64,000 nucleotides of DNA, taken from contig CALWQP010000010.1 in the NCBI GenBank assembly GCA_944383695.1, positions 1-64,000 of the forward strand, read 5' to 3'. This DNA is from an uncultured Mediterraneibacter sp. Its GTDB lineage: Bacteria > Bacillota > Clostridia > Lachnospirales > Lachnospiraceae. Position 1 is the first letter of the stretch; every line of letters begins with the position of its first letter. Shown here one piece after another: positions 1 to 64,000 of the stretch. The position numbers were made by a program, and so were the translations under genes. The notes under the pieces are model-generated. The model ran no database searches. It was not told the origin of the DNA and saw only the letters and a program-made list of their open reading frames with translations.

Positions 1-12
1 GCGACTTTTTTT

Positions 13-330
13 ATGGCAAGTCAAGTAATGAGAATCACACTGAAAGCGTATGATCATCAGCTCGTTGATGCATCCGCGAAAAAAATCATCGAAACTGTAA
101 AAAAGAATGGTTCACAGGTGAGCGGACCAGTGCCGCTGCCGACAAAGAAAGAGGTAGTGACCATCCTGAGGGCGGTACACAAGTACAAAGACTCCAGAGA
201 GCAGTTCGAGCAGAGAACTCATAAAAGACTGATCGATATCATCACGCCGACACAGAAAACCGTGGACGCGCTTTCCAGACTGGAAATGCCGGCTGGTGTG
301 TACATTGATATCAAAATGAAAAGCAAATAA
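13..330 (+). CDS. rpsJ: 30S ribosomal protein S10
   Basis: S10 sits in the 30S head and, free, is the NusE antitermination factor. The 105-residue product has the hallmark core [16 protein letters not shown] and [17 protein letters not shown], and matches the family length (about 102). The ATG at 13 is chosen because [15 protein letters not shown] aligns with family N-termini; its ribosome site must lie just before the window. It is the first gene of the S10 operon; the operon promoter is outside the window. Confidence 0.97.
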
Positions 331-398
331 ACAGTAACGTCCTAACATTTAGGATGAGCGCATGAGCGCTCCGCTGTAAATCACAGGAGGTATTTATA

Positions 399-1082
399 AT
401 GAAGAAAGCTATTTTGGCTACAAAAGTTGGTATGACTCAGATCTTCAACAACGAAGACGGAAGTCTGATCCCGGTAACAGTCCTTCAGGCTGGTCCGTGT
501 GTGGTAACACAGGTGAAGACGGTTGAGAACGACGGCTACAAAGCAGTCCAGGTCGGATTCGTTGACAAGAAGGGAAAAATCGTCACAAAAGACAACAGCG
601 GCAGAAAGAGCATTGCACACAGAAACGGTGTGACAAAAGCTGAGAAAGGCCACTTTGACAAAGCAGGCGTATCTGGAAAGAGATATGTAAAAGAGTTCAG
701 ATTTGACAATGCAGAGGAATATGCTCTGGCTCAGGAGATCAAGGCTGATATCTTCGCTGAGGGCGATCACATTGATGCGACAGCGATCTCAAAAGGTAAA
801 GGTTTCCAGGGCGCGATCAAGCGTCACGGACAGAGCAGAGGACCTATGACACACGGTTCCAAGTTCCATCGTCACGCTGGTTCAAACGGCGCTGCATCTG
901 ATCCGAGCAAGGTGTTCAAGGGCAAGAAGATGCCTGGACAGATGGGTAACAAGAAGATCACAGTTCAGAATCTTGAGGTCGTAAGAGTTGACGCAGAGAA
1001 CAACCTTCTCCTCATCAAAGGCTCTGTACCGGGACCGAAAAAGTGCCTCGTAACGATCAGAGAGTCCGTTAAGAGCTGCTAA
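399..1082 (+). CDS. rplC: 50S ribosomal protein L3
   Basis: Primary 23S-binding protein needed early in 50S assembly and near the peptidyl transferase centre. The product starts [16 protein letters not shown], a diagnostic L3 N-terminus, and contains the conserved loop [13 protein letters not shown] with [11 protein letters not shown] and [20 protein letters not shown], the long extension that reaches the active centre. It is 227 aa, near the usual 210. An AGGAGG lies about 10 nt before the ATG. The 68-nt gap after rpsJ shows no gene. Confidence 0.97.
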
Positions 1083-1112
1083 GGGTGACAATAAGAAAGG
1101 AGGAACACACAG

Positions 1113-1733
1113 ATGGCTAAAGTATCTGTTTACAATATCGAAGGTAAAGAAGTTGATACCATCGAACTGAATGATGCTGTATTCGGTGTTGAGGTAAACG
1201 AGCACCTGGTACACATGGCAGTTGTAAATCAGCTTGCAAACAATCGTCAGGGAACACAGAAAGCTAAGACACGTTCTGAAGTTTCCGGCGGCGGAAGAAA
1301 ACCGTGGAGACAGAAAGGAACAGGTCACGCAAGACAGGGTTCAACAAGAGCTCCGCAGTGGACAGGCGGCGGCGTTGTATTTGCCCCGGTTCCGAGAGAC
1401 TACTCTTTCAAGATGAACAGAAAAGAGAAGAGAGCGGCTCTGAAATCCGCACTTACTTCCAGAGTAGAAGAAAACAAGTTCATCGTAGTTGACGAGCTGA
1501 AATTTGACGAGATCAAGACAAAGAATTTCCAGAATGTCCTGAACAACCTGAACGTGAACAAAGCGCTGGTTGTGCTGGAAGAAGGAAACGCAAACGCAGA
1601 GATTTCCGCGAAAAACATTCCGGACGTGAAGACAGCCCGCACAAACACGATCAACGTATATGACATCCTGAAATACAACACAGTGATCGCAACGAAAGCT
1701 GCTGTTGCTGCAATTGAGGAGGTGTACGCATAA
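1113..1733 (+). CDS. rplD: 50S ribosomal protein L4
   Basis: Binds 23S rRNA and lines the exit tunnel; in some bacteria it also represses the S10 operon. The 206-residue protein has the conserved basic tunnel loop [22 protein letters not shown] and the following [17 protein letters not shown] typical of L4. AAAGGAGG precedes the ATG. Its stop overlaps the rplW start (TAATG), indicating translational coupling. Confidence 0.97.
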
Positions 1734-2032
1734 TGGCAAACATTCAGTATTATGATGTAATCCTTAAACCGGTCATCACAGAGAAGAGCATGGATCTGAT
1801 GGCTGACAAGAAATATACATTCCTTGTACACACAGAGGCTACAAAGAATCAGATCAAGGAAGCTGTTGAAAAAATGTTCGAGGGAACAAAGGTAAAGAGC
1901 GTCAACACAATGAACCTTGATGGCAAGAAGAAAAGACGCGGCATGACCTTCGGAAAGACAGCGAAGACAAAGAAAGCGATCGTACAGCTTACAGAGGACA
2001 GCAAGGACATTGAAATATTCGAGGGGCTGTAA
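1733..2032 (+). CDS. rplW: 50S ribosomal protein L23
   Basis: L23 sits at the tunnel exit and docks trigger factor, SRP and SecYEG. The 99-residue product has the family opening ([17 protein letters not shown]) and the core [20 protein letters not shown]. It overlaps rplD by one base and uses the GAGGAGGTG at the rplD end as its ribosome site. It is followed by a 158-nt spacer carrying repeat elements rather than by the usual immediate rplB. Confidence 0.96.
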
Positions 2033-2050
2033 AACAAGGAAACACCACGG

Positions 2051-2128
2051 TCACTAAGCTCGAAAAAACCTCGCTAAGTGAGCCGGGTGTAGTTTCGCAC
2101 TAAGCTCGGGGAAAACCTCGCTAAGTGC
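2051..2128 (+). repeat. Tandem spacer repeat, r-protein family, unit A
   Basis: The spacer between rplW and rplB holds two near-identical 30-nt units, 2051-2081 and 2097-2128. Each starts cactaagctcg and ends cctcgctaagtg, joined by an A-rich middle. The ends of each unit are partly complementary. The reverse complement of this unit (cacttagcgagg ... cgagcttagtg) reappears in the spacers after rpsN, rpmJ and rpsM, so this is one member of an interspersed family present in both orientations. Its function is unknown. Confidence 0.75.
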
Positions 2129-2190
2129 TCAATCTAAACGGTGCAATTCCGTGAAACGAATAATTAGAGCAGACGAAAGGAGAGACAGTA

Positions 2191-3033
2191 ATGGGAATCA
2201 AAACATATAACCCATATACACCTTCCAGAAGACAGATGACAGGTTCTGATTTCTCTGAGATCACAAAGACAACTCCTGAGAAATCCCTCCTGGATTCCAA
2301 GAAGAGAAATGCAGGCCGCAACGCGCAGGGTAAGATCACTGTAAGACACCGTGGCGGCGGAGCTAAGAAGAAATATAGAATCGTAGACTTCAAGAGAAAG
2401 AAAGACGATATTCCGGCAAAGGTTATCGGTATCGAATATGATCCGAACAGAAGCGCCAACATCGCGCTGATCTGCTATGCAGACGGTGAGAAGGCTTATA
2501 TCCTTGCTCCGGAAGGACTGAAAGACGGCATGACTGTCATGAACGGCGCGAATGCGGAAGTAAGAGTAGGAAACTGCCTGCCGCTTTCCGAAATCCCGGT
2601 TGGTACTCAGGTACACAACATTGAGCTTTATCCGGGAAAAGGCGGACAGCTCGTACGTTCCGCCGGAAACAGCGCACAGCTCATGGCGAAAGAAGGGAAA
2701 TATGCAACACTGAGACTTCCGTCAGGTGAGATGAGAATGGTTCCGATCATCTGCCGCGCATCTGTTGGTGTGGTGGGAAACGGTGAGCACAACCTGATCA
2801 ATATCGGTAAAGCAGGACGTAAGCGTCACATGGGCATCCGCCCGACAGTACGCGGTTCTGTTATGAACCCGAACGACCATCCGCACGGTGGTGGTGAAGG
2901 TAAGACAGGTATCGGCCGCCCGGGTCCGTGTACACCGTGGGGTAAACCGGCGCTTGGTCTTAAGACCCGCAAGAAGAAAAAAGCTTCCAACAAGCTGATC
3001 GTAAGAAGAAGAGACGGTAAAGCGATTAAATAA
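2191..3033 (+). CDS. rplB: 50S ribosomal protein L2
   Basis: L2 is required for subunit joining and peptidyl transferase activity. The 280-residue product shows [14 protein letters not shown] at its start, the RNA-binding fold with VKPGDV-type equivalents around [15 protein letters not shown], and the strongly conserved C-terminal [13 protein letters not shown] with the catalytic-region histidine, then [15 protein letters not shown]. The length is normal. AAAGGAGAG precedes the ATG. It restarts the tight operon run to rpmC. Confidence 0.97.
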
Positions 3034-3059
3034 TTAGATTCACAAGGAGGTTAGAACCT

Positions 3060-3341
3060 ATGGCTCGCTCACTTAAAAAAGGACCATTTGCAGACGCTCA
3101 CTTACTGAAAAAAGTAGACGCTATGAATGCATCTGGTGAAAAATCAGTTATAAAGACATGGTCACGCCGTTCTACGATCTTCCCGTCATTCGTCGGCCAC
3201 ACATTCGCCGTACATGACGGAAGAAGACACGTGCCTGTATACGTTACAGAGGACATGGTAGGACACAAACTCGGTGAGTTCGTTGCGACGAGAACTTACA
3301 GAGGCCACGGCAAAGACGAGAAGAAGTCAAAAGTAAGATAA
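3060..3341 (+). CDS. rpsS: 30S ribosomal protein S19
   Basis: S19 forms a head complex with S13 and contacts tRNA. At 93 aa it has a family length and shows [10 protein letters not shown] at the start, then [22 protein letters not shown] and the conserved [25 protein letters not shown] is positioned about 8 nt before the ATG. It lies 26 nt after rplB and 31 nt before rplV. Confidence 0.97.
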
Positions 3342-3372
3342 GATTCATATATTTCGAAAGGAGGGTTCATCC

Positions 3373-3762
3373 ATGGCAAAAGGACATAGATCCCAGATCA
3401 AGAGAGAGAGAAACGAGCAGCAGAAAGACAGAAGACCATCAGCTAAGATCTCTTACGCAAGAGTATCTGTTCAGAAGGCGTGCTACGTTCTTGATGCCAT
3501 CAGAGGTAAGGATGTAACAACAGCACTCGGAATCCTGGCATACAATCCGAGATATGCTTCAACAGTGATAGAAAAACTGCTTAAATCAGCGATCGCAAAT
3601 GCTGAGAATAATAACGGTATGAGCGCAGATAACCTTTATATTGAGGAATGCTACGCAAACAAAGGACCGACAATGAAGAGAATCAGACCGAGAGCACAGG
3701 GCAGGGCTTACAGGATCGAGAAGAGAATGAGCCACATCACAATCGTGCTGAATGAAAGATAG
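3373..3762 (+). CDS. rplV: 50S ribosomal protein L22
   Basis: L22 contacts all 23S domains and lines the exit tunnel with L4, where macrolide-resistance mutations occur in other species. The 129-residue product has AKISYARVSVQKACYVLDAIRG, the NAENNNGMSADNLYIEECYANKGPTMKRIRPRAQGRA loop region and a C-terminal SHITIVLNER. A slightly longer basic N-terminus (HRSQIKRERNEQQKDRR) precedes the core, as seen in clostridial L22. AAAGGAGG precedes the ATG. Confidence 0.97.
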   Translation: MAKGHRSQIKRERNEQQKDRRPSAKISYARVSVQKACYVLDAIRGKDVTTALGILAYNPRYASTVIEKLLKSAIANAENNNGMSADNLYIEECYANKGPTMKRIRPRAQGRAYRIEKRMSHITIVLNER

Positions 3763-3771
3763 GAGGGCATT

Positions 3772-4428
3772 ATGGGACAGAAAGTTAATCCTCATGGCTT
3801 GAGAGTCGGCGTTATCAAAGACTGGGATTCCAGATGGTACGCAGAGAAAGATTTCGCTGACAACCTTGTTGAAGACCACGAGATCAGAACATTTTTAAAG
3901 AAGAGATTATACAGCGCAGGAATCTCCAAGATTGAGATCGAGAGAGCTTCCGACCGCGTGAAGATCGTTGTATATACAGCTAAGCCGGGTGTTGTGATCG
4001 GCAAGGGCGGTTCCGAAATCGAGAAGGTGAAAGCAGAGCTTGCGAAGTTTACAGACAAGAAGCTCATCGTTGACATCAAAGAGATCAAGAGACCGGACAA
4101 GGATGCACAGCTCGTAGCTGAGAACATTGCCCAGCAGCTTGAGAACCGTATTTCCTTCAGACGTGCCATGAAGTCCTGCATGTCAAGAACAATGAAGGCA
4201 GGCGCACTCGGAGTGAAGACATCCGTGTCCGGACGTCTCGGCGGCGCTGATATGGCTCGTACTGAGTTTTACAGCGAGGGCACGATCCCGCTGCAGACAC
4301 TCAGAGCTGACATTGATTATGGATTCGCAGAAGCTGACACAACTTACGGAAAAGTCGGTGTAAAGGTTTGGATTTACAAAGGCGAGGTTCTTCCGACTAA
4401 AGCAGATAAGGAAGGGAGCGATAAATAA
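3772..4428 (+). CDS. rpsC: 30S ribosomal protein S3
   Basis: S3 lines the mRNA entry channel. The 218-residue protein opens [13 protein letters not shown], and contains a KH domain with [14 protein letters not shown] and the C-terminal domain with [27 protein letters not shown] is 7 nt before the ATG. The last base of its stop codon is the first base of rplP's ATG (TAATG), which couples the two genes. Confidence 0.97.
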
Positions 4429-4865
4429 TGTTAATGCCAAAAAGAGTAAAACGTCGTAAACAGTTCCGTGGTACCATGAAGGGAAAAGCTCTCAGAGGTA
4501 ACACGATCTCATATGGTGAGTACGGTATCGTTGCAACAGAGCCGTGCTGGATCCGTTCCAACCAGATCGAGGCAGCCCGTGTTGCCATGACACGTTACAT
4601 CAAGCGTGGCGGTAAGGTATGGATTAAAATCTTCCCGGATAAGCCGATCACAGCTAAGCCGGCTGAGACCCGTATGGGTAGCGGTAAAGGTACGGTTGAG
4701 TACTGGGCAGCAGTAGTAAAACCGGGCCGTGTAATGTTTGAGATTGCAGGAGTACCAGAGGAAATCGCTAGAGAGGCACTTCGACTTGCAATGCATAAGT
4801 TGCCTTGCAAATGCAAAATCGTTTCTCGCGCAGACTTAGAAGGCGGTGATAACAGTGAAAACTAA
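4428..4865 (+). CDS. rplP: 50S ribosomal protein L16
   Basis: L16 organises the A-site region of the 50S. The 145-residue product has [13 protein letters not shown] at its start and the core [47 protein letters not shown], followed by [19 protein letters not shown]. The ATG at 4428 overlaps the rpsC stop; an in-frame ATG two codons later is a possible alternative. It overlaps the probable rpmC start by 11 nt. Confidence 0.97.
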
Positions 4866-5058
4866 TACATTTGTAAAAGATTTAAGAGGAAAATCCGTAG
4901 AGGAATTAAACCAGGAATTAGTAGCTGCTAAGAAGGAACTCTTCAACTTAAGGTTCCAGAATGCCACAAACCAGTTGGACAACACAAGCAGGATCAAGGA
5001 AGTAAGGAAGAATATCGCACGTATCCAGACTCTGATCACAGAGGCCGGAAGAGCTTAG
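4855..5058 (+). CDS. rpmC: 50S ribosomal protein L29
   Basis: Small helical L29 near the tunnel exit. The GTG at 4855 is preferred because it gives the family start [22 protein letters not shown] and lies 6-10 nt after AAGGCGG; a GTG at 4846 would add three residues but leaves no room for the ribosome site. The core [34 protein letters not shown] is typical. It begins inside rplP, consistent with coupling. It is the last gene before a repeat-bearing spacer. Confidence 0.95.
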
Positions 5059-5059
5059 T

Positions 5060-5152
5060 GAGGTTCTTTACGAACTTAGCTCGAGGCCGTTCTTTGAGAT
5101 TAGTGAGAACGAGTCGATAGGCGAAGATCGAGCTTAGCGAAAAGAACTTCCT
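5060..5152 (+). repeat. r-protein spacer repeat, unit B
   Basis: Non-coding spacer between rpmC and rpsQ. It contains gaacttagctcgagg, gttctttgagattagtgag and ends gagcttagcgaaaagaac then ttcctta. GTTCTTT near 5089 can pair with AAAGAAC near 5141, giving a large imperfect stem-loop. A 22-nt stretch at its end is identical to the end of unit C at 7096-7117, which shows common origin. Confidence 0.7.
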
Positions 5153-5177
5153 TAAAATGATTGAAAGGAGAAGAAAA

Positions 5178-5435
5178 GTGGAAGAGAGAAATCTTAGAAA
5201 AACCCGTGTGGGCAAGGTTGTCAGCGACAAGATGGACAAAACGATCGTTGTTGCAGTTGAGGACCACGTAAAACACCCGCTTTATAAGAAAATCGTAAAG
5301 AGAACTTACAAACTGAAAGCTCACGATGAGAATAATGAGTGTAAGATCGGAGATACAGTAAAAGTTATGGAAACAAGGCCGCTGTCCAAAGACAAGAGAT
5401 GGAGACTTGTGGAAATCATGGAGAAAGCGAAATAA
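5178..5435 (+). CDS. rpsQ: 30S ribosomal protein S17
   Basis: Early-binding 16S protein with an OB fold. The GTG at 5178 is chosen: it sits 6 nt after AAAGGAGA and gives [27 protein letters not shown], the normal N-terminus, at 85 aa. A longer reading from 5157 would put the start before the ribosome site. The C-terminal motif [16 protein letters not shown] is diagnostic. Confidence 0.95.
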
Positions 5436-5457
5436 TTTTTGAAGGAGGTTTACCTGC

Positions 5458-5826
5458 ATGATACAGCAAGAAAGCAGACTGAAAGTAGCAGACAATACAG
5501 GCGCGAAAGAACTGCTGTGCATCCGTGTGCTTGGCGGTTCTACAAGAAGGTATGCGAGCATCGGTGATGTGATCGTTGCGACTGTTAAAGATGCAACACC
5601 AGGCGGCGTTGTGAAAAAGGGAGATGTCGTGAAAGCCGTAGTTGTCCGTTCTGTAAAAGGCGCTCGTCGTAAAGACGGTTCCTATATCAGATTCGATGAA
5701 AATGCTGCTGTTATTATAAAAGACGATTTAAACCCGCGTGGAACACGTATTTTTGGACCAGTAGCCCGTGAGCTCAGAGAGAAACACTTTATGAAGATCG
5801 TTTCCCTTGCTCCGGAAGTACTCTAG
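5458..5826 (+). CDS. rplN: 50S ribosomal protein L14
   Basis: L14 lies at the subunit interface and forms bridge B8; it is also the RsfS silencing-factor target. At 122 aa it has the exact family length. It opens [19 protein letters not shown] and contains [27 protein letters not shown] and a C-terminal [24 protein letters not shown] precedes the ATG by 8 nt. Confidence 0.97.
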
Positions 5827-5838
5827 GAGGTGCCGAGA

Positions 5839-6165
5839 ATGTCAACTATGAAAATTAGAAGAGGCGACACTGTAAAGGTTATCGCCGGCAAGGATAAAGA
5901 CAAAGAAGGCAAAGTTATTGCCGTAAACAAAAAAGACGGTAAAGTCCTGGTTGAAGGCGTTAATATGCTGACGAAGCACACAAAGCCGAGCGCAGCGAAC
6001 CAGAATGGCGGCATCGTACATCAGGAAGGCTATATCGATGTGTCTAATGTTATGTACGTACACAAAGGACAGCCGACAAGAGTAGGTTTCAAGATGGACG
6101 GCGATAAGAAAGTCCGTTTCGCTAAGAAAACAGGCGAAGTGATTAACGACAAGAAGAATAATTAA
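5839..6165 (+). CDS. rplX: 50S ribosomal protein L24
   Basis: Assembly initiator protein of the 50S with an N-terminal KOW motif. The ATG at 5839 is preferred over the GTG at 5830 because the AGGAGG at 5825-5830 would overlap the latter. This gives [27 protein letters not shown], 108 aa. The L24 region [33 protein letters not shown] follows. The ribosome site lies in the end of rplN. Confidence 0.95.
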
Positions 6166-6188
6166 TTCGAGGAAGGAGGTCCAGGACT

Positions 6189-6728
6189 TTGAGTAGACTG
6201 AAAGAACACTACCAGAACGAGATCGTTGATGCAATGATCAAGAAATTTGGATATAAAAACATTATGGAAGTGCCGAAGCTCGACAAGGTTGTTATCAACA
6301 TGGGTGTCGGCGAGGCAAAAGAAAACGCAAAGGTTTTAGAGTCTGCGATCGCTGATATGGAGAAGATCGCAGGACAGAAAGCCGTTGTGACCAGAGCAAA
6401 GAACTCCGTGGCTAACTTCAAGATCAGAGAAGGTATGGCGATCGGATGCAAGGTTACGCTCAGAGGCGAGAAGATGTATGAGTTTGTTGACCGCCTGATC
6501 AACCTTGCGCTTCCTCGTGTGCGCGACTTCAGAGGTGTGAACCCGAACGCATTTGACGGAAGAGGAAACTATGCGCTTGGTATCAAGGAGCAGCTGATTT
6601 TCCCCGAAATCGAGTACGACAAGATCGATAAAGTCAGAGGTATGGATGTAATCTTCGTTACAACAGCCAAGACTGACGAGGAAGCTCGTGAATTATTGGC
6701 ACAGTTCAATATGCCGTTTGCAAAGTAA
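6189..6728 (+). CDS. rplE: 50S ribosomal protein L5
   Basis: Part of the 5S RNP, contacting 5S rRNA and P-site tRNA. It uses a TTG start at 6189, supported by a strong AAGGAGGT at 6173-6180 and by the family N-terminus [24 protein letters not shown]. It has the conserved [14 protein letters not shown], the RNA-binding [28 protein letters not shown] and ends MPFAK, all typical at 179 aa. Confidence 0.97.
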
Positions 6729-6740
6729 GGAGGGAAATTC

Positions 6741-6926
6741 ATGGCAAAGACATCAATGAAAATCAAACAGCAGCGCAAGCCCAAATTCTCTACAAGAGAG
6801 TACAGCCGCTGCAGAATCTGCGGACGTCCGCACGCGTATTTGAGAAAATATGGAATCTGCCGTATCTGCTTCCGTGAACTGGCATACAAAGGACAGATCC
6901 CCGGTGTTAAGAAAGCAAGTTGGTGA
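6741..6926 (+). CDS. rpsN: 30S ribosomal protein S14, zinc-binding type
   Basis: Short 61-residue S14 with the complete zinc ribbon: [10 protein letters not shown] ... [22 protein letters not shown], that is CxxC plus CxxC. It is the usual C+ form of Firmicutes, so zinc-independent S14 paralogues, if any, lie elsewhere. A good AAGGAGG precedes the ATG by 9 nt, 12 nt after rplE. Confidence 0.97.
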
Positions 6927-6933
6927 CCGGAAG

Positions 6934-7117
6934 CGCTTAATGAGTGCAAGCTGAAGGCGCCGCACGAATCTAGTGCGAGGTCGTTCTTTGAGCTTAGCGA
7001 TGCCTGAGCACTTGGCGAGGTGTTTTCGAGCCTAGTACGAAGGTAGATGCTCTGAGCAGAGCGAAGAGGCATCTTCCTTAAAAAGTGCGAAGCATGAGCT
7101 TAGCGAAAAGAACTTCC
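6934..7117 (+). repeat. r-protein spacer repeat, unit C
   Basis: A 219-nt non-coding spacer between rpsN and rpsH. It begins cttaatgagtgcaagctgaa (same 20-mer as unit D), has gttctttgagcttagcg, then cacttggcgaggtgttt (shared with unit E) and cgagcctagtacgaagg, and ends gagcttagcgaaaagaac as in unit B. It is therefore a mosaic joining modules found singly in the other spacers. GATGC at about 7045 can pair with GCATC at about 7070, giving local hairpins. Confidence 0.75.
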
Positions 7118-7145
7118 ATAATCAATTATAGGAGGAATTTTATCA

Positions 7146-7547
7146 ATGACTATGAGCGATCCGATTGCAGATATGCTTACAAGAATCCGTAACGCAAACA
7201 CTGCAAAACATGATACAGTAGATGTACCGGCATCCAAGATGAAAATTGCTATCGCAAACATCCTGCTTGATGAAGGATATATCGCAAAATACGACCTTGT
7301 AGAAGACGGACACTTCCAGACGATCCACATCACACTGAAATACGGCGTGGATAAGAATGAGAAAGTTATCTCCGGTCTTAAGAGAATCTCCAAGCCGGGT
7401 CTGCGTGTGTACGCAAACACAGAGGACATCCCGAGAGTTCTCGGAGGACTCGGAACAGCGATCATCTCTACAAACAAAGGTGTTGTAACAGACAAAGAAG
7501 CGAGAAAACTCGGCGTAGGCGGAGAGGTTCTCTGCTTCGTTTGGTAG
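7146..7547 (+). CDS. rpsH: 30S ribosomal protein S8
   Basis: Central-domain 16S binder and, in other bacteria, repressor of the spc operon. The 133-residue product has [20 protein letters not shown], the middle [26 protein letters not shown] and the C-terminal [22 protein letters not shown]. The ATG at 7146 has AGGAGG about 9 nt upstream; the next ATG, two codons on, is possible. It lies between two repeat-bearing spacers (units C and D). Confidence 0.97.
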
Positions 7548-7555
7548 GCATTGAA

Positions 7556-7700
7556 CACTTAATGAGTGCAAGCTGAAAGCGCAGCACGAATTTAGTGAGA
7601 AAGCCCGTCCCAAGCGTTAGTGAGCCCGAGCCAGAGGCGAAGGGGGAGCTTAGGCGCACGGACGTGTACTGGGGAGTGTAAGCTCCCGTAACGAGACTGA
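7556..7700 (+). repeat. r-protein spacer repeat, unit D
   Basis: The 209-nt spacer between rpsH and rplF starts with the cttaatgagtgcaagctgaa module shared with unit C, followed by gcgcagcacgaatttagtg, and then a more divergent part with cccgtcccaagcgttagtgag and gggagcttaggcgcacgg. No open frame is maintained. It is assigned to the same family from the shared 20-mer and from the repeated ttagtg/cttag words. Confidence 0.65.
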
Positions 7701-7756
7701 AAACAGAGCAGCCTAAAGCCGCTGCTCCGAAAATCTAAGTTAAGGAGGAAACAGGT

Positions 7757-8299
7757 ATGTCACGTATCGGAAGACTGCCGGTTGCGATTCCCGCAGGAGT
7801 GACTGTGGAAATTGCAGAGAACAATGTAGTGACTGTAAAAGGTCCGAAGGGAACTCTCACAAGAGAGCTTCCGGTTGAAATGGAAATCAAAGTTGATGGC
7901 GAAGAAGTAACTGTAACAAGGCCGAACGACCTCAAGAGAATGAAATCTCTCCACGGTCTGACAAGAACGCTGATCAACAACATGGTTGTTGGTGTTACTC
8001 AGGGATATGAGAAAGTCCTTGAAGTCAACGGCGTAGGTTACAGAGCTGCCAAATCAGGAAATAAACTTACACTGAACCTTGGATACTCTCATCCAGTCGA
8101 GATGATCGATCCGGAAGGCATTGAGACTGTTCTGGAAGGTCAGAACAAGATCACTGTAAAAGGCATCGACAAAGAGAAAGTCGGACAGTATGCTGCGGAG
8201 ATCAGAGACAAGAGAAGACCGGAGCCGTACAAGGGCAAAGGTATCAAGTATGCTGATGAGGTCATCAGACGTAAAGTTGGTAAGACTGGTAAGAAATAA
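7757..8299 (+). CDS. rplF: 50S ribosomal protein L6
   Basis: Two-domain L6 near the sarcin-ricin loop. The 180-residue protein has [15 protein letters not shown], the repeat-derived [11 protein letters not shown] motif, [33 protein letters not shown] and the C-terminal signature [24 protein letters not shown] is about 8 nt before the ATG. It resumes tight spacing with rplR, 17 nt away. Confidence 0.97.
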
Positions 8300-8316
8300 A
8301 TAAGGAGAGTGTGAAA

Positions 8317-8685
8317 ATGGTTAGTAAGAAATCAAGAAGCGAAGTTCGTAGAAAAAAACACATGAAATTACGCAACCGTTTCAGCGGAACAGCAGAGAGA
8401 CCGCGTCTCGCTGTATTCCGGAGCAACAATCACATGTATGCTCAGATCATTGACGACACGGTTGGAAATACACTGGCTGCAGCCTCCACTCTTCAGAAAG
8501 ACGTGAAGGCAGAGCTGGAAAAGACAAATAATGTTGAAGCAGCAGCATACCTTGGAAAAGTCATCGCTGAGAAGGCGAAGGAGAAGGGCATCACGGATGT
8601 CGTATTCGACAGAGGCGGATTCATTTACCAGGGTAAGATCAAAGCACTGGCAGACGCGGCAAGAGAAGCCGGGCTGAATTTCTAG
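8317..8685 (+). CDS. rplR: 50S ribosomal protein L18
   Basis: 5S rRNA-binding protein. The ATG at 8317 is chosen over a GTG at 8311 because AAGGAGA at 8302-8308 is 8 nt from the ATG and only 2 nt from the GTG. The product is 122 aa: [47 protein letters not shown], ending [26 protein letters not shown], all typical. Confidence 0.96.
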
Positions 8686-8701
8686 GGAAGGGAGAACACA
8701 G

Positions 8702-9211
8702 ATGAGACAGGAACGTATTGATGCTAGTCAGATGGAATTATTAGAAAAAGTAGTATCGATCAAACGTGTTACCAAGGTTGTTAAAGGTGGTCGTAACTTC
8801 CGTTTTACAGCTTTAGTTGTTGTTGGAGACGGCAACGGACATGTTGGTGCAGGTTTGGGAAAAGCTGCTGAGATCCCGGAAGCAATCCGCAAAGGGAAAG
8901 AGGACGCTATGAAGAAGATGATCACAGTATCACTTGACAATAATGCAAGTGTGATCCATGATGTGATCGGAAAATTCGGAAGCGCGTCCGTACTTCTTAA
9001 GAATGCTCCGGATGGTACTGGTGTGATCGCCGGCGGTCCGGCTCGTGCCGTGATCGAGATGGCGGGAATCAAAAACATCCGTACAAAGTCTCTTGGATCA
9101 AATAACAAGCAGAATGTCGTGCTTGCTACGATCGAAGGTCTGAAAGAGATCAAATCACCTGATGACGTTGCAAGACTGCGCGGCAAGTCAATTGAGGAGA
9201 TCATGGGCTAA
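8702..9211 (+). CDS. rpsE: 30S ribosomal protein S5
   Basis: S5 acts in decoding fidelity and mRNA unwinding at the entry channel. The 169-residue product has an N-terminal double-stranded-RNA-type domain ([51 protein letters not shown]) and the S5 C-terminal domain with [32 protein letters not shown] precedes the ATG. It ends 56 nt before rpmD, a spacer with no clear repeat module. Confidence 0.97.
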
Positions 9212-9267
9212 TTGACAGGCTTGTTATGAGATAACTTGGCCTATCATATAAGGAGGTAAGATTGGAA

Positions 9268-9450
9268 ATGGCAAACTTAAAAGTTACATTAGTAAAGTCT
9301 ACAATCGGCTCCATACCGAAGCATAAGAAGACAGTTGAGGCTCTTGGTCTCAGAAAGACAGGCAAGACAGTCGTACTGCCGGACAATGCAGCTACCAGAG
9401 GTATGGTACAGCAGGTTAGACATTTAGTTAAGGTTGAAGAAGAGGCATAA
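9268..9450 (+). CDS. rpmD: 50S ribosomal protein L30
   Basis: Small peripheral 50S protein. The ATG at 9268 gives a 60-residue MANLKVTLVKSTIGSIPKHKKTVEALGLRKTGKTV protein of exact family length and lies 10 nt after AAGGAGGT; a TTG at 9262 would be too close to the ribosome site. It lies 20 nt before rplO. Confidence 0.95.
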   Translation: MANLKVTLVKSTIGSIPKHKKTVEALGLRKTGKTVVLPDNAATRGMVQQVRHLVKVEEEA

Positions 9451-9470
9451 AAAGATAAGGAGGTAACGTC

Positions 9471-9911
9471 ATGGACTTATCAAACTTAAGACCGGCAGAC
9501 GGTTCTAAACAGAGTGATAATTTCAGAAGAGGCCGTGGGCATGGTTCAGGAAATGGTAAGACAGCCGGCAAAGGCCACAAAGGACAGAAGGCTCGTTCAG
9601 GCGCCACCAGACCTGGCTTTGAAGGTGGTCAGATGCCTTTGTACAGAAGGATCCCGAAGAGAGGATTCACAAACAGGAACTCCAAGACGATCGTAGCTAT
9701 CAACCTGGGCGCGCTTGACAGATTTGAGGATGGCGCGACAGTGTCGGTTGAAACTCTGATCGAGAATGGTATCGTTAAGAACCCGAGAGACGGAGTTAAA
9801 ATTCTTGGAAATGGAGAGTTAACTAAGAAGCTTACAGTTCAGGCTAATGCATTCAGCGCAAAGGCAGCCGAGAAGATTGAAGCACTTGGCGGAAAAGCAG
9901 AGGTGATCTAA
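9471..9911 (+). CDS. rplO: 50S ribosomal protein L15
   Basis: Late-assembly 50S protein. The 146-residue product starts [14 protein letters not shown] and has the glycine- and arginine-rich extension [26 protein letters not shown], then [20 protein letters not shown] and a C-terminal [29 protein letters not shown] precedes the ATG. Its stop overlaps the secY ATG (TAATG), giving tight coupling. Confidence 0.97.
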
Positions 9912-11263
9912 TGCTTAAAACAGTACGCAGAGCATTTCAGATAGAGGACATCAGGAAAAGAGTTTTCTACACGTTTATCATGCTCTTTATTGTGAGACTC
10001 GGATCAGAACTGCCCACGCCGGGTGTTGATCCGACCTTTATTCAGGAGTTTTTTGCACAGCAGACTGGTGACGCCTTCAATTTTTTTGAGGCGTTCACCG
10101 GCGGCTCCTTTACAAACTTTTCGATTTTTGCCCTGAGCATAACACCGTATATCACATCTTCTATCATCATGCAGCTTCTTACCATTGCGATCCCGAAGCT
10201 GGAAGAGATGCAGAAAGAAGGAGAAGAGGGCAGAAAGAAGATTGCGGCTATTACAAGATATGTGACAGTTGCGCTGGCGCTTATCGAGTCCACTGCGCTT
10301 GCAGTTGGTATTGGACGTCAGGGACTGCTTGTGGAGTATAATTTTGTAAACTGTGCGATCGTTGTTTGTACACTGACAGCCGGAAGCGCATTCCTTATGT
10401 GGATTGGCGAGCGTATCACAGAGAATGGTGTGGGAAACGGTATTTCTATCGTACTTCTGATCAACATCATTTCTCGTGTGCCTAGTGATTTTGTGACTCT
10501 GTATACTCAGTTTATGAGCGGAAAGAAGCTTGCTCAGGCAGGTCTTGCCGGACTGATCATCGTAGCGGTCATCCTTGTAGTTGTGATCTTTGTCGTGCTC
10601 ATGCAGAGCGGAGAGAGACGGATCGCAGTACAGTATTCCAAGAAGGTGCAGGGAAGAAAGACGTATGGCGGACAGTCCACGCACATTCCGCTGCGTGTAA
10701 ATACAGCGGGCGTTGTCCCGATCATCTTTGCATCATCGCTGATGCAGACCCCGATCGTGATCGCAGGTTTCCTGGGAAAAGGAAACGGTACAGGCATCGG
10801 AAGCCAGATCCTTGCAGGCCTGAATTCCAGCAACTGGTGTGACCCGTCACAGCCGGTTTATTCGATCGGACTTGTGGTATATATTCTGCTCACAGTATTC
10901 TTTGCGTATTTCTATACATCGATTACGTTCAATCCATTAGAAATCGCAAACAATATGAAAAAGAGCGGCGGTTTTATCCCGGGTATCCGTCCCGGAAAGC
11001 CGACAGTCGAGTATCTGCAGAAGATCCTCAATTACATCATTTTCATAGGCGCATGCGGACTGGTCATCGTTCAGGTGATTCCGTTCTTCTTCAATGGTGT
11101 GTTCGGAGCTCAGGTATCCTTTGGAGGAACATCCCTTATCATCATCGTGGGAGTTGTGCTTGATACGATCAAGAAGATCGAGTCACAGATGCTTGTGAGA
11201 AATTATACGGGATTTTTAAATAATAAGGGAAGTAATATGTCAAACAGCTTCCTTGGATATTAA
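9911..11263 (+). CDS. secY: Preprotein translocase subunit SecY
   Basis: Central channel of the Sec translocon. The 450-residue polytopic membrane protein has ten predicted hydrophobic segments and SecY signatures: the first helix after KRVFYTFIMLFIVRLGSELPTPGVD, the ITPYITSSIIMQLL motif, the cytoplasmic loop ESGERR-type QSGERRIAVQYSKKVQGRKTYGGQSTHIPLRVNTAGVVPIIFA, and GGFIPGIRPGKPT. It overlaps rplO by one base. It should handle export of the many surface proteins in this window. Confidence 0.98.
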   Translation: MLKTVRRAFQIEDIRKRVFYTFIMLFIVRLGSELPTPGVDPTFIQEFFAQQTGDAFNFFEAFTGGSFTNFSIFALSITPYITSSIIMQLLTIAIPKLEEMQKEGEEGRKKIAAITRYVTVALALIESTALAVGIGRQGLLVEYNFVNCAIVVCTLTAGSAFLMWIGERITENGVGNGISIVLLINIISRVPSDFVTLYTQFMSGKKLAQAGLAGLIIVAVILVVVIFVVLMQSGERRIAVQYSKKVQGRKTYGGQSTHIPLRVNTAGVVPIIFASSLMQTPIVIAGFLGKGNGTGIGSQILAGLNSSNWCDPSQPVYSIGLVVYILLTVFFAYFYTSITFNPLEIANNMKKSGGFIPGIRPGKPTVEYLQKILNYIIFIGACGLVIVQVIPFFFNGVFGAQVSFGGTSLIIIVGVVLDTIKKIESQMLVRNYTGFLNNKGSNMSNSFLGY

Positions 11264-11272
11264 GCCAGACCA

Positions 11273-11316
11273 AGCTCGCGCAGTTTTGCCCTTAAAGGGG
11301 GAAACTGCCGCGGGCT
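11273..11316 (+). other. Long stem-loop between secY and adk
   Basis: agctcgcg at 11273-11280 can pair with cgcgggct at 11309-11316, and inside it cagttt at 11281 pairs with aaactg at 11302, capped by CCC/GGG. No T-run follows, so it is not a standard terminator. It could be an RNA processing or attenuation structure that separates ribosomal and adk expression. Confidence 0.55.
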
Positions 11317-11367
11317 CATGGCTTATATGAAGAAATAGAGTCAATAAACAGATCGGAGGTAAGAGTT

Positions 11368-12012
11368 ATGAAGATCATCATGCTAGGAGCGCCGGGCGCA
11401 GGTAAGGGTACACAGGCGAAGAAGATTGCGGAAAAATACAGGATTCCGCATATTTCCACAGGAGATATCTTCCGCGCAAATATCAAGAATGGAACAGAAC
11501 TTGGTAAAAAAGCGAAGACATATATGGATCAGGGACTTCTTGTGCCGGATGAACTCGTTGTTGACCTTGTTGTGGACAGAGTGAATCAGGAGGACTGCGC
11601 TAACGGATATGTGCTGGACGGATTTCCGCGCACGATCCCGCAGGCAGAGGCGCTTGACAAAGCTCTCTCGGAGATGGGTCAGAAGATGGACTATGCCATC
11701 AATGTGGAAGTGCCGGACGACAATATCGTAAACCGCATGTCAGGAAGAAGAGCGTGCGTGGACTGCGGCGCTACTTATCATATCGTATACGCGCCGACAA
11801 AAGCAGAGGGCGTATGCGACAAGTGCGGAGGAAGCCTTATTTTAAGAGATGATGACAAGCCGGAGACAGTCCTTAAAAGACTCGGCGTTTATCATGAGCA
11901 GACTCAGCCTCTGATCGATTATTACACTCAGGCTGGTATCCTGAAAGAAGTTGACGGCACGATCGATATTAATGATGTCTTTGCAGAGATCGTCAATATC
12001 CTTGGAGAGTAG
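11368..12012 (+). CDS. adk: Adenylate kinase
   Basis: Converts ATP + AMP to 2 ADP in the cytosol. The 214-residue enzyme has the P-loop [13 protein letters not shown], the AMP-binding [11 protein letters not shown] and [14 protein letters not shown], and a lid carrying a complete four-cysteine zinc site (CVDCGATYH ... CDKCGG), typical of Gram-positive long-form Adk. AGATCGGAGGTAAG precedes the ATG. In many relatives map follows; here the next gene, 5 nt on, is a KOW protein. Confidence 0.97.
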
Positions 12013-12017
12013 GCCGA

Positions 12018-12257
12018 ATGGAAATACAGCCGGGGATACTCGTAAAATCGAAGGCGGGACGGGATAAGGACCATGTCTACGCTGTGATCAATGTTGATGA
12101 AAAGTATGTCTATGTGGCGGATGGGGCGGAAAGGCCTCTTCGCCATATGAAACGGAAGAACAGAAAGCATCTTCAGCCTATATTGAAGGTGCGGATCAAT
12201 GGGACGCCGGATGATGCGGCGATCCGGGAGATCATCAGGCAATATCAGGAGGATTAA
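12018..12257 (+). CDS. KOW-domain RNA-binding protein
   Basis: A 79-residue protein with an N-terminal KOW-like segment ([32 protein letters not shown]) followed by a basic stretch [16 protein letters not shown]. Such small L14e/L27e-like proteins sit before infA in many Clostridia; their role is unproven but a ribosome or RNA association is likely. It lies 5 nt after adk and 2 nt before infA, so it is translated as part of this cluster. The ATG is preceded by GGAGAG in the adk end. Confidence 0.85.
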
Positions 12258-12259
12258 AT

Positions 12260-12478
12260 ATGTCAAAAGCTGACGTGATCGAAATCGAAGGAGTTGTGGT
12301 AGAGAAACTCCCGAACGCAATGTTTAAGGTGGAGCTGGAGAACGGACATATCGTTCTTGCCCACATCAGCGGGAAGCTGAGAATGAATTTTATCAAGATC
12401 CTGCCGGGCGATAAGGTGACACTGGAGATGTCTCCCTATGACCTGAGCAAAGGAAGGATCATCTGGAGAGATAAATAA
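12260..12478 (+). CDS. infA: Translation initiation factor IF-1
   Basis: Single OB-fold (S1-like) factor that occupies the A site during initiation. The 72-residue product has [67 protein letters not shown], the full family pattern and exact usual length. CAGGAGG at the end of the KOW gene serves as its ribosome site. Confidence 0.97.
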
Positions 12479-12540
12479 CCGAAAGCAGTTTAGAGAAAGC
12501 AGCATCCTAATGAAACAATAATAAACAAGGAAATTAATAG

Positions 12541-12570
12541 TTGACTTTGAAATGCATTTGATGCTATACT
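12541..12570 (+). promoter_or_regulatory. Sigma-A-type promoter before rpmJ
   Basis: TTGACT at 12541-12546 and TATACT at 12565-12570 are separated by 18 nt. It lies in the infA-rpmJ spacer, about 80 nt before the rpmJ GTG, so rpmJ and the genes to rplQ can be transcribed independently of the upstream operon. Confidence 0.75.
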
Positions 12571-12577
12571 GTCAGAT

Positions 12578-12609
12578 GGTCACCATTGGGATGGTGTGCC
12601 CAATTGACC
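12578..12609 (+). promoter_or_regulatory. Leader stem-loop upstream of rpmJ
   Basis: GGTCA (12578) and ATTGGG (12585) pair perfectly with CCCAAT (12599) and TGACC (12605), with a two-base CC bulge and an 8-nt loop. It lies a few bases after the predicted transcription start of the 12541 promoter, in the position of ribosomal-protein autoregulatory leaders. No known leader class is recognised. Confidence 0.6.
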
Positions 12610-12650
12610 GGAAAATGTAGGCAGAGCAAAGAAGGGAAGGAGGATTTGAC

Positions 12651-12764
12651 GTGAAGGTTAGATCATCAGTAAAACCAATTTGTGAAAAATGCAAGATTAT
12701 TAAAAGAAAAGGAAGCATCAGAGTAATCTGTGAAAATCCGAAGCACAAACAGCGTCAAGGCTAG
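12651..12764 (+). CDS. rpmJ: 50S ribosomal protein L36
   Basis: A 37-residue zinc-ribbon protein starting with GTG at 12651: [37 protein letters not shown]. The zinc ligands are CxxC at residues 11-14, then C27 and H32, the C+ form. AAGGAGGA lies about 8 nt upstream. It is the standard gene between infA and rpsM, although the spacer to rpsM is here unusually long. Confidence 0.95.
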
Positions 12765-12767
12765 AAC

Positions 12768-12918
12768 ACTTAGTGAAAGCAAGCTGTAAGCGCAGCTTGA
12801 ACTTAGTGTGAAGCCTCGTCCCACGCGTTTGCATTAAGCACTTGGCGAGGTGTTTACGAGCTTAGTGCGAAAGCAGATACCCCGAATGGAATGAGGGTTT
12901 ATCTTCCTTATGCAGATA
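12768..12918 (+). repeat. r-protein spacer repeat, unit E
   Basis: Begins cacttagtgaaagcaagctg and gcgcagcttgaacttagtg (AAGCTG/CAGCTT can pair), followed by cctcgtcccacgcg, then cacttggcgaggtgttt and acgagcttagtgcgaaag, and ends atcttcctta. It shares the first module with unit F and the second with unit C, and is the most complete copy of the presumed composite element. Confidence 0.75.
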
Positions 12919-13370
12919 CAGGGGCACGGACGAGCAGCGGATTGATGCACGTTTTCCAGTAAACATACAGGAAAAGCGTGCGATATGATTTAGGCGGCTG
13001 ACAGCGCGGCACGCAAAACAGTGTGCAGGGCTGTTTCATATACAAGTAAGGATACACCGCACCTGTATACAGGTACCGCAGGGCGCGTGTTCTGGCATTT
13101 TCATGGCAGAGACATAAAAGGCTGGAAAGAGAAAATGCGATTGTATATTGCTTCTAATACCCGGCATTTGCATTGGCGGATCTTTAATAAATCCGTGCCG
13201 GGAAAGGGCGTGGGAGAGAAACATGCCTGGGCTGGGATATCGGGCAGTCAACAGCTTTTATATTATTTTAAATGAAAAGCCCGGTAGGATGCAGACATCA
13301 GAAAGCAGGAAAGAACCTGTGCGGCATCCGCAGCCTCAGTTAAAGTAGATATCAACAAAGAAAGTGGAGG
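12919..13370 (+). other. Gene-free spacer between rpmJ and rpsM
   Basis: Together with unit E this makes a gap of about 600 nt where the two genes are normally adjacent. It contains a hairpin around 12953-12982 (gcacgttttcc with ggaaaagcgtgc). An open frame at 13021-13275 has no ribosome site, odd composition and no family resemblance, so it is not called. No further structure was recognised. Confidence 0.5.
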
Positions 13371-13378
13371 AAAGACAC

Positions 13379-13747
13379 ATGGCTCGTATTGCAGGTGTAG
13401 ACTTACCAAGAGACAAACGTGTAGAAATCGGTTTGACTTATATTTATGGAATCGGAAGAACAAGCTCAAACCGTATCTTAGCAGAGGCAGGAGTAGATCC
13501 GAATACTCGCGTAAGAGACCTTACAAGTGAGGAAGTAAAGAAGATCAGTGCCGTGATCGATGAGACTCAGGTGGTAGAGGGTGACCTCAGAAGAGATATC
13601 CAGCTCAATATCAAGAGACTCAAAGAAATCGGATGCTACCGTGGAATCCGTCATAGAAAAGGACTTCCGGTACGTGGTCAGAAGACAAAGACTAATGCAA
13701 GAACATGCAAAGGTCCGAAGAGAACAGTTGCAAATAAGAAAAAGTAA
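13379..13747 (+). CDS. rpsM: 30S ribosomal protein S13
   Basis: Head protein contacting P-site tRNA and forming bridge B1. The ATG at 13379 gives [34 protein letters not shown], 122 aa, with GTGGAGG 8 nt upstream; an in-frame ATG at 13364 precedes that ribosome site and is rejected. The C-terminal [37 protein letters not shown] is typical. Confidence 0.97.
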
Positions 13748-13855
13748 GCACTTAGCGAAAGCAAGCTGATAAGCGCAGCTTGAGGTTAGTGTGGACTTTG
13801 TTCGATGAACTAAGCGAGGACTTTTCGAGCTTAGTGAATCGAACTACCTTAAGAG
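13748..13855 (+). repeat. r-protein spacer repeat, unit F
   Basis: Spacer between rpsM and rpsK. It starts gcacttagcgaaagcaagctg then gcgcagcttgaggttagtg, matching unit E, and continues gaactaagcgaggacttttcg and agcttagtgaatcgaac, the cacttagcgagg...cgagcttagtg module, ending taccttaag. AAGCTG and CAGCTT form a small hairpin. Confidence 0.72.
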
Positions 13856-13881
13856 AGATTAAAGAAAGTAGGTTAGTTTAA

Positions 13882-14277
13882 ATGGCAAAGAAAGTTGCAA
13901 AGAAAGTAACAAAAAAACGTGTCAAGAAAAACGTTGAACGAGGACAGGCACATATCCAGTCATCTTTTAATAATACGATCGTAACATTAACAGATACACA
14001 GGGAAATGCTCTTTCATGGGCAAGTGCAGGCGGCCTGGGATTCAGAGGTTCAAGGAAATCTACTCCATATGCAGCACAGATGGCGGCTGAGACAGCAGCA
14101 AAGGCAGCTCTTGTGCATGGACTTAAATCCGTAGATGTATTCGTAAAAGGACCGGGATCAGGAAGAGAAGCAGCGATCCGCGCGCTTCAGGCATGCGGCA
14201 TCGATGTAGTGAGCATCAAGGACGTAACACCGGTTCCGCACAACGGATGCCGTCCGCCGAAACGCAGAAGAGTGTAA
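13882..14277 (+). CDS. rpsK: 30S ribosomal protein S11
   Basis: Platform protein near the E site and the anti-Shine-Dalgarno region. The 131-residue product has a lysine-rich N-terminus ([17 protein letters not shown]), then [64 protein letters not shown] and the C-terminus [13 protein letters not shown]. Its ribosome site (aaagtagg) is weaker than those of its neighbours. Confidence 0.97.
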
Positions 14278-14360
14278 TTGCGGATCTGATCACTGATGTA
14301 CAACGGAAAGCAAGAAAAGCATCGGCGTGATACCGATGATATAAAATTAGGAGGATAGAC

Positions 14361-14954
14361 ATGGCAGTAAACAGAGTTCCTGTTCTTAAAAGATGCCGTT
14401 CATTAGGCATGGATCCGATTTATCTCGGAATCAATAAGAAATCTAACAGACAGTTAAAAAGAACAAATAGAAAAATGAGCGAGTATGCACTCCAGCTCCG
14501 CGAAAAACAGAAAGCAAAATTCATTTACGGAGTTCTGGAGAAACCGTTCAGAAACTACTATGCGAAAGCAAAACAGATGGAAGGCATGACAGGTGAGAAC
14601 CTGATGCGACTTCTGGAGTCCAGACTGGACAATGTAATGTTCCGCATGGGATTTGCAAGGACAAGAAAAGAAGCAAGACAGATCGTTGACCACAAGCACG
14701 TGCTTGTAAACGGCAAGCAGGTAAACATTCCGTCCTACCTCGTGAAAGCCGGAGACGCGATCGAGATCAAAGAGAATAAGAAAGGCTCACAGAGATACAA
14801 AGAGATTCTTGAGGCAACAGGCGGAAATATGATTCCGGACTGGCTTGAGGTTGACTCCGAGAATCTGAGAGGAACAGTAAAAGAGCTTCCTGCAAGAGAG
14901 GCTATCGATGTTCCGGTAGATGAAATGTTGATCGTCGAGTTATATTCTAAGTAA
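14361..14954 (+). CDS. rpsD: 30S ribosomal protein S4
   Basis: Primary 16S binder; in other bacteria it represses its own operon. The 197-residue product begins MAVNRVPVLKRCRSLGMDP and has the S4 RNA-binding domain MRLLESRLDNVMFRMGFARTRKEARQIVDHKHVLVNGKQVNIPSYLVKAGD. The N-terminal zinc cysteines found in some S4 proteins are absent (only one Cys, C12). In B. subtilis rpsD is unlinked, whereas here it lies in the alpha cluster, as usual for Clostridia. Confidence 0.97.
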   Translation: MAVNRVPVLKRCRSLGMDPIYLGINKKSNRQLKRTNRKMSEYALQLREKQKAKFIYGVLEKPFRNYYAKAKQMEGMTGENLMRLLESRLDNVMFRMGFARTRKEARQIVDHKHVLVNGKQVNIPSYLVKAGDAIEIKENKKGSQRYKEILEATGGNMIPDWLEVDSENLRGTVKELPAREAIDVPVDEMLIVELYSK

Positions 14955-15013
14955 TATCGGCTGCAACAGCGTATCCCCTCAACATTTTATAACCCATAAG
15001 GAGGGTCTGTGTA

Positions 15014-15973
15014 GTGTTTGATTTTAATAAACCCAATATTGAAATTACGGACGTTTCAGATGATAAAAAGTATGGAAGATTTGTTGTAGAGCCGCTTGAG
15101 AGAGGCTACGGTACAACACTTGGAAACTCCCTGAGAAGGATCATGCTTTCTTCTCTTCCGGGGGCAGCCATCAGTTCTGTAAAGATTGACGGCGTGCTTC
15201 ACGAGTTCAGTTCCATCCCGGGTGTAAAGGAAGACGTGACAGAGATCATCATGAATCTCAAATCTCTGGCGATCAAGAATACATCTGACTCAGATGAAGT
15301 AAAGACTGCATATATCGAATTTGAAGGAGAAGGCGTTGTCACAGGCGCTGACATCCAGGTGGATTCCGATATTGAGATCATCAATCCTGAGCAGGTCATC
15401 GCTACATTAAGCGGCGGAAAAGACAGCAAGCTGTATATGGAGCTTACCATTTCAAAGGGAAGAGGCTATGTCAGCGCAGATAAGAACAAGACAGAGGACA
15501 TGCCGATCGGCGTGATCCCGATCGATTCGATTTACACACCGGTTGAGCGTGTGAACCTTACGGTAGAGAATACACGTGTTGGACAGATCACAGACTATGA
15601 TAAGCTTACGCTGGATGTGTGGACAAAAGGCACGATGCTTCCCGATGAGGCTGTCAGCCTTGCCGCGAAAGTCTTGAGCGAGCATCTGAAGCTCTTTGTC
15701 GATCTGTCAGAAGTGGCACAGGTAGCGGAAGTCATGATCGAGAAAGAGGATGACGAGAAAGAAAAAGTTCTCGAGATGAGCATCGATGAGCTTGAGCTTT
15801 CTGTACGCTCATACAATTGTCTGAAGAGAGCCGGAATCAATACGGTAGAAGAGCTCACAAACAAGACTCCGGAAGATATGATGAAAGTCCGCAACCTGGG
15901 ACGCAAATCTCTGGAAGAAGTGCTTGCAAAGCTCAAAGAGCTTAATCTGGAGCTCAACCAGGGTGACGAGTAA
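15014..15973 (+). CDS. rpoA: RNA polymerase alpha subunit
   Basis: Scaffold for RNA polymerase assembly and contact for activators and UP elements. The GTG at 15014 gives [53 protein letters not shown], the N-terminal dimerisation domain, and the C-terminal domain has [48 protein letters not shown]. 319 aa is normal. AAGGAGGG precedes the start. Confidence 0.98.
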
Positions 15974-16112
15974 TACCAGAAGCCCTGACTGAAAAAAGAT
16001 AAATACTCTGCCGGTAAGACCGAAGGGCGCGGCAGGGGCATTTGATTAATAAGCCCGAAGATGCATAACCAAATGTGTAGTTATAGTTCAGGCATACATT
16101 GGGCGGGAGAGG

Positions 16113-16134
16113 AAAACATGCTCGCATGTTTTTT
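16113..16134 (+). terminator. Terminator-like hairpin in the rpoA-rplQ spacer
   Basis: AAAACATG and CATGTTTT flank a CTCG loop, followed by further T. It lies within a 294-nt gene-free gap between rpoA and rplQ, which are normally adjacent. If functional it would attenuate rplQ expression. The same CATG-CTCG-CATG tip is used in the adhE terminator at 19720. The rest of the gap has short palindromic stretches (for example catatgtatg) and no gene. Confidence 0.5.
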
Positions 16135-16267
16135 CGAGCGGACATATGTATGCGCTGAGCGCCTGTTCATGAGCAAAAAAGCGGCGGAAGCTGCGGGTAG
16201 CACGTAAGTGCAGTTTTGCGAATGGCGCGTCTGAACTATAACGGAAAGATTAGGAGGAAATTTTAAA

Positions 16268-16804
16268 ATGGCAAAGTATAGAAAACTCGGCAGAACATCA
16301 GGCCAGAGAAAGGCGCTGATCAGAAATCAGGTAACAGCGCTGTTAAATAACGGAAAGATCGTTACAACAGAGGCAAAGGCAAAAGAAATCCGCAAGGTTG
16401 CAGAGGGTCTCATTGCTATGGCTGTAAAAGAGAAGGACAACTACGATGAAGTTACAGTAAAAGCTAAAGTTGCCCGCAAGGACAAAGACGGCAAGAGAGT
16501 AAAAGAAGTAGTTGACGGCAAAAAAGTAACTGTTTATGACGAAGTAGACAAAAAAATCAAGAAAGATAAGCCCAGCAGACTTCACGCAAGACGTGAGATG
16601 CTCAAGGTGCTCTACCCGGTAAAGGAAGTTCCGGAGAAGGCTGCAGGCAAGAAAGCCAACACGAAGAAGGTGGATATGGTGGAGAAACTCTTCTCAGAGA
16701 TTGCTCCGAAGTACGCTGACCGCAATGGCGGTTACACAAGAATCGTGAAAATCGGACAGCGTAAAGGTGACGCTGCGATGGAAGTCCTGATCGAGCTTGT
16801 GTAA
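16268..16804 (+). CDS. rplQ: 50S ribosomal protein L17 with internal insertion
   Basis: Tunnel-exit protein. It opens MAKYRKLGRTSGQRKALIRNQVTALLNNGKIVTTEAKAKEIRKVAEGLI and ends PKYADRNGGYTRIVKIGQRKGDAAMEVLIELV, both canonical, but at 178 aa it is about 50 residues longer than E. coli L17. The extra is a lysine-rich segment at about residues 57-110 (KARKDKDGKRVKEVVDGKKVTVYDEVDK region), as known in other Lachnospiraceae. It is the last gene of the cluster. Confidence 0.95.
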   Translation: MAKYRKLGRTSGQRKALIRNQVTALLNNGKIVTTEAKAKEIRKVAEGLIAMAVKEKDNYDEVTVKAKVARKDKDGKRVKEVVDGKKVTVYDEVDKKIKKDKPSRLHARREMLKVLYPVKEVPEKAAGKKANTKKVDMVEKLFSEIAPKYADRNGGYTRIVKIGQRKGDAAMEVLIELV

Positions 16805-16859
16805 TCATCTGGCGGATGTCAGTGTGATACAAATATCCGGATAAGAAAATGATAAAGTA

Positions 16860-16899
16860 AAGCTGCCGAATTTTAGTAAGTTCAGCAGCTTCCTTTTTT
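16860..16899 (+). terminator. Intrinsic terminator of the ribosomal cluster
   Basis: AAGCTGC at 16860-16866 pairs with GCAGCTT at 16885-16891, extended by GAA/TTC inside, then CCTTTTTTG. It closes the long operon that ends with rplQ. Confidence 0.85.
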
Positions 16900-16946
16900 G
16901 TCTGAGTGTGTATTGTGACATATGCACAAACAATGTTAAAAAAATA

Positions 16947-16964
16947 ACGTTAAAATATTAACAA
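16947..16964 (+). promoter_or_regulatory. Probable Rex operator 1 upstream of adhE
   Basis: acGTTAA AATA TTAACAA matches the clostridial Rex consensus TTGTTAA-N4-TTAACAA at 12 of 14 defined positions. Rex is the NADH/NAD-sensing repressor that controls adhE in Clostridia. It lies just upstream of the -35 element. Confidence 0.65.
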
Positions 16965-16972
16965 ATACCGGG

Positions 16973-16990
16973 TTGACAAATATTTAACGA
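16973..16990 (+). promoter_or_regulatory. Probable Rex operator 2, overlapping the adhE -35
   Basis: TTGACAA ATAT TTAACGA matches the Rex consensus at about 11 of 14 positions and includes the TTGACA -35 hexamer, so occupancy would block RNA polymerase directly. Confidence 0.6.
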
Positions 16991-17002
16991 CTCGGTTATA
17001 CT
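16973..17002 (+). promoter_or_regulatory. adhE promoter
   Basis: TTGACA at 16973-16978 and TATACT at 16997-17002 with an 18-nt spacer, about 50 nt before the adhE ATG. Confidence 0.8.
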
Positions 17003-17054
17003 TAGTCATGTGGAAATAAACCAGATTGATTCAATTACAGGAGGAATTATCAAA

Positions 17055-19673
17055 ATGGCAAAGAAAGAAAAAGCAGTCGTGCCTGAGATTATCGACAACG
17101 TAGAAGCTCTTGAGGCGAAAATGAAAGCAATGCGCGAGGCGCAGAAGATTTTCGCTACATTTACACAGGAGCAGGTTGACAAGATTTTCTACGAGGCAGC
17201 TATGGCAGCCAATAAACAGCGTATCCCGCTGGCAAAGATGGCAGTTGAAGAGACACAGAGAGGTGTCATGGAAGACAAGGTCATCAAGAACCACTATGCA
17301 GCAGAGTATATCTACAATGCGTACAAGAGCACAAAGACATGCGGCGTGATCGAAGAGGATCCGGCTTACGGAATCAAGAAAGTAGCTGAGCCGATCGGAC
17401 TTGTTGCAGCGGTCATCCCGACAACAAACCCGACTTCCACAGCAATCTTTAAGACACTGATCTGTCTGAAGACAAGAAACGCCATCATCATCAGCCCTCA
17501 TCCGGCAGCAAAGGCATGTACCATCGCAGCAGCGAAGGTAGTCCTTGACGCAGCAGTGAAGGCAGGTGCACCGGAAGGCATTATCGGCTGGATCGATGTT
17601 CCGTCACTGGAGCTGACAAATACAGTTATGAGAGATGCGGACATCATTCTTGCAACAGGCGGACCGGGAATGGTCAAGGCTGCATATTCATCAGGAAAAC
17701 CGGCCCTTGGCGTTGGCGCCGGAAACACACCGGTCATCATTGATGATACAGCGGACATCAGAATGGCGGTAAACTCTATCATTCATTCCAAAACATTTGA
17801 CAATGGTATGATCTGTGCTTCCGAGCAGTCTGTAACTGTTCTGGACAGCGTATACGATGAAGTAAAGAAAGAATTTGCATACAGAGGATGCTATTTCCTG
17901 AAACCGGGAAAAGAGCTGGATGCAGTGCGTAAGACGATTATTATCAACGGCGCCCTGAACAGCAAGATTCCTGGAAAATCTGCATATGAGATCGCTCAGC
18001 TTGCAGGCGTAAAAGTTCCGGAGGATACAAAAATCCTTATCGGCGAGGTAGAGTCGGTGGATATCTCCGAAGAATTTGCTCATGAAAAATTATCTCCTGT
18101 ACTTGCTATGTATAAAGCAAAAACATTTGACGAGGCTCTTGAGAAAGCAGCTCAGCTTGTCGCTGACGGTGGATACGGACATACTGCTTCTCTCTATATA
18201 CATCCGGCAGAGAAAGAGAAAATCCAGAAACACTATGAGGCAATGAAGACCTGCCGCGTTCTCATTAATACGCCTTCCTCACAGGGCGGTATCGGCGACC
18301 TTTACAACTTCAAACTTGCTCCGTCACTGACACTCGGATGCGGTTCATGGGGCGGAAACTCTGTATCAGAGAACGTTGGAGTAAAACATCTTCTGAATGT
18401 GAAGACAGTTGCCGAGAGGAGAGAGAATATGCTGTGGTTCAGAACACCTGAGAAGGTATACTTTAAGAAAGGCTGTATGCCGGTAGCTCTGGACGAGCTT
18501 GGCACAGTGATGCACAAGAAGAAAGCATTTATTGTAACAGATACATTCCTTTACAAGAACGGATATACAAAACCGATCGAAGAGAAACTGGACGAGATGG
18601 GAATCCAACATACATGCTTCTATGATGTAGCTCCGGACCCGACGCTGCAGTGTGCAGAAGAAGGTGTAAAACAGATGAGGTCCTTCGAGCCGGATACGAT
18701 CATCGCTCTGGGCGGCGGTTCCGCAATGGACGCTGCAAAGATCATGTGGCTCATGTATGAGCATCCGGAAGCAAACTTTGAAGATATGGCTATGGACTTC
18801 ATGGATATCCGTAAGAGAGTATTCACCTTCCCGAAGATGGGAGAGAAAGCTTACTTTGTAGCAATCCCCACCTCTTCAGGTACAGGTTCCGAGGTGACTC
18901 CGTTCGCCATTATCACAGACGCTGAGACAGGCGTAAAATGGCCGATCGCTGACTACGAGCTGCTTCCAAACATGGCAATCGTAGATGTAGACAACGCAAT
19001 GACAGCTCCGAAGGGACTGACAAGCGCGTCCGGTATCGACGTTATGACACATGCTATCGAGGCGTATGTATCCATCATGGCAACCGACTACACAGACGGT
19101 CTTGCTATGAAGGCTGTGAAGATGGTATTTGATAACCTTCCGTCTGCATACGAGAATGGTGCGAACGCTCCGAAAGCTCGTGAAGAGATGCACAATGCTT
19201 CCTGTATGGCAGGTATGGCATTCGCAAACGCGTTCCTTGGAGTAAACCACTCCATGGCTCATAAGCTGGGTGCATTCCACCATCTGCCGCACGGTGTTGC
19301 AAACGCCCTGATCCTGACAGAAGTTATGAGATACAATGCAGCAGAAGTTCCGACAAAGATGGGAACATTCTCTCAGTATCAGTATCCGCATGCACTTGCA
19401 AGATACGCAGAGCTTGGCCGCTTCGCAGGATGCACAGGCAAAACAGATGAAGAAGTATTCGAGAACTTCATCGCCAGACTGGAAGAGCTGAAAGAAACAA
19501 TCGGCATCAAGAAGACGATCAAAGATTACGGTATCGATGAGAAATACTTCCTGGATACTCTGGACGACATGTGTGAGCAGGCGTTCAACGACCAGTGTAC
19601 AGGAGCAAACCCGAGATACCCGCTCATCAAAGAAATTAAAGAAATCTACCTGAAATGCTACTACGGAAAATAG
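17055..19673 (+). CDS. adhE: Bifunctional acetaldehyde-CoA/alcohol dehydrogenase
   Basis: Reduces acetyl-CoA to acetaldehyde and then ethanol, regenerating two NAD+ in fermentation; AdhE normally forms spirosome filaments. The 872-residue protein has an N-terminal CoA-acylating aldehyde dehydrogenase (about 15-440) with the nucleophile Cys at residue 254 in NGMICASEQS, and a C-terminal iron-dependent alcohol dehydrogenase (about 450-865) with GGGSAMDAAK, the metal ligands in HAIEAYVS and NHSMAHKLGAFHHLPHGVANA. The ATG at 17055 follows AGGAGG; an upstream GTG at 17010 precedes that ribosome site and is rejected. It is monocistronic between two terminators, with Rex-like operators at its promoter. 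Confidence 0.97.
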   Translation: MAKKEKAVVPEIIDNVEALEAKMKAMREAQKIFATFTQEQVDKIFYEAAMAANKQRIPLAKMAVEETQRGVMEDKVIKNHYAAEYIYNAYKSTKTCGVIEEDPAYGIKKVAEPIGLVAAVIPTTNPTSTAIFKTLICLKTRNAIIISPHPAAKACTIAAAKVVLDAAVKAGAPEGIIGWIDVPSLELTNTVMRDADIILATGGPGMVKAAYSSGKPALGVGAGNTPVIIDDTADIRMAVNSIIHSKTFDNGMICASEQSVTVLDSVYDEVKKEFAYRGCYFLKPGKELDAVRKTIIINGALNSKIPGKSAYEIAQLAGVKVPEDTKILIGEVESVDISEEFAHEKLSPVLAMYKAKTFDEALEKAAQLVADGGYGHTASLYIHPAEKEKIQKHYEAMKTCRVLINTPSSQGGIGDLYNFKLAPSLTLGCGSWGGNSVSENVGVKHLLNVKTVAERRENMLWFRTPEKVYFKKGCMPVALDELGTVMHKKKAFIVTDTFLYKNGYTKPIEEKLDEMGIQHTCFYDVAPDPTLQCAEEGVKQMRSFEPDTIIALGGGSAMDAAKIMWLMYEHPEANFEDMAMDFMDIRKRVFTFPKMGEKAYFVAIPTSSGTGSEVTPFAIITDAETGVKWPIADYELLPNMAIVDVDNAMTAPKGLTSASGIDVMTHAIEAYVSIMATDYTDGLAMKAVKMVFDNLPSAYENGANAPKAREEMHNASCMAGMAFANAFLGVNHSMAHKLGAFHHLPHGVANALILTEVMRYNAAEVPTKMGTFSQYQYPHALARYAELGRFAGCTGKTDEEVFENFIARLEELKETIGIKKTIKDYGIDEKYFLDTLDDMCEQAFNDQCTGANPRYPLIKEIKEIYLKCYYGK

Positions 19674-19696
19674 ACGCGAAAGCAATCCACAGTGCG

Positions 19697-19753
19697 AAAA
19701 AAGAGAGAGAACCCGCAGTCATGCTCGCATGAACTGCGGGTTCTCTCTTTTTT
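19697..19753 (+). terminator. Long intrinsic terminator after adhE
   Basis: GAGAGAACCCGCAGT and ACTGCGGGTTCTCTC form a stem of about 15 bp, extended by A/T at the base and topped by CATGC-TC-GCATG, ending in TTTTTT. The A-run on the left arm would make it work on the other strand as well. Confidence 0.9.
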
Positions 19754-19911
19754 CATAGGGCGGATGCCCGCGCGCGAGATGTAGCGAAGCGGAATCGAGT
19801 GACACTCGTTTAATGCAATTTATTAAATTTAAAGAAAGAATGATAAATAATTAACAATATAAATATTTAAAAAAAGATAGTTAAAAATTGCACAAAATTG
19901 CTTCGAAGGGG

Positions 19912-19940
19912 TTACATTGTCTTTTTTTCTGGTGTATAAT
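19912..19940 (+). promoter_or_regulatory. Promoter of the phosphotransferase gene
   Basis: TTACAT at 19912-19917 and a perfect TATAAT at 19935-19940, 17 nt apart, about 57 nt before the ATG. The preceding 19755-19911 stretch is AT-rich and otherwise empty. Confidence 0.75.
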
Positions 19941-19996
19941 GTCACCATCGAAACGAAAAGCAATGCATAATAAGCAGATCAAGGAGGACAATACTT

Positions 19997-20752
19997 ATGA
20001 AACTGGAAGAAAAAAATATCATCGTGAAACGTCACTACAAGACAGTCTACAAATGCGACGACACTATTGTGAAGGTGTTTGCAGAGACCCATCCGAAGTC
20101 GGATATATTCAACGAAGCGCTGCTCACCGCGCAGATCGAGGAGACTGGTCTTGAGATTCCAAAAGTAAAAGGAGTTACACAGATCGACGGAAAGTGGGCG
20201 ATCGAGATTGAGTATAAAGACGGCAAGACTCTGGAGGAGATGATGAACTCTGACAAGAAGAATATTGAGAAGTACATGGAAGATTTTGTAGACCTGCAGC
20301 TTCAGGTACACAGCAAGACATTTCCGCTCCTTAAAGGCATGAAGGATAAGCTGTCACGTCAGATCAACAGCCTGAAAGATCTGGATGCAACCACAAGATA
20401 TGAGCTGCTGACCCGCCTTGAAAGCATGCCGAAGCACAACAAAGTATGCCACGGTGATTTCAATCCGAGCAACGTGATCGTAGGAAAGAACGGCAAGATG
20501 ACGGTTGTTGACTGGGCGCATGCAACACAGGGAAATGCGAGTGCAGATGCGGCAATGACATACCTTTTGTTTGCCCTGAAAGACCAGGAGACAGCGGACC
20601 TCTACCTTAACATATTCTGCAAGAAGAGCGACACGGCAAGACAGTATGTACAGCAGTGGCTCCCGATCGTTGCTGCGGCACAGCTCACAAAGGATAATGA
20701 ACTGGAGAAAGATTTCCTGATGAAATGGATCGATGTGATTGACTATCAATAG
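19997..20752 (+). CDS. APH/choline-kinase-fold phosphotransferase
   Basis: A 251-residue cytosolic kinase-like protein. The C-terminal half has the Brenner-type catalytic motif CHGDFNPSNVIV (catalytic Asp) and the metal-binding VVDWAHATQG, where a D-W pair replaces the usual D-F/D-W of aminoglycoside phosphotransferases. The N-terminal lobe has IEIEYKDGKTLEEM. The substrate is unknown; the family includes antibiotic, choline and sugar kinases, and a resistance role cannot be inferred. AAGGAGG precedes the ATG. It is monocistronic with its own promoter and a terminator after it. Confidence 0.8.
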   Translation: MKLEEKNIIVKRHYKTVYKCDDTIVKVFAETHPKSDIFNEALLTAQIEETGLEIPKVKGVTQIDGKWAIEIEYKDGKTLEEMMNSDKKNIEKYMEDFVDLQLQVHSKTFPLLKGMKDKLSRQINSLKDLDATTRYELLTRLESMPKHNKVCHGDFNPSNVIVGKNGKMTVVDWAHATQGNASADAAMTYLLFALKDQETADLYLNIFCKKSDTARQYVQQWLPIVAAAQLTKDNELEKDFLMKWIDVIDYQ

Positions 20753-20784
20753 AAGAGAGGATTGCGATTCCTTTATCTGAAACA

Positions 20785-20817
20785 AAACAGCCTGCGGGTA
20801 TGACCCGCAGGCTGTTT
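20785..20817. terminator. Bidirectional terminator between converging genes
   Basis: AAACAGCCTGCGGGT pairs perfectly with ACCCGCAGGCTGTTT around a 3-nt loop. A/T-rich arms on both sides allow termination of the phosphotransferase (+) and of the wall hydrolase (-). Confidence 0.8.
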
Positions 20818-20846
20818 GCATAATACTGAAAATGTGTTTCTTGTTA

Positions 20847-21902
20847 TTACCAGCTCCGGAAGAACAGGTTTCCTCCGATATTGACGCCGGGTCTGCTGGT
20901 AGAGCCGGCATAAAGGAAGAAATAGCAGTCAGCGACTGCCGCAAGCCGCGCTCCATTGACTGCATCCTGGGCGACCTGACGAGAGAGGCTGGTAGGGCCT
21001 GCATTAAGCACCGCCTGAAGACGGCCTGTCCACACTGGTTCGAACTGTCCGTTCGCATAAATGACTCCGCTGATCGTGTTCGGGAAACGCGGGCTCTCCA
21101 CCCGGTTCATGATTACAGTGGCAACTGCAAGTAGCGAGTCATAATCCTGCCGGGCTTCACACTGAAGGATTGCAGCAAGAAGAGTGACATCATCCGTGGA
21201 AGCGTTGATCCCGCCTCCGTTGATTATTGAATTATCGTAACCACCGCCGGAAGAGATTGTTTCCTGTGCCGCGAGCCGTGCCGCTTCTTCAGCCCTTGAC
21301 TGTTCCAGCTTTGCCTGAACATCGGCCAGGTTAGTGGATGTGGCTTCGGCTTTTGTCTGGAGCTCTGCCTGACGGGTGGTGAGTCCGGCCCGGATCTCTT
21401 TGAGAGATTCCTGCTGGATTTCCAGAGTTTCTTTTTGGCTTTCAATCTGCTGGTGTACTGCCTTTAGATTATCAAGAGCGCTTCTGTCGTATTCGCTGAG
21501 ATTCTCGATAAAATCAGCTTTATTCAAGAAATCTGTCATATTCTCAGCAGAAAACAGCATTTCAAGCAGTGTTGCATTCCCGTGTTCATACATATATTTA
21601 ATACGGGATTTCATATTTTCATATTGCTGTGATTCGTTTTCCTCCGCTTCAGTCAAAGCGTCTGACGTACGGGCGATCTCGCCGTTCAGAATCTCTATCT
21701 GCATCTCGGCGGTGGAAATTTCTTCGCTTAATGAGAGGATTTCCTCATTGATACCCTCCAGCTCATCCTGAAGAGTAGCGGTTTGTCCTTCCAGACTGGA
21801 GATGTCCTCATCTGCGGAAGAAGGAAAAACTGAAAGTACAATCGCGAGGGAACTGATCAGAACGATACCTGACTTGATCCAACGTTTTTTGTAGAGTTTC
21901 AT
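20847..21902 (-). CDS. Secreted cell-wall hydrolase, coiled-coil plus SleB domain
   Basis: Probable peptidoglycan hydrolase. The 351-residue protein has a signal peptide (KRWIKSGIVLISSLAIVLSVFPSSA), a long coiled coil at about 35-220 (LQDELEGINEEILSLSEEISTAE onward) as in CwlO/PcsB-type hydrolases, a Gly/Asn linker, and a C-terminal Hydrolase_2 (SleB) domain at about 240-351 with the family glutamate in LAAILQCEARQ and VIMNRV, YANGQFEPV, FFLYAG. The coiled coil suggests control by an FtsEX-like partner, not visible here. It has its own promoter and shares a terminator with the upstream phosphotransferase gene. Confidence 0.88.
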   Translation of the reverse strand: MKLYKKRWIKSGIVLISSLAIVLSVFPSSADEDISSLEGQTATLQDELEGINEEILSLSEEISTAEMQIEILNGEIARTSDALTEAEENESQQYENMKSRIKYMYEHGNATLLEMLFSAENMTDFLNKADFIENLSEYDRSALDNLKAVHQQIESQKETLEIQQESLKEIRAGLTTRQAELQTKAEATSTNLADVQAKLEQSRAEEAARLAAQETISSGGGYDNSIINGGGINASTDDVTLLAAILQCEARQDYDSLLAVATVIMNRVESPRFPNTISGVIYANGQFEPVWTGRLQAVLNAGPTSLSRQVAQDAVNGARLAAVADCYFFLYAGSTSRPGVNIGGNLFFRSW

Positions 21903-21950
21903 ATCTTTAAATTCCTTTCTCCAAGCAATCCATAAAGTTGCTGGGTAACC

Positions 21951-21979
21951 ATTATACTATAAATTGCGCGTTTTGGCAA
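21951..21979 (-). promoter_or_regulatory. Promoter of the SleB-type hydrolase
   Basis: On the minus strand TTGCCA (21974-21979) and TATAAT (21951-21956) are 17 nt apart, about 50 nt before the hydrolase ATG. The rest of the divergent region to 22195 shows nothing else clear. Confidence 0.75.
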
Positions 21980-22195
21980 ACGTTGATAAAATGTATTTAT
22001 AATTTGGCCGGAAGCACCTTCCTGCCTGAGCTGAGAAAAAAGCGTTGGAAATCTGCGGGAAATATGATACTCTACAAGAGATATATTTCGCCGGTCCGGT
22101 TAATGTTCCGTCTGATAAGGCGGCGCAGGGGCGAGTGAAGAGGAAAGCGAAGCGGAAGCAATAGAAAGATTCGTTCTCACAGGAGGAGAAGTCGT

Positions 22196-23023
22196 ATGTT
22201 AGAGATATTAAAATCAATCATATTCGGGATCGTGGAAGGCATCACAGAGTGGCTGCCCATCAGCAGCACCGGACATCTGATCCTTTTCAATGAATTTCTG
22301 AAACTGGACCAGGGCGATGCATTCTTTGAGATGTTTCAGGTGGTAATCCAGCTTGGCGCGATCCTTGCGGTGGTGGTGATTTATTTCCATAAGCTGAATC
22401 CGTTTTCACCGAAGAAGACACAGAAGCAGAAGCTGCTGACTGTGCAGATATGGATCAAGGTGCTGATCGGATGCGTGCCGGCGGGCATCATAGGGATTCT
22501 GTTTAATGACTGGATCGACGAGAAGCTGTACCACTGGTATGTGGTGGCAGCGACGCTCATCTTGTACGGCATTCTTTTCATCATCGTGGAGAATTACCAG
22601 AAAGGCAGAGAGCCAAAGGTAAAGAAACTGTCTCAGCTTACTCTGCCGATGCTCCTGATCATCGGGGTATTCCAGATGCTGGCAATGATACCCGGTACGT
22701 CCCGCTCCGGCGCAACCATCGTAGGCGCGCTCATGCTCGGTGTGTCCAGAGGCGTTGCCACAGAATTCACCTTTTTCCTGGCAATCCCGACCATGTTCGG
22801 CGCCAGCGCATTGAAACTGCTCAAATTTGGCTTTAACTTCACAGGGATGCAGGCCGCGATCCTCATAGTGGGAATGGCGGTATCATTTGCAGTGTCCATT
22901 ATCGCCATCAAGTTCCTGCTGAAATATATCCAGAACCATGATTTCAAAGTGTTTGGATATTACAGGATCATGCTTGGCGTGATCGTCTTCCTTTACTTCG
23001 GGATAGCCGCACTGCTCGCGTAA
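22196..23023 (+). CDS. uppP: Undecaprenyl-diphosphatase UppP (BacA)
   Basis: Recycles the C55 lipid carrier by dephosphorylating undecaprenyl pyrophosphate, needed for wall synthesis and tolerance of bacitracin. The 275-residue membrane protein has the two BacA signatures, [17 protein letters not shown] with the catalytic Glu, and [10 protein letters not shown] with the catalytic Arg, and about eight hydrophobic helices. AGGAGGAG precedes the ATG. It follows a divergent wall hydrolase and is monocistronic. Confidence 0.96.
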
Positions 23024-23126
23024 CAGTTGTATTACATACCGACCGCATAAAATACAGGCATTGCCTGCGTAAAAGACGGAAATATACTTGTTTTTTGCAG
23101 AAAATATGTTAAAATATGAAATTGGT

Positions 23127-23166
23127 CTGTATGATTATGCAGAATCAATCTGTATGAACATGCAGA
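23127..23166 (+). promoter_or_regulatory. Tandem palindromic operators before the ABC transporter
   Basis: Two 17-nt direct repeats, ctgtatgattatgcaga (23127-23143) and ctgtatgaacatgcaga (23150-23166), start 23 bp apart. Each is itself a near palindrome (TCTG-AT ... AT-CAGA). They lie downstream of a possible promoter (TTGTTT at 23088, TAAAAT at 23110) and upstream of the ribosome site. They are well placed for a repressor; the regulator is not identified. Confidence 0.6.
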
Positions 23167-23192
23167 AAGTGAAATAAATGGAGGAATGAATA

Positions 23193-24083
23193 ATGAAGAA
23201 GTTATTAGCAGCAGCTTTAAGTGCGGTTCTCGCTGTGGGCCTGCTCGCAGGATGTGGAAGCAAGGGCAGCGGTGATGGTAGCGGTGATGGCGCCAGTGAT
23301 GCGGGAAGCAGCGCGAAGACAGCGCAGGTGATCGATGTTGACTTGACGGATGAGGAATATGCGTTTGGCGTTGACAAGACTCAGCCGGAACTTCTGGAGC
23401 AGGTAAATGCATTCATCAGCAAGATAAAAGAAGACGGTACTCTGGATGAGATTTTTGACAAATATTTTGGTGATGGAGAGCCGACGGCAGTTAAGTCTGC
23501 TGCGCTTGACGAGTCAAAGGACCAGCTTGTGGTTGCCACAAATGCGGCGTTCGAACCATTCGAGTATATGCAGGGCGACTCCTATGTAGGGATTGACATG
23601 GAGATCGCGTCTCTTCTTGCAGAGGAACTGGGAAAAGAGCTTGTGATCCAGAACATGGACTTTGACGCGGTGTGCCTTTCTGTAGGACAGCAGAAATGTG
23701 ACATTGCTATGGCAGGCCTTACTGTCAGCGAGGAAAGAAAAGAGTATGTGACATTCTCAGACACATATTATCAGGCTTCTCAGCGCCTGATCGTTCCGAG
23801 CGGTGATACGGTATTCGCGGATATGACAGATGCGGAGGAGATCGCGGCAGCTTTGGCTGAGCTGGACTCTTCTGTTAAGATTGGCGTACAGCAGGGAACA
23901 ACAGGCAACAGCTATGTAGAGGGAAGCGAAGATCTTGGATTCCCGGGACTTGAGGCGACATGCCAGACATATAAGAGCGGTTCTCTTGCAGTGCAGGATA
24001 TGCTCAACGGAAATATTGACTATGTGATCATTGATGCGGCGCCCGCGGCAGCGATCACAGAAGCGATCAACGCGATGCAGTAA
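23193..24083 (+). CDS. Amino-acid ABC transporter substrate-binding lipoprotein, permuted
   Basis: Extracytoplasmic binding protein (SBP_bac_3 type) for a polar amino acid. The 296-residue precursor has a lipoprotein signal with lipobox LLAGC (Cys21) and a Gly/Ser linker. The order of the fold is unusual: residues about 45-97 (IDVDLTDEEYAFGVDKTQ ... DGTLDEIFDKYFG) are what normally ends such proteins, while the normal start (DQLVVATNAAFEPFEYMQG) appears at about 107, and the chain ends at VIIDAAPAAAITEAINAMQ, where a normal protein would continue into that C-terminal part. It is probably a natural circular permutation. The permease gene follows after 130 nt. Confidence 0.9.
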   Translation: MKKLLAAALSAVLAVGLLAGCGSKGSGDGSGDGASDAGSSAKTAQVIDVDLTDEEYAFGVDKTQPELLEQVNAFISKIKEDGTLDEIFDKYFGDGEPTAVKSAALDESKDQLVVATNAAFEPFEYMQGDSYVGIDMEIASLLAEELGKELVIQNMDFDAVCLSVGQQKCDIAMAGLTVSEERKEYVTFSDTYYQASQRLIVPSGDTVFADMTDAEEIAAALAELDSSVKIGVQQGTTGNSYVEGSEDLGFPGLEATCQTYKSGSLAVQDMLNGNIDYVIIDAAPAAAITEAINAMQ

Positions 24084-24213
24084 GCAGCCGGAAAATATAG
24101 GCGGCCGGATAACAGAATACAGAAAACAGGACTTAATTGGGAAGGGAAATACAGGCATTAATGGCGTTCTGTCATGGGTGCAGGCATTTTCCTTCTTTTG
24201 AGAAGGGAAGACA

Positions 24214-24924
24214 ATGGGTAATTTTAGTCAGAAGGTAGATAAGTTTATAGAGATATTCGTAGAGCAGAACGGATACGTCAGAGTTGTGGAAGGCCTGCAG
24301 AATACACTCCTCATTGCAGTGTGCGGTCTTATCATTGGTATCCTGATCGGTACGGTCATCGCGACAGTGCGTGTACTTCCGAAGTACAAGCTGCTCCCAA
24401 GAGTACTGAACGGCGTCTGCAGTTTCTATGTGGCGCTGTTCCGCGGAACGCCTATGGTGGTCCAGCTCCTTGTATTTTACTATGTGCTCCTGCCCATCAT
24501 CGGATGGAATATAAGCGGAGTCCAAGTGTCCATGCTGGTGTTCGGCTTGAACAGCGGCGCGTATATATCGGAAATCATGAGGAGCGGTATCCAGTCCGTG
24601 GATCCGGGACAGATGGAAGCAGGGCGCGCGGTGGGCCTGAGCTTTGGCGCGAGCATGACAAAAATCGTGATTCCGCAGGCAGTGAAGAATATCCTTCCTA
24701 CACTGGGCAATGAGTTTATTTCCCTGATCAAAGAGACGTCAGTCGTGAGTTTCGTGGGCGCGGCGGATTTGTATGTGGCATTTAACTATATCGGAACAAA
24801 TAACTATGAGTTCATGGTTCCGTACCTGGTGATGGCACTGATCTATATCGCTATCGTGCTTGTGATCACACTGCTTATCAAAATACTGGAAAGGAGCCTG
24901 AAGAAGAGTGATAGACGTAATTAA
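24214..24924 (+). CDS. Amino-acid ABC transporter permease
   Basis: HisM/GlnP-type inner-membrane subunit, 236 aa with about five hydrophobic segments and the EAA loop [45 protein letters not shown]. The spacing after the binding protein (130 nt) includes CCTTCT-TTTG-AGAAGG at 24191-24206, a hairpin that covers the ribosome site and may lower permease synthesis relative to the binding protein. The gene overlaps the ATPase by 17 nt. Confidence 0.95.
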
Positions 24925-25732
24925 TCTTAGGAAAAGTTTTGGTGATCTTGAGATATTAAAAGGCATTAACATCACCATCAATAAGGGCGACATCGTCGCA
25001 GTGCTCGGACCGTCCGGCTCCGGAAAGAGTACCTTCCTCCGCTGTCTGAACTGTATGGAAGACCCCACCTCGGGAAGCATTATATTCAAGGGAGTGGATA
25101 TCGCGGACATGAAGGTGGATATCAATATCCACCGCCGTCATATGGGAATGGTATTCCAGCATTTTAACCTGTTTAACAATAAGACAGTGCTTCAAAACGT
25201 TATGATGGCGCCGGCGTATTTAAGATGCCAGGACCTGAAGAAGGCAAAGCGAAAAAACCGGATGATCCGTTTTAAGAACACGTTCCGGAGCAATAAGGAA
25301 GAACTGATTCCGATCACAACTACAAAAGAGCAGATCAGAAGCGAGGCAAAACAGCAGGCTCTGGATCTGCTGGCAAGGATTGGACTGGATGATAAGGCGG
25401 ACGTCTATCCCTCCACCCTGTCCGGCGGGCAGAAGCAGAGAGTGGCGATCATCCGCTCTCTGGCAATGAACCCGGATGTCATTCTCTTTGACGAGCCGAC
25501 TTCAGCATTGGACCCGGAAATGGTAGGAGAGGTCCTTGACCTGATGAAGAAGCTGGCAAAAGAGGGAATGACCATGGTCGTGGTAACGCATGAGATGGGC
25601 TTCGCCCGGGAGGTGGCCTCCAGAGTCATCTTCATGGATGACGGACAGATTCGGGAGGAAGCGCCTCCGCAAGAATTTTTCGGAAACCCGAAGGACGAGA
25701 GGCTGAAAGAATTCCTCTCAAAAATCCTGTAA
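24908..25732 (+). CDS. Amino-acid ABC transporter ATP-binding protein
   Basis: GlnQ/HisP-type ATPase, 274 aa. Walker [11 protein letters not shown]-loop [10 protein letters not shown], signature LSGGQKQR and Walker [13 protein letters not shown] are all intact, with the switch His in [11 protein letters not shown] basic insertion of about 30 residues ([23 protein letters not shown] region, about 115-145) between the Q-loop and the signature is longer than in the standard 240-aa family. It starts with GTG inside the permease gene, so it is coupled. With the two preceding genes it forms a complete importer. Confidence 0.95.
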
Positions 25733-25755
25733 ACCAGTACAAGGCAGAGTTGACA

Positions 25756-27537
25756 ATGAAATATGAAAGAATCAGCAGGGCGCTCTTTTTGGAGCGCCCG
25801 AACCGTTTTATCGCGTATGCGGAATTAGATGGAAAAAAAGAGACAATACATGTGAAAAATACCGGGCGGTGCGCGGAGCTGCTGCGTCCCGGCGCGGTGA
25901 TCTATGTCCAGGAGAGCGACAATCCGGCAAGGAAGACGAAGTGGGATCTGATCGCTGTGGAGAAGGACACAGGCAAGGGAAAGCGCCTGATCAATATGGA
26001 TTCGCAGATTCCGAACCGGGTTGTTCAGGAGTGGATCGAACAGGGAAATCTGTTTTCTGATGTGACCCGGATAGGGCCGGAGACAACGTTCGGGAATTCC
26101 CGGTTCGATTTGTATGTCGAGGCGGGAGACAGAAAGATTTTCATCGAGGTCAAAGGCGTTACCCTGGAAGGGAACGGAGTGTGCCGTTTCCCGGATGCGC
26201 CCAGCGACCGGGCGGTGAAACATCTGGAGGAGCTGGTCCGAGCGAAAAAGGAAGGGTACGAGGCTTATGTGTTCTTTGTGATCCAGATGAAGGGCGTCTC
26301 CTATTTTACCCCAAACACAGATACCCATCCTGCTTTTGCAGAAGCATTGAGGCGGGCAAAATCAGCCGGGGTTGAAATCCTTGCGTATGACTGTGATGTG
26401 GCGGCGGACAGCATACGGATCGGGAATCCGGTGGACGTGGTGTTGCACAGCCCGCGGATGAAGGAAGCAGTGGAGCCCCTGGTGGAATGGTTCCGGGCAA
26501 ATCAGAGAGATCTGCCGTGGCGAAGGAGGATGGACGCCTACCGGGTGTGGATTTCGGAAATCATGCTCCAGCAGACCCGGGTGGAGGCAGTGAAGCCCTA
26601 TTATGAACGCTTTTTAAAGGAACTGCCGGACGTAAAGGCGCTGGCAGAAGTGCCGGAGGACCGTCTGCTGAAGCTGTGGGAAGGACTGGGGTATTATAAC
26701 CGTGCCCGAAACTTGAAAGAAGCGGCGTGCCAGATCATGGAAGAATACGGTGGGAAATTTCCGGACACATATGAGGAAATCCTGTCTCTGAAAGGAATTG
26801 GGAGCTACACAGCCGGAGCGGTGAGTTCTTTTGTGTACGGCATCCGCAAACCCGCTGTGGACGGAAATGTGCTGCGGGTGGTGTCAAGGATCACAGCGGA
26901 CAGCGATGATATCGCGAGGCCGGGGACAAAGTCAAAAGTGGAGAACATGGTAGAAGAAGTGATTCCGGCCGGATCGGCAGGGGACTTCAACCAGAGCCTG
27001 ATCGAGCTTGGAGCGATCGTATGCGTTCCGAACGGAGAGCCAAAGTGCGGTGAATGTCCTGTCAGCCACCTCTGCCTTGCCCATGAGCAGGGGAGAGAGA
27101 CAGAGTTCCCTGTGAAGAAAAAAGCAAAGAGCAGGCGGATAGAAAAACGCACAATACTGGTATTCCGGGATAATGAGAAGACTGCAGTGCGGAAGAGGCC
27201 TGACACCGGGCTGCTGGCTGGAATGTATGAATTTCCCGGCATGGAAGGACACCTGAAACAGGAAGAAGTCATTGAGCAGGCGAAGGCGCTGGGACTGATG
27301 CCTGTGCGTGTGAAGCGCCTGGGAAGCGCGAAGCATATTTTCAGCCATGTGGAATGGCATATGATCGGTTATGAGATAATCGTGGACGAACTGGAACGGA
27401 ATCTGAAGGAGAACAGCGCGTTTGTCGGAGAGAGCGAGCAGGGAAATATCCTGTTTGCGGGTTTGAGAGAACTAAGAGAAAAATATCCCATGCCATCTGC
27501 CTTTGAGGCGTATATGCCGGAGGGCAGGGGGTTATAG
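25756..27537 (+). CDS. SfsA-MutY fusion: SfsA nuclease and adenine DNA glycosylase
   Basis: A 593-residue fusion. Residues about 1-230 are SfsA: LFLERPNRFIAYAELDG, HVKNTGRCAELLRPG, the nuclease-like FGNSRFDLYVEAG ... FIEVKGVTLEGNG. Residues about 238-593 are MutY: PLVEWFRANQRDLPWRRRMDAYRVWISEIMLQQTRVEAV with the catalytic Glu, the helix-hairpin-helix LKGIGSYTAGAVSSF and Asp in VDGNVLRV, four Fe-S cysteines C-x6-C-x2-C-x5-C (CVPNGEPKCGECPVSHLC), and a Nudix-like C-terminal domain for 8-oxoG recognition. MutY removes A opposite 8-oxoG. It lies about 23 nt after the ABC ATPase and could be co-transcribed. The ATG at 25756 is preferred over a TTG at 25750. Confidence 0.93.
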   Translation: MKYERISRALFLERPNRFIAYAELDGKKETIHVKNTGRCAELLRPGAVIYVQESDNPARKTKWDLIAVEKDTGKGKRLINMDSQIPNRVVQEWIEQGNLFSDVTRIGPETTFGNSRFDLYVEAGDRKIFIEVKGVTLEGNGVCRFPDAPSDRAVKHLEELVRAKKEGYEAYVFFVIQMKGVSYFTPNTDTHPAFAEALRRAKSAGVEILAYDCDVAADSIRIGNPVDVVLHSPRMKEAVEPLVEWFRANQRDLPWRRRMDAYRVWISEIMLQQTRVEAVKPYYERFLKELPDVKALAEVPEDRLLKLWEGLGYYNRARNLKEAACQIMEEYGGKFPDTYEEILSLKGIGSYTAGAVSSFVYGIRKPAVDGNVLRVVSRITADSDDIARPGTKSKVENMVEEVIPAGSAGDFNQSLIELGAIVCVPNGEPKCGECPVSHLCLAHEQGRETEFPVKKKAKSRRIEKRTILVFRDNEKTAVRKRPDTGLLAGMYEFPGMEGHLKQEEVIEQAKALGLMPVRVKRLGSAKHIFSHVEWHMIGYEIIVDELERNLKENSAFVGESEQGNILFAGLRELREKYPMPSAFEAYMPEGRGL

Positions 27538-27553
27538 AGTCCGCTCTGTTTTC

Positions 27554-27582
27554 TTGAAACATGTGGGAATACGTGGTATAAT
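27554..27582 (+). promoter_or_regulatory. Promoter of the TetR-family gene
   Basis: TTGAAA (27554-27559) and TATAAT (27577-27582), 17 nt apart, 28 nt before the regulator ATG. Confidence 0.8.
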
Positions 27583-27610
27583 AACGAAACAAAAACAGGA
27601 GAGTGCCGAA

Positions 27611-28234
27611 ATGAACGAGAAAACACAGATGTCCAGACAGCAGCAGAAGTCGCGGGAAACCAAAGAGAAGATTTTCCAGGCGGCAAAGCGTATCCTGCAG
27701 AAGAGCGGGTATGAGACTCTGTCCATCAAAAATATTTGCGAAGAGGCAGGCGTTTCAAACGGAAGCTTTTATCATCATTTCAAGACAAAGGACGACCTTC
27801 TGTCCTATTACATTGAGGACCAGCCGCAGATCAGGCCGGATCTTCTTGAGCTGCCGGCAAATGTGGAGGGGGTAAAGGAAGGCATCATCCAGGTGTATCT
27901 GAATTATGTGAAATACTGCCGGGAACTTGGAGTCGAGTTCATGGCAGAATATTATGATACAAAAAATCAGGCGCTCAACGCGGCGATCCGCACGGAGCGC
28001 CCATATCCCATCGTGACGGTCCGGACTTACGTGGAGAAAGCCATAAAGGCAGGAGTCGTGCGGCTGAATGTGGAGATTGAAGCATTCACGACGGACATCC
28101 GCATGATCGTTATTGGAAATGTCTTCGAGTGGTGCATCAAGCATGGCGAGGCGGACTTTGAAGGAAACATGAGCCGTTCGCTCGGAAAATATCTGGACGC
28201 AGTGCTGTGTCCGGTGGAGGAAAGCGCAGGCTGA
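27611..28234 (+). CDS. TetR/AcrR-family transcriptional regulator
   Basis: A 207-residue DNA-binding protein with an N-terminal HTH at about 20-65: TKEKIFQAAKRILQKSGYETLSIKNICEEAGVSNGSFYHHFKTKDDLL. The C-terminal ligand domain is not recognisable by family. The ATG at 27611 is chosen because a promoter lies between it and earlier in-frame starts, and CAGGAGAG precedes it. It is followed 46 nt later by a lipid kinase and may regulate it or the nearby membrane genes; this is inference. Confidence 0.9.
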   Translation: MNEKTQMSRQQQKSRETKEKIFQAAKRILQKSGYETLSIKNICEEAGVSNGSFYHHFKTKDDLLSYYIEDQPQIRPDLLELPANVEGVKEGIIQVYLNYVKYCRELGVEFMAEYYDTKNQALNAAIRTERPYPIVTVRTYVEKAIKAGVVRLNVEIEAFTTDIRMIVIGNVFEWCIKHGEADFEGNMSRSLGKYLDAVLCPVEESAG

Positions 28235-28280
28235 AAAGAATGCCGGACATGCCCGGGAGAGAAGATCGGGGGATAAAACC

Positions 28281-29180
28281 ATGAAAACCGAATATGATTT
28301 TATTGTAAACCCTAAAGCCCGCTCCGGGATGGGAGAGATGATCTGGAAGGCGTTGGAGCCGGAGTTAAAGAAACGGCGGATCACTTATAAAGTCCACATG
28401 ACAGAGAAGCGGGATCACGCGGAGAAAATCGCGGAAGCTCTCACATCTGACGGAAGGGAGCACACGCTTGTTGTGCTTGGCGGAGATGGGACGGTCAATG
28501 AGGTGGTAAATGGCATCCGTGATGTTGAAAAAACAACTCTGGGATATATCCCGATCGGATCGAGCAATGATTTCGCCAGGGGCCTTGGGATAGCGAAGGA
28601 GCCGGCCGAAGCTCTGGACGCTGTGCTGCACCCTGGAAACATCATCCATATGGATATTGGGACGCTCACAAGCGCGGTCAGGACGAGGAGGTTTCTCGTG
28701 AGCGGGGGAATCGGCTTTGACGCGGCGGTGTGCCATGAAGTGTGCGTTTCCAGGTGGAAAGTCCTGTTAAATAAACTGGGCCTTGGAAAGTTGAGCTACG
28801 CAGTGGTCGCGCTGAACCGGCTGGTAAAAGACTGCCCCATACATATGACGCTTACTCTGGAGGACGGCCGGCGCATGGAGTTCCCGAAAACGTATTTTGC
28901 TGCATTTATGAATCTGAAGTACGAAGGAGGAGGATTTCAGTTCTGCCCCGGTGCGTCTCCGGAAGACGGAATGCTGGATGTGATCGTGGTACACGGCCTG
29001 TCCGTGCCGAAGATCCTTTTCCTGCTTCCGCTGGCATTTGGGGGGGGAAGCATACAAGTTTTAAAGGCATTACCATCCTGCGCTGCCGGAGCGTCCAGGC
29101 GGAAGCGTCAGTCCCGCTCGCCCTGCATACGGACGGCGAACCTGGCTTTCCGAGGCAAAGCGTGCAGGCGGCTGTCATGA
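28281..29180 (+). pseudogene. Diacylglycerol/lipid kinase, frameshifted near its end
   Basis: YegS/DgkB-like kinase: DFIVNPKARSGMG, VVLGGDGTVNEVVNG and YIPIGSSNDFARGLG are the nucleotide-binding motifs. After residue about 253 the reading frame shifts at a run of eight G (29040-29047), and the last 46 residues (QVLKALPSCAAGASR onward) look like out-of-frame sequence. Adding one G restores KHTSFKGITILRCRS ... ALHTDGEPG, the proper C-terminus with its conserved substrate-domain motif, ending at 29233. This is a phase-variable tract, a true mutation or a sequencing error. The catalytic N-terminal domain is intact. Confidence 0.85.
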
Positions 29181-29253
29181 AAGAGCGGCTGAAGGTGATC
29201 GCAGGCAAAAACTATAAGAAACGAAAGATTTAATAAAGGTTTTGTGAACAAGG

Positions 29254-29282
29254 TTGTTGTGCATTTTAAATCGTGCTATAAT
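29254..29282 (+). promoter_or_regulatory. Promoter of the PAP2-family gene
   Basis: TTGTTG (29254-29259) and TATAAT (29277-29282) with a 17-nt spacer, 88 nt before the ATG. Confidence 0.7.
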
Positions 29283-29370
29283 CGATGCGGATCGTAAAGG
29301 ATACATCAGGGGATTAAAACGGAGAAAGATAATTAAAAAGACGAAATCGCAGTCAAAAGGGGCGTCATAT

Positions 29371-30066
29371 ATGAAGCGGAAAAACAGGTTCACTGGCTTG
29401 ATGAGAAAATACAGGCACGCATGGGTCTTTTTGTATATCCTTGTGTATATGCCATGGTTTCTCTGGCTGGAAAGTCACGTAACCAGAAATTATCACGTGA
29501 TCCAGACCAGACTGGATGAGATGATCCCATTCAACGAGTTTTTTATCATACCGTATCTGTTGTGGTTTGCATTCATTGTCGCGGCGTTTCTGTATTTCTT
29601 TTTTACAGACGTTCCGGACTTTTACAGAATGGCAAAATTTATGTTTACAGGGATGACGGTATTCCTTATCATATCGACGGTCTTCCCGAACGGACAGGAT
29701 TTGAGACCTGTGGTATTCGCAAGGGATAATATTTTTGTGGATATGGTCAGAGTGCTTTACCGGGCGGACACATGTACAAATGTATTTCCGAGCCTGCATG
29801 TGTTCAATTCGCTGAGCGTGTGTATTGCAGTTCATGAGAGTCAGGCGCTTAAGAAGCACCGAAGCGTGTGCTGGGGAGCGTATGTGCTGGCAGGGCTTAT
29901 CACTCTTGCGACCATGTTTTTAAAACAGCACTCTGTTCTGGATGTGATCGGCGCGTGTCTCATGGCGTGCGTGCTGTATCAGTTTGTATATGCGGCAGAG
30001 AGGAAAGGAGAGCCCCGGTATGTGAAGCAGAAGAGAGCGCTCCTGCAGAATAAATTGAGAAGTTGA
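29371..30066 (+). CDS. PAP2-family membrane phosphatase
   Basis: Probable lipid phosphatase, 231 aa with five or six hydrophobic helices (AWVFLYILVYMPWFLWL, FFIIPYLLWFAFIVAAFLYFFF and others). The PAP2 motifs are present: CTNVFPSLHVFNSL, with the SxH core, and LKQHSVLDVIGA with the second active-site H and D. The ATG at 29371 is chosen because earlier starts fall in the promoter. It follows a lipid kinase gene, so the pair may act on membrane lipids. Confidence 0.88.
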   Translation: MKRKNRFTGLMRKYRHAWVFLYILVYMPWFLWLESHVTRNYHVIQTRLDEMIPFNEFFIIPYLLWFAFIVAAFLYFFFTDVPDFYRMAKFMFTGMTVFLIISTVFPNGQDLRPVVFARDNIFVDMVRVLYRADTCTNVFPSLHVFNSLSVCIAVHESQALKKHRSVCWGAYVLAGLITLATMFLKQHSVLDVIGACLMACVLYQFVYAAERKGEPRYVKQKRALLQNKLRS

Positions 30067-30113
30067 AAGGCTGTTCTTTGCGGGATGGCTGAGGATTGAG
30101 GAGGAATAGAGAG

Positions 30114-31202
30114 ATGAAGAAGATCATGCTTACCGGAGACCGTCCCACAGGAAGGCTCCACGTAGGGCATTATGTGGGCTCTTTGAGAAGGCGTGTAGAG
30201 CTCCAGAATACAGGGGATTTTGATGATATTTTTATCATGATCGCTGATGCCCAGGCATTGACAGATAATGCAGACAACCCGGAGAAAGTCCGCCAGAACA
30301 TTATTGAAGTGGCTCTGGATTACCTTGCCTGCGGCCTGGACCCGGAGAAATCCACGCTGTTTATCCAGTCTCAGGTGCCAGAACTGTGCGAACTGTCCTT
30401 TTACTATATGAATCTGGTCACAGTGTCCAGGCTGCAGCGCAACCCCACTGTAAAATCAGAAATCCAGATGAGGAATTTCGAGGCAAGCATCCCTGTGGGA
30501 TTCTTCACTTATCCGATCAGCCAGGCGGCAGACATCACGGCATTTAAGGCGACGGTCGTACCGGTGGGAGAGGACCAGATGCCCATGCTCGAGCAGACGA
30601 AGGAAATCGTGCACAAGTTTAATTCCGTTTATGGGGAAACTCTTGTAGAGCCGAAAATCCTGCTTCCGGACAACGAAGCATGCCTGCGCCTTCCGGGGAC
30701 AGATGGGAAAGCAAAGATGAGCAAGTCCCTGGGCAACTGCATCTATCTTTCTGAAGAACCGGAGGATATCAAGAAAAAAGTATTCAGTATGTTTACAGAT
30801 CCCACTCATATCCGGGTCGAAGACCCGGGCAGGCTGGAGGGAAACACAGTCTTTACCTACCTGGACGCGTTCTGCAGGCCGGAGTATTTCGCGGAGTTCC
30901 TGCCGGAGTACAAGGATCTGGATGAACTGAAAGCTCACTATAAGCGGGGCGGACTGGGAGATATGAAGGTGAAACGCTTCCTGAACAATGTGCTCCAGGC
31001 AGAGCTGGAGCCGATAAGGAACAGGAGAAAAGAATTCCAGAAGGATATCCCTGCGGTGTATGAAATCCTGAAAAAGGGCAGCAAAAAGGCGGAACAAGTG
31101 GCTGCTCAGACGTTAAAAGAAGTAAAGGCGGCGATGAAGATTGACTACTTTTCCGATGAGGCCCTTATCAGAGAGCAGGCGGAAAAGTTCGCGGAAGAAT
31201 AA
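30114..31202 (+). CDS. trpS: Tryptophanyl-tRNA synthetase
   Basis: Class I aminoacyl-tRNA synthetase charging tRNA-Trp. The 362-residue product has the first signature as [13 protein letters not shown] and the second as KMSKSLGN, with the tryptophan pocket [12 protein letters not shown]. The ATG at 30114 follows GAGGAGG; an in-frame TTG at 30096 is rejected. No T-box leader was found in the 47 nt before it. A terminator follows. Confidence 0.97.
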
Positions 31203-31223
31203 GGCTGAGATAAGGCATGATAT

Positions 31224-31255
31224 GAGGCCAGAAGGAGTCCCCTTCTGGTCTTTTT
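31224..31255 (+). terminator. Intrinsic terminator after trpS
   Basis: GGCCAGAAGG (31226) and CCTTCTGGTC (31241-31250) form a 10-bp stem with a 5-nt loop followed by TTTTTC. The remaining spacer to 31573 has AT-rich stretches and no clear promoter. Confidence 0.9.
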
Positions 31256-31573
31256 CTGTGACATTTTATGAGTTGTACACTTTTGATAATAAGAGAGGAG
31301 AATATGGGGGAACATCTGGCAACTTTGAGGCAAAATGCTGAAAATCAGTAAATGGACAAGAAAACTCCCTAAAAATCACCGTAAAATGGTACAATCTATT
31401 ATAAATAGGGCAAAAATGCGCATGTTCTTTTTACAGGGAAAAAGTCCCCCTGACGGAGAACTATTATGATGAAAAAAGGCTGTATTTCCTGATATAAGCT
31501 GACGGTCTGATACAGTCTTTTCCTGCGGCATGGACAGCATGATGACAGGACATAAAGAAGAGGAGGAAGGATT

Positions 31574-34500
31574 GTGAGAAAGAGAAATGAAAAACATCCG
31601 AAGCGGACAAAACTCCGCAGATTGACCGCAGTATTTATGGCTGCTGCTATGACGGTTACGGGACTGACCGTGCTTCCGGCACAGCAGACAGAGGCCGCCG
31701 GGGGAGAATATGAGATTTACCCGACGCCGCAAAACATACAATATACTGGCGGCGACTATATTATCGATGAGGTCAATGTCGTATATGAGACGGACATTGA
31801 TCAGGCGACACGGGCACGTTTGGAAGAGGCACTTGCATTAAAGCCTGATGTCAAAATAAATGTGATGGACGAGCCTGCGATAGAGGAAGGAAAGACGACC
31901 ATACTCGTCGGTATCAATGGTTCTGACGGTTTTGTAGATACATATGTGGATGCAAATATTGAAGTATCGACTGGCGGGCTGTTTGAAAAGCTGGATTCCT
32001 ATGTGCTAGATAGTGATGACGGTGTTATCACAGTGCTTGGCGCGGATACGGATGCCAGTTTCTACGGACTGACTACGCTGTACCACATCTTAAAGCAGAT
32101 GGACAGCTATACGATCCGTAATTTCCATATCGAGGACTGGGCGGACGTGGCGAGCCGTGGATTTATCGAAGGATACTATGGTAATCCGTGGTCTACGGAA
32201 GACAGGTGTAATCTGATGGAGTGGGGCGGATATTATAAGCTGAATGCATATTTCTATGCTCCGAAGGATGATCCGAAGCATAGGGCAAGCTGGAATGAAT
32301 TATATACACCAGAGGAGCTTGAATCTCGTATTAAGCCGCTCGCGAATGCAGGCAATGCTTCAAAGTGCCGTTTTGTATATGCACTTCATCCGTTCCCATC
32401 AGGAAATCATCTGAGATTCGACTCAAATTACGAGTCGGATCTCCAAAAGCTGAAAGAAAAATTCAAGCAGGTCATTGATTCAGGAGTGCGCCAGATTGCG
32501 ATTCTTGCGGACGATTTCTGGAATCCGGGCGGAGAAAATGGATTAAGGCTGATCAATGATGTTACAGACTGGCTTGAGACGGAGGTTAAGGCAGAATATC
32601 CGGATATGAAGACTGTCGTGCCGTATGTACCTTATGACTATATGGGCAACGGGAGCAGTACTGAACTCCAGGTTCTCAAAAATGCTCCGGAAAATGTACA
32701 GATCGTCATGACCGGCGGAAGAGTATGGGGCGAGGTTACAGATAGTTTCACAAGTACATTTACAAACAATGTTGGCAGAGGTCCTTTCATGTGGATCAAC
32801 TGGCCGTGTACAGATAACTCTAAAAAGCATCTGATTATGGGCGGGTATACAACCTTCCTTCACCCGGGCGTGAATCCTGCCAATATCCAGGGAATCATGC
32901 TGAATCCGATGCAGCAGTCTGAACCAAGTAAGGTTGCCATCTTCGGAAATGCATGCTATTCATGGAATATTTGGGAGAATGAGGGAGAAGCCGATCAGGC
33001 ATGGAATGATTCCTTTAAATATGTGGACCATAACTCTGCGATCGAGACAGAAGCCTCAAGCGCTCTCCGGGAGTTGTCAAAGCATATGATAAACCAGGCT
33101 ATGGACAGCAGGGTAACTGCTCTTCAGGAGTCTGTTGAATTGGCTCCGAAGCTTACAGCATTTAGAGAGAAACTGAATACCCGAACAGTTACAGAAGCAG
33201 ATGTGGATTCACTTATCGAAGAGTTTAAAGTCCTTCAGAATGCAGCAGATACATACGAAGCACAGGCTGGAGACGCCAATATCAGCAAACAGATCATCTA
33301 TTGGCTGGACTGCTGGGATGATACAACAGATGCAGTAATCGCATATCTGAACGGTGTTAAGGCTGTAATAAATAATAATACGACAGAGATCATTCAGTAC
33401 AATACAGAAGGAAAGACTGCGTTTGATAGCTCTAAGACACATGAGTTTTGGTATGTCGATCACAATGAGTATGCGGAAGTCGGAGTACAGCATATTGTTC
33501 CGTTCATTCAGGCGGTTGCGGATTATGTTTCTCGGTATGCAGAGACAGCAATGAATCCAGAGGCCGTGATTCAGACATTTATTACCAATAGAACAGACAG
33601 CCCGACAGGAAGCACAGACAATGTATTTGATGGCGATGATAGCACAGTGGCAAGCTACCGCAATCCTGTATGGATTTATACAGCAGATTATGTTGGCGTT
33701 CTGTATAACAAAGTGATCAGCATCAGTGACTTTAGATTCCTCCTTGGAAATGGGAAAAATCATTTTGAAGCATCAAAGCTTCAGTACACAGTGAACGGCA
33801 CGGACTGGATTGATCTGGAACTGACCGGCGGAATGAGTAATTCATTTACAGGTGTAGAGAATCAGTATCTGGACATTTCCGTTGAGGCGAAGAACCTTCC
33901 GGAAAATTTCCAGGCAATGGGCCTTCGTCTTGTGGCTACAGCAAATAATGTAAAGGATGCTTATCTGAATGTACATGAGATCCAAGTCAATCGAAATTCG
34001 GCTCAGGATCCGGGAGAAGAGGTAACTGCTGAGTATTCAACGAACCGTGACCGTATGAACAATACTGCATGGGACGTGTTAAGTGACAGCAACAACGGCA
34101 ATGCGAGCGCTTCGGAGGTTTGGCTTTCTGTAAGTAGCGGAACGGACAAGGATAAATTACCGGAAGGTTCATATCTGCAGTATACGTTCAGTGAGGCACA
34201 GAAGATTTGGTCCGTACACTTTGCACAGGGCGGCAGTGCTTCTGGAGATGTAATCATAGATGGTTCACTTCAGTATCTGGACAGCAACGAGGAATGGCAG
34301 ACAGTAGCGAATGTGACAAATTCGACAGAGCAGACTTTTGATCTTTCTGATGACAATATTACAACAACAGCGGTTCGTATCTTAAATAATACCCAAGTGA
34401 GTAAATGGTGGCGTGTAGGAGAGTTTAAGGTAGAGGTGGCGGAAGAAGATGTTGTCACACCGATCAAGTATACAGTAATCAAGACGGATCGCTGGACGGT

Positions 34501-37500
34501 TGATCAGGGGGCAGAGTCCAATCTGTATGACGGCGATGACGATACCTTTGTATGGTATGACCCGGACGGACAACCGAATGATACGACATATCCGGATGAC
34601 GCGCAGGTAGGCGATTACATCGGATACGACTTTGGTACCGTAGCTAAGTTGAGCGGTGTGCATATCGTAATGGGTAATAATGGTGGAGATAAGCTGGTAA
34701 AGTATGCTATTGAAACTTCATTGGATAACAGTACATGGACTCCGATTACAGGGTATGGTAATTATGAGGGAAACAGCACCGGAAAAGACATTATAAATAT
34801 TGAGCTTAACGGACTTGAGGCGCGTTATATTCGTATCAAAAATCTAGAGCGGAAAGAATCCTGGGTCAAAATCTCCGAATTCACGGTACAGCAAGTGATT
34901 CCGCAGTCAGGCAGTACAGAAAATCTGTACACAAATGTTGAGACGAGCATCCACTCTAATGCAGAGGAAGGAAAAGTATCTCTTACATCAGGGACAGCTG
35001 TTTTGAACAATGGCGATTATATAGGCGTTGATCTTGGGAATATCAGGTCTGTTACAAATGTTTCCACATCCGCACTGCCGGAAAATACGAAACTCCAGAC
35101 ATCGATGAATGGCTTCGAATGGAATGACTATACCTCAAGTGGCAGTCTGGTCGACGCGAGATATGTCCGTATGATCAGCAGTGCAGACGGCGAAGCAGTC
35201 ACACTTGAGCAGTTTGAAGTATCCTATGAGTATATTGGTGAGATAACCGTGCAGAGTAACTTTGGAAACAACAATACAGAGCAGGATATGAGGACTGCCG
35301 GAACAGTGGGCAATGTATTCGATGGCAATCTTTCCACCCTTGGCATGATCACAGGTCTTCAGAATCAGGGACTCTATATCACGTTTGACCTTGGACGGGT
35401 GATTGACTTTGATTCCGTTCGCTATTATATCATTGAGACCCAGTTGAATTACCTGAGGGATGCAGTTTTTGAAGTGTCTGTGGATGGACATAATGACTGG
35501 AAGGAAGTACTCCATGTCGGAGAGACGGTGACAGATAATGCATGGAATGAAAGCACTGCGAAAGACGCTGCATATCTGACACACGACAGTAGCAATCCAG
35601 GATATATGTATGCCGAAGCTACAGACCTGAATGTATCTGGCAGATATCTTCGCGTGACGCCGCAGAGCTCATACAGCCATAGATGGGCAGGCTTCAGTGA
35701 AATACAGATCAATGGCGGGGCGTATATTTCTACGGAAGCGAACAAAGACATTATCTCCGAGGCAATCGAAGAAAATAATAAGATTCCATCCAATATGCTG
35801 GATGGAAATTACAGTACTGTTTACAAATCCTCAGAGAAGAACAGCTCTTTCACCTATCGGCTTTCAGATCCGGAAGGTGTGACATCCATCCGTCTGGTGC
35901 AGCTTGGTCAGATTTCCAGTGCAACAGTAACGGTTTCATACATTAACGAAAATGATGAAGTAAAATTGGGTACGCTCAGTCAGGCGGTCAACGAGTTTAT
36001 CGTGCCTGAGGGCAAGATTTTGAAGAGCATTACTGTTACATGGGAAGACGTGATACCTGAGATTGCGGAGGTTGTCACATCTAAGACAGCGGTATCACCG
36101 GCAAATAAGGATTCGCTTAGTGAGACACTTGAGAATGGGCCGGATACTTCCTCTTGGACAACAGACAGTATTGCAGCATACGAGAAGGCGAGAGCAGCCG
36201 CCCAGGAAGTTTATGAGAATGAGAATGCGAGCCAGACAATCGTGGATACCGTGCTTGCCACACTGACATCAGCAATTAACAATGCAGTGCAAAAGGCGTC
36301 TAATATAGCTGAACTACAGGCGGTCGTGGACGGCATGATAAGCAATGACAATAACATTTACACCAATGTGTCATACAGCGCTTTTGTGAATGCTATCAAT
36401 AATCTTGCGAAAGCACTGGAAAATGCAGACAATCTGTCGCAGTCAGCGGCAGATATACTGGCGGCGAACGTGGAAGCCGCTCAGAACGGTCTCACATATT
36501 CCACGAGAAACCGCGAGCTGGCAGAAGTGGCGACTCTTACTTACAACGCGATCATGTCAGACAATTATACGTCAGCAAGCTACCGGGTATTGGCAGACGC
36601 AAAGACGTCTATCGAAAATCTGGTCGCTGCAGATAAGGCGGCTGAGGCAGGAGTCGGCGAGCGTGTAAATCCACAGCAATTCATCCATGCAAAAGCAGTA
36701 TATGACACCGCTTTCTCCGTGCTTGTAAATGTAACGGAACTGAAAGCAGCGATCAATGAATATGAAAGTGTAGCAGCAAATAAAGACTTATATACAACTG
36801 AGAGCTGGACAGCTTATGAAAATGCGGTCAATGCAGGAAAAGCACTTCTTGATGCAGGAACGCAAGAAGCGGTAGATAGTGCGGTAAAGAATATCGCAAA
36901 CAACGCTCCTGTGCCGAAGATAGATACTGTTGAAGGGGCGATCAAAGCTGCGGAAGCTGTTCTGAACGCAGCCGGAAGCGCAGACAGATATACAACAGAT
37001 TCTTATAGTGCTCTTGCAGGTATTGTGGCAGAAGCAAAAGGACATCTGAATGATAACAGCTATATTCAGAAAATCCAGGATGCAATGAACGCTCTGGTCA
37101 ATATTGAAGCTTTGAAAGCACAGATCGCAGCAGCTCAGAACGTAAACCCGGAGCAGTTCACAACATCATCCTACAAGGTGCTGACTGATCTGCTCGACGG
37201 GACAGATGCGCTCCTGAAGTCCGGAAGCGCTCAAGAAGTAGCGGCGACAGCGCAGGCGATCGAAAACGCGATCCGCACCCTTGAACCGCGTGCGACAGGT
37301 GTGCAGGACTATGTCAACGGCATTACGCTCAGGCCGGAGACCGGCTACACGGCAGATTCTTACCGGGCATACATGGCTGCGTACAACGCGCTGAAAAATG
37401 CGGATGTGTCAAATCTGAGCGCGGCTCAGTTCGCGCAGCTCAGGCAGGCGTTTGAGCAGGCGGAGCTGGGGCTTAAGACGACAGGCGGCAGCAATGTGAG

Positions 37501-37624
37501 TAACGTGAGCAACGTTGCTGTAAACACAGGTGATACACAAAGTATGGTGCCTGTGATCGTAGTACTTATTCTGTGTGTTGCAGTCGTGGCGGCGGTGATC
37601 ATCATAAGAAAGAAACGAAAATAA
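31574..37624 (+). CDS. Giant secreted GH84 beta-N-acetylglucosaminidase with CBMs and FIVAR repeats
   Basis: A 2016-residue surface enzyme of the hyaluronidase/O-GlcNAcase family that removes beta-GlcNAc from host glycans. Layout: basic signal peptide ending AQQTEA at about 41; GH84-associated N-domain (YEIYPTPQNIQYTGGDY) to about 190; GH84 barrel with SRGFIEGYYGNPWS and the catalytic pair D313-D314 in AILADDFWN; helical region; several F5/8-type-C (CBM32-like) domains at about 667-810, 820-960, 968-1100 and 1229-1400; FIVAR-type helical repeats at about 1520-1960; AVNTGD, transmembrane helix and RKKRK at the end. It starts with GTG at 31574 after GAGGAGGAAGG. No LPxTG motif is present. Confidence 0.93.
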   Translation: MRKRNEKHPKRTKLRRLTAVFMAAAMTVTGLTVLPAQQTEAAGGEYEIYPTPQNIQYTGGDYIIDEVNVVYETDIDQATRARLEEALALKPDVKINVMDEPAIEEGKTTILVGINGSDGFVDTYVDANIEVSTGGLFEKLDSYVLDSDDGVITVLGADTDASFYGLTTLYHILKQMDSYTIRNFHIEDWADVASRGFIEGYYGNPWSTEDRCNLMEWGGYYKLNAYFYAPKDDPKHRASWNELYTPEELESRIKPLANAGNASKCRFVYALHPFPSGNHLRFDSNYESDLQKLKEKFKQVIDSGVRQIAILADDFWNPGGENGLRLINDVTDWLETEVKAEYPDMKTVVPYVPYDYMGNGSSTELQVLKNAPENVQIVMTGGRVWGEVTDSFTSTFTNNVGRGPFMWINWPCTDNSKKHLIMGGYTTFLHPGVNPANIQGIMLNPMQQSEPSKVAIFGNACYSWNIWENEGEADQAWNDSFKYVDHNSAIETEASSALRELSKHMINQAMDSRVTALQESVELAPKLTAFREKLNTRTVTEADVDSLIEEFKVLQNAADTYEAQAGDANISKQIIYWLDCWDDTTDAVIAYLNGVKAVINNNTTEIIQYNTEGKTAFDSSKTHEFWYVDHNEYAEVGVQHIVPFIQAVADYVSRYAETAMNPEAVIQTFITNRTDSPTGSTDNVFDGDDSTVASYRNPVWIYTADYVGVLYNKVISISDFRFLLGNGKNHFEASKLQYTVNGTDWIDLELTGGMSNSFTGVENQYLDISVEAKNLPENFQAMGLRLVATANNVKDAYLNVHEIQVNRNSAQDPGEEVTAEYSTNRDRMNNTAWDVLSDSNNGNASASEVWLSVSSGTDKDKLPEGSYLQYTFSEAQKIWSVHFAQGGSASGDVIIDGSLQYLDSNEEWQTVANVTNSTEQTFDLSDDNITTTAVRILNNTQVSKWWRVGEFKVEVAEEDVVTPIKYTVIKTDRWTVDQGAESNLYDGDDDTFVWYDPDGQPNDTTYPDDAQVGDYIGYDFGTVAKLSGVHIVMGNNGGDKLVKYAIETSLDNSTWTPITGYGNYEGNSTGKDIINIELNGLEARYIRIKNLERKESWVKISEFTVQQVIPQSGSTENLYTNVETSIHSNAEEGKVSLTSGTAVLNNGDYIGVDLGNIRSVTNVSTSALPENTKLQTSMNGFEWNDYTSSGSLVDARYVRMISSADGEAVTLEQFEVSYEYIGEITVQSNFGNNNTEQDMRTAGTVGNVFDGNLSTLGMITGLQNQGLYITFDLGRVIDFDSVRYYIIETQLNYLRDAVFEVSVDGHNDWKEVLHVGETVTDNAWNESTAKDAAYLTHDSSNPGYMYAEATDLNVSGRYLRVTPQSSYSHRWAGFSEIQINGGAYISTEANKDIISEAIEENNKIPSNMLDGNYSTVYKSSEKNSSFTYRLSDPEGVTSIRLVQLGQISSATVTVSYINENDEVKLGTLSQAVNEFIVPEGKILKSITVTWEDVIPEIAEVVTSKTAVSPANKDSLSETLENGPDTSSWTTDSIAAYEKARAAAQEVYENENASQTIVDTVLATLTSAINNAVQKASNIAELQAVVDGMISNDNNIYTNVSYSAFVNAINNLAKALENADNLSQSAADILAANVEAAQNGLTYSTRNRELAEVATLTYNAIMSDNYTSASYRVLADAKTSIENLVAADKAAEAGVGERVNPQQFIHAKAVYDTAFSVLVNVTELKAAINEYESVAANKDLYTTESWTAYENAVNAGKALLDAGTQEAVDSAVKNIANNAPVPKIDTVEGAIKAAEAVLNAAGSADRYTTDSYSALAGIVAEAKGHLNDNSYIQKIQDAMNALVNIEALKAQIAAAQNVNPEQFTTSSYKVLTDLLDGTDALLKSGSAQEVAATAQAIENAIRTLEPRATGVQDYVNGITLRPETGYTADSYRAYMAAYNALKNADVSNLSAAQFAQLRQAFEQAELGLKTTGGSNVSNVSNVAVNTGDTQSMVPVIVVLILCVAVVAAVIIIRKKRK

Positions 37625-37685
37625 AGCAGACTGACCAAGGGGCGGAAGCTATGTAACGGACCGGTCTGCAGACTGGAGACAAACA

Positions 37686-37730
37686 AAAAAAGAGCGCCGG
37701 CAGCATAAAGCATAAGGCTGCTGGCGCTTT
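37686..37730 (+). terminator. Intrinsic terminator after the GH84 gene
   Basis: AGCGCCGGCAGC (37691-37702) pairs with GCTGCTGGCGCT (37715-37726), with one G-T pair, followed by TTTTGG. An A-run precedes it. Confidence 0.85.
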
Positions 37731-37816
37731 TGGTTGTATAAATAATGACAGTTGAATCAAACAATGAAAGTTGAACGGATAGCCTGAAAAGAAAAGAGCG
37801 GGTAAGATAAATATAA

Positions 37817-37845
37817 AAAGACATCTCTTTCACAGAGATGTCTTT
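37817..37845 (-). terminator. Terminator of tRNA-Arg
   Basis: On the minus strand AAAGACATCTCT pairs with AGAGATGTCTTT around a 5-nt loop, followed by TTTTATATTT, just after the tRNA 3' end. Confidence 0.9.
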
Positions 37846-37850
37846 CTTCC

Positions 37851-37923
37851 GTGCGATAGAAGATTCGAACTCCCGACCTTCTGGTCCGTAGCCAGACGCT
37901 CTATCCAGCTGAGCTAATCGCAC
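37851..37923 (-). tRNA. tRNA-Arg(ACG)
   Basis: The minus strand gives a full 73-nt cloverleaf: acceptor GTGCGAT/ATCGCAC, D arm GCTC/GAGC, anticodon arm TCTGG/CCAGA with loop CTACGGA (anticodon ACG, read as ICG), variable AGGTC, T arm GGGAG/CTTCT closing with TTCGAAT. The CCA is not encoded. It has a near-perfect promoter and a terminator, and is the site flanking the IS insertion. Confidence 0.97.
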
Positions 37924-37957
37924 ATGATATATATGCCGTTCGTCCACAGCAAATAGT

Positions 37958-37986
37958 ATTATAATATACTTTGAGCTATATGTCAA
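37958..37986 (-). promoter_or_regulatory. Promoter of tRNA-Arg
   Basis: On the minus strand TTGACA (37981-37986) and TATAAT (37958-37963) with the optimal 17-nt spacer, 35 nt before the tRNA. The IS element begins only about 20-30 nt upstream of the -35. Confidence 0.9.
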
Positions 37987-38005
37987 TGATTTTATCCGAA
38001 AAGAC

Positions 38006-38016
38006 TTTTCTTATTT
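38006..38016 (+). repeat. Target-site duplication, left copy
   Basis: TTTTCTTATTT immediately before the left IS end (one extra G intervenes); the same 11 bases follow the right end at 39090-39100. Confidence 0.85.
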
Positions 38017-38027
38017 GTGTAGGTTTG

Positions 38028-38633
38028 TCAAACATATGTTACACCATGCTGAATAAATTCCTTCAAGACAGTCTGTGGGGATTCCCAGCCCAGAGGTCTC
38101 ATAGGAAACTGGTTATAGTCCCTGCGATTATAGACCTGGAGCTGTCGCGAAAAGTCCTCAAAGGAATAAAAAGCATGAGAAGCAGAAAACCGTTCATTAT
38201 CTTTGCGATGGCTGCGTTCCACTTTTCCATTATGCCTGGGCGTAAATGGACGGATCAGTTTATGGCGGATCCCATGCTCTTTTAAGACCCGCTGGAATAA
38301 GGTCAATGTCTCCTTGCCGGAAGTGGAAAACCGCTTTGTGAATTCCATACCGTTGTCAGTCTGGACACATTCAATGGGCATAGGGAAACGCCGGATCAGA
38401 TGCTCAAGGAATCGTGCAGAAGAATAGGTGCTGTGTTCTTCGAAGGCTTCCACATAACGCCAGCAGGAGTATTCATCAAGCGCAGTATACTGATAAAATT
38501 TCTTTCCCTTTGCCTCATTGACCAGACAGCGGGAAGGAACGAATTTTACATCGATCTGGATCCTCTGTCCGGGATATTTCATCTGCTTATAAGGCTTGGG
38601 CACATACTTGGGATTGGGAAGTTTTTCAGCCAT
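38028..38633 (-). CDS. IS481-like transposase, C-terminal DDE part
   Basis: The 201-residue frame holds the integrase core: GQRIQIDVKFVP and TALDEYSCWRYVEAF with the first Asp, CVQTDNGMEF with the second Asp, and HNGKVERSHRKDNERF with the catalytic Glu. It begins MAEKLPNPKYVPKPY, which in intact relatives is internal. The frame is offset by one base from the N-terminal part: with four instead of five G near 38645 the two would join as KLGIMAEKLP. Either a programmed frameshift or an inactivating insertion. Confidence 0.88.
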   Translation of the reverse strand: MAEKLPNPKYVPKPYKQMKYPGQRIQIDVKFVPSRCLVNEAKGKKFYQYTALDEYSCWRYVEAFEEHSTYSSARFLEHLIRRFPMPIECVQTDNGMEFTKRFSTSGKETLTLFQRVLKEHGIRHKLIRPFTPRHNGKVERSHRKDNERFSASHAFYSFEDFSRQLQVYNRRDYNQFPMRPLGWESPQTVLKEFIQHGVTYV

Positions 38634-38973
38634 AATCCCCCAGTTTCTTAAGGAAACGGTAGAGACCTGGAATGGAGCGTTTATATCCTTGCTGCATGAG
38701 CTTCACCCAGAAAACAACCAAACCGGCATGGGGATTGCGCCTGCGCATATCCCGGATGAGTTTGATTCCTTCAGGAGTGTGCTGGTTTGGATGGGAATGG
38801 GGACGCCTGGAGCGGTCACGCAGAGAGTCCCAGGAGCCGTCATAGCGGTCTTTCCAGCGATAAATATACTGGCGGTTGGTTTTATATTTAATGGCAGCTT
38901 TGGAAACGCCATATTTTTCAGCGTAGCGAATGAGGGATAGACGGTATCTCATATCTTGTGTTATACTTGCCAT
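38626..38973 (-). CDS. IS481-like transposase, N-terminal HTH part
   Basis: The N-terminal frame (MASITQDMRYRLSLIRYAEKYGVSKAAIKYKTNRQYIYRWKDRY) is a helix-turn-helix region followed by a linker (DRSRRPHSHPNQHTPEGIKLI). It ends KKLGDYG at a stop just after the start of the DDE frame, with 8 nt of overlap. The ATG at 38973 has AAAGGA about 11 nt upstream; another ATG lies four codons earlier. Confidence 0.85.
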   Translation of the reverse strand: MASITQDMRYRLSLIRYAEKYGVSKAAIKYKTNRQYIYRWKDRYDGSWDSLRDRSRRPHSHPNQHTPEGIKLIRDMRRRNPHAGLVVFWVKLMQQGYKRSIPGLYRFLKKLGDYG

Positions 38974-39089
38974 GCGGAAATACATCCTTTCTTGTTTTGT
39001 TTTTGTTTGGTGGCTAAAACTATAACACAGAAACTGTATTTCCGTCTTTTCAATATATTCAGTTGTAACACATGTATTGTAATCCTACA

Positions 39090-39100
39090 TTTTCTTATTT
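39090..39100 (+). repeat. Target-site duplication, right copy
   Basis: TTTTCTTATTT directly following the right inverted repeat, matching 38006-38016. Confidence 0.85.
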
Positions 39101-39227
39101 CGGTGATTTTATCTAAAAAATGATCTTTACTAAAAAACTGCCTGATCTTGTTCGCCGTGTCAGGAGTGCTGGCGGACAGAAAGCTGAGCGTATAAATTAA
39201 GCGGCAGCAGAACGGCAGTCCAAAGGG

Positions 39228-40118
39228 TCACCCGTTGAGCACACGGCTCATATCCTCGGGCAGTGGCGCGGAAAACTCCAGCTGCTCCCCGGTAATGGGG
39301 TGAGAAAAGGACAGTCTGTGGGAGTGAAGTGCCTGCCGGCTGATAAATTCCGTATCGGGATTGTACAGATAGTCTCCGATGAGGGGATGTCCGATATATT
39401 TCATGTGAACACGTATCTGATGGGTACGGCCTGTCTCCAGGATAAGGGAGACAAGGCTGTGCCCGTTTTTTTCTTCTGCGACACGGTAATGAGTCACGGC
39501 TCTCTCCCCATTTTCAAAGTCAATCTTTCGTTCAATGAGAGAACTGCCTGTCCTGCCGATGGGCGCGTCGATCGTGCCGGACGAGGGCGTAACGCTGCCG
39601 CGCACGACTGCGAGATATTTTCTTTCGATGTGGCGGCGCGTGGTCATGCCGGATAAAATGCTTGAGCTTACCATATGCTTCGCAATGACAGTCAGGCCGG
39701 AGGTATCCCGGTCGAGACGGTTCGTGCACCGGAAAACAAAAGGCTTTCCCTGCTGCCGGTAATAGTGCATCAGCGCATTGGCGAGGGAGTTCCTGTAATT
39801 ATTCAAAGAAGGGTGAACTGGCATTCCGGCTGGCTTGTTGACAACAACGATGTCTTCATCCTCATATACGATGTTGAGAGGCAGCTCAACCGGAAGGATA
39901 TTTGGGGAGCTTTCGGTCTCGCGGATATGAACGGTAAGAGTATCATCGCAACGAAGTGGAGTGTGCATATAGGACCAGACTCCATTTATAAGGATACTCT
40001 CTGGCGCCTTTTTGAGCTGAGTCAGGTTTTGGCGGGAATAGCCAATGCGGCGGAGATATTGTTCCACCCGGATACCGTGTTCATTTTTTGTTGGTTTGTA
40101 TTCGATGATGCGTTCCAT
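39228..40118 (-). CDS. RluA-family pseudouridine synthase
   Basis: Isomerises uridine in rRNA or tRNA. The 296-residue protein has an S4-like N-terminus (GIRVEQYLRRIGYSRQNLTQLKK), the conserved VVNKPAGMPVHPS, the catalytic motif RCTNRLDRDTSGLTVIAK (active-site Asp; the usual H before RLDRDTSG is N here) and the C-terminal ETGRTHQIRVHMKYIGHPLIGDYLYN. The substrate position cannot be predicted. The minus-strand upstream region to 40155 has no clear promoter. Confidence 0.93.
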   Translation of the reverse strand: MERIIEYKPTKNEHGIRVEQYLRRIGYSRQNLTQLKKAPESILINGVWSYMHTPLRCDDTLTVHIRETESSPNILPVELPLNIVYEDEDIVVVNKPAGMPVHPSLNNYRNSLANALMHYYRQQGKPFVFRCTNRLDRDTSGLTVIAKHMVSSSILSGMTTRRHIERKYLAVVRGSVTPSSGTIDAPIGRTGSSLIERKIDFENGERAVTHYRVAEEKNGHSLVSLILETGRTHQIRVHMKYIGHPLIGDYLYNPDTEFISRQALHSHRLSFSHPITGEQLEFSAPLPEDMSRVLNG

Positions 40119-40363
40119 TTTCTTTTTATCCTTTTGGTTTTTTGCGATTGTTAAACTGCCGCTCCGCTGATCTTGCCGGGCTTTCTCATTGGTCTTTAAT
40201 GATTACTTAACCCAGTATACCTTCACATGCAAGATTTGTATATCCTTTTTCCTCGTAAAACATCATTCCTTTTGAAGCCTGGTACGCTCTGTGCAATGAT
40301 CTCAAAGGCAGATAAAATCGAAAAATATTCCACCTTATCGCAAAATAGTCATTCCTTGATAGA

Positions 40364-40392
40364 TTGAAATTTGCCCTACGATTTAGTAAAAT
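40364..40392 (+). promoter_or_regulatory. Promoter of the 1668-aa surface protein
   Basis: TTGAAA (40364-40369) and TAAAAT (40387-40392), 17 nt apart, 51 nt before the ATG. The spacer from 40119 is otherwise AT-rich without gene. Confidence 0.65.
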
Positions 40393-40442
40393 AATAACAG
40401 TATTTTATAAGGTATTTTTATTACGATGGAGGAGGAAGCATT

Positions 40443-43400
40443 ATGCGGATGAAAGATTCGATTCCTCTAAGGGGGAAAAGAGGTAAGAGGAGGACTCTGC
40501 TGAGCATGGTCTGTGCATTGACGGTCCTGTGCTCTGCACTGCTGTCTGTCATACCGGCAGCAGACACGGTGAAAGCTGCGGAAAACAGCCCTCAATTGAG
40601 TAACCTGATCATTGATAAGGTATATGAACTGACATCGGTCGGCGATGTCCCGGAGGGGGTCACGACCAATGACATCGGTTTTGCGCCTGAGATCAAGGAA
40701 TACAATGGCACAGCATATCGTTCCGTTGAAGAGATACAGGTATATCCCTTCGCGGCATCAGCCACAGCTACTGTCACTGTGAATGACCAGCCGATCAATG
40801 GGGATGGATATGTCACGATAGATGTGTCAGAACTCGGCAGATATGATATCGAAGTGACTGTTTCTGAGGGGGGCAGTACGAATACATACACTGTACATGT
40901 AGAAAAGACGGACACGGATTACAGAGGGCGTCGTCCTGTCATAGAGAACGAGACGATACTCAGTGCTATGACTGTCGAGAGCGACTACGGCAATAAGGAA
41001 AAACTTATGGAAATCCTGAAGAAAGACTATGAAGTCACGCTTCCGGCGACCTCGGCTGTCAATACCTATGTGAATACGGATGAAACATACTGGAGCGTTG
41101 CCGGGTCCAATCTTCCAAACGCAAAGCCGGGAACAACCCTTCCCAATGAAAATGACGGCGAGCACGGCGTGTTCACCATTGACCTGGGAAATGTGTACAG
41201 CGTCAGCCGTATCCGTGCCATCTTCGGACCTTCCAATCTGAATCTCGCGCAGAACCGTGCCCGGATTTCCGTGAGTACGGACGGAAAGAACTGGGAGACG
41301 CCGATCACAAAAGGAAACCTGAACACAGGAACTCAGTACCATCAAAATGTGACACGATATGAATTTGGTGTTTCCTATGATGCACGTTATATACGGTTCG
41401 ACGTTGTGAACTGGCAGAATACGCAAAACGAGCTTCGGATTTATCAGTTCATGGTATTTTATGACGCCGGAGAGACACCGGAAGAACAGCCCGCTCCAGA
41501 AGGCGGCAGCGTGGCGCATCAGCACGAGGAGCGCCATCAGTATCTGGCAAGCGGACAGGCCACCGTTATCGAGCGCGGGCTGACAATCTCGGGATGGACG
41601 CCCAGCAGCGGTTACGGCCGAGGAATTCCGACGCCTGAAGAATCCGAGCAGTTTGGCTATGACGGACCGCTGTTCTATGACCCGGATTTTGAAAATCCTG
41701 ATTATATGCTGTACAATCCTGACGCGCTCTGGGGAATCGCCAAAGCTCCCTACGGAGGAAATAACATGGCGTCAGTGGGAGAACCTGCGGACTTTATCCC
41801 GGACTCCATGAAACCTTACCTGGCAAATGCGATCAGCTTCTGTTTTGGGGATGAAGGCGCTTACAGCAGAAGTGAGGCAGAGGCTTTTGGCAAGTGGTTT
41901 GAGTGGACACGCCAGCATTATCCGGGCGTCATTCTCCACACGAACCAGTGGCCCGGGCTTTGGAACCGCAATCAATTAATAGAATATCTGCGCATAGCTG
42001 AGCCGGATATGCTCTGCTGGGATGACTATTATGGAGACGCCAACTATGCCAGACCTTCCTCGTTCAATCTCTCAAATGAGGCCCAGCAGAAAAATGGGGC
42101 GCGGCGTCTTCTCAAGCTTTCCCACTGGGAAATGTACCGGGAGCTTGCCTATGGCGGGATTGACGGAACCGGGGCAAAACCGATCTTATTCGGACAGTAT
42201 TTGGATGCCTTTGCGTTTAACAAGCCGGAATCCGCTAAAAACCTGATTGTTAATACTTCTATATTATCAGGAGCAAAATGGCTGAACTTCTTCCGTCTGG
42301 AATATCAGTTTGACCGGGCTTATCTTTACGATGAGGACGGAACGCCCACCCGCGGTCTTCTGGAGTGGGGACAGATCATTGACCGGGTTCATGCCATCGA
42401 TGATCAGCTCACCCGGCTGAACAATGACTGGATCATGTTCAAAGTCGGTGAGATGGGTAATACAGACAATGCAAATGTTTCTACGGACGGTTTCCGCATG
42501 GGTGATTTTGATGCCCCGGCAAGTGAGCAGAAGAACCAGGAATTTGGTATTTCCAACGTGGAGATGAAAAGCCTGTCTGATGCACATAACGGACAGACAG
42601 GGGACGTTGTCCTTGGATACTTCAACACTCTGACCGGACTGTATGAGAGTGAGAGCCATGAATACTTCATGGGAGCTACTGCTCCGAAGGCTTTCATGGT
42701 CATGAACGGTCTGGTAGCAGGGCAGGATGAGAAATACAATCAGTTCAAAATCCGGGCTCGCGAGGCGGGCTCTGCCAATAACACACAGCAGGAGATCACC
42801 ATCACTGTTGACGCTGGATTTGCGGCAAACAACACGTTATACATGGTGGATAAAGATGATGTGGATGAGAATGGAAGCGGACGCATCAAGAAAGTGGCTC
42901 TGGATGCGAATCACAGCTTTACAGTCACTCTGGGCGGAGGAGAGGCAAATCTCTACTTCTGGGATACGGACACCACTGCAACGGCATCTTCCGCTGGAGA
43001 AGGCAAATACGCTTCTTTCGCTTTTGACCTGTCAAAAGAAACCTACTGGCAGCCTGCAGAGGCATCCCAGGATGGTGTCTATACTCTGGAGAACACATTT
43101 GCTCCGATGAACCTTGAAAAAGTGACGCTCCTGGAGAGAGGGAATACCACTGAGGCATACCGGGTTGAATACATGAACGAGAGTGGCGAATGGCAGAAAT
43201 TAGGCGAGGGCACTACAGTAGGCGCGGCGCTGGACGTTACTGCCGGCACTCCTGTCACTGCCCGGGGAATCCGTGTCACTCTTACCAGCGCATCCGGGCT
43301 TCCGGCACTGTACAGCGTGGACCTGACGGCATCTGAGACTGACAGCGAGAACACAGAGAATACCACGACGGTCAATGACAACACCATGGGGGACAGCCTG

Positions 43401-45449
43401 TTCCGTTTTAACTATGATAAACTCTGGTCTTACCGCGAGACAGAAACCAACGGTTCTACCATGTCAGGACAGTATCCGCTGGAAAATGACGGCCACTTCT
43501 CCAACTGGAGCGGCGCCGAGGCAACTTTCAAGTTCTATGGCACAGGGGTAGAACTGCTCCTTCGCGCCAGCCAGGCGGCAAACATCAAGGCGGCTGTCTT
43601 TGAGGAGGACGGTACTACGGTCGTTCGAGATTGGACCACAGGGACGAACAATCAGAGAAGTATCACCTTTGAGAATCTGAGCAGTGAGAATGCGGTTTAT
43701 ATACTGAAGATAGAGAAAGTCAGTGCAAGCCAGGCAGGGATTGACGGAGCAACCGTCACATATAAGGGCACTCTTTCTGATTCCCTGCTTAGCGAAAAGG
43801 CTGACGGCGGCAAGGCGGTTCAGACTTATGTGGATCAGCGGACAGTGGATACGTCGGCAGCTAACTATTTCACATATGAGCCGGAGCCAGCCAGCAAGAA
43901 TATGGGTAACAATAACAGCGGGTTCAATGTGGACTCAGATGAGGATGCAAAATGGGTGGAGCATATACAGAACGCCCAGTACCAGAATCTGGGATTCACT
44001 CGTACAAAAGCGGACGATGCGTCCTACACCCTGACGTTCTACGGAACAGGAGTGACACTTTTCAGTGGTGTCACACCAATGGGAGACGCTGCGAATGATA
44101 AAAACTATGGTGACTTGACCTTCACCCTTGACGGAATTAATGTGACAGACCAGGTGGTAAAACTGGATACTGCACAACTGGGAACAAACGGAAAGGTTTC
44201 TGCAGGCATGTGGCAGGTGAGCGTGCCGGATGCGGCTGCCAATGGAACTCACACGTTAGAGGTTACTGTAACTGGCGGTTACAACCGCGTTGATTATGCT
44301 GTTGTAGACAGCTTCTATGAGGAAAGCGGAGCTTCCATCAACTCCTTTGCGGTTACGACAAGTGCGGGAGAAGATGGCTCTATCCAGCTGGCGAGCGGGG
44401 AGAGAGTAGACGCAGGCGGGAACATCATCGCCCAGATCACCCCTGCTGACGGCCATCAGATCAGTAAGATACTGGTAAACAATGTGTCAGTGCCAATCCC
44501 GGAGGACGGAAGGCTCGTTATAACGAACGTACAACAGGATACATCTATTTCCGTTACATTTGCCACTGCAGTGTACAATATCCGGATCGCGCCGGGAATG
44601 ACGGGCGGGGCGCTGGCGCCCAGCGCTTTTGCGGCGGCCGCGGGAACTGAGGTCACCATCACGCCGGAGGCGTACGCTGACTATCAGCTTGTGGGAGATT
44701 CAGTGACCGTAACAGCCGGGGACGGAACAAATGTCCAGGTGACGGCAGTTGAGAATGGATACACCTTTACTATGCCGGCGTCAGGCGTTACCATCAGCGC
44801 ATCCTTTGCCTCTACCATAGTTAATAAGGCTGGACTGGAAGCTGTTATTTCACAGGCTCGAGGGCTCGTAGCAGATGATTATACCCCGGAAAGCTTTGCT
44901 GATATGACCACTGCCCTGACAGAGGCACAGACTGTCTTTGAAAATACAGCCGCTACTCAGGAGCAGGTTGACGCTGCCGCCGCTGCTTTGGAACAGGCGA
45001 TCAAAAATCTTGTTCCGGCAACCGCTCAGACGGATAAGGCGGAACTGCAGCAACTGGTAAATGAACTCGATCAGATCGATCTTACACAGTACACAGCCGC
45101 ATCTGCCGAAGCTGTGCAGGCAGCTCTGAGCAGTGCCAGGGCAATACTGTCTGACCCGGCTGCTACGCAGCAGCAGATAGCAGATGCCATCAACGCGCTG
45201 AATACAGCCAGAAGCCAGCTCGTGCCGGCGACAGATCCCGGCACAGGCGGAAATACCGGAGGCAGCACTGGCGGAAACACCGGAGGAAATGCTGGCGGCA
45301 GTCAGACAGCCGGAAGCGGAAATACTGCGAACAGCGCAGTGAACACAGGCGATAACACATCACTGTGGATGTACATGTCTCTTGCGGTCATTGCTCTTGC
45401 AGGAAGCATGATTTCGGTGATAATAAAGAAAAAAAGAGAAAGAATGTAA
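40443..45449 (+). CDS. Giant secreted probable glycosidase of unassigned family
   Basis: A 1668-residue surface protein. Layout: signal peptide ending ADTVKAAE; an N-terminal beta region to about 180; an F5/8-type-C-like domain at about 215-345 (VFTIDLGNVYSVSRIRAIFG, DARYIRFDVVNW); a core at about 370-800 with barrel-like strands, including AISFCFGDEGAYSRSE (D470, E471) and DMLCWDDYYGD (D527-D528); beta domains at 820-1300; a repeat like bacterial InlB-type domains (SAGEDGSIQLASGE) at about 1300-1380; FIVAR repeats at about 1460-1590; a Gly/Thr/Asn linker; AVNTGDN, a transmembrane helix and KKKRERM. No glycosidase family is recognised, but the acidic motifs, the CBM-like domain and the pairing with GH84 suggest a glycan-active enzyme. 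Confidence 0.7.
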   Translation: MRMKDSIPLRGKRGKRRTLLSMVCALTVLCSALLSVIPAADTVKAAENSPQLSNLIIDKVYELTSVGDVPEGVTTNDIGFAPEIKEYNGTAYRSVEEIQVYPFAASATATVTVNDQPINGDGYVTIDVSELGRYDIEVTVSEGGSTNTYTVHVEKTDTDYRGRRPVIENETILSAMTVESDYGNKEKLMEILKKDYEVTLPATSAVNTYVNTDETYWSVAGSNLPNAKPGTTLPNENDGEHGVFTIDLGNVYSVSRIRAIFGPSNLNLAQNRARISVSTDGKNWETPITKGNLNTGTQYHQNVTRYEFGVSYDARYIRFDVVNWQNTQNELRIYQFMVFYDAGETPEEQPAPEGGSVAHQHEERHQYLASGQATVIERGLTISGWTPSSGYGRGIPTPEESEQFGYDGPLFYDPDFENPDYMLYNPDALWGIAKAPYGGNNMASVGEPADFIPDSMKPYLANAISFCFGDEGAYSRSEAEAFGKWFEWTRQHYPGVILHTNQWPGLWNRNQLIEYLRIAEPDMLCWDDYYGDANYARPSSFNLSNEAQQKNGARRLLKLSHWEMYRELAYGGIDGTGAKPILFGQYLDAFAFNKPESAKNLIVNTSILSGAKWLNFFRLEYQFDRAYLYDEDGTPTRGLLEWGQIIDRVHAIDDQLTRLNNDWIMFKVGEMGNTDNANVSTDGFRMGDFDAPASEQKNQEFGISNVEMKSLSDAHNGQTGDVVLGYFNTLTGLYESESHEYFMGATAPKAFMVMNGLVAGQDEKYNQFKIRAREAGSANNTQQEITITVDAGFAANNTLYMVDKDDVDENGSGRIKKVALDANHSFTVTLGGGEANLYFWDTDTTATASSAGEGKYASFAFDLSKETYWQPAEASQDGVYTLENTFAPMNLEKVTLLERGNTTEAYRVEYMNESGEWQKLGEGTTVGAALDVTAGTPVTARGIRVTLTSASGLPALYSVDLTASETDSENTENTTTVNDNTMGDSLFRFNYDKLWSYRETETNGSTMSGQYPLENDGHFSNWSGAEATFKFYGTGVELLLRASQAANIKAAVFEEDGTTVVRDWTTGTNNQRSITFENLSSENAVYILKIEKVSASQAGIDGATVTYKGTLSDSLLSEKADGGKAVQTYVDQRTVDTSAANYFTYEPEPASKNMGNNNSGFNVDSDEDAKWVEHIQNAQYQNLGFTRTKADDASYTLTFYGTGVTLFSGVTPMGDAANDKNYGDLTFTLDGINVTDQVVKLDTAQLGTNGKVSAGMWQVSVPDAAANGTHTLEVTVTGGYNRVDYAVVDSFYEESGASINSFAVTTSAGEDGSIQLASGERVDAGGNIIAQITPADGHQISKILVNNVSVPIPEDGRLVITNVQQDTSISVTFATAVYNIRIAPGMTGGALAPSAFAAAAGTEVTITPEAYADYQLVGDSVTVTAGDGTNVQVTAVENGYTFTMPASGVTISASFASTIVNKAGLEAVISQARGLVADDYTPESFADMTTALTEAQTVFENTAATQEQVDAAAAALEQAIKNLVPATAQTDKAELQQLVNELDQIDLTQYTAASAEAVQAALSSARAILSDPAATQQQIADAINALNTARSQLVPATDPGTGGNTGGSTGGNTGGNAGGSQTAGSGNTANSAVNTGDNTSLWMYMSLAVIALAGSMISVIIKKKRERM

Positions 45450-45464
45450 ATCAATGAACACAGG

Positions 45465-45499
45465 AAGCGCCGTTCGCATATGAGTAAGCGGCGCTTTCG
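45465..45499 (+). terminator. Terminator after the 1668-aa surface protein
   Basis: AAGCGCCG (45465-45472) and CGGCGCTT (45489-45496) form an 8-bp stem with a 16-nt loop followed by a short T stretch. Confidence 0.7.
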
Positions 45500-45621
45500 T
45501 TCTGTGCCGGCATAAAAAGCAACAGAATTATGATCGGGTACTAGCCGTAACGTTCGTAAACTGGTACAATATGAGATATATTTTGTAAAATGACATAAGA
45601 CATACAGAGAGGGTAACAGGA

Positions 45622-47778
45622 ATGGACATTAATCAGAAACTGACAGAAGAACTTGGGGTGGAACGCTGGCAGATCGATGCCGCGGTGAATTTGATAGACG
45701 AGGGAAATACAATCCCCTTTATCTCCCGGTACAGGAAGGAAGCAACGGGTTCGCTCAACGATGAACAGCTCAGGAAACTGCATGAACGCCTGCTTTATCT
45801 GAGAAACCTGGAAGAAAAAAAGGGGCAGGTTATCTCCAGTATCGAGGAGCAGGGAAAGCTGACAGAAGAGCTTAAGAATCAGATCATGGAAGCAGAGACT
45901 CAGGTAGCGGTGGAAGATTTGTACCGACCGTATCGCCCGAAGCGCCGTACCCGCGCGACGATAGCGAAGGAAAAAGGTCTGGAACCGCTGGCAGCGTATA
46001 TTCTGCTTCAGAGAGCGAAAGAGCCGCTGGAAGAGACCGCCAAGGAATATATATCAGCAGAAAAAGAAGTGAACACCGCTGAGGAAGCAATCCAGGGAGC
46101 GGCGGATATCATTGCAGAGAGCATTTCAGATAATGCGGATTACCGGGCAAGGATCAGGAATATGACTATGCAGAAGGGAAAAGTGGTTTCTGCGGCAAAA
46201 GACCCGGAGGCAGAGTCCGTGTATGAGATGTACTACGAATTTGAAGAACCTGTTTCAAAGCTGGCAGGGCACAGGATTCTTGCCCTGAACCGGGGAGAGA
46301 AGGAGAAATTCCTGACTGTAAAGGTAGAGGCACCGGAGGAGGATATCCTTCGCTATCTGGAGAAACAGGTGATCCATACGGACAATCCATATACAACGCC
46401 TTTGCTGAAGGAGACAGCAGAGGACAGTTATCAGAGGCTCATTGCCCCGGCAATCGAGAGGGAGATACGCAATGAACTGACAGAAAAGGCAGAAGATGGA
46501 GCCATCGAAGTCTTCGGAAAGAACCTGCACCAGCTCCTCATGCAGCCGCCCATTGCAGGCAGAGTGGTTCTGGGATGGGACCCGGCATTTCGTACCGGGT
46601 GTAAACTGGCGGTCGTTGATCCCACGGGAAAGGTTATCGGAACCACCGTAATTTATCCGACCGCGCCCACCACACCCCAGAAGATCAAGGCGAGCAAGGA
46701 CCTTCTGAAGAAGATCATACCAAAGTACCATATTTCTCTTATTTCTCTTGGCAATGGGACCGCTTCCAGAGAGTCAGAGCAGTTTATCGTAGAGCTGTTA
46801 AAAGAGATTCCGGAAGAGAAGGTGCAGTGTGTGATCGTAAACGAGGCAGGAGCATCGGTCTATTCGGCAAGCAAGCTGGCGAGCGAGGAGTTTCCCAAGT
46901 TCGATGTGGGGCAGAGGAGTGCTGCGTCCATTGCGCGGCGGCTTCAGGACCCGCTGGCAGAGCTTGTGAAGATCGATCCGAAGTCCATCGGGGTGGGGCA
47001 GTACCAGCATGACATGAACCAGAAGAAGCTGGGGGAATCCCTAACCGGCGTGGTAGAGGATTGTGTAAATAAAGTCGGCGTGGACCTGAACACCGCGTCA
47101 GCGCCGCTTTTGTCTTACATTTCAGGCATCAGTGGAGCGGTTGCTAAAAATATCGTGGCATACAGAGAAGAGAACGGGAGATTTTCCGACCGGAGGGAGC
47201 TTCTTAAAGTGCCGAAGCTGGGACCCAAGGCATTCGAGCAGTGCGCAGGCTTTATGCGCATTACCGGAGGGAAGAATCCTCTGGATGGCACAGGAGTACA
47301 TCCGGAGTCCTATGGGGCGGCGGAAAAGCTGCTGAAGAAACAGGGATACACGCCTGAGGATGTGGCGCAGCACAACCTGACCGGGCTGACCCTGACGATC
47401 AAAGATTACAAGAGCCTGGCGGAAGATCTGGGAGTGGGCGAGATCACGCTCCGGGATATCGTGAAAGAACTGGAAAAACCGGCGAGAGATCCGCGTGATG
47501 AGATGCCAAAGCCGATCCTGCGCACAGATGTGCTGGAAATGAAGGACCTAAAAGAAGGTATGATCCTCAAAGGCACGGTGAGAAATGTGATCGACTTCGG
47601 CGTGTTTGTGGATATCGGCGTGCACCAGGACGGTCTGGTCCATATCTCTCAGATCACGGAACGCTATATCAAGCATCCTCTGGAAGCGGTGAGCGTAGGC
47701 GATATCGTAGATGTAAAGGTGATGAGCGTGGACCTGAAAAAGAAGAGGATCCAGCTTACTATGAGGGGAATCAATTAG
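45622..47778 (+). CDS. tex: Tex-family transcription accessory protein
   Basis: RNA-binding protein of the Tex/YqgF-HhH-S1 family linked to transcription and stress survival. The 718-residue product has the N-terminal helical domain (VERWQIDAAVNLIDEGNTIPFISRYRKEATGSLNDEQLRKL), a YqgF-like RNase H fold (VLGWDPAFRTGCKLAVVD), helix-hairpin-helix pairs (SGAVAKNIVAYREENGRF, KLGPKAFEQCAGFMRI) and an S1 domain at about 645-715 (GMILKGTVRNVIDFGVFVDIG). The length is standard. It converges with and overlaps the HAD gene by 4 nt. Confidence 0.97.
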   Translation: MDINQKLTEELGVERWQIDAAVNLIDEGNTIPFISRYRKEATGSLNDEQLRKLHERLLYLRNLEEKKGQVISSIEEQGKLTEELKNQIMEAETQVAVEDLYRPYRPKRRTRATIAKEKGLEPLAAYILLQRAKEPLEETAKEYISAEKEVNTAEEAIQGAADIIAESISDNADYRARIRNMTMQKGKVVSAAKDPEAESVYEMYYEFEEPVSKLAGHRILALNRGEKEKFLTVKVEAPEEDILRYLEKQVIHTDNPYTTPLLKETAEDSYQRLIAPAIEREIRNELTEKAEDGAIEVFGKNLHQLLMQPPIAGRVVLGWDPAFRTGCKLAVVDPTGKVIGTTVIYPTAPTTPQKIKASKDLLKKIIPKYHISLISLGNGTASRESEQFIVELLKEIPEEKVQCVIVNEAGASVYSASKLASEEFPKFDVGQRSAASIARRLQDPLAELVKIDPKSIGVGQYQHDMNQKKLGESLTGVVEDCVNKVGVDLNTASAPLLSYISGISGAVAKNIVAYREENGRFSDRRELLKVPKLGPKAFEQCAGFMRITGGKNPLDGTGVHPESYGAAEKLLKKQGYTPEDVAQHNLTGLTLTIKDYKSLAEDLGVGEITLRDIVKELEKPARDPRDEMPKPILRTDVLEMKDLKEGMILKGTVRNVIDFGVFVDIGVHQDGLVHISQITERYIKHPLEAVSVGDIVDVKVMSVDLKKKRIQLTMRGIN

Positions 47779-48404
47779 TCCGATATGAGTTCTGATAGCC
47801 TCGCAGGATCCTCCGGATAATACTCAGCCGGAACATGAGCATTTTCATGTGCTCCCCACAGCGCATAGGCGAAATGTGCCCCGGCGGCAGACGCGCACAT
47901 ACTGTCGCCAAGGCTGTCTCCGATATATAAGACCTCCCCGCTTTTTGCTCCTGTCTCCTCCATATATTTCAGCAGCGGGGCAGGAGAGGGTTTATGTTCT
48001 TCTGTATCGTCTGAGCAGATGCAGACAGAAAAATAAGTGCTGATCGGGAGCGGGTTCAGCACGAGATCCAGCTCCTCGTGAGTCCTGGATGTGACAATGC
48101 CAAGCTGACAGCCGGCATTTTTGAGTGTGTCCAGCAGTTTAGGGATGCCGGCAAAGGGCTGCATCATATCACTATACTTTTCCTCGTTTGCCACCCAGAG
48201 GGCAATGGTCTCTTCTGCTTTGTCCGTGATGCCGAGATGCTCCATATTCGCAGCAGAGGTGCGGCTGAGGACGTGGGTCAGCTCTTCGACTTCCGGGGAA
48301 GATCCTGTGACAGTGAGCAGTGCCTGCCGAAGGGAGTACAGGATACACTCAGCTGTGTCAAGAAGGGTTCCGTCTACATCGAAAACAATATGCTTATATT
48401 TCAT
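47775..48404 (-). CDS. HAD-family phosphatase
   Basis: Phosphoglycolate-phosphatase/PpaX-like hydrolase, 209 aa. The four HAD motifs are visible: VFDVDGTLLDT (nucleophile Asp), VTSRTHEEL, KPSPAPLL and YIGDSLGDSM. The ATG at 48404 is chosen because a promoter (TTTACT, TATAAT) lies upstream at 48456-48484, inside any longer reading. The substrate is unknown; the closest functional types remove small sugar or pyrophosphate groups. It ends inside the end of tex. Confidence 0.9.
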   Translation of the reverse strand: MKYKHIVFDVDGTLLDTAECILYSLRQALLTVTGSSPEVEELTHVLSRTSAANMEHLGITDKAEETIALWVANEEKYSDMMQPFAGIPKLLDTLKNAGCQLGIVTSRTHEELDLVLNPLPISTYFSVCICSDDTEEHKPSPAPLLKYMEETGAKSGEVLYIGDSLGDSMCASAAGAHFAYALWGAHENAHVPAEYYPEDPARLSELISD

Positions 48405-48455
48405 GTTCCAAATCTCCGTTCCGCCGTCTTTAGGCGTATTTTTCATATCAGGGAT

Positions 48456-48484
48456 ATTATAACAAGTCCGGGAGAAAGAGTAAA
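48456..48484 (-). promoter_or_regulatory. Promoter of the HAD phosphatase
   Basis: On the minus strand TTTACT (48479-48484) and TATAAT (48456-48461), 17 nt apart. Confidence 0.65.
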
Positions 48485-48601
48485 TCGCCAAATTGCGTGG
48501 TCCTGCCTTGCACGCCCTTTTTTGCCGTAGTAAGATAATAGAGTCGGATATGATCCGAAATCGGTGACAGTGAAGATAAACACCGGGAGGGAAGGAATAC
48601 T

Positions 48602-49093
48602 ATGACAAAGTTTGAAGAATTTGAACATATTATCGCAAAACTCCGCGCCCCGGACGGCTGTCCTTGGGACCGCGAGCAGACGCACGCCAGCCTGAAGAAG
48701 CCGTGTATTGAGGAAGCCGCGGAGGTGATCTGCGGGATCAATATCCTGGATCAGACGGGAGACCCGGAGAATCTGAAAGAAGAGCTGGGCGATCTGCTTA
48801 TGCAGGTGGTGATGCACGCCCGGATCGCAGAAGAGGAAGGCTATTTTACCATGGATGACGTGATCCAGGGGATCATTAACAAGATGATCCGAAGGCATCC
48901 CCATGTGTTCGGAGATGCTGTGGTTTCTGACTCCGGTGAGGTGCTGACAAAGTGGGATGAGATCAAGAAGCAGGAGAAAGCTGGGAAAGAGTGGACAGAA
49001 GCCTATCTCCCCGCCGCATTTGATGAGGCAAAGGAGCTGATCGATGCAGCGGCGGAGAGGAAAGGATTTGGGAAAAATCGATCCAAAGCTTGA
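48602..49093 (+). CDS. mazG: MazG-type nucleotide pyrophosphohydrolase
   Basis: Hydrolyses (d)NTPs to NMP and PPi, cleaning the nucleotide pool. The 163-residue single-domain protein has LRAPDGCPWDREQTHASLKK, the metal-binding EEAAEV and EELGDLLMQVVMHARIAEE helix motifs (ExxE and ExxxD) and KMIRRHPHVFGD, all typical of the second domain of MazG. The ATG is preceded by GGGAGGGAAGG. It is divergent from the HAD gene, and a house-cleaning function fits both. Confidence 0.93.
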   Translation: MTKFEEFEHIIAKLRAPDGCPWDREQTHASLKKPCIEEAAEVICGINILDQTGDPENLKEELGDLLMQVVMHARIAEEEGYFTMDDVIQGIINKMIRRHPHVFGDAVVSDSGEVLTKWDEIKKQEKAGKEWTEAYLPAAFDEAKELIDAAAERKGFGKNRSKA

Positions 49094-49119
49094 CCAATAT
49101 CTTTGTCCTGTTGTATAGT
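49090..49119 (+). promoter_or_regulatory. Promoter of the LysR gene
   Basis: TTGACC (49090-49095) overlaps the mazG stop, and TATAGT (49114-49119) follows with an 18-nt spacer. Confidence 0.7.
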
Positions 49120-49154
49120 TAGACGTAGCGAACTATGTAACAGGGAGACAAAAG

Positions 49155-50057
49155 ATGGAAATAAAACAGTTAGAGTATTTTGTGGCTGCCTGTGAAAAAG
49201 GCAGCTTTAATAAAGCGGCGGAATGTCTGTATACATCCCAGCCGAATGTGAGCAAGGTGATCTCAGGCTTTGAGAAAGAGCTTGGGAGAAACCTGTTTGA
49301 GAGAAACAGTAAAGGAATAAAGCTTACTCCCTTTGGAGAGACGATAGAGGAGTATGCCCAGAATATCCTGAAAAATATTCAGATGATCAACAGTACTGTA
49401 TCTGTCAACCCCGGCGCAAAGCTGGCGGTTTCTACATTTTCCAGCAATCTGCTGGCCAAGTTTCTCATTGATTTCTATAAAGAGACAGATGAAAAATATA
49501 ATATCGAGCACCTTCAGGGGACAGCGGAAGAGATCACGGACAATGTGAAAAAAGGATTATCTGAGCTGGGGGTCGTATTTATCGCACAGAACCAGCTTAC
49601 CTCTTTTCAGCACATCCTGACGCATAAGAACCTGAAGTTCTGTCCGGTTGACACGAAAGAATTGTGCATTTATGCAGGCAGGAACAATCCCCTATATGAA
49701 AAGGACAGCATCAGCTTTTCCGAGCTCCCTGGTCTGAAGTTTATCAGCGGAGTCCGGGATTATTTCTCCATGGAACACCATCTGGAATCCGTCAGCCTTG
49801 GGATCATAAAAAGAGAGATGCTGAACAACATAATCTGCACAACCAGCGAATATGTGTTTATCAATGCGCTTATGAACACAGATATCTGTGCCATGGGCGT
49901 CAATTTTCCCGAGGACCAGTATCAGGAATATGGCGTGAAAACGCTGACCATCAATGACTGCGAGCCCTTCCTGGCAGTGGGCTGGGTGGCAAGGGAAAAT
50001 CATGAATTGAGCAGGCCGTGTGTGGAATTTATCGAAAGGCTGAAACAAGTGTTATAA
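49155..50057 (+). CDS. LysR-family transcriptional regulator
   Basis: A 300-residue regulator with the N-terminal HTH at about 1-60 (MEIKQLEYFVAACEKGSFNKAAECLYTSQPNVSKVISGFEKELGRNLFERNSKGIKLTPFG) and a periplasmic-binding-fold effector domain. It lies immediately upstream of the iron transporter in the same direction, so it could control it, although LysR regulators are more often divergent from their targets. No ligand is predictable. Confidence 0.93.
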   Translation: MEIKQLEYFVAACEKGSFNKAAECLYTSQPNVSKVISGFEKELGRNLFERNSKGIKLTPFGETIEEYAQNILKNIQMINSTVSVNPGAKLAVSTFSSNLLAKFLIDFYKETDEKYNIEHLQGTAEEITDNVKKGLSELGVVFIAQNQLTSFQHILTHKNLKFCPVDTKELCIYAGRNNPLYEKDSISFSELPGLKFISGVRDYFSMEHHLESVSLGIIKREMLNNIICTTSEYVFINALMNTDICAMGVNFPEDQYQEYGVKTLTINDCEPFLAVGWVARENHELSRPCVEFIERLKQVL

Positions 50058-50095
50058 CAAAAGACACCAGCAGATGCATTCCAAAACGATATTAG

Positions 50096-50109
50096 TTAGT
50101 TGAAACTAA
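50096..50109 (+). promoter_or_regulatory. Palindromic operator before the iron transporter
   Basis: TTAGTT-GA-AACTAA is a perfect inverted repeat; a second ATTAGTT begins at 50091. A TATAAT follows at 50117-50122, so the palindrome covers the -35 region. The arms resemble DtxR/MntR-type metal-repressor sites more than Fur boxes. Assignment is tentative. Confidence 0.55.
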
Positions 50110-51203
50110 TCTGTGCTATAATCAACCTCGCTGAAGAAAACAGGAAAGGGGGATATAGCATCATAGGAAAAAAATTAACAGTTATTCTTGCGGTTGTGCT
50201 GGTTATTCTGGCATTTGTATCGCTGTTTATCGGCGTTATTGATATGGACCTGTCTCTGCTGGCCAAAGGGGACCCTGAAAAGTGGGAGATATTCCTCATT
50301 TCGCGTCTTCCCAGGCTGCTGGCTATCCTGTGTACAGGAGTCGGCATGAGCACAGCAGGACTGATCATGCAGCAATTGTGTCAAAATAAATTTGTCTCTC
50401 CCACGACGGGAGCCACCATATCTTCCGCCCAGTTCGGGATTCTCCTGGCGCTTTTGTTCATGCCGAATTCCACGTTGTGGGGAAGAGCTGTATTCGCTTT
50501 TATAGCAGCGATCCTGGGAACATGGATTTTTGTGTGGTTTATCCAGAGGATCCAGTTCAAGGATGTGGTGATGGTGCCTCTTGTGGGTATTATGTTCGGC
50601 AATGTGATCGGTGGCATCACAAGTTATCTTGCCTACAAGTACGAGATGACACAGGCGTTGTCCTCATGGCTGACCGGACACTTTTCCCTTGTGCTCCGGG
50701 GGAGATATGAGATTGTCTATCTTGTAGTTCCGCTGGTCATCCTTGCTTTTGTATTTGCTAATCATTTTAATATCGTTGGCATGGGGAAGGACTTCTCCAG
50801 AAATCTTGGCGTGCCATATAATCTGGTGCTGTTCATGGGACTTACCATCGCGGCAATGATCACAGCTTCCGTTGTGGTCGTAGTGGGTGCGATTTCCTAC
50901 ATCGGATTGATTGTGCCGAATATCGTGGCAATGTTCAAGGGGGACAAAATCCGGGGAACACTGGTGGACACAGCCCTGTTCGGGGCGATTTTCGTCCTTG
51001 TGTGTGACATGATCGGGCGGATTGTCATACAGCCCTATGAGCTCCCTATCGAGCTTATCATCGGTATAGTCGGAAGCCTTCTCTTTATCGGGCTGCTCCT
51101 GTATCGTCTGAAACACGGAAGGAAGGCGGTCGCCCTGAGAGGGCCGGAAACATCATGCTGTGCCGGAAGCATCTCCGGTATTGACGGAGGTGATGGGCAA
51201 TGA
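50100..51203 (+). CDS. Siderophore ABC transporter permease 1 (FecCD, YclN-like)
   Basis: Membrane subunit with about nine to ten hydrophobic helices and FecCD motifs: SRLPRLLAILCTGVGMSTAGLIMQQLCQNKFVSPTTGAT, VVVVGAISYIGLIVPNIVAM and ELPIELIIGIVGSLLFIGLLLYRLKHGRK. The start is unclear: the only canonical upstream codon (TTG 50100) lies in the operator/promoter, while AAAGGGGG at 50145-50152 points to an ATC at 50160 or ATA at 50163; the real protein may therefore begin as x-GKKLTVILAVVLVILAF. It ends coupled to the next permease (ATGA). Confidence 0.88.
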   Translation: MKLICAIINLAEENRKGGYSIIGKKLTVILAVVLVILAFVSLFIGVIDMDLSLLAKGDPEKWEIFLISRLPRLLAILCTGVGMSTAGLIMQQLCQNKFVSPTTGATISSAQFGILLALLFMPNSTLWGRAVFAFIAAILGTWIFVWFIQRIQFKDVVMVPLVGIMFGNVIGGITSYLAYKYEMTQALSSWLTGHFSLVLRGRYEIVYLVVPLVILAFVFANHFNIVGMGKDFSRNLGVPYNLVLFMGLTIAAMITASVVVVVGAISYIGLIVPNIVAMFKGDKIRGTLVDTALFGAIFVLVCDMIGRIVIQPYELPIELIIGIVGSLLFIGLLLYRLKHGRKAVALRGPETSCCAGSISGIDGGDGQ

Positions 51204-52177
51204 AGACAAAAGCGTATTATATCAACATCCGAAAGCTGACCATCATGACCGTGCTGGCGGCGCTGGCATCCGCTGTCTACATGCTGGTGGATGTAAATTT
51301 CAGCAATGAGAGGCTGTTCGCGTACGCGCTGCAGATACGGACGCCAAAGTTGCTCGTTATGATAATCACAGCATTTGCCATCGGGGGCGCGTCCCTTATA
51401 TTTCAGTCGGTGATCAATAATACGATTGTCACACCGTGTCTGCTGGGAATGAATTCTCTCTATACGCTGATCCATACAGGGGTGGTGTTCTTCGCAGGCT
51501 CTGCCAGCATACTGGCGAACAACGCAAACGTCTCATTTGCAGTGGATCTGGTCATTATGAGCATCACGGCAACACTGATCTACGGCTGGCTCTTTAAAAA
51601 GACAAACTACAATGTGCTGTACGTGCTGCTCATCGGGACTGTGCTGACGTCGTTCTTCTCCAGCATCCAGTCCACCCTGACCAGGGTTATGGACCCGAAC
51701 GAATATGACAATCTCCTGAGCACTCTGGTGGCGAGCTTCAGCAGCATAAATTCAGAGATTATCGTATTCTCTCTGATCGTTCTTGCCCTTTTGGTTTTTG
51801 TCCTGAGAAAAGACCTTGCCCTTCTCAATGTGATCACACTTGGCAGGCAGCAGGCGATCAACCTGGGCGTGGATTATGACCGGACGATCCGGAGGCTTCT
51901 GCTGGGAGTGACAGTATGCATTGCTGTGGCAACGGCTATGGTAGGGCCGATATCATTTTTGGGCCTTATCATCGCGAATCTTTCGCGTCAGCTTTTGCAC
52001 ACATACCGCCATGGACAGCTCATTTTGGGAAGCGCCCTGTTCGGCATGATCGTGCTGGTGGGCGGACAGATTATCGTGGAGCATGTCTTTACATATGCCA
52101 TACCGGTGAGCGTGTTTATTACAGTGGGCGGCGGGATTTATTTCCTGTACCTGCTGCTGACGAGACGGAGGGTTTGA
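51200..52177 (+). CDS. Siderophore ABC transporter permease 2 (FecCD, YclO-like)
   Basis: 325-residue partner permease with multiple hydrophobic helices and the motifs RTPKLLVMIITAFAIGGASLIFQSVINNTIVTPCLLGMNSL and MVGPISFLGLIIANLSRQLLHTYRHG. The two non-identical permeases form a heterodimeric channel. The start overlaps the previous gene by 4 nt and it is 3 nt before the ATPase gene, so the order is permease, permease, ATPase, binding protein, as in B. subtilis yclNOPQ. Confidence 0.93.
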   Translation: MKTKAYYINIRKLTIMTVLAALASAVYMLVDVNFSNERLFAYALQIRTPKLLVMIITAFAIGGASLIFQSVINNTIVTPCLLGMNSLYTLIHTGVVFFAGSASILANNANVSFAVDLVIMSITATLIYGWLFKKTNYNVLYVLLIGTVLTSFFSSIQSTLTRVMDPNEYDNLLSTLVASFSSINSEIIVFSLIVLALLVFVLRKDLALLNVITLGRQQAINLGVDYDRTIRRLLLGVTVCIAVATAMVGPISFLGLIIANLSRQLLHTYRHGQLILGSALFGMIVLVGGQIIVEHVFTYAIPVSVFITVGGGIYFLYLLLTRRRV

Positions 52178-52180
52178 TAC

Positions 52181-52933
52181 ATGGTAATAAAAGAACTGAC
52201 GAAAAAATATGATGGAAAGCCAGTGGTGGATTCTGTCTCATTTGAAATCCCGAAGGGAAAAGTCCTCTCCCTCATCGGGCCGAACGGTGCAGGGAAATCC
52301 ACGGTCATGGGAATCATCTCCAGGCTGGTGGCAAGGGATGAAGGGCTGGTTGATTTCCACGGTAAAGATATCGGCAGATGGAAGAGCAAAGAATTGGCGA
52401 AAAAACTTGCCATCCTCACGCAGAGCAATCATATCCAGATGAAACTGACGGTGCAGGAGCTGGCAGCCTTCGGGCGGTTTCCGTACTCGGGAAACCGGCT
52501 CACAAAGGAGGATCGGGAGATTATTGACAGGGCGATCGGATATATGGAACTGGAGGAATACAAAGACCGGTATATCGATGAACTTTCAGGAGGCCAGAGG
52601 CAGAGAGCCCTGATCGCCATGGTCATCGCCCAGGACACAGACTATGTGCTCCTGGACGAGCCCACCAACAACCTGGATATCTATCATGCCACAAACATGA
52701 TGAAGATTGTCCGCAGACTGTGTGACGAGCTGGGAAAGACCGTGGTGCTGGTGCTCCACGAGATCAACTACGCGGCGTTTTATTCCGACTATATCTGCGC
52801 ATTCGTGGATGGGAAAATCGCGAAGTTCGGAACAGTCGAGGAAGTGATAACAAAAGAGAATCTCTCGGAAATCTACAAGGTGGATTTTGAGATCCAGAAG
52901 ATACAGGGAAAACCTTTATCGATCTATTACTAA
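52181..52933 (+). CDS. Siderophore ABC transporter ATPase (YclP-like)
   Basis: 250-residue ATP-binding subunit. Walker A GPNGAGKST, Q-loop LAILTQSNHIQ, signature LSGGQRQR, Walker B YVLLDEPTNNLD and the switch His in LVLHEINYA are all present. The FepC-type short VSFEIPKGKVLSLIGPNG start and the DLDI-type NNLDIYHAT match siderophore importers of the CeuD/YclP group. It is 3 nt after permease 2. Confidence 0.95.
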   Translation: MVIKELTKKYDGKPVVDSVSFEIPKGKVLSLIGPNGAGKSTVMGIISRLVARDEGLVDFHGKDIGRWKSKELAKKLAILTQSNHIQMKLTVQELAAFGRFPYSGNRLTKEDREIIDRAIGYMELEEYKDRYIDELSGGQRQRALIAMVIAQDTDYVLLDEPTNNLDIYHATNMMKIVRRLCDELGKTVVLVLHEINYAAFYSDYICAFVDGKIAKFGTVEEVITKENLSEIYKVDFEIQKIQGKPLSIYY

Positions 52934-52971
52934 TAAAACAGTTTAAGAAAAAAGAAAAGGAGATAAAAAAT

Positions 52972-53988
52972 ATGAAAAAAAGACTCATTACATTGATGCT
53001 GGCAGGCGCGATGGCATTTTCACTTGCGGCGTGCGGTTCAAAGGGAACGGAAGAAACATCGGCAGACACAGCGGCAGATACGCAGACAGAGGAAAACAGT
53101 GAAGCATCTGAGCCTGAGACAGTGACCATCACCAGCCTCAACGGAAGCGGTGAGGAGACCACTCTGGAAGTGCCGTACAAGCCTGAGCGTGTGGCAATCC
53201 TGGATATGGCGGCGCTGGATATCATTGACAGCATCGGCGCAGGGGACTGCGTTGTCGGAAGCGCGTCTACCTCCATCGAGTATCTTCAGGATTACGTGAC
53301 AAACGATGCGATATCAAATCTCGGAACGATCAAGGAAGCGGACATGGAAGCGGTCATGGCTTGCGAGCCTGAGATCATCTTCATCGGCGGACGCCTTTCC
53401 TCCGTGTATGATGACCTGAGCGCCATCGCTCCCGTGGTATATCTCGCAACCGATACAGAGAAAGGGCTTGTGGAAAGCGTGCGCGACAATGCGACAACCA
53501 TTGCTTCTATCTTCGGAAAAGAGGACGAGGCTGATAAGCTGATGGCGGGATTTGACGAGAGGATTGCGGAACTGGCTGCATTCGCGGAAAATAAAACAGC
53601 GATCGTGGGTATGTGTACCAGCGGCGGATTCAACATCCTTGGAAGTGACGGAAGATGCTCTATCATCAGCAATGAGATCGGGTTTGAAAATGTAGGACTC
53701 GATGCGGAAACAGCAACGTCCACACACGGAAATGAGGCTTCATTTGAATTTGTAGTTGAGAAGAATCCGGAGTATATCTTTGTCATGGACCGCGATGCGG
53801 CCATCGGCACAGAGGGAGCACAGCTCGCTCAGGAAATCGTGGAGAATGAGCTCGTCCAGGGAACAGACGCGTATAAGAACGGCAATATCGTTTATCTTGG
53901 CAACCCGGCTGTGTGGTATACGGCTGAGGGCGGAATCAACGCGCTGGACATCATGCTCCAGGATCTGGAGGGACCTCTGCTGCAGTAA
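52972..53988 (+). CDS. Siderophore-binding lipoprotein (YclQ/CeuE-like)
   Basis: 338-residue surface lipoprotein with lipobox SLAAC (Cys21), an acidic linker and a class III binding-protein fold: KPERVAILDMAALDIIDSIG, CEPEIIFIGGRLSSVYDDL, GRCSIISNEIGFENVG and the distinctive NPEYIFVMDRDAAIG that is conserved in YclQ/CeuE-type proteins. These bind catecholate siderophores such as petrobactin or enterobactin breakdown products; the actual ligand here is not determined. The linker is rich in Thr/Glu/Asp. AAAAGGAG precedes the ATG. Confidence 0.92.
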   Translation: MKKRLITLMLAGAMAFSLAACGSKGTEETSADTAADTQTEENSEASEPETVTITSLNGSGEETTLEVPYKPERVAILDMAALDIIDSIGAGDCVVGSASTSIEYLQDYVTNDAISNLGTIKEADMEAVMACEPEIIFIGGRLSSVYDDLSAIAPVVYLATDTEKGLVESVRDNATTIASIFGKEDEADKLMAGFDERIAELAAFAENKTAIVGMCTSGGFNILGSDGRCSIISNEIGFENVGLDAETATSTHGNEASFEFVVEKNPEYIFVMDRDAAIGTEGAQLAQEIVENELVQGTDAYKNGNIVYLGNPAVWYTAEGGINALDIMLQDLEGPLLQ

Positions 53989-54032
53989 TGACAGGCATTG
54001 TTGCAGAAGATATGCGTTCGGTTCACGAAATA

Positions 54033-54458
54033 TTATCCTCTGATCAATACAAGTCCTGCAGTGCAGATGCCAATGCCGATGACCTGCTTTACAGAGAGAG
54101 CCTCTTTATAAAGCAAAAATCCGAAGATGACAAGAATGCAGGCAAGTGCGATATTTGCTGTCAGGGAAGCGGTATTGACTTTCCATCCGGCACGGTAGAC
54201 ATAGATGTAGCAAAATTCCAGAGCTATAATGCATAAACCTAAGGCAAAAGAAGTCCAGTTGAGCCTGGATATTTCGACGCTCAGATGCTGACCGCGGCCC
54301 AAAAGCCAGTACAGTATGAATGAGAATAAAGCTGCTGTGAGATAGGTCACGGTCAGTGACAGCAGAGCGTTTGCTTCTGACGGAGTAGATTTTGTTACAA
54401 TATTGTAGCCTACATTCGCCAGAATGACCATACAGATGGGCCAGATGTAATTCCACAT
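54033..54458 (-). CDS. Half-size EamA/DMT-type transporter
   Basis: A 141-residue protein with four hydrophobic helices (IWPICMVILANVGYNIV, LTVTYLTAALFSFILYWLL, FALGLCIIALEFCYIYVY, IALACILVIFGFLLYKEALSVKQVIGIGICTAGLVLI), the size of one EamA repeat, like SMR-type drug or metabolite exporters that act as dimers. AAGGAGG precedes its ATG on the minus strand. Expression looks controlled by the terminator leader at 54505-54575. The exported compound is unknown. Confidence 0.85.
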   Translation of the reverse strand: MWNYIWPICMVILANVGYNIVTKSTPSEANALLSLTVTYLTAALFSFILYWLLGRGQHLSVEISRLNWTSFALGLCIIALEFCYIYVYRAGWKVNTASLTANIALACILVIFGFLLYKEALSVKQVIGIGICTAGLVLIRG

Positions 54459-54504
54459 AATAAAATACCTCCTTGCGAAAAGACCTTACAGGCGGGAGCG
54501 TTCA

Positions 54505-54575
54505 TAAAATAAAAAGCAGCCAGACAAATAGCCTGACTGCCGGTAGGTGCTCACCCGAACATTCCTGTTGCCTGT
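54505..54575 (-). promoter_or_regulatory. Terminator leader / riboswitch candidate of the EamA gene
   Basis: Between the promoter and the gene the minus strand has ggaatgttcgggtgag, caccta, then a terminator: GCAGTCAGGC pairs with GTCTGGCTGC around TATTT, followed by TTTTTATTTT (54505-54540). The 35-nt upstream part could pair alternatively with the terminator arm (for example CACC/GGTG, CCGGC). Short aptamer plus terminator before an efflux protein is reminiscent of guanidine-IV (mepA) leaders; this identity is from memory and unverified. Confidence 0.55.
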
Positions 54576-54604
54576 ACTATATCATGCATAAGGGGAAGTG
54601 TCAA
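54576..54604 (-). promoter_or_regulatory. Promoter of the EamA leader
   Basis: On the minus strand TTGACA (54599-54604) and TATAGT (54576-54581) with a 17-nt spacer. Confidence 0.8.
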
Positions 54605-54695
54605 TAACAGCAAAATTTATAACAGCTAAATAGAAAGCAAATAAAAAGGAAAAGCATAATCCGATGGAACCGGAACAAGACGAACGGAAACATGA

Positions 54696-54724
54696 TTGAC
54701 TTTTTGGAAATAGGATGTTATACT
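54696..54724 (+). promoter_or_regulatory. Promoter of the PNPOx module
   Basis: TTGACT (54696-54701) and TATACT (54719-54724) with a 17-nt spacer, 195 nt before the first coding start, leaving a long leader. Confidence 0.8.
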
Positions 54725-54769
54725 AAGCAAACATTATACAAAGTTTTGCTTCCTGCCGGGGAAGCATTT

Positions 54770-54827
54770 AGCGTTGATTTCGTATCGATAGGCCTATGGA
54801 GATACGAAGTTAACGCTTATTTTTTTG
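54770..54827 (+). terminator. Leader terminator before the PNPOx module
   Basis: AGCGTTGATTTCGTATC (54770-54786) pairs over 17 positions (two G-T) with GATACGAAGTTAACGCT (54801-54817), loop with the palindrome ATAGGCCTAT, followed by TATTTTTTTG. Upstream, AAGC at 54725, GCTT at 54748 and GAAGC at 54761 can form alternative pairings. It would stop transcription before the gene unless relieved, so an attenuator or riboswitch is likely. Confidence 0.75.
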
Positions 54828-54918
54828 TATATGCGATTACTCGTTCAAAAGCAGGCTTTGTTAAAATAATAAGCCAACTCTGTTTTGACAGAGTAAAAAC
54901 ACACAGGGAGGATTTGTT

Positions 54919-55410
54919 ATGTTTAGAGAAATGCGCCGGAAAAGGCAGCTTCTTTCACAAGAAGACGCTCAAAAAGTATTGTATCGGGGAACGTCTGGAG
55001 TTTTAGCGGTATCAGGCGATGATGATTATCCCTATGCTGTTCCGCTCAGCTATGTATATGATGGACAAAAAATTTATTTCCATAGTGCCAAAAGCGGCCA
55101 CAAATTAGATTCCATTTCCAAAAATCCGAAGGTATCTTTTTGCGTGATTGACAAGGACCACATTGTTCCGGATGAATACACAACTTATTTTAGAAGTGTC
55201 ATTGTTTTTGGAACAATTCGCATTCTTCAGGATGAAGCGGAAAAAAGAGAAGCTATTGAAAAATTGGCAGTTAAATATGCGCCTGATGATACAGAAGAAA
55301 ATCGTAAGAAAGCGATTGAACGGGAATGGAAGCCGTTATGTATGTTGGAAATGATACCAGAACATATATCTGGAAAAGAAGCGATTGAGTTAGTTAGACA
55401 GCATAAATAA
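54919..55410 (+). CDS. PNPOx/NimA-fold flavin-binding protein
   Basis: A 163-residue protein of the split-barrel flavin family (NimA-like): SQEDAQKVLYRGTSGVLAVSGDDDYPYAVPLSYVYDGQKIYFHSAKSGHKLDSISKNPKVSFCVIDKD, with GHK-type motif near residue 60. Relatives bind FMN and reduce small molecules; some nitroimidazole reductases belong here. GGGAGGATTTG precedes the ATG. It heads an AT-rich three-gene module (with the GAP-type membrane protein and the kinase-like protein), controlled by the leader terminator. Confidence 0.85.
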   Translation: MFREMRRKRQLLSQEDAQKVLYRGTSGVLAVSGDDDYPYAVPLSYVYDGQKIYFHSAKSGHKLDSISKNPKVSFCVIDKDHIVPDEYTTYFRSVIVFGTIRILQDEAEKREAIEKLAVKYAPDDTEENRKKAIEREWKPLCMLEMIPEHISGKEAIELVRQHK

Positions 55411-55464
55411 GCAATAAGCAATCAAATGTTTTTATTAGCCCGCCGGGGCATAGATATTGTGTAG

Positions 55465-55494
55465 TAGGCCTGCGTTACACAAAACGCAGGCCTA
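55465..55494 (+). terminator. Hairpin after the PNPOx gene
   Basis: TAGGCCTGCGTT pairs perfectly with AACGCAGGCCTA around a 6-nt loop. The T-run after it is weak (TTAGTATTT), so it may be a partial terminator or mRNA stabiliser between the two genes. Confidence 0.65.
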
Positions 55495-55518
55495 TTAGTA
55501 TTTAAGGGGTGAAAGAAT

Positions 55519-56214
55519 ATGTGGTTTTTATTAGGTACTACATTAACAGCAAGTTTTTTTGACAGTTTGAATCCGTCTGCTATTGCACAGCAGATGTTAC
55601 TTCAAGCTATGGTAAAAAAGAAACGCCATATTTGGTTTTTTATTTCTGGTATTGGAACAGCAAATTTGATAATGGGCTTAGCCATTTATTATGGAATTGC
55701 TGCATGGGTATCAAAATTTCTTTCAAAAATTGTAAATGCGTATCCTTTGTATGTATACGGGGCGGCGGCAATAGGCGGTATAGTCCTTTTGGCTGTTGGA
55801 ATCCGGCTTATAATTAAGACAAGACAAAGCAACGCCGACAAAAGCGATAATGAATGTGAGGAAGCCGACAATGTCAAAGCCCCTGCCCAACTTTCCACCG
55901 TATCTTTGTTTATCATGGGAGCAGCTTTTTGTATGGTAGAATTGACGAGCGCATTTCCGTATTTTGGCTTTTTAGCGCTCTTGACAAGTTATCATTTGAT
56001 ATTTCCATTGGCGCTGTTATTTATGCTGATTTATAACTTTATGTATATGCTCCCGCTTATCCTGCTCTATTTTGGATACAACAAATTACAAGGGACGGCT
56101 ACAATCAAAAAATTAGAAAGTGTGTTAGATAAAGTATCATCATACATTGTACCGGTTGTGGTGAGTCTGGTTGGTATCCTTTTAGTATATTATGGTGTGA
56201 GATCTCTAATGTAA
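55519..56214 (+). CDS. GAP/LysE-type membrane protein
   Basis: A 231-residue integral membrane protein with about six hydrophobic helices and the opening TTLTASFFDSLNPSAIAQQM, typical of the GAP family (Sap/lysine-exporter related). A polar loop (TRQSNADKSDNECEEADNVKAPAQL) separates the two halves. GGGGTGAAAG precedes the ATG. It is the middle gene of an AT-rich trio; export of a metabolite handled by the neighbouring enzymes is possible but not shown. Confidence 0.75.
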   Translation: MWFLLGTTLTASFFDSLNPSAIAQQMLLQAMVKKKRHIWFFISGIGTANLIMGLAIYYGIAAWVSKFLSKIVNAYPLYVYGAAAIGGIVLLAVGIRLIIKTRQSNADKSDNECEEADNVKAPAQLSTVSLFIMGAAFCMVELTSAFPYFGFLALLTSYHLIFPLALLFMLIYNFMYMLPLILLYFGYNKLQGTATIKKLESVLDKVSSYIVPVVVSLVGILLVYYGVRSLM

Positions 56215-56250
56215 ATAAAAGTCAAAATCATTTTTTAGGGAGGATTTTTT

Positions 56251-56859
56251 ATGAATAAAATTATTACGATCAGCCGTGAATTTGGAAGTGGCGGCCGGGA
56301 AATAGGTCGGCGTTTAGCAGAGGAGATGAAGATCGCATATTATGACCAAGAAATCGTAGCCGCCCTGATAAAGCGTACAAAAAAGGCAGAGGAATATGTC
56401 CGTTATATGGAAAAGGAACGCCCGCTTCCGCTGCTCCCAATCACAACTGCACGCACATTCGGCCTGCCAACAAACTATGCTGTTACAGAAAATTTAAACT
56501 TTTATATGCAGGAGAGCAAGATTATACAGGAAGCTGCAGATAAATCTGATTGTGTGATTGTAGGAAGATGTGCAGACTATGTGCTTCGTGATATGAATCC
56601 AATTCGCTTATTTATCTATGCGGATATGGAGTATAAGATTGCCCGATGTAAAGAAAAAGGCGATGATGTTGAAAATCTTGTCGTTCCAGAACTGAGAAAA
56701 AAGATATTATCTGTGGATAAAAAACGTTCAAGATATTATCAATTCTATACAAATCAGGTCTGGGGAAAAAAGGAACAATACGATTTATGTATTAACACAT
56801 CACACTATGCTCAAATCAGGGAAATCATTCCCGGTCTGACGGCTTTAGTTACAATGTAA
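56251..56859 (+). CDS. Cytidylate-kinase-like protein
   Basis: A 202-residue P-loop-type kinase-like protein: ITISREFGSGGREIGRRLAEEMKIAYYDQEIV, GRCADYVLRDMNPIRLFIYA, with the lid-type basic KKRSRYYQFYTNQVWG. The first Gly-rich motif GSGGREIG resembles the cytidylate kinase loop, but the wider protein belongs to the uncharacterised AAK/Cmk-like family often found next to transport genes. AGGGAGG precedes the ATG. Codon use is AT-rich as in its two neighbours. Confidence 0.8.
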   Translation: MNKIITISREFGSGGREIGRRLAEEMKIAYYDQEIVAALIKRTKKAEEYVRYMEKERPLPLLPITTARTFGLPTNYAVTENLNFYMQESKIIQEAADKSDCVIVGRCADYVLRDMNPIRLFIYADMEYKIARCKEKGDDVENLVVPELRKKILSVDKKRSRYYQFYTNQVWGKKEQYDLCINTSHYAQIREIIPGLTALVTM

Positions 56860-57147
56860 TTTTGGTATGTCATTTTTGACATAGATATAACCAGTCAACC
56901 ATGACGCATGAGGAATGGTTGCCATCCCATCCACATAGATTTCTGCGCTTGCCGCCAACTACCCCTTTATGGACTTGCCGCCCGGAAATACCTTGCGCTG
57001 TAAGCTGTTCCTGCCCGGCAAGTTTAATAATCCCTTCCTTTTAATTTGCAGCGAGTTATAGTATAATGATTAACAAAAAAGATTGGTATCTCCTTGAAGA
57101 CGTAATAGCCCCTAAGGAGCCAAAATAAAATGAAGGAGTATCATCTT
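56860..57147 (+). other. Spacer before the TIGR04076-type gene
   Basis: Gene-free stretch with a TATAAT at about 57059-57064 but no clear -35. A hairpin CTCCTT (57089) with AAGGAG (57112) lies just before the start region. No RNA family recognised. Confidence 0.4.
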
Positions 57148-57471
57148 ATGAAAAAATGTAAAACCACAGTATTAAAAAGGGAGTTTTATTCAGACTTGGC
57201 AAAAGAATATATCCCATTCCCAAACTTTGGACCATGCGATATCATGAAAGAAGGAGATGTTTTTATCACCTCTGGACCGTTTGGTAATGAGATACCGTCC
57301 GGATTTTGCGCTATGGCATGGCAGGCTATTTGTTTGCAGGCAACCACCCTTGCAGGAGGAGGTTTGGTTTTTGGACATGATAAAGTCCATATCGCTTGTT
57401 GCAATGATGGTGTCCGGCCTGTAATTTTTAAGCTTGAAGCATATGAGGACGATGAAGCCCCTGTTTTTTAA
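57148..57471 (+). CDS. TIGR04076-family protein
   Basis: A 107-residue protein of the small conserved clostridial family TIGR04076: MKKCKTTVLKREFYSDLAKEY, GPCDIMKEGDVFITSG, GFCAMAWQAICLQATTLAGGG, and CCNDGVRPVIFKLE. Several conserved Cys suggest a metal or redox site, but the function is unknown. The ATG at 57148 has AAGGAG 9 nt upstream; an earlier in-frame ATG at 57130 is placed before that site. It is the last host-like gene before the mobile region. Confidence 0.8.
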   Translation: MKKCKTTVLKREFYSDLAKEYIPFPNFGPCDIMKEGDVFITSGPFGNEIPSGFCAMAWQAICLQATTLAGGGLVFGHDKVHIACCNDGVRPVIFKLEAYEDDEAPVF

Positions 57472-57781
57472 TACATCAATTTTACTGAAACGAGTATCTG
57501 CAACTGAATATGAGCTGCCACCGGCGGCACCACCCGGCAGGAAATCAGAAACGGTTTCCTGCCTTTATTACCGCTTCTTCCATGACAGCTTCAAAAAGCT
57601 CCTGCATCGCCAAAAGCTGGTACGCATGATATTGGACAATAAGGATTGAAAACGAGATAGCAAAGCTGGATAGTATGGCAGTAAACTTCTGACACCAGAA
57701 AAGAAAAAATTGGTGTCAACCTAAGAAAAATGACAATTTCAAGAGTGGAAAATGCATGCAAACTATTGATTTTACTGGGTT

Positions 57782-58372
57782 TGCAAAAATTTTAAAAAAT
57801 TAGCACTCAACTCTTGTTATCACAGTGTGGTTTTTGTCTAACTTCATAGAGTGCCGTAAGTGCCTATTTATGGGAATTTCTCGGATTTTATGATTTTGTC
57901 TTAACTCGTCAGAGATCGTCATTTTATAAAAAATTGGTGTCAAAATTGGTGTCAATCAGCAGAGAGACACCTTTTCTTGCCACAGTATATCAGTATCACA
58001 AATTGAAAAATTGAATATCGCAAGTAGATTGTGGAACGCGGATATTGACGTTCCTTTTCTATTTCCAGCCGTTCAGAAATGGACGGCTTTTTCTATATCC
58101 AAACGAAAGGAGAATTTTAAAAGCTATGAAAAAGATATTGAAGCGATTAGCCACAGGCTTCCTTGCCTTTGCGACTATCGTTACCGCTTTGCCGACAACG
58201 GCAGTCCACGCTTCTGAAACGCAATACTGGACAGAAAGTGCAGAACGAGCAGGCTATATCGAAAAGGTTATGAATGACGGTTCTATCGGTTCAACCTTTA
58301 ATGAGGGAATTATGAAAGTTGAGGGTGAAACTGCCTACTGTGTGGACATCAACACGAACTTCAAGAACGGCT
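57782..58372 (+). repeat. ICE direct repeat, copy 1
   Basis: About 590 bp nearly identical to 62105-62692: upstream non-coding part with ttggtgtcaaaattggtgtc and the first 82 codons of the SpaA-type adhesin. A separate inverted pair TGACACCA ... TGGTGTCA lies at about 57691-57719. The copies differ at scattered bases. Similarity ends inside the adhesin, after codons for NFKNG. Confidence 0.88.
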
Positions 58373-58476
58373 GCGCAAAGCTGGGGGTGCCGATTGAGGA
58401 AGCTCCCGTAAAGAACCGCTTCGAGATACTACTGAAAGATGAAAGAGCTTATTATGCCGTCCGCCTATCAAGCTGA
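58126..58476 (+). pseudogene. Truncated SpaA-type ICE adhesin, copy 1
   Basis: Residues 1-82 match the start of the adhesin at 62445: MKKILKRLATGFLAFATIV, the signal peptide, TESAERAGYIEKVMNDGSIGSTFNEG, AYCVDINTNFKNG. Then the sequence changes abruptly to CAKLGVPIEEAPVKNRFEI, probably the tail of another ICE protein of the accessory YodL/DUF4316 kind, and stops at residue 116. A deletion has thus fused two genes. A ribosome site (AAAGGAGAA) precedes the ATG. Confidence 0.85.
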
Positions 58477-58549
58477 CAACTGACCCAGAGCCTTGCACGC
58501 TGGAAGGGACGCTGGGCTGGATAAGCAGGCAGGTTGCCCCTCGCTGAAA

Positions 58550-58684
58550 ATGCTGAAAAAGATAGATGCTGGCAACAGCGCAAGCTATCTGAAAGAGATT
58601 GAGGACAATGCAAAACTGACAGAAAAGCACTTGCAGATAATCAGACAGCAGACAGCGGACACAGAGGAACTTATCACAGAGTAA
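58550..58684 (+). pseudogene. ICE-type small ORF fragment
   Basis: 45 codons reading KKIDAGNSASYLKEIEDNAKLTEKH and ending ADTEELITE, a helical, charged segment. It has no visible ribosome site. It resembles short ICE-borne open frames, but identity is uncertain. It probably is a remnant around the deletion that truncated the adhesin. Confidence 0.4.
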
Positions 58685-58699
58685 AGGAGAATTTTGACT

Positions 58700-58840
58700 A
58701 TGGCAGAACTTGTCAAGGACTTAGTGCTGGTTTCGCTTGGAATGGGTATCGGTGTCGTCCTTATGTGTATCGCACAGGTCAGCAAAATGGCTGACGAAGA
58801 AATGGAAGAAATCAAAAAAGAAAGGATTGATAAAGAATGA
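58700..58840 (+). CDS. DUF3789-like small ICE membrane protein
   Basis: 46-residue protein MAELVKDLVLVSLGMGIGVV then LMCIAQVSKMADEEMEEIKK, one hydrophobic helix followed by an acidic/basic tail. Such small proteins sit upstream of the transfer genes in Tn916/CTn-like elements. AAAGGAGAA precedes the ATG, and the stop overlaps the next gene by 4 nt (ATGA). Function unknown. Confidence 0.7.
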   Translation: MAELVKDLVLVSLGMGIGVVLMCIAQVSKMADEEMEEIKKERIDKE

Positions 58841-59142
58841 ATTTCGGACAGAACTTATACAACTGGTTTTTAAGCAACGCCCAGAGCTTAGTGCTTATGG
58901 CAATCGTGGTAATCGGTATCTACTTAGGATTTAAGAGAGAGTTTTCTAAGTTAATCGGCTTCCTTGTGATTGCCTTAATCGCTGTCGGGCTGGTATTCAA
59001 TGCCAGCGGTGTCAATGTTAGAGCTGTTCAACCGTATCATTGGAGCGTAACAATCAGTAGTTTGCGGTCACGCAAACTTACCTGTCCCCCTATGGGAGTT
59101 CGGCATAGGGGGATGAAAGGGGGTGACGGAATGGTACGCTGA
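58837..59142 (+). pseudogene. TcpD-family ICE membrane protein, frameshifted
   Basis: Starts MNFGQNLYNWFLSNAQSLVLMAIVVIGIYLGFKREFSKLIGFLVIALIAVGLVFNASGV, two hydrophobic helices typical of TcpD-like conjugation proteins. After residue 58 the frame shifts: another frame reads MLELFNRIIGA and stops at 59050, which is the expected short C-terminus, whereas this frame runs on with 42 unrelated residues. One base change near 59014 would explain it. Just after, a next ICE start (GGGGGTGACGGAATGGTACGC) is cut after three codons. Confidence 0.75.
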
Positions 59143-59169
59143 TAAAAGATAGTCATGCTATGAATTTCA

Positions 59170-59198
59170 TTGAATGGCTGATTTTTAGCTGATATAAT
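59170..59198 (+). promoter_or_regulatory. Promoter of the PLD-like cargo gene
   Basis: TTGAAT (59170-59175) and TATAAT (59193-59198), 17 nt apart, 100 nt before the ATG. Confidence 0.7.
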
Positions 59199-59299
59199 GT
59201 GAGTGTAAAAATCGAAAAATTGGAATTTATGGGGGAGTTGAACAGAGCAATCAACCAGAATTTGTTAAATAGGTTAAACTAATAGATTGAAGGAGAAAA

Positions 59300-59998
59300 A
59301 TGTATACAATATATATACCGAAGTATGAAGGTGAAAATCCAGAATTTAATATAACTAGAGTGATTTCAAAATATATGCAATTTACAAAGTATAATTGTAA
59401 AATTTTGGCCGCTCCAGGATACATGAATGTAAAAGAAACAACTACAAATGAGTTTTATGATAATATAGTCCCTATATTTCTTAGATCATGCTCAAAAGAA
59501 CCTCGAGAAGTTGCAGTTGGAATTTTTAATGGTATGAATGGAACAAGGACTATTTCTGGTGGAACAATATCTTGTAGAGAGCAACATGAAATAAGTATTG
59601 TTTCTCATCATATAAAACTTATATCTTTGAGATGTAGAGGGAACAAAGATCATAGAAAAATGTTCTTTTTTATGAAAACTGAAAATGATTTTAATGAAGA
59701 ATTGACATTAGAGAATTATGATAGATTTTTAGAAACAATAGAAGTTAGAGGAGTTATGATTGGCTCAAGTAATCAAAGTCTTCAAACCTATTATGGTGGA
59801 TCAAGAAGGATTCCTGCTGATAAAGGTGAAGCTGATATATTTATGTTTGTTGATGCCAAAGTCAAAGATGCAATTATTGAAACACAAGATTTGATTAGAA
59901 ATATTGTTATTTCTAAGAGTTTAGTAACTCCAGGAGAATCAGATACGTCTTATTTGAAATCTATCCTTGAAGATTTTTTGAGAAACAGTTTAGAATGA
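59300..59998 (+). CDS. PLD-like protein of unknown function (cargo)
   Basis: A 232-residue AT-rich gene inserted in the ICE remnant. Near residue 105-160 it has ISIVSHHIKLISLRC, a possible HxK (DHRKMFFFMK) and VMIGSSNQSLQTYYGG, the GSxN part of phospholipase D-type (HKD) nuclease domains, but with a long insertion between these and no clear aspartate. One domain means it would dimerise if active. It could be a nuclease or a defence effector; no second gene of a known system is next to it. AAGGAGAA precedes the ATG. Confidence 0.5.
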   Translation: MYTIYIPKYEGENPEFNITRVISKYMQFTKYNCKILAAPGYMNVKETTTNEFYDNIVPIFLRSCSKEPREVAVGIFNGMNGTRTISGGTISCREQHEISIVSHHIKLISLRCRGNKDHRKMFFFMKTENDFNEELTLENYDRFLETIEVRGVMIGSSNQSLQTYYGGSRRIPADKGEADIFMFVDAKVKDAIIETQDLIRNIVISKSLVTPGESDTSYLKSILEDFLRNSLE

Positions 59999-60003
59999 TT
60001 CAT

Positions 60004-60633
60004 ATGAAAGACATTTTTACGGATATGCAGGCAAAAATCTGGTGTCCGTATCTCTCCGATCTGCCCTATTACAAGCGTGCGGTCTGGTTTGAAATGAAAC
60101 GCCTTTGCCTGTTTGACTACCCTAAGAAACTGTTAGAAGATTTTTCACGCTATGTATTCGGTGTGCCTTACGCCGTCATACAGGAAGCGTTGACAAGAGA
60201 GGACGTGCTTATCTGGGACGTGGAACAGTCTGGGGAGAACGCATTTACTAACGCATTTACTGTTACCTGCGAAGTAGATCAGCAGACAAAAGAGGGCGAC
60301 CAGACAAGGGACGTATCAGAAACCTATACCGTGACTGTCCATGTGGACGCTGACACAGTAAATGACGCTATGGCGTTTCTGGAAACATTTTTCAAGCTGT
60401 ACTCTACCGCAACGGACAAGGAGCTTGCCTATTATGTAGAGGGAAACGCTCTTGAACCGATTAGCGGGGACTATCTCTTTTCCGAGCTTGTCAATCCTGT
60501 ATTCACGGCTGACGGCGACAATGTGAAAGTGAGCATTGCGGTGAAGTTTATCGACAATCAGACAAAGGCAACACAGGTATCGCAATATGAGCTGACACTT
60601 CATAAGGATAGCGGCTGGAAGATTATAATGTAA
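60004..60633 (+). pseudogene. Chimeric TcpC (Tn916 Orf13-like) remnant
   Basis: Residues about 1-52 (MKDIFTDMQAKIWCPYLSDLPYYKRAVWFEMKRLCLF) are from an unrelated ICE protein; from VPYAVIQEALTREDVLIWDVEQSGENAFTNAF to the end is the conserved TcpC conjugation domain (VDADTVNDAMAFLETFFKLYSTATDKELAYYVEGNALEPI). The TcpC N-terminus with its membrane helix is lost. A shorter gap is likely at HVDAD|TVND, where intact proteins usually carry an extra linker. A deletion fused two genes. Confidence 0.7.
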
Positions 60634-60654
60634 TGTCAAAATATCTTGACATTA

Positions 60655-60798
60655 TATGACAATGCACCAGACGCAAGCAATCTTTCCTCATTCATCAGAA
60701 AGTTAGGACTGAAAATTGAACCACACCCAGACAATCCACGATATATTATCACTGTCTGGGGCGTGGGATATAAATTCAGCGGAGAAGAAAAACCGTAG
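60655..60798 (+). pseudogene. Response-regulator C-terminal fragment
   Basis: 47 codons ([20 protein letters not shown] and [13 protein letters not shown]) match the last part of an OmpR/VanR-type winged-helix DNA-binding domain, including the terminal TVWGVGYKF. There is no start or receiver domain, so this is a remnant joined to the tcpC fragment. Confidence 0.75.
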
Positions 60799-60851
60799 CT
60801 GTATTTCACAATTCATTGTGATCTGCACGCTACGGTTTTGTTTTGTATATA

Positions 60852-60895
60852 TTGACAGGCTTTATGATTTGATTCATACTTATATTGTAAGTATG
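60852..60895 (+). promoter_or_regulatory. AbrB-gene promoter and palindromic operator
   Basis: TTGACA (60852-60857) and CATACT (60875-60880) are 17 nt apart. The -10 starts a perfect inverted repeat CATACTTA-TATTG-TAAGTATG (60875-60895), well placed for repression, possibly by the AbrB-like product itself. Confidence 0.6.
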
Positions 60896-60937
60896 AAAAG
60901 TATAACTAAACAAAAAAGTAAGAATGGAGATGTAAAT

Positions 60938-61177
60938 ATGGCAATGAAAAAAGGACAGCATATATTTGGAACAGTAAAAGTTGGAGAGAAGGGACAAATT
61001 GTTATTCCAAAAGAAGCAAGGCAGATTTTTGATATTAAGGCAGGAGATACTTTATTAGTACTGGGTGATGAAGAACAAGGACTAGCTATTGTAAAAGCTG
61101 ATGTTATGAAAGAATTAGCCGTAAAAATATTAAAAGGGCTCGGTAAATTGAGTAGTGGTATTGATGATGAAGAATAA
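60938..61177 (+). CDS. AbrB/SpoVT-type DNA-binding protein
   Basis: 79-residue swapped-hairpin regulator: MKKGQHIFGTVKVGEKGQIVIPKEARQIFDIKAGDTLLVLGDEEQGLAIVK, with the GQIVIPKEAR core. It is the first of a pair with a DUF998 protein, an arrangement common in this group. The ATG at 60938 is about 6 nt after GGAGATG. The two genes overlap, so expression is coupled. Confidence 0.85.
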   Translation: MAMKKGQHIFGTVKVGEKGQIVIPKEARQIFDIKAGDTLLVLGDEEQGLAIVKADVMKELAVKILKGLGKLSSGIDDEE

Positions 61178-61784
61178 CATTATGATTATATTACCGATAG
61201 CTTTGATTTTAGATTTAGTCATTCCCTTTATACTAGCACCTACCTATAAAGGATATAATCATTTGACACGAGTTATGAGTGTTCTTGGAAATAGTAAAGC
61301 ACCATTGCATAATGTGTATAATGCGTGGCTGGCAGCCTTTGGAATTACATTAGTAGTAATCAATTTCAAAATATATGCAATTATTTCAAAGAGTTCAAGT
61401 CTGATTGCCGTAATCCTTTTTTTCGTATTGCTAATTTATGCAATAGGGGGATGTATTCTTTCTGGTTTATTCTCTGTTGGGGAAGTAAAAAGCCTTGATA
61501 CTCTCCCAGAAAAGATACATGGTTGTGGCTCTGCTCTTGGTTTTATGTGCTTAACATTTGCACCACTTTTAGTGGGAATTTATGCGTATAAAATAAACGA
61601 TATTAAATTTTGTTTTTTCTGCATAGGGTGCTTTATATTTGCAATATTGTGTTTTTCATTTTTTGTTATGGGAGATAAGCCTAATTATAAGGACACTTTT
61701 TTAGCACTTGAAGGCTTATGGCAACGGTTATCATTGCTATTCATGTATTTACCTTTGGGGTGTTTAATGCTACTGGAAAAATAG
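61164..61784 (+). CDS. DUF998-family membrane protein
   Basis: About 206 residues with six hydrophobic helices: LPIALILDLVIPFILAPTYK, YNHLTRVMSVLGNSKAPLHNVYNAWLAAFGITLVVINF, then GCGSALGFMCLTFAPLLVGIY and others. The HLTRxxSxLGxxxxP pattern is typical of DUF998. It starts within the end of the AbrB gene (ATGATG at 61164). Function unknown; DUF998 proteins are often paired with regulators. Confidence 0.8.
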   Translation: MMKNNIMIILPIALILDLVIPFILAPTYKGYNHLTRVMSVLGNSKAPLHNVYNAWLAAFGITLVVINFKIYAIISKSSSLIAVILFFVLLIYAIGGCILSGLFSVGEVKSLDTLPEKIHGCGSALGFMCLTFAPLLVGIYAYKINDIKFCFFCIGCFIFAILCFSFFVMGDKPNYKDTFLALEGLWQRLSLLFMYLPLGCLMLLEK

Positions 61785-61858
61785 ATTGATACACCTACAC
61801 CAGAAGAATTTATCTGTGTTGCCGGCAGACAGATTTTGAACGTATCACCTATATTACT

Positions 61859-62161
61859 ATGGCTCTGGGCTATACTACCTATTATACTACCTATACGCAG
61901 GAATTGATTGGTGAACATTTGGACTTGGCGTGTAACAAAGCGGAACGGGCTGACAGAGAATTTGATATACTTCAAGACTATCCAGCCTATTATGATGATG
62001 AAAAGGTCTATGAACAGAGAGATAAATGGCTGGCAGACTTCATCAGTCAAGTACCGCCAGCAAAGCAGAACGATATTCGCCAGCTCATAAAAGAAAATCA
62101 TCAAAAAAATTCAAAAATATTAGCACTCACCTCTTGTTATCGCAGTGTGGATTTTGTCTAA
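61859..62161 (+). pseudogene. ICE gene fragment before copy 2
   Basis: Reads MALGYTTYYTTYTQELIGEHLDLACNKAERADREFDI and ADFISQVPPAKQNDIRQLIKENHQ, then drifts into the repeat. The region 61785-61860 contains a further reading PTPEEFICVAGRQI in another frame. It looks like the end of an ICE accessory or antirestriction-type protein; the family is not recognised. Confidence 0.35.
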
Positions 62162-62692
62162 CTTCATAGAGTGCCGTAAGTGCCTATTTACGGGCATTTC
62201 TCGTATTTTATGATTTTGTCTTAGCTCATCAGAAATCGTCATTTTACAAAAAATTGGTGTCAAAATTGGTGTCAATCAGCATAGAGATACCTTTTATTGC
62301 CACAGTATATCAGTATCACAAATTGAAAAATTGAATATCGCAAGTAGATAACGGAACGCCCAGACAGGTGTTCCTTTTCTATTTCCAGCCGTTCAGAAAT
62401 GGACGGCTTTTCCTATATCGAAAACGAAAGGAGAATTTAAAGCTATGAAAAAGATATTGAAGCGATTAGCCACAGGCTTCCTTGTCTTTGCAACTATCGC
62501 TACCGCTTTGCCGACAACGGCTGTCCATGCTTCCGAGAAACAATACTGGACAGAAAGTGCGGAGCGTGTCGGTATTGTTGAAAAGGTGATGAATGACGGC
62601 TCTATCGGTTCGACGTTCAATGAGGGTTATATGAAAGTTGAGGGCGAAACTGCCTACTGCGTGGATATCAACACCAACTTCAAGAACGGCTA
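62105..62692 (+). repeat. ICE direct repeat, copy 2
   Basis: Matches 57782-58372 at high identity, including the tandem ttggtgtcaa words and the adhesin signal peptide. It is followed by an uninterrupted adhesin gene, so copy 2 is the intact one. Confidence 0.88.
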
Positions 62693-64000
62693 CAAGACCA
62701 GAGCCGACGCAAGTACCCGCATGAGTGCTGACCAGATTTCCGACGTTGCCCTTTCTCTGGAATACGTCAAGCAGTACACACAGAGCCACAGCGGATTGAA
62801 CTATAAACAGGTCTATCTTCTTGAACAGTGTGTCGTATGGCAGAGATTGAGCGTTCATCTTGGCTGGCAATGCGATAACGTCAGAGCTTCCTATGATGAA
62901 ATTCCGAAAGCCATACAGGACGAGGTTTACGCTGGGGCGAAAGCCTTTGCCAGCGAGAACAAGGGACGCTATGAATGTGGCGGTTATATCTACTCTGGCG
63001 AGGGACAGGACATTGGACAGTTCTGGGCGAAACTTGCCGTAGGGAACGCCACATTGAAAAAGACTTCCAGTAATGACAGCATTACCGACGGAAACGGGCT
63101 TTACTCTATTGCTGGTGCGACTTATGGTGTCTATTCTGATAAGGACTGTACGAAACAGCTTGCCACCCTTACGACTGATAACAGCGGAAATACTGATACC
63201 GTGGAAGTAAAGGCTGGAACAGTCTATATCAAAGAGCTTTCTGCTCCTGCTGGCTATAAGGTGGACAGCACTGTATATTCTTTAAATGTGGAAGCTGGCA
63301 AGACGGTGACCTTGAACGTATCAGATACACCAAAAGTCACAGACACATTGATTGAATTATTCAAGATTGACATGGAAATACAGAAAGACGCTCCACAGGG
63401 CGACGCTTCCCTAGAGGGTGCGGAGTTCACATGGAAATTCTATGCGGGACACTATACCGCTGACAATCTCCCTAGCGAGCCTACAAAGACATGGGTGACA
63501 AAGACAATCGCTGAAAAAGACAGCGACGGCACTATCCATTATGTTTCCCGCCTTTCTGATGAATACAAGGTATCTGGGGACAGCTTCTATACACAGGACG
63601 GCAAGAACGTGCTTCCTTTAGGAACGCTGACCGTTGAGGAAACGAAAGCTCCTAACGGCTATCTTCTTGACGGTGCATATATGCAGGCAAACGGCAGTGA
63701 AGAACAGATTAAAGGAATGTACCTTACACAGATTACCGAGGACGGCGACATTGCCGTATTGTCTGGAAGCAATCAGTACCATGTATCAGACAAGGTTATC
63801 CGTGGCGGTGTGAAAATCCAGAAAAGAGATTTGGAAACCAGCGATACCAAAGGTCAAGGTAGTGCGACCTTGAAAGACGCTGAATTTGAAATCATTTCCC
63901 TTAATGACAACGCCGTACTTGTCGAGGGGAAACTTTACAGCAAGAATGAAGTGGTAAAGACAATCCTTACCGACATTGAGGGCGTGGTTTCTACTTCTGC
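62445..64000 (+). CDS. SpaA/Cna-B-type ICE surface adhesin (partial, runs off window)
   Basis: At least 518 residues, open to the window end. Signal peptide MKKILKRLATGFLVFATIATALPTTAVHA, a thioester-type domain region (ESAERVGIVEKVMNDGSIGSTFNEGYMKVEGETAYCVDIN ... YLLEQCVVWQRLSVHLGWQC), then Cna-B-like repeats with NGLYSIAGATYGVYSDKDCTKQLATLTT and VKAGTVYIKELSAPAGYKVDST, and a further SpaA-type domain with LGTLTVEETKAPNGYLLDGAY. This is the conserved collagen-binding-like adhesin of Tn916/CTn elements; the cell-wall anchor is expected beyond 64000. AAAGGAGAA precedes the ATG. Confidence 0.92.
   Translation, partial: MKKILKRLATGFLVFATIATALPTTAVHASEKQYWTESAERVGIVEKVMNDGSIGSTFNEGYMKVEGETAYCVDINTNFKNGYKTRADASTRMSADQISDVALSLEYVKQYTQSHSGLNYKQVYLLEQCVVWQRLSVHLGWQCDNVRASYDEIPKAIQDEVYAGAKAFASENKGRYECGGYIYSGEGQDIGQFWAKLAVGNATLKKTSSNDSITDGNGLYSIAGATYGVYSDKDCTKQLATLTTDNSGNTDTVEVKAGTVYIKELSAPAGYKVDSTVYSLNVEAGKTVTLNVSDTPKVTDTLIELFKIDMEIQKDAPQGDASLEGAEFTWKFYAGHYTADNLPSEPTKTWVTKTIAEKDSDGTIHYVSRLSDEYKVSGDSFYTQDGKNVLPLGTLTVEETKAPNGYLLDGAYMQANGSEEQIKGMYLTQITEDGDIAVLSGSNQYHVSDKVIRGGVKIQKRDLETSDTKGQGSATLKDAEFEIISLNDNAVLVEGKLYSKNEVVKTILTDIEGVVSTS

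Follow-up and report, generated by a model that had tools for sequence, protein, structure and literature searches.

The gene at positions 23193-24083 of the window (the whole 64,000-nucleotide stretch of DNA that was analysed) most probably codes for the lipid-anchored substrate-binding subunit of an ABC importer for polar amino acids, a protein in which the parts of the binding domain follow each other in a naturally circularly permuted, T-N-L order. We give this reading a probability of roughly 93%.

Domain order and completeness of the window protein

The open reading frame lies on the forward strand, starts with ATG and encodes 296 amino acids, with a lipobox (LLAG/C) at Cys21. The product is a gut-bacterial lipoprotein with a single SBP_bac_3 domain (PF00497, E 9.8e-34, 116.4 bits against a cut-off of 26.4). 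We divided the domain into part N (lobe 1 as far as the first strand of lobe 2), part L (the remaining lobe 2) and part T (the last lobe-2 strand, the second hinge strand and the C-terminal lobe-1 helices). The order is N-L-T in canonical proteins and T-N-L, hereafter type A, in the window protein. The features of the gene and of its operon are as follows.

23193..23255, + strand: lipoprotein signal peptide with lipobox LLAG/C, Cys21 being the mature N-terminus (from the sequence)
23256..23315, + strand: Gly/Ser/Asp-rich tether, residues 22-41 (from the sequence; weak conservation across 82 orthologues)
23316..23474, + strand: moved segment T, residues 42-94 (canonical profile 168-218; AncQR 185-233 in the PDB; helices in the AlphaFold2 model; dN/dS far below 1)
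23475..23516, + strand: junction linker DGEPTAVKSAALDE..., bridging the former C- and N-termini (17-19 amino acids in type A)
23517..23810, + strand: N part of lobe 1, first hinge strand and first lobe-2 strand, residues 109-206 (canonical profile match starting at position 2; PF00497)
23811..24071, + strand: remainder of lobe 2, residues 207-293 (canonical profile match ending at position 168)
24072..24083, + strand: new C-terminus just past the last lobe-2 helix, AMQ and stop (end position conserved in orthologues)
24214..24924, + strand: partner permease, BPD_transp_1, of the HisM/GlnP/cystine-permease type (profile matches, gene order)
24908..25732, + strand: partner ABC ATPase of the GlnQ/TcyN type (profile matches, gene order)

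A phmmer search of PDB sequences aligned residues 111-288 with positions 11-174 of AncQR (overall E 5.6e-29) and residues 46-94 with positions 185-233, the C-terminus of the AncQR chain. We also built an HMM from 33 canonical sequences (218 positions), leaving out the permuted proteins to avoid circularity. Profile positions 168-218 matched residues 42-92 (iE 1e-15), and positions 2-168 matched residues 109-293 (iE 4e-56). The two pieces are complementary, so that the domain is covered once, with neither loss nor duplication. With a model of the canonical tail alone, the real N-terminal segment reached 63.7 bits, and none of 5000 shuffles exceeded 11.6. The N-L-T order expected of SBP_bac_3 was not found, since profile 168-218 precedes 2-168; judged from the protein sequence, its homology and its content place it in the family, with the parts permuted. 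The sequence-only reading had placed the family's usual tail at the N-terminus, right after the lipoprotein linker, and had the chain stop where that tail should follow. The motifs it quoted are correct and both placements held, the match to position 168 ending at residue 293 of 296.

A local T-N order also arises in tandem proteins, where part T of one domain runs into part N of the next. The tandem chain of GlnP SBD1-SBD2 (PDB 6h30) matched the window protein across its T1-N2 junction in the phmmer search. The GlnP chain holds two complete canonical domains, whereas the permuted proteins described here hold one, and no second tail or lobe was present in any frame around the window gene. A tandem-domain artefact was therefore ruled out, the window protein holding just one domain.

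Conservation and selection in type A proteins

The sequence-only reading had proposed looking for the same order in relatives. The scan of species genomes and a family search together gave 118 loci with the T-N-L order, that of the window included, so that the order is kept at 117 others. The species-genome scan contributed 80 relatives, 63-95% identical, all of which (80/80) have the T-N-L order; it is present in [Ruminococcus] torques ATCC 27756, Mediterraneibacter massiliensis, Faecalicatena contorta and Coprococcus catus. Across the 118 proteins the T-N junction measures 17-19 amino acids, and the chain ends 5-9 residues beyond the L match, with one exception. In even samples, type A was found in 40 of 397 genomes of the family Lachnospiraceae and in 2 of 399 genomes of the phylum Bacillota, both of them Lachnospiraceae.

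Comparison of the window gene with five orthologues gave dN values of 0.008-0.089 in segment T, with dS ranging from 0.4 to saturation. Wherever it could be computed, dN/dS was about 0.02-0.05, which indicates purifying selection. An assembly error or a broken gene was excluded, as the order recurs in isolates and long scaffolds and selection is purifying.

The window gene stands in an operon with a HisM-type permease and a GlnQ-type ATPase. The exact string of binding protein, permease and ATPase was found at 111 type A loci, and a few more have it with extra neighbours. In the partner ATPase (24908-25732, + strand), an insertion of about 35 residues (about residues 103-138) splits the GlnQ-type profile matches. 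The following gene (25750-27537, + strand) is a single 595-amino-acid open reading frame that fuses SfsA to MutY: it carries both the N- and the C-terminal domain of SfsA, an HhH-GPD domain and a NUDIX_4 domain.

Predicted fold and position of the break

AlphaFold2, run with 106 T-N-L orthologues as alignment, predicted a two-lobe fold with a pLDDT of 94.9 and a pTM of 0.87; a model from the single sequence (pLDDT 37) was discarded. Segment T (the last strand of lobe 2, the second hinge strand TDEEYAF and two C-terminal lobe-1 helices) contains two well-predicted helices, and confidence in it is mostly 91-99. In Foldseek, the N-L part of the model aligned over 177-185 columns with structures of glutamine- and arginine-binding proteins (probability 1.00), superposing at 1.8-3.4 Å on closed forms (TMt about 0.67). 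The superposition that had been suggested as a check, here on GlnBP and ArgBP structures, thus covers the N-L part only, because a sequential aligner cannot span both parts of a permuted domain. Such coverage is what a permutation predicts for the model; the place of T is not shown by Foldseek alone, and its equivalence in three dimensions is suggested by sequence and model confidence.

The N-terminal segment could instead be an extra, non-equivalent element, such as the remnant of an upstream domain, on an otherwise complete binding protein. It does follow a flexible tether, and low-complexity tethers are frequent in lipoproteins. However, the remainder of the chain covers profile positions 2-168 of 218, lacks positions 169-218 and stops 3 residues past position 168, so that the complete domain which the sequence-only reading had named as the contrary outcome was not seen. 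The segment itself carries the tail profile at iE 1e-15, is under purifying selection and is confidently modelled, and we regard this explanation as very improbable. Slightly less improbable, and still poorly favoured, is that the permuted chain works as a domain-swapped oligomer, the moved segment completing lobe 1 of a neighbour. Against such swapping, the 17-residue junction equals tandem-domain linkers in length and the monomer is predicted at the pTM given above. The natural circular permutation that had been proposed from the letters is thus supported by the profile order, the 117 co-linear relatives and the confident model.

The break maps to about residues 168-172 of E. coli GlnH, where the final helix of lobe 2 gives way to its final strand. 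The GlnH sequence taken for the mapping agrees with the 1ggg chain where compared; its hinge strands lie near 85-89 and 181-185. This puts the new ends in lobe 2, adjacent to the hinge and about ten residues ahead of the second hinge strand, and both hinge strands are therefore retained in the chain. The earlier proposal that the former ends were joined and the hinge lobe reopened is supported, with a refinement of the break position: the new ends lie in lobe 2 and not in the hinge, and the second hinge strand (EEYAF) is inside the moved segment.

Binding residues and proposed working

GlnH residues Thr70, Arg75 and Asp157, which contact the alpha-carboxylate and alpha-amino groups, correspond to Thr177, Arg182 and Asp281 in the window protein, and this triad is invariant in 106 sequences. 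The side-chain contacts Asp10, Lys115 and His156 of GlnH are replaced by Asn, Gln and Ile, and the score against the GlnH NCBIfam equivalog (112 bits) is below its cut-off of 303. With the triad kept and the GlnH side-chain contacts replaced, an L-amino acid is expected, recognised in a way unlike that of GlnH; the putative ligand is probably a polar one. As a further clue to the ligand, no riboswitch or T-box was found near the gene within the window, and in nine type A loci the sole riboswitch was a cobalamin riboswitch located elsewhere in L148.

The most likely function predicted from these residues and the operon is that of a regular subunit of an amino-acid importer, with its lipid anchor shifted to lobe 2. 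The permuted chain would fold into the usual two-lobe Venus flytrap, with the 17-residue linker joining the old ends in lobe 1, which would therefore be continuous. An L-amino acid would be bound through the usual Thr/Arg/Asp triad, and the flytrap would close normally, dock on the permease encoded by the adjacent gene and deliver the amino acid to this permease and its ATPase. The main physical change would be the tether, which would hold lobe 2 by the hinge in place of the first strand of lobe 1. Since the new ends are in lobe 2 by the hinge, the anchor would pull on the last strand of lobe 2 and not on lobe 1.

Further break points and number of origins

Two more break points were found among distant relatives, mostly Lachnospiraceae.

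L087, L093, L101 and L150-L168 (e.g., L087:1189-1998): type B, order L-T-N
L096:1474-2295, - strand, and L102:585-1547, + strand: type C, from another Bacillota family

Type B proteins match profile positions 97-218 and then 2-95 (L087, L101), with the break after the first lobe-2 strand. The type C protein of L096 matches 129-218 and then 4-128, its break falling midway through lobe 2. The profile pieces are complementary in each case. Genes of both types also occur upstream of permease and ATPase genes. In the even Lachnospiraceae sample, type B was present in 81 of 397 genomes, and in 24 of those 81, about a third, the permease was fused directly to the best type B match, the end of the first lobe-2 strand running into the permease. 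No genome of this sample was seen to carry both type A and type B (0 of 397, with 40 and 81 genomes carrying each, a count that ignores the relatedness of the genomes). L075, from another collection, has a type A protein and a separate type B protein of the L002 subfamily, encoded by tandem operons, one of each type.

In a tree of 88 rows, with the sequences restored to canonical order, the permuted proteins were scattered over several places, and the type A branch was long (1.21 changes per column). A single origin for all L-T-N proteins was rejected (AU p = 6e-8); a single origin was not rejected for the main type B set (p = 0.125) or for all T-N-L proteins (p = 0.061). The type B protein L075:6515-7354 groups with L002, a canonical paralogue in the window's genome (60.5% identical, support 100/100), and one subfamily therefore occurs in both orders. 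The T-N-L proteins L145 and L146 share about 65% identity with canonical proteins, among which the tree puts them; as a single T-N-L origin was not rejected, we do not claim them as an independent event. What can be taken as secure is three break points and a minimum of two independent L-T-N events.

Origin of the rotated order

The simplest and most likely route would be permutation by duplication, in which a head-to-tail pair of binding domains would lose the front of the first copy and the back of the second. The position of the trimming would then decide whether type A, B or C results. Fused tandem domains of the kind that this route needs occur in GlnP (6h30). By analogy, L149:1068-3986 (- strand, G592) is a possible model for the intermediate: its 973-amino-acid product contains three near-identical canonical domains in tandem and a fused permease, and its domain junctions measure 15-16 amino acids compared with 16-24 residues in most permuted proteins. 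We treated it as a true tandem and kept it apart from the permuted proteins. Among the relatives, none was found that represents such an intermediate on the line leading directly to type A.

The rotated order could also have come from two partial genes that fused or from recombination between neighbouring binding-protein genes, and not from tandem duplication within a gene. Such neighbours occur, as in the tandem operons of L075. Tandem fused domains with similar junctions exist, however, and the profile pieces are exactly complementary, and we consider this second route unlikely, though a serious competitor to duplication.

Comparison with known systems

The closest known systems are the cluster F binding proteins GlnH, HisJ, ArgT, ArtJ, AncQR (PDB 4zv1) and T. 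maritima ArgBP, which have the same strands and helices, the triad and the operon partners, and likewise a lipoprotein or secreted form. Identity to the best solved cluster F structures is about 26-31% over the N-L part. Unlike them, the window protein has the T-N-L order, ends in lobe 2, has a continuous lobe 1 and carries a longer helix region ahead of KIGVQQG in lobe 2. Clifton et al. 2017 reportedly made circularly permuted versions of ancestral arginine-binding proteins for use in FRET sensors, and these could still serve as binders; those permutants were laboratory-made, whereas the permutation described here is of natural and old origin and has recurred.

Natural permutation among binding proteins has a precedent in another fold class. 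In the freely accessible literature that was searched, we found no report of a natural permutation in SBP_bac_3 (the amino-acid cluster), nor of several break points. The precedent is TpMglB-2 (Tp0684) of Treponema pallidum, a natural permutation in the sugar-binding cluster B, classed as Type Ic or cluster Bc (PMC4990184). Like the window protein, it is a permuted binding lipoprotein of an ABC importer, tethered at a shifted N-terminus (PMC4990184). It differs in its Type I (cluster B) sugar-binding fold, of another topology, in which the N-terminal part of lobe 1 is at the C-terminus, with a fourth cross-over and a single reported break point (PMC4990184). The best family and PDB matches of the window protein are to cluster F and not to this fold. 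For TpMglB-2, Brautigam and colleagues considered that anchoring might explain the permutation (PMC4990184), and we infer by analogy that the type B permease fusions agree with this idea.

Significance of the permuted proteins

A common and well-studied family has thus been permuted at three points, with more than one origin, while the operon, the triad and a near-complete sequence were kept. One tentative explanation, which we hold with less than even confidence, is that the repeated permutations in Lachnospiraceae, with three break points all in lobe 2, have two causes: tandem duplication would make permuting easy, and a shift of the lipid anchor or permease attachment from lobe 1 to lobe 2 would alter how the flytrap is presented to the transporter; types A and B may then be alternative solutions to one task.

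Because of the permuted order, automatic annotation shows two partial domains in such proteins. The permuted SBP_bac_3 proteins are ready scaffolds for biosensors. They also form a natural data set on where a two-lobe protein can open, bearing on the hinge, anchoring and evolution, with which one can ask whether the position of the anchor or of the permease fusion affects transport and whether permutation by duplication occurs naturally.
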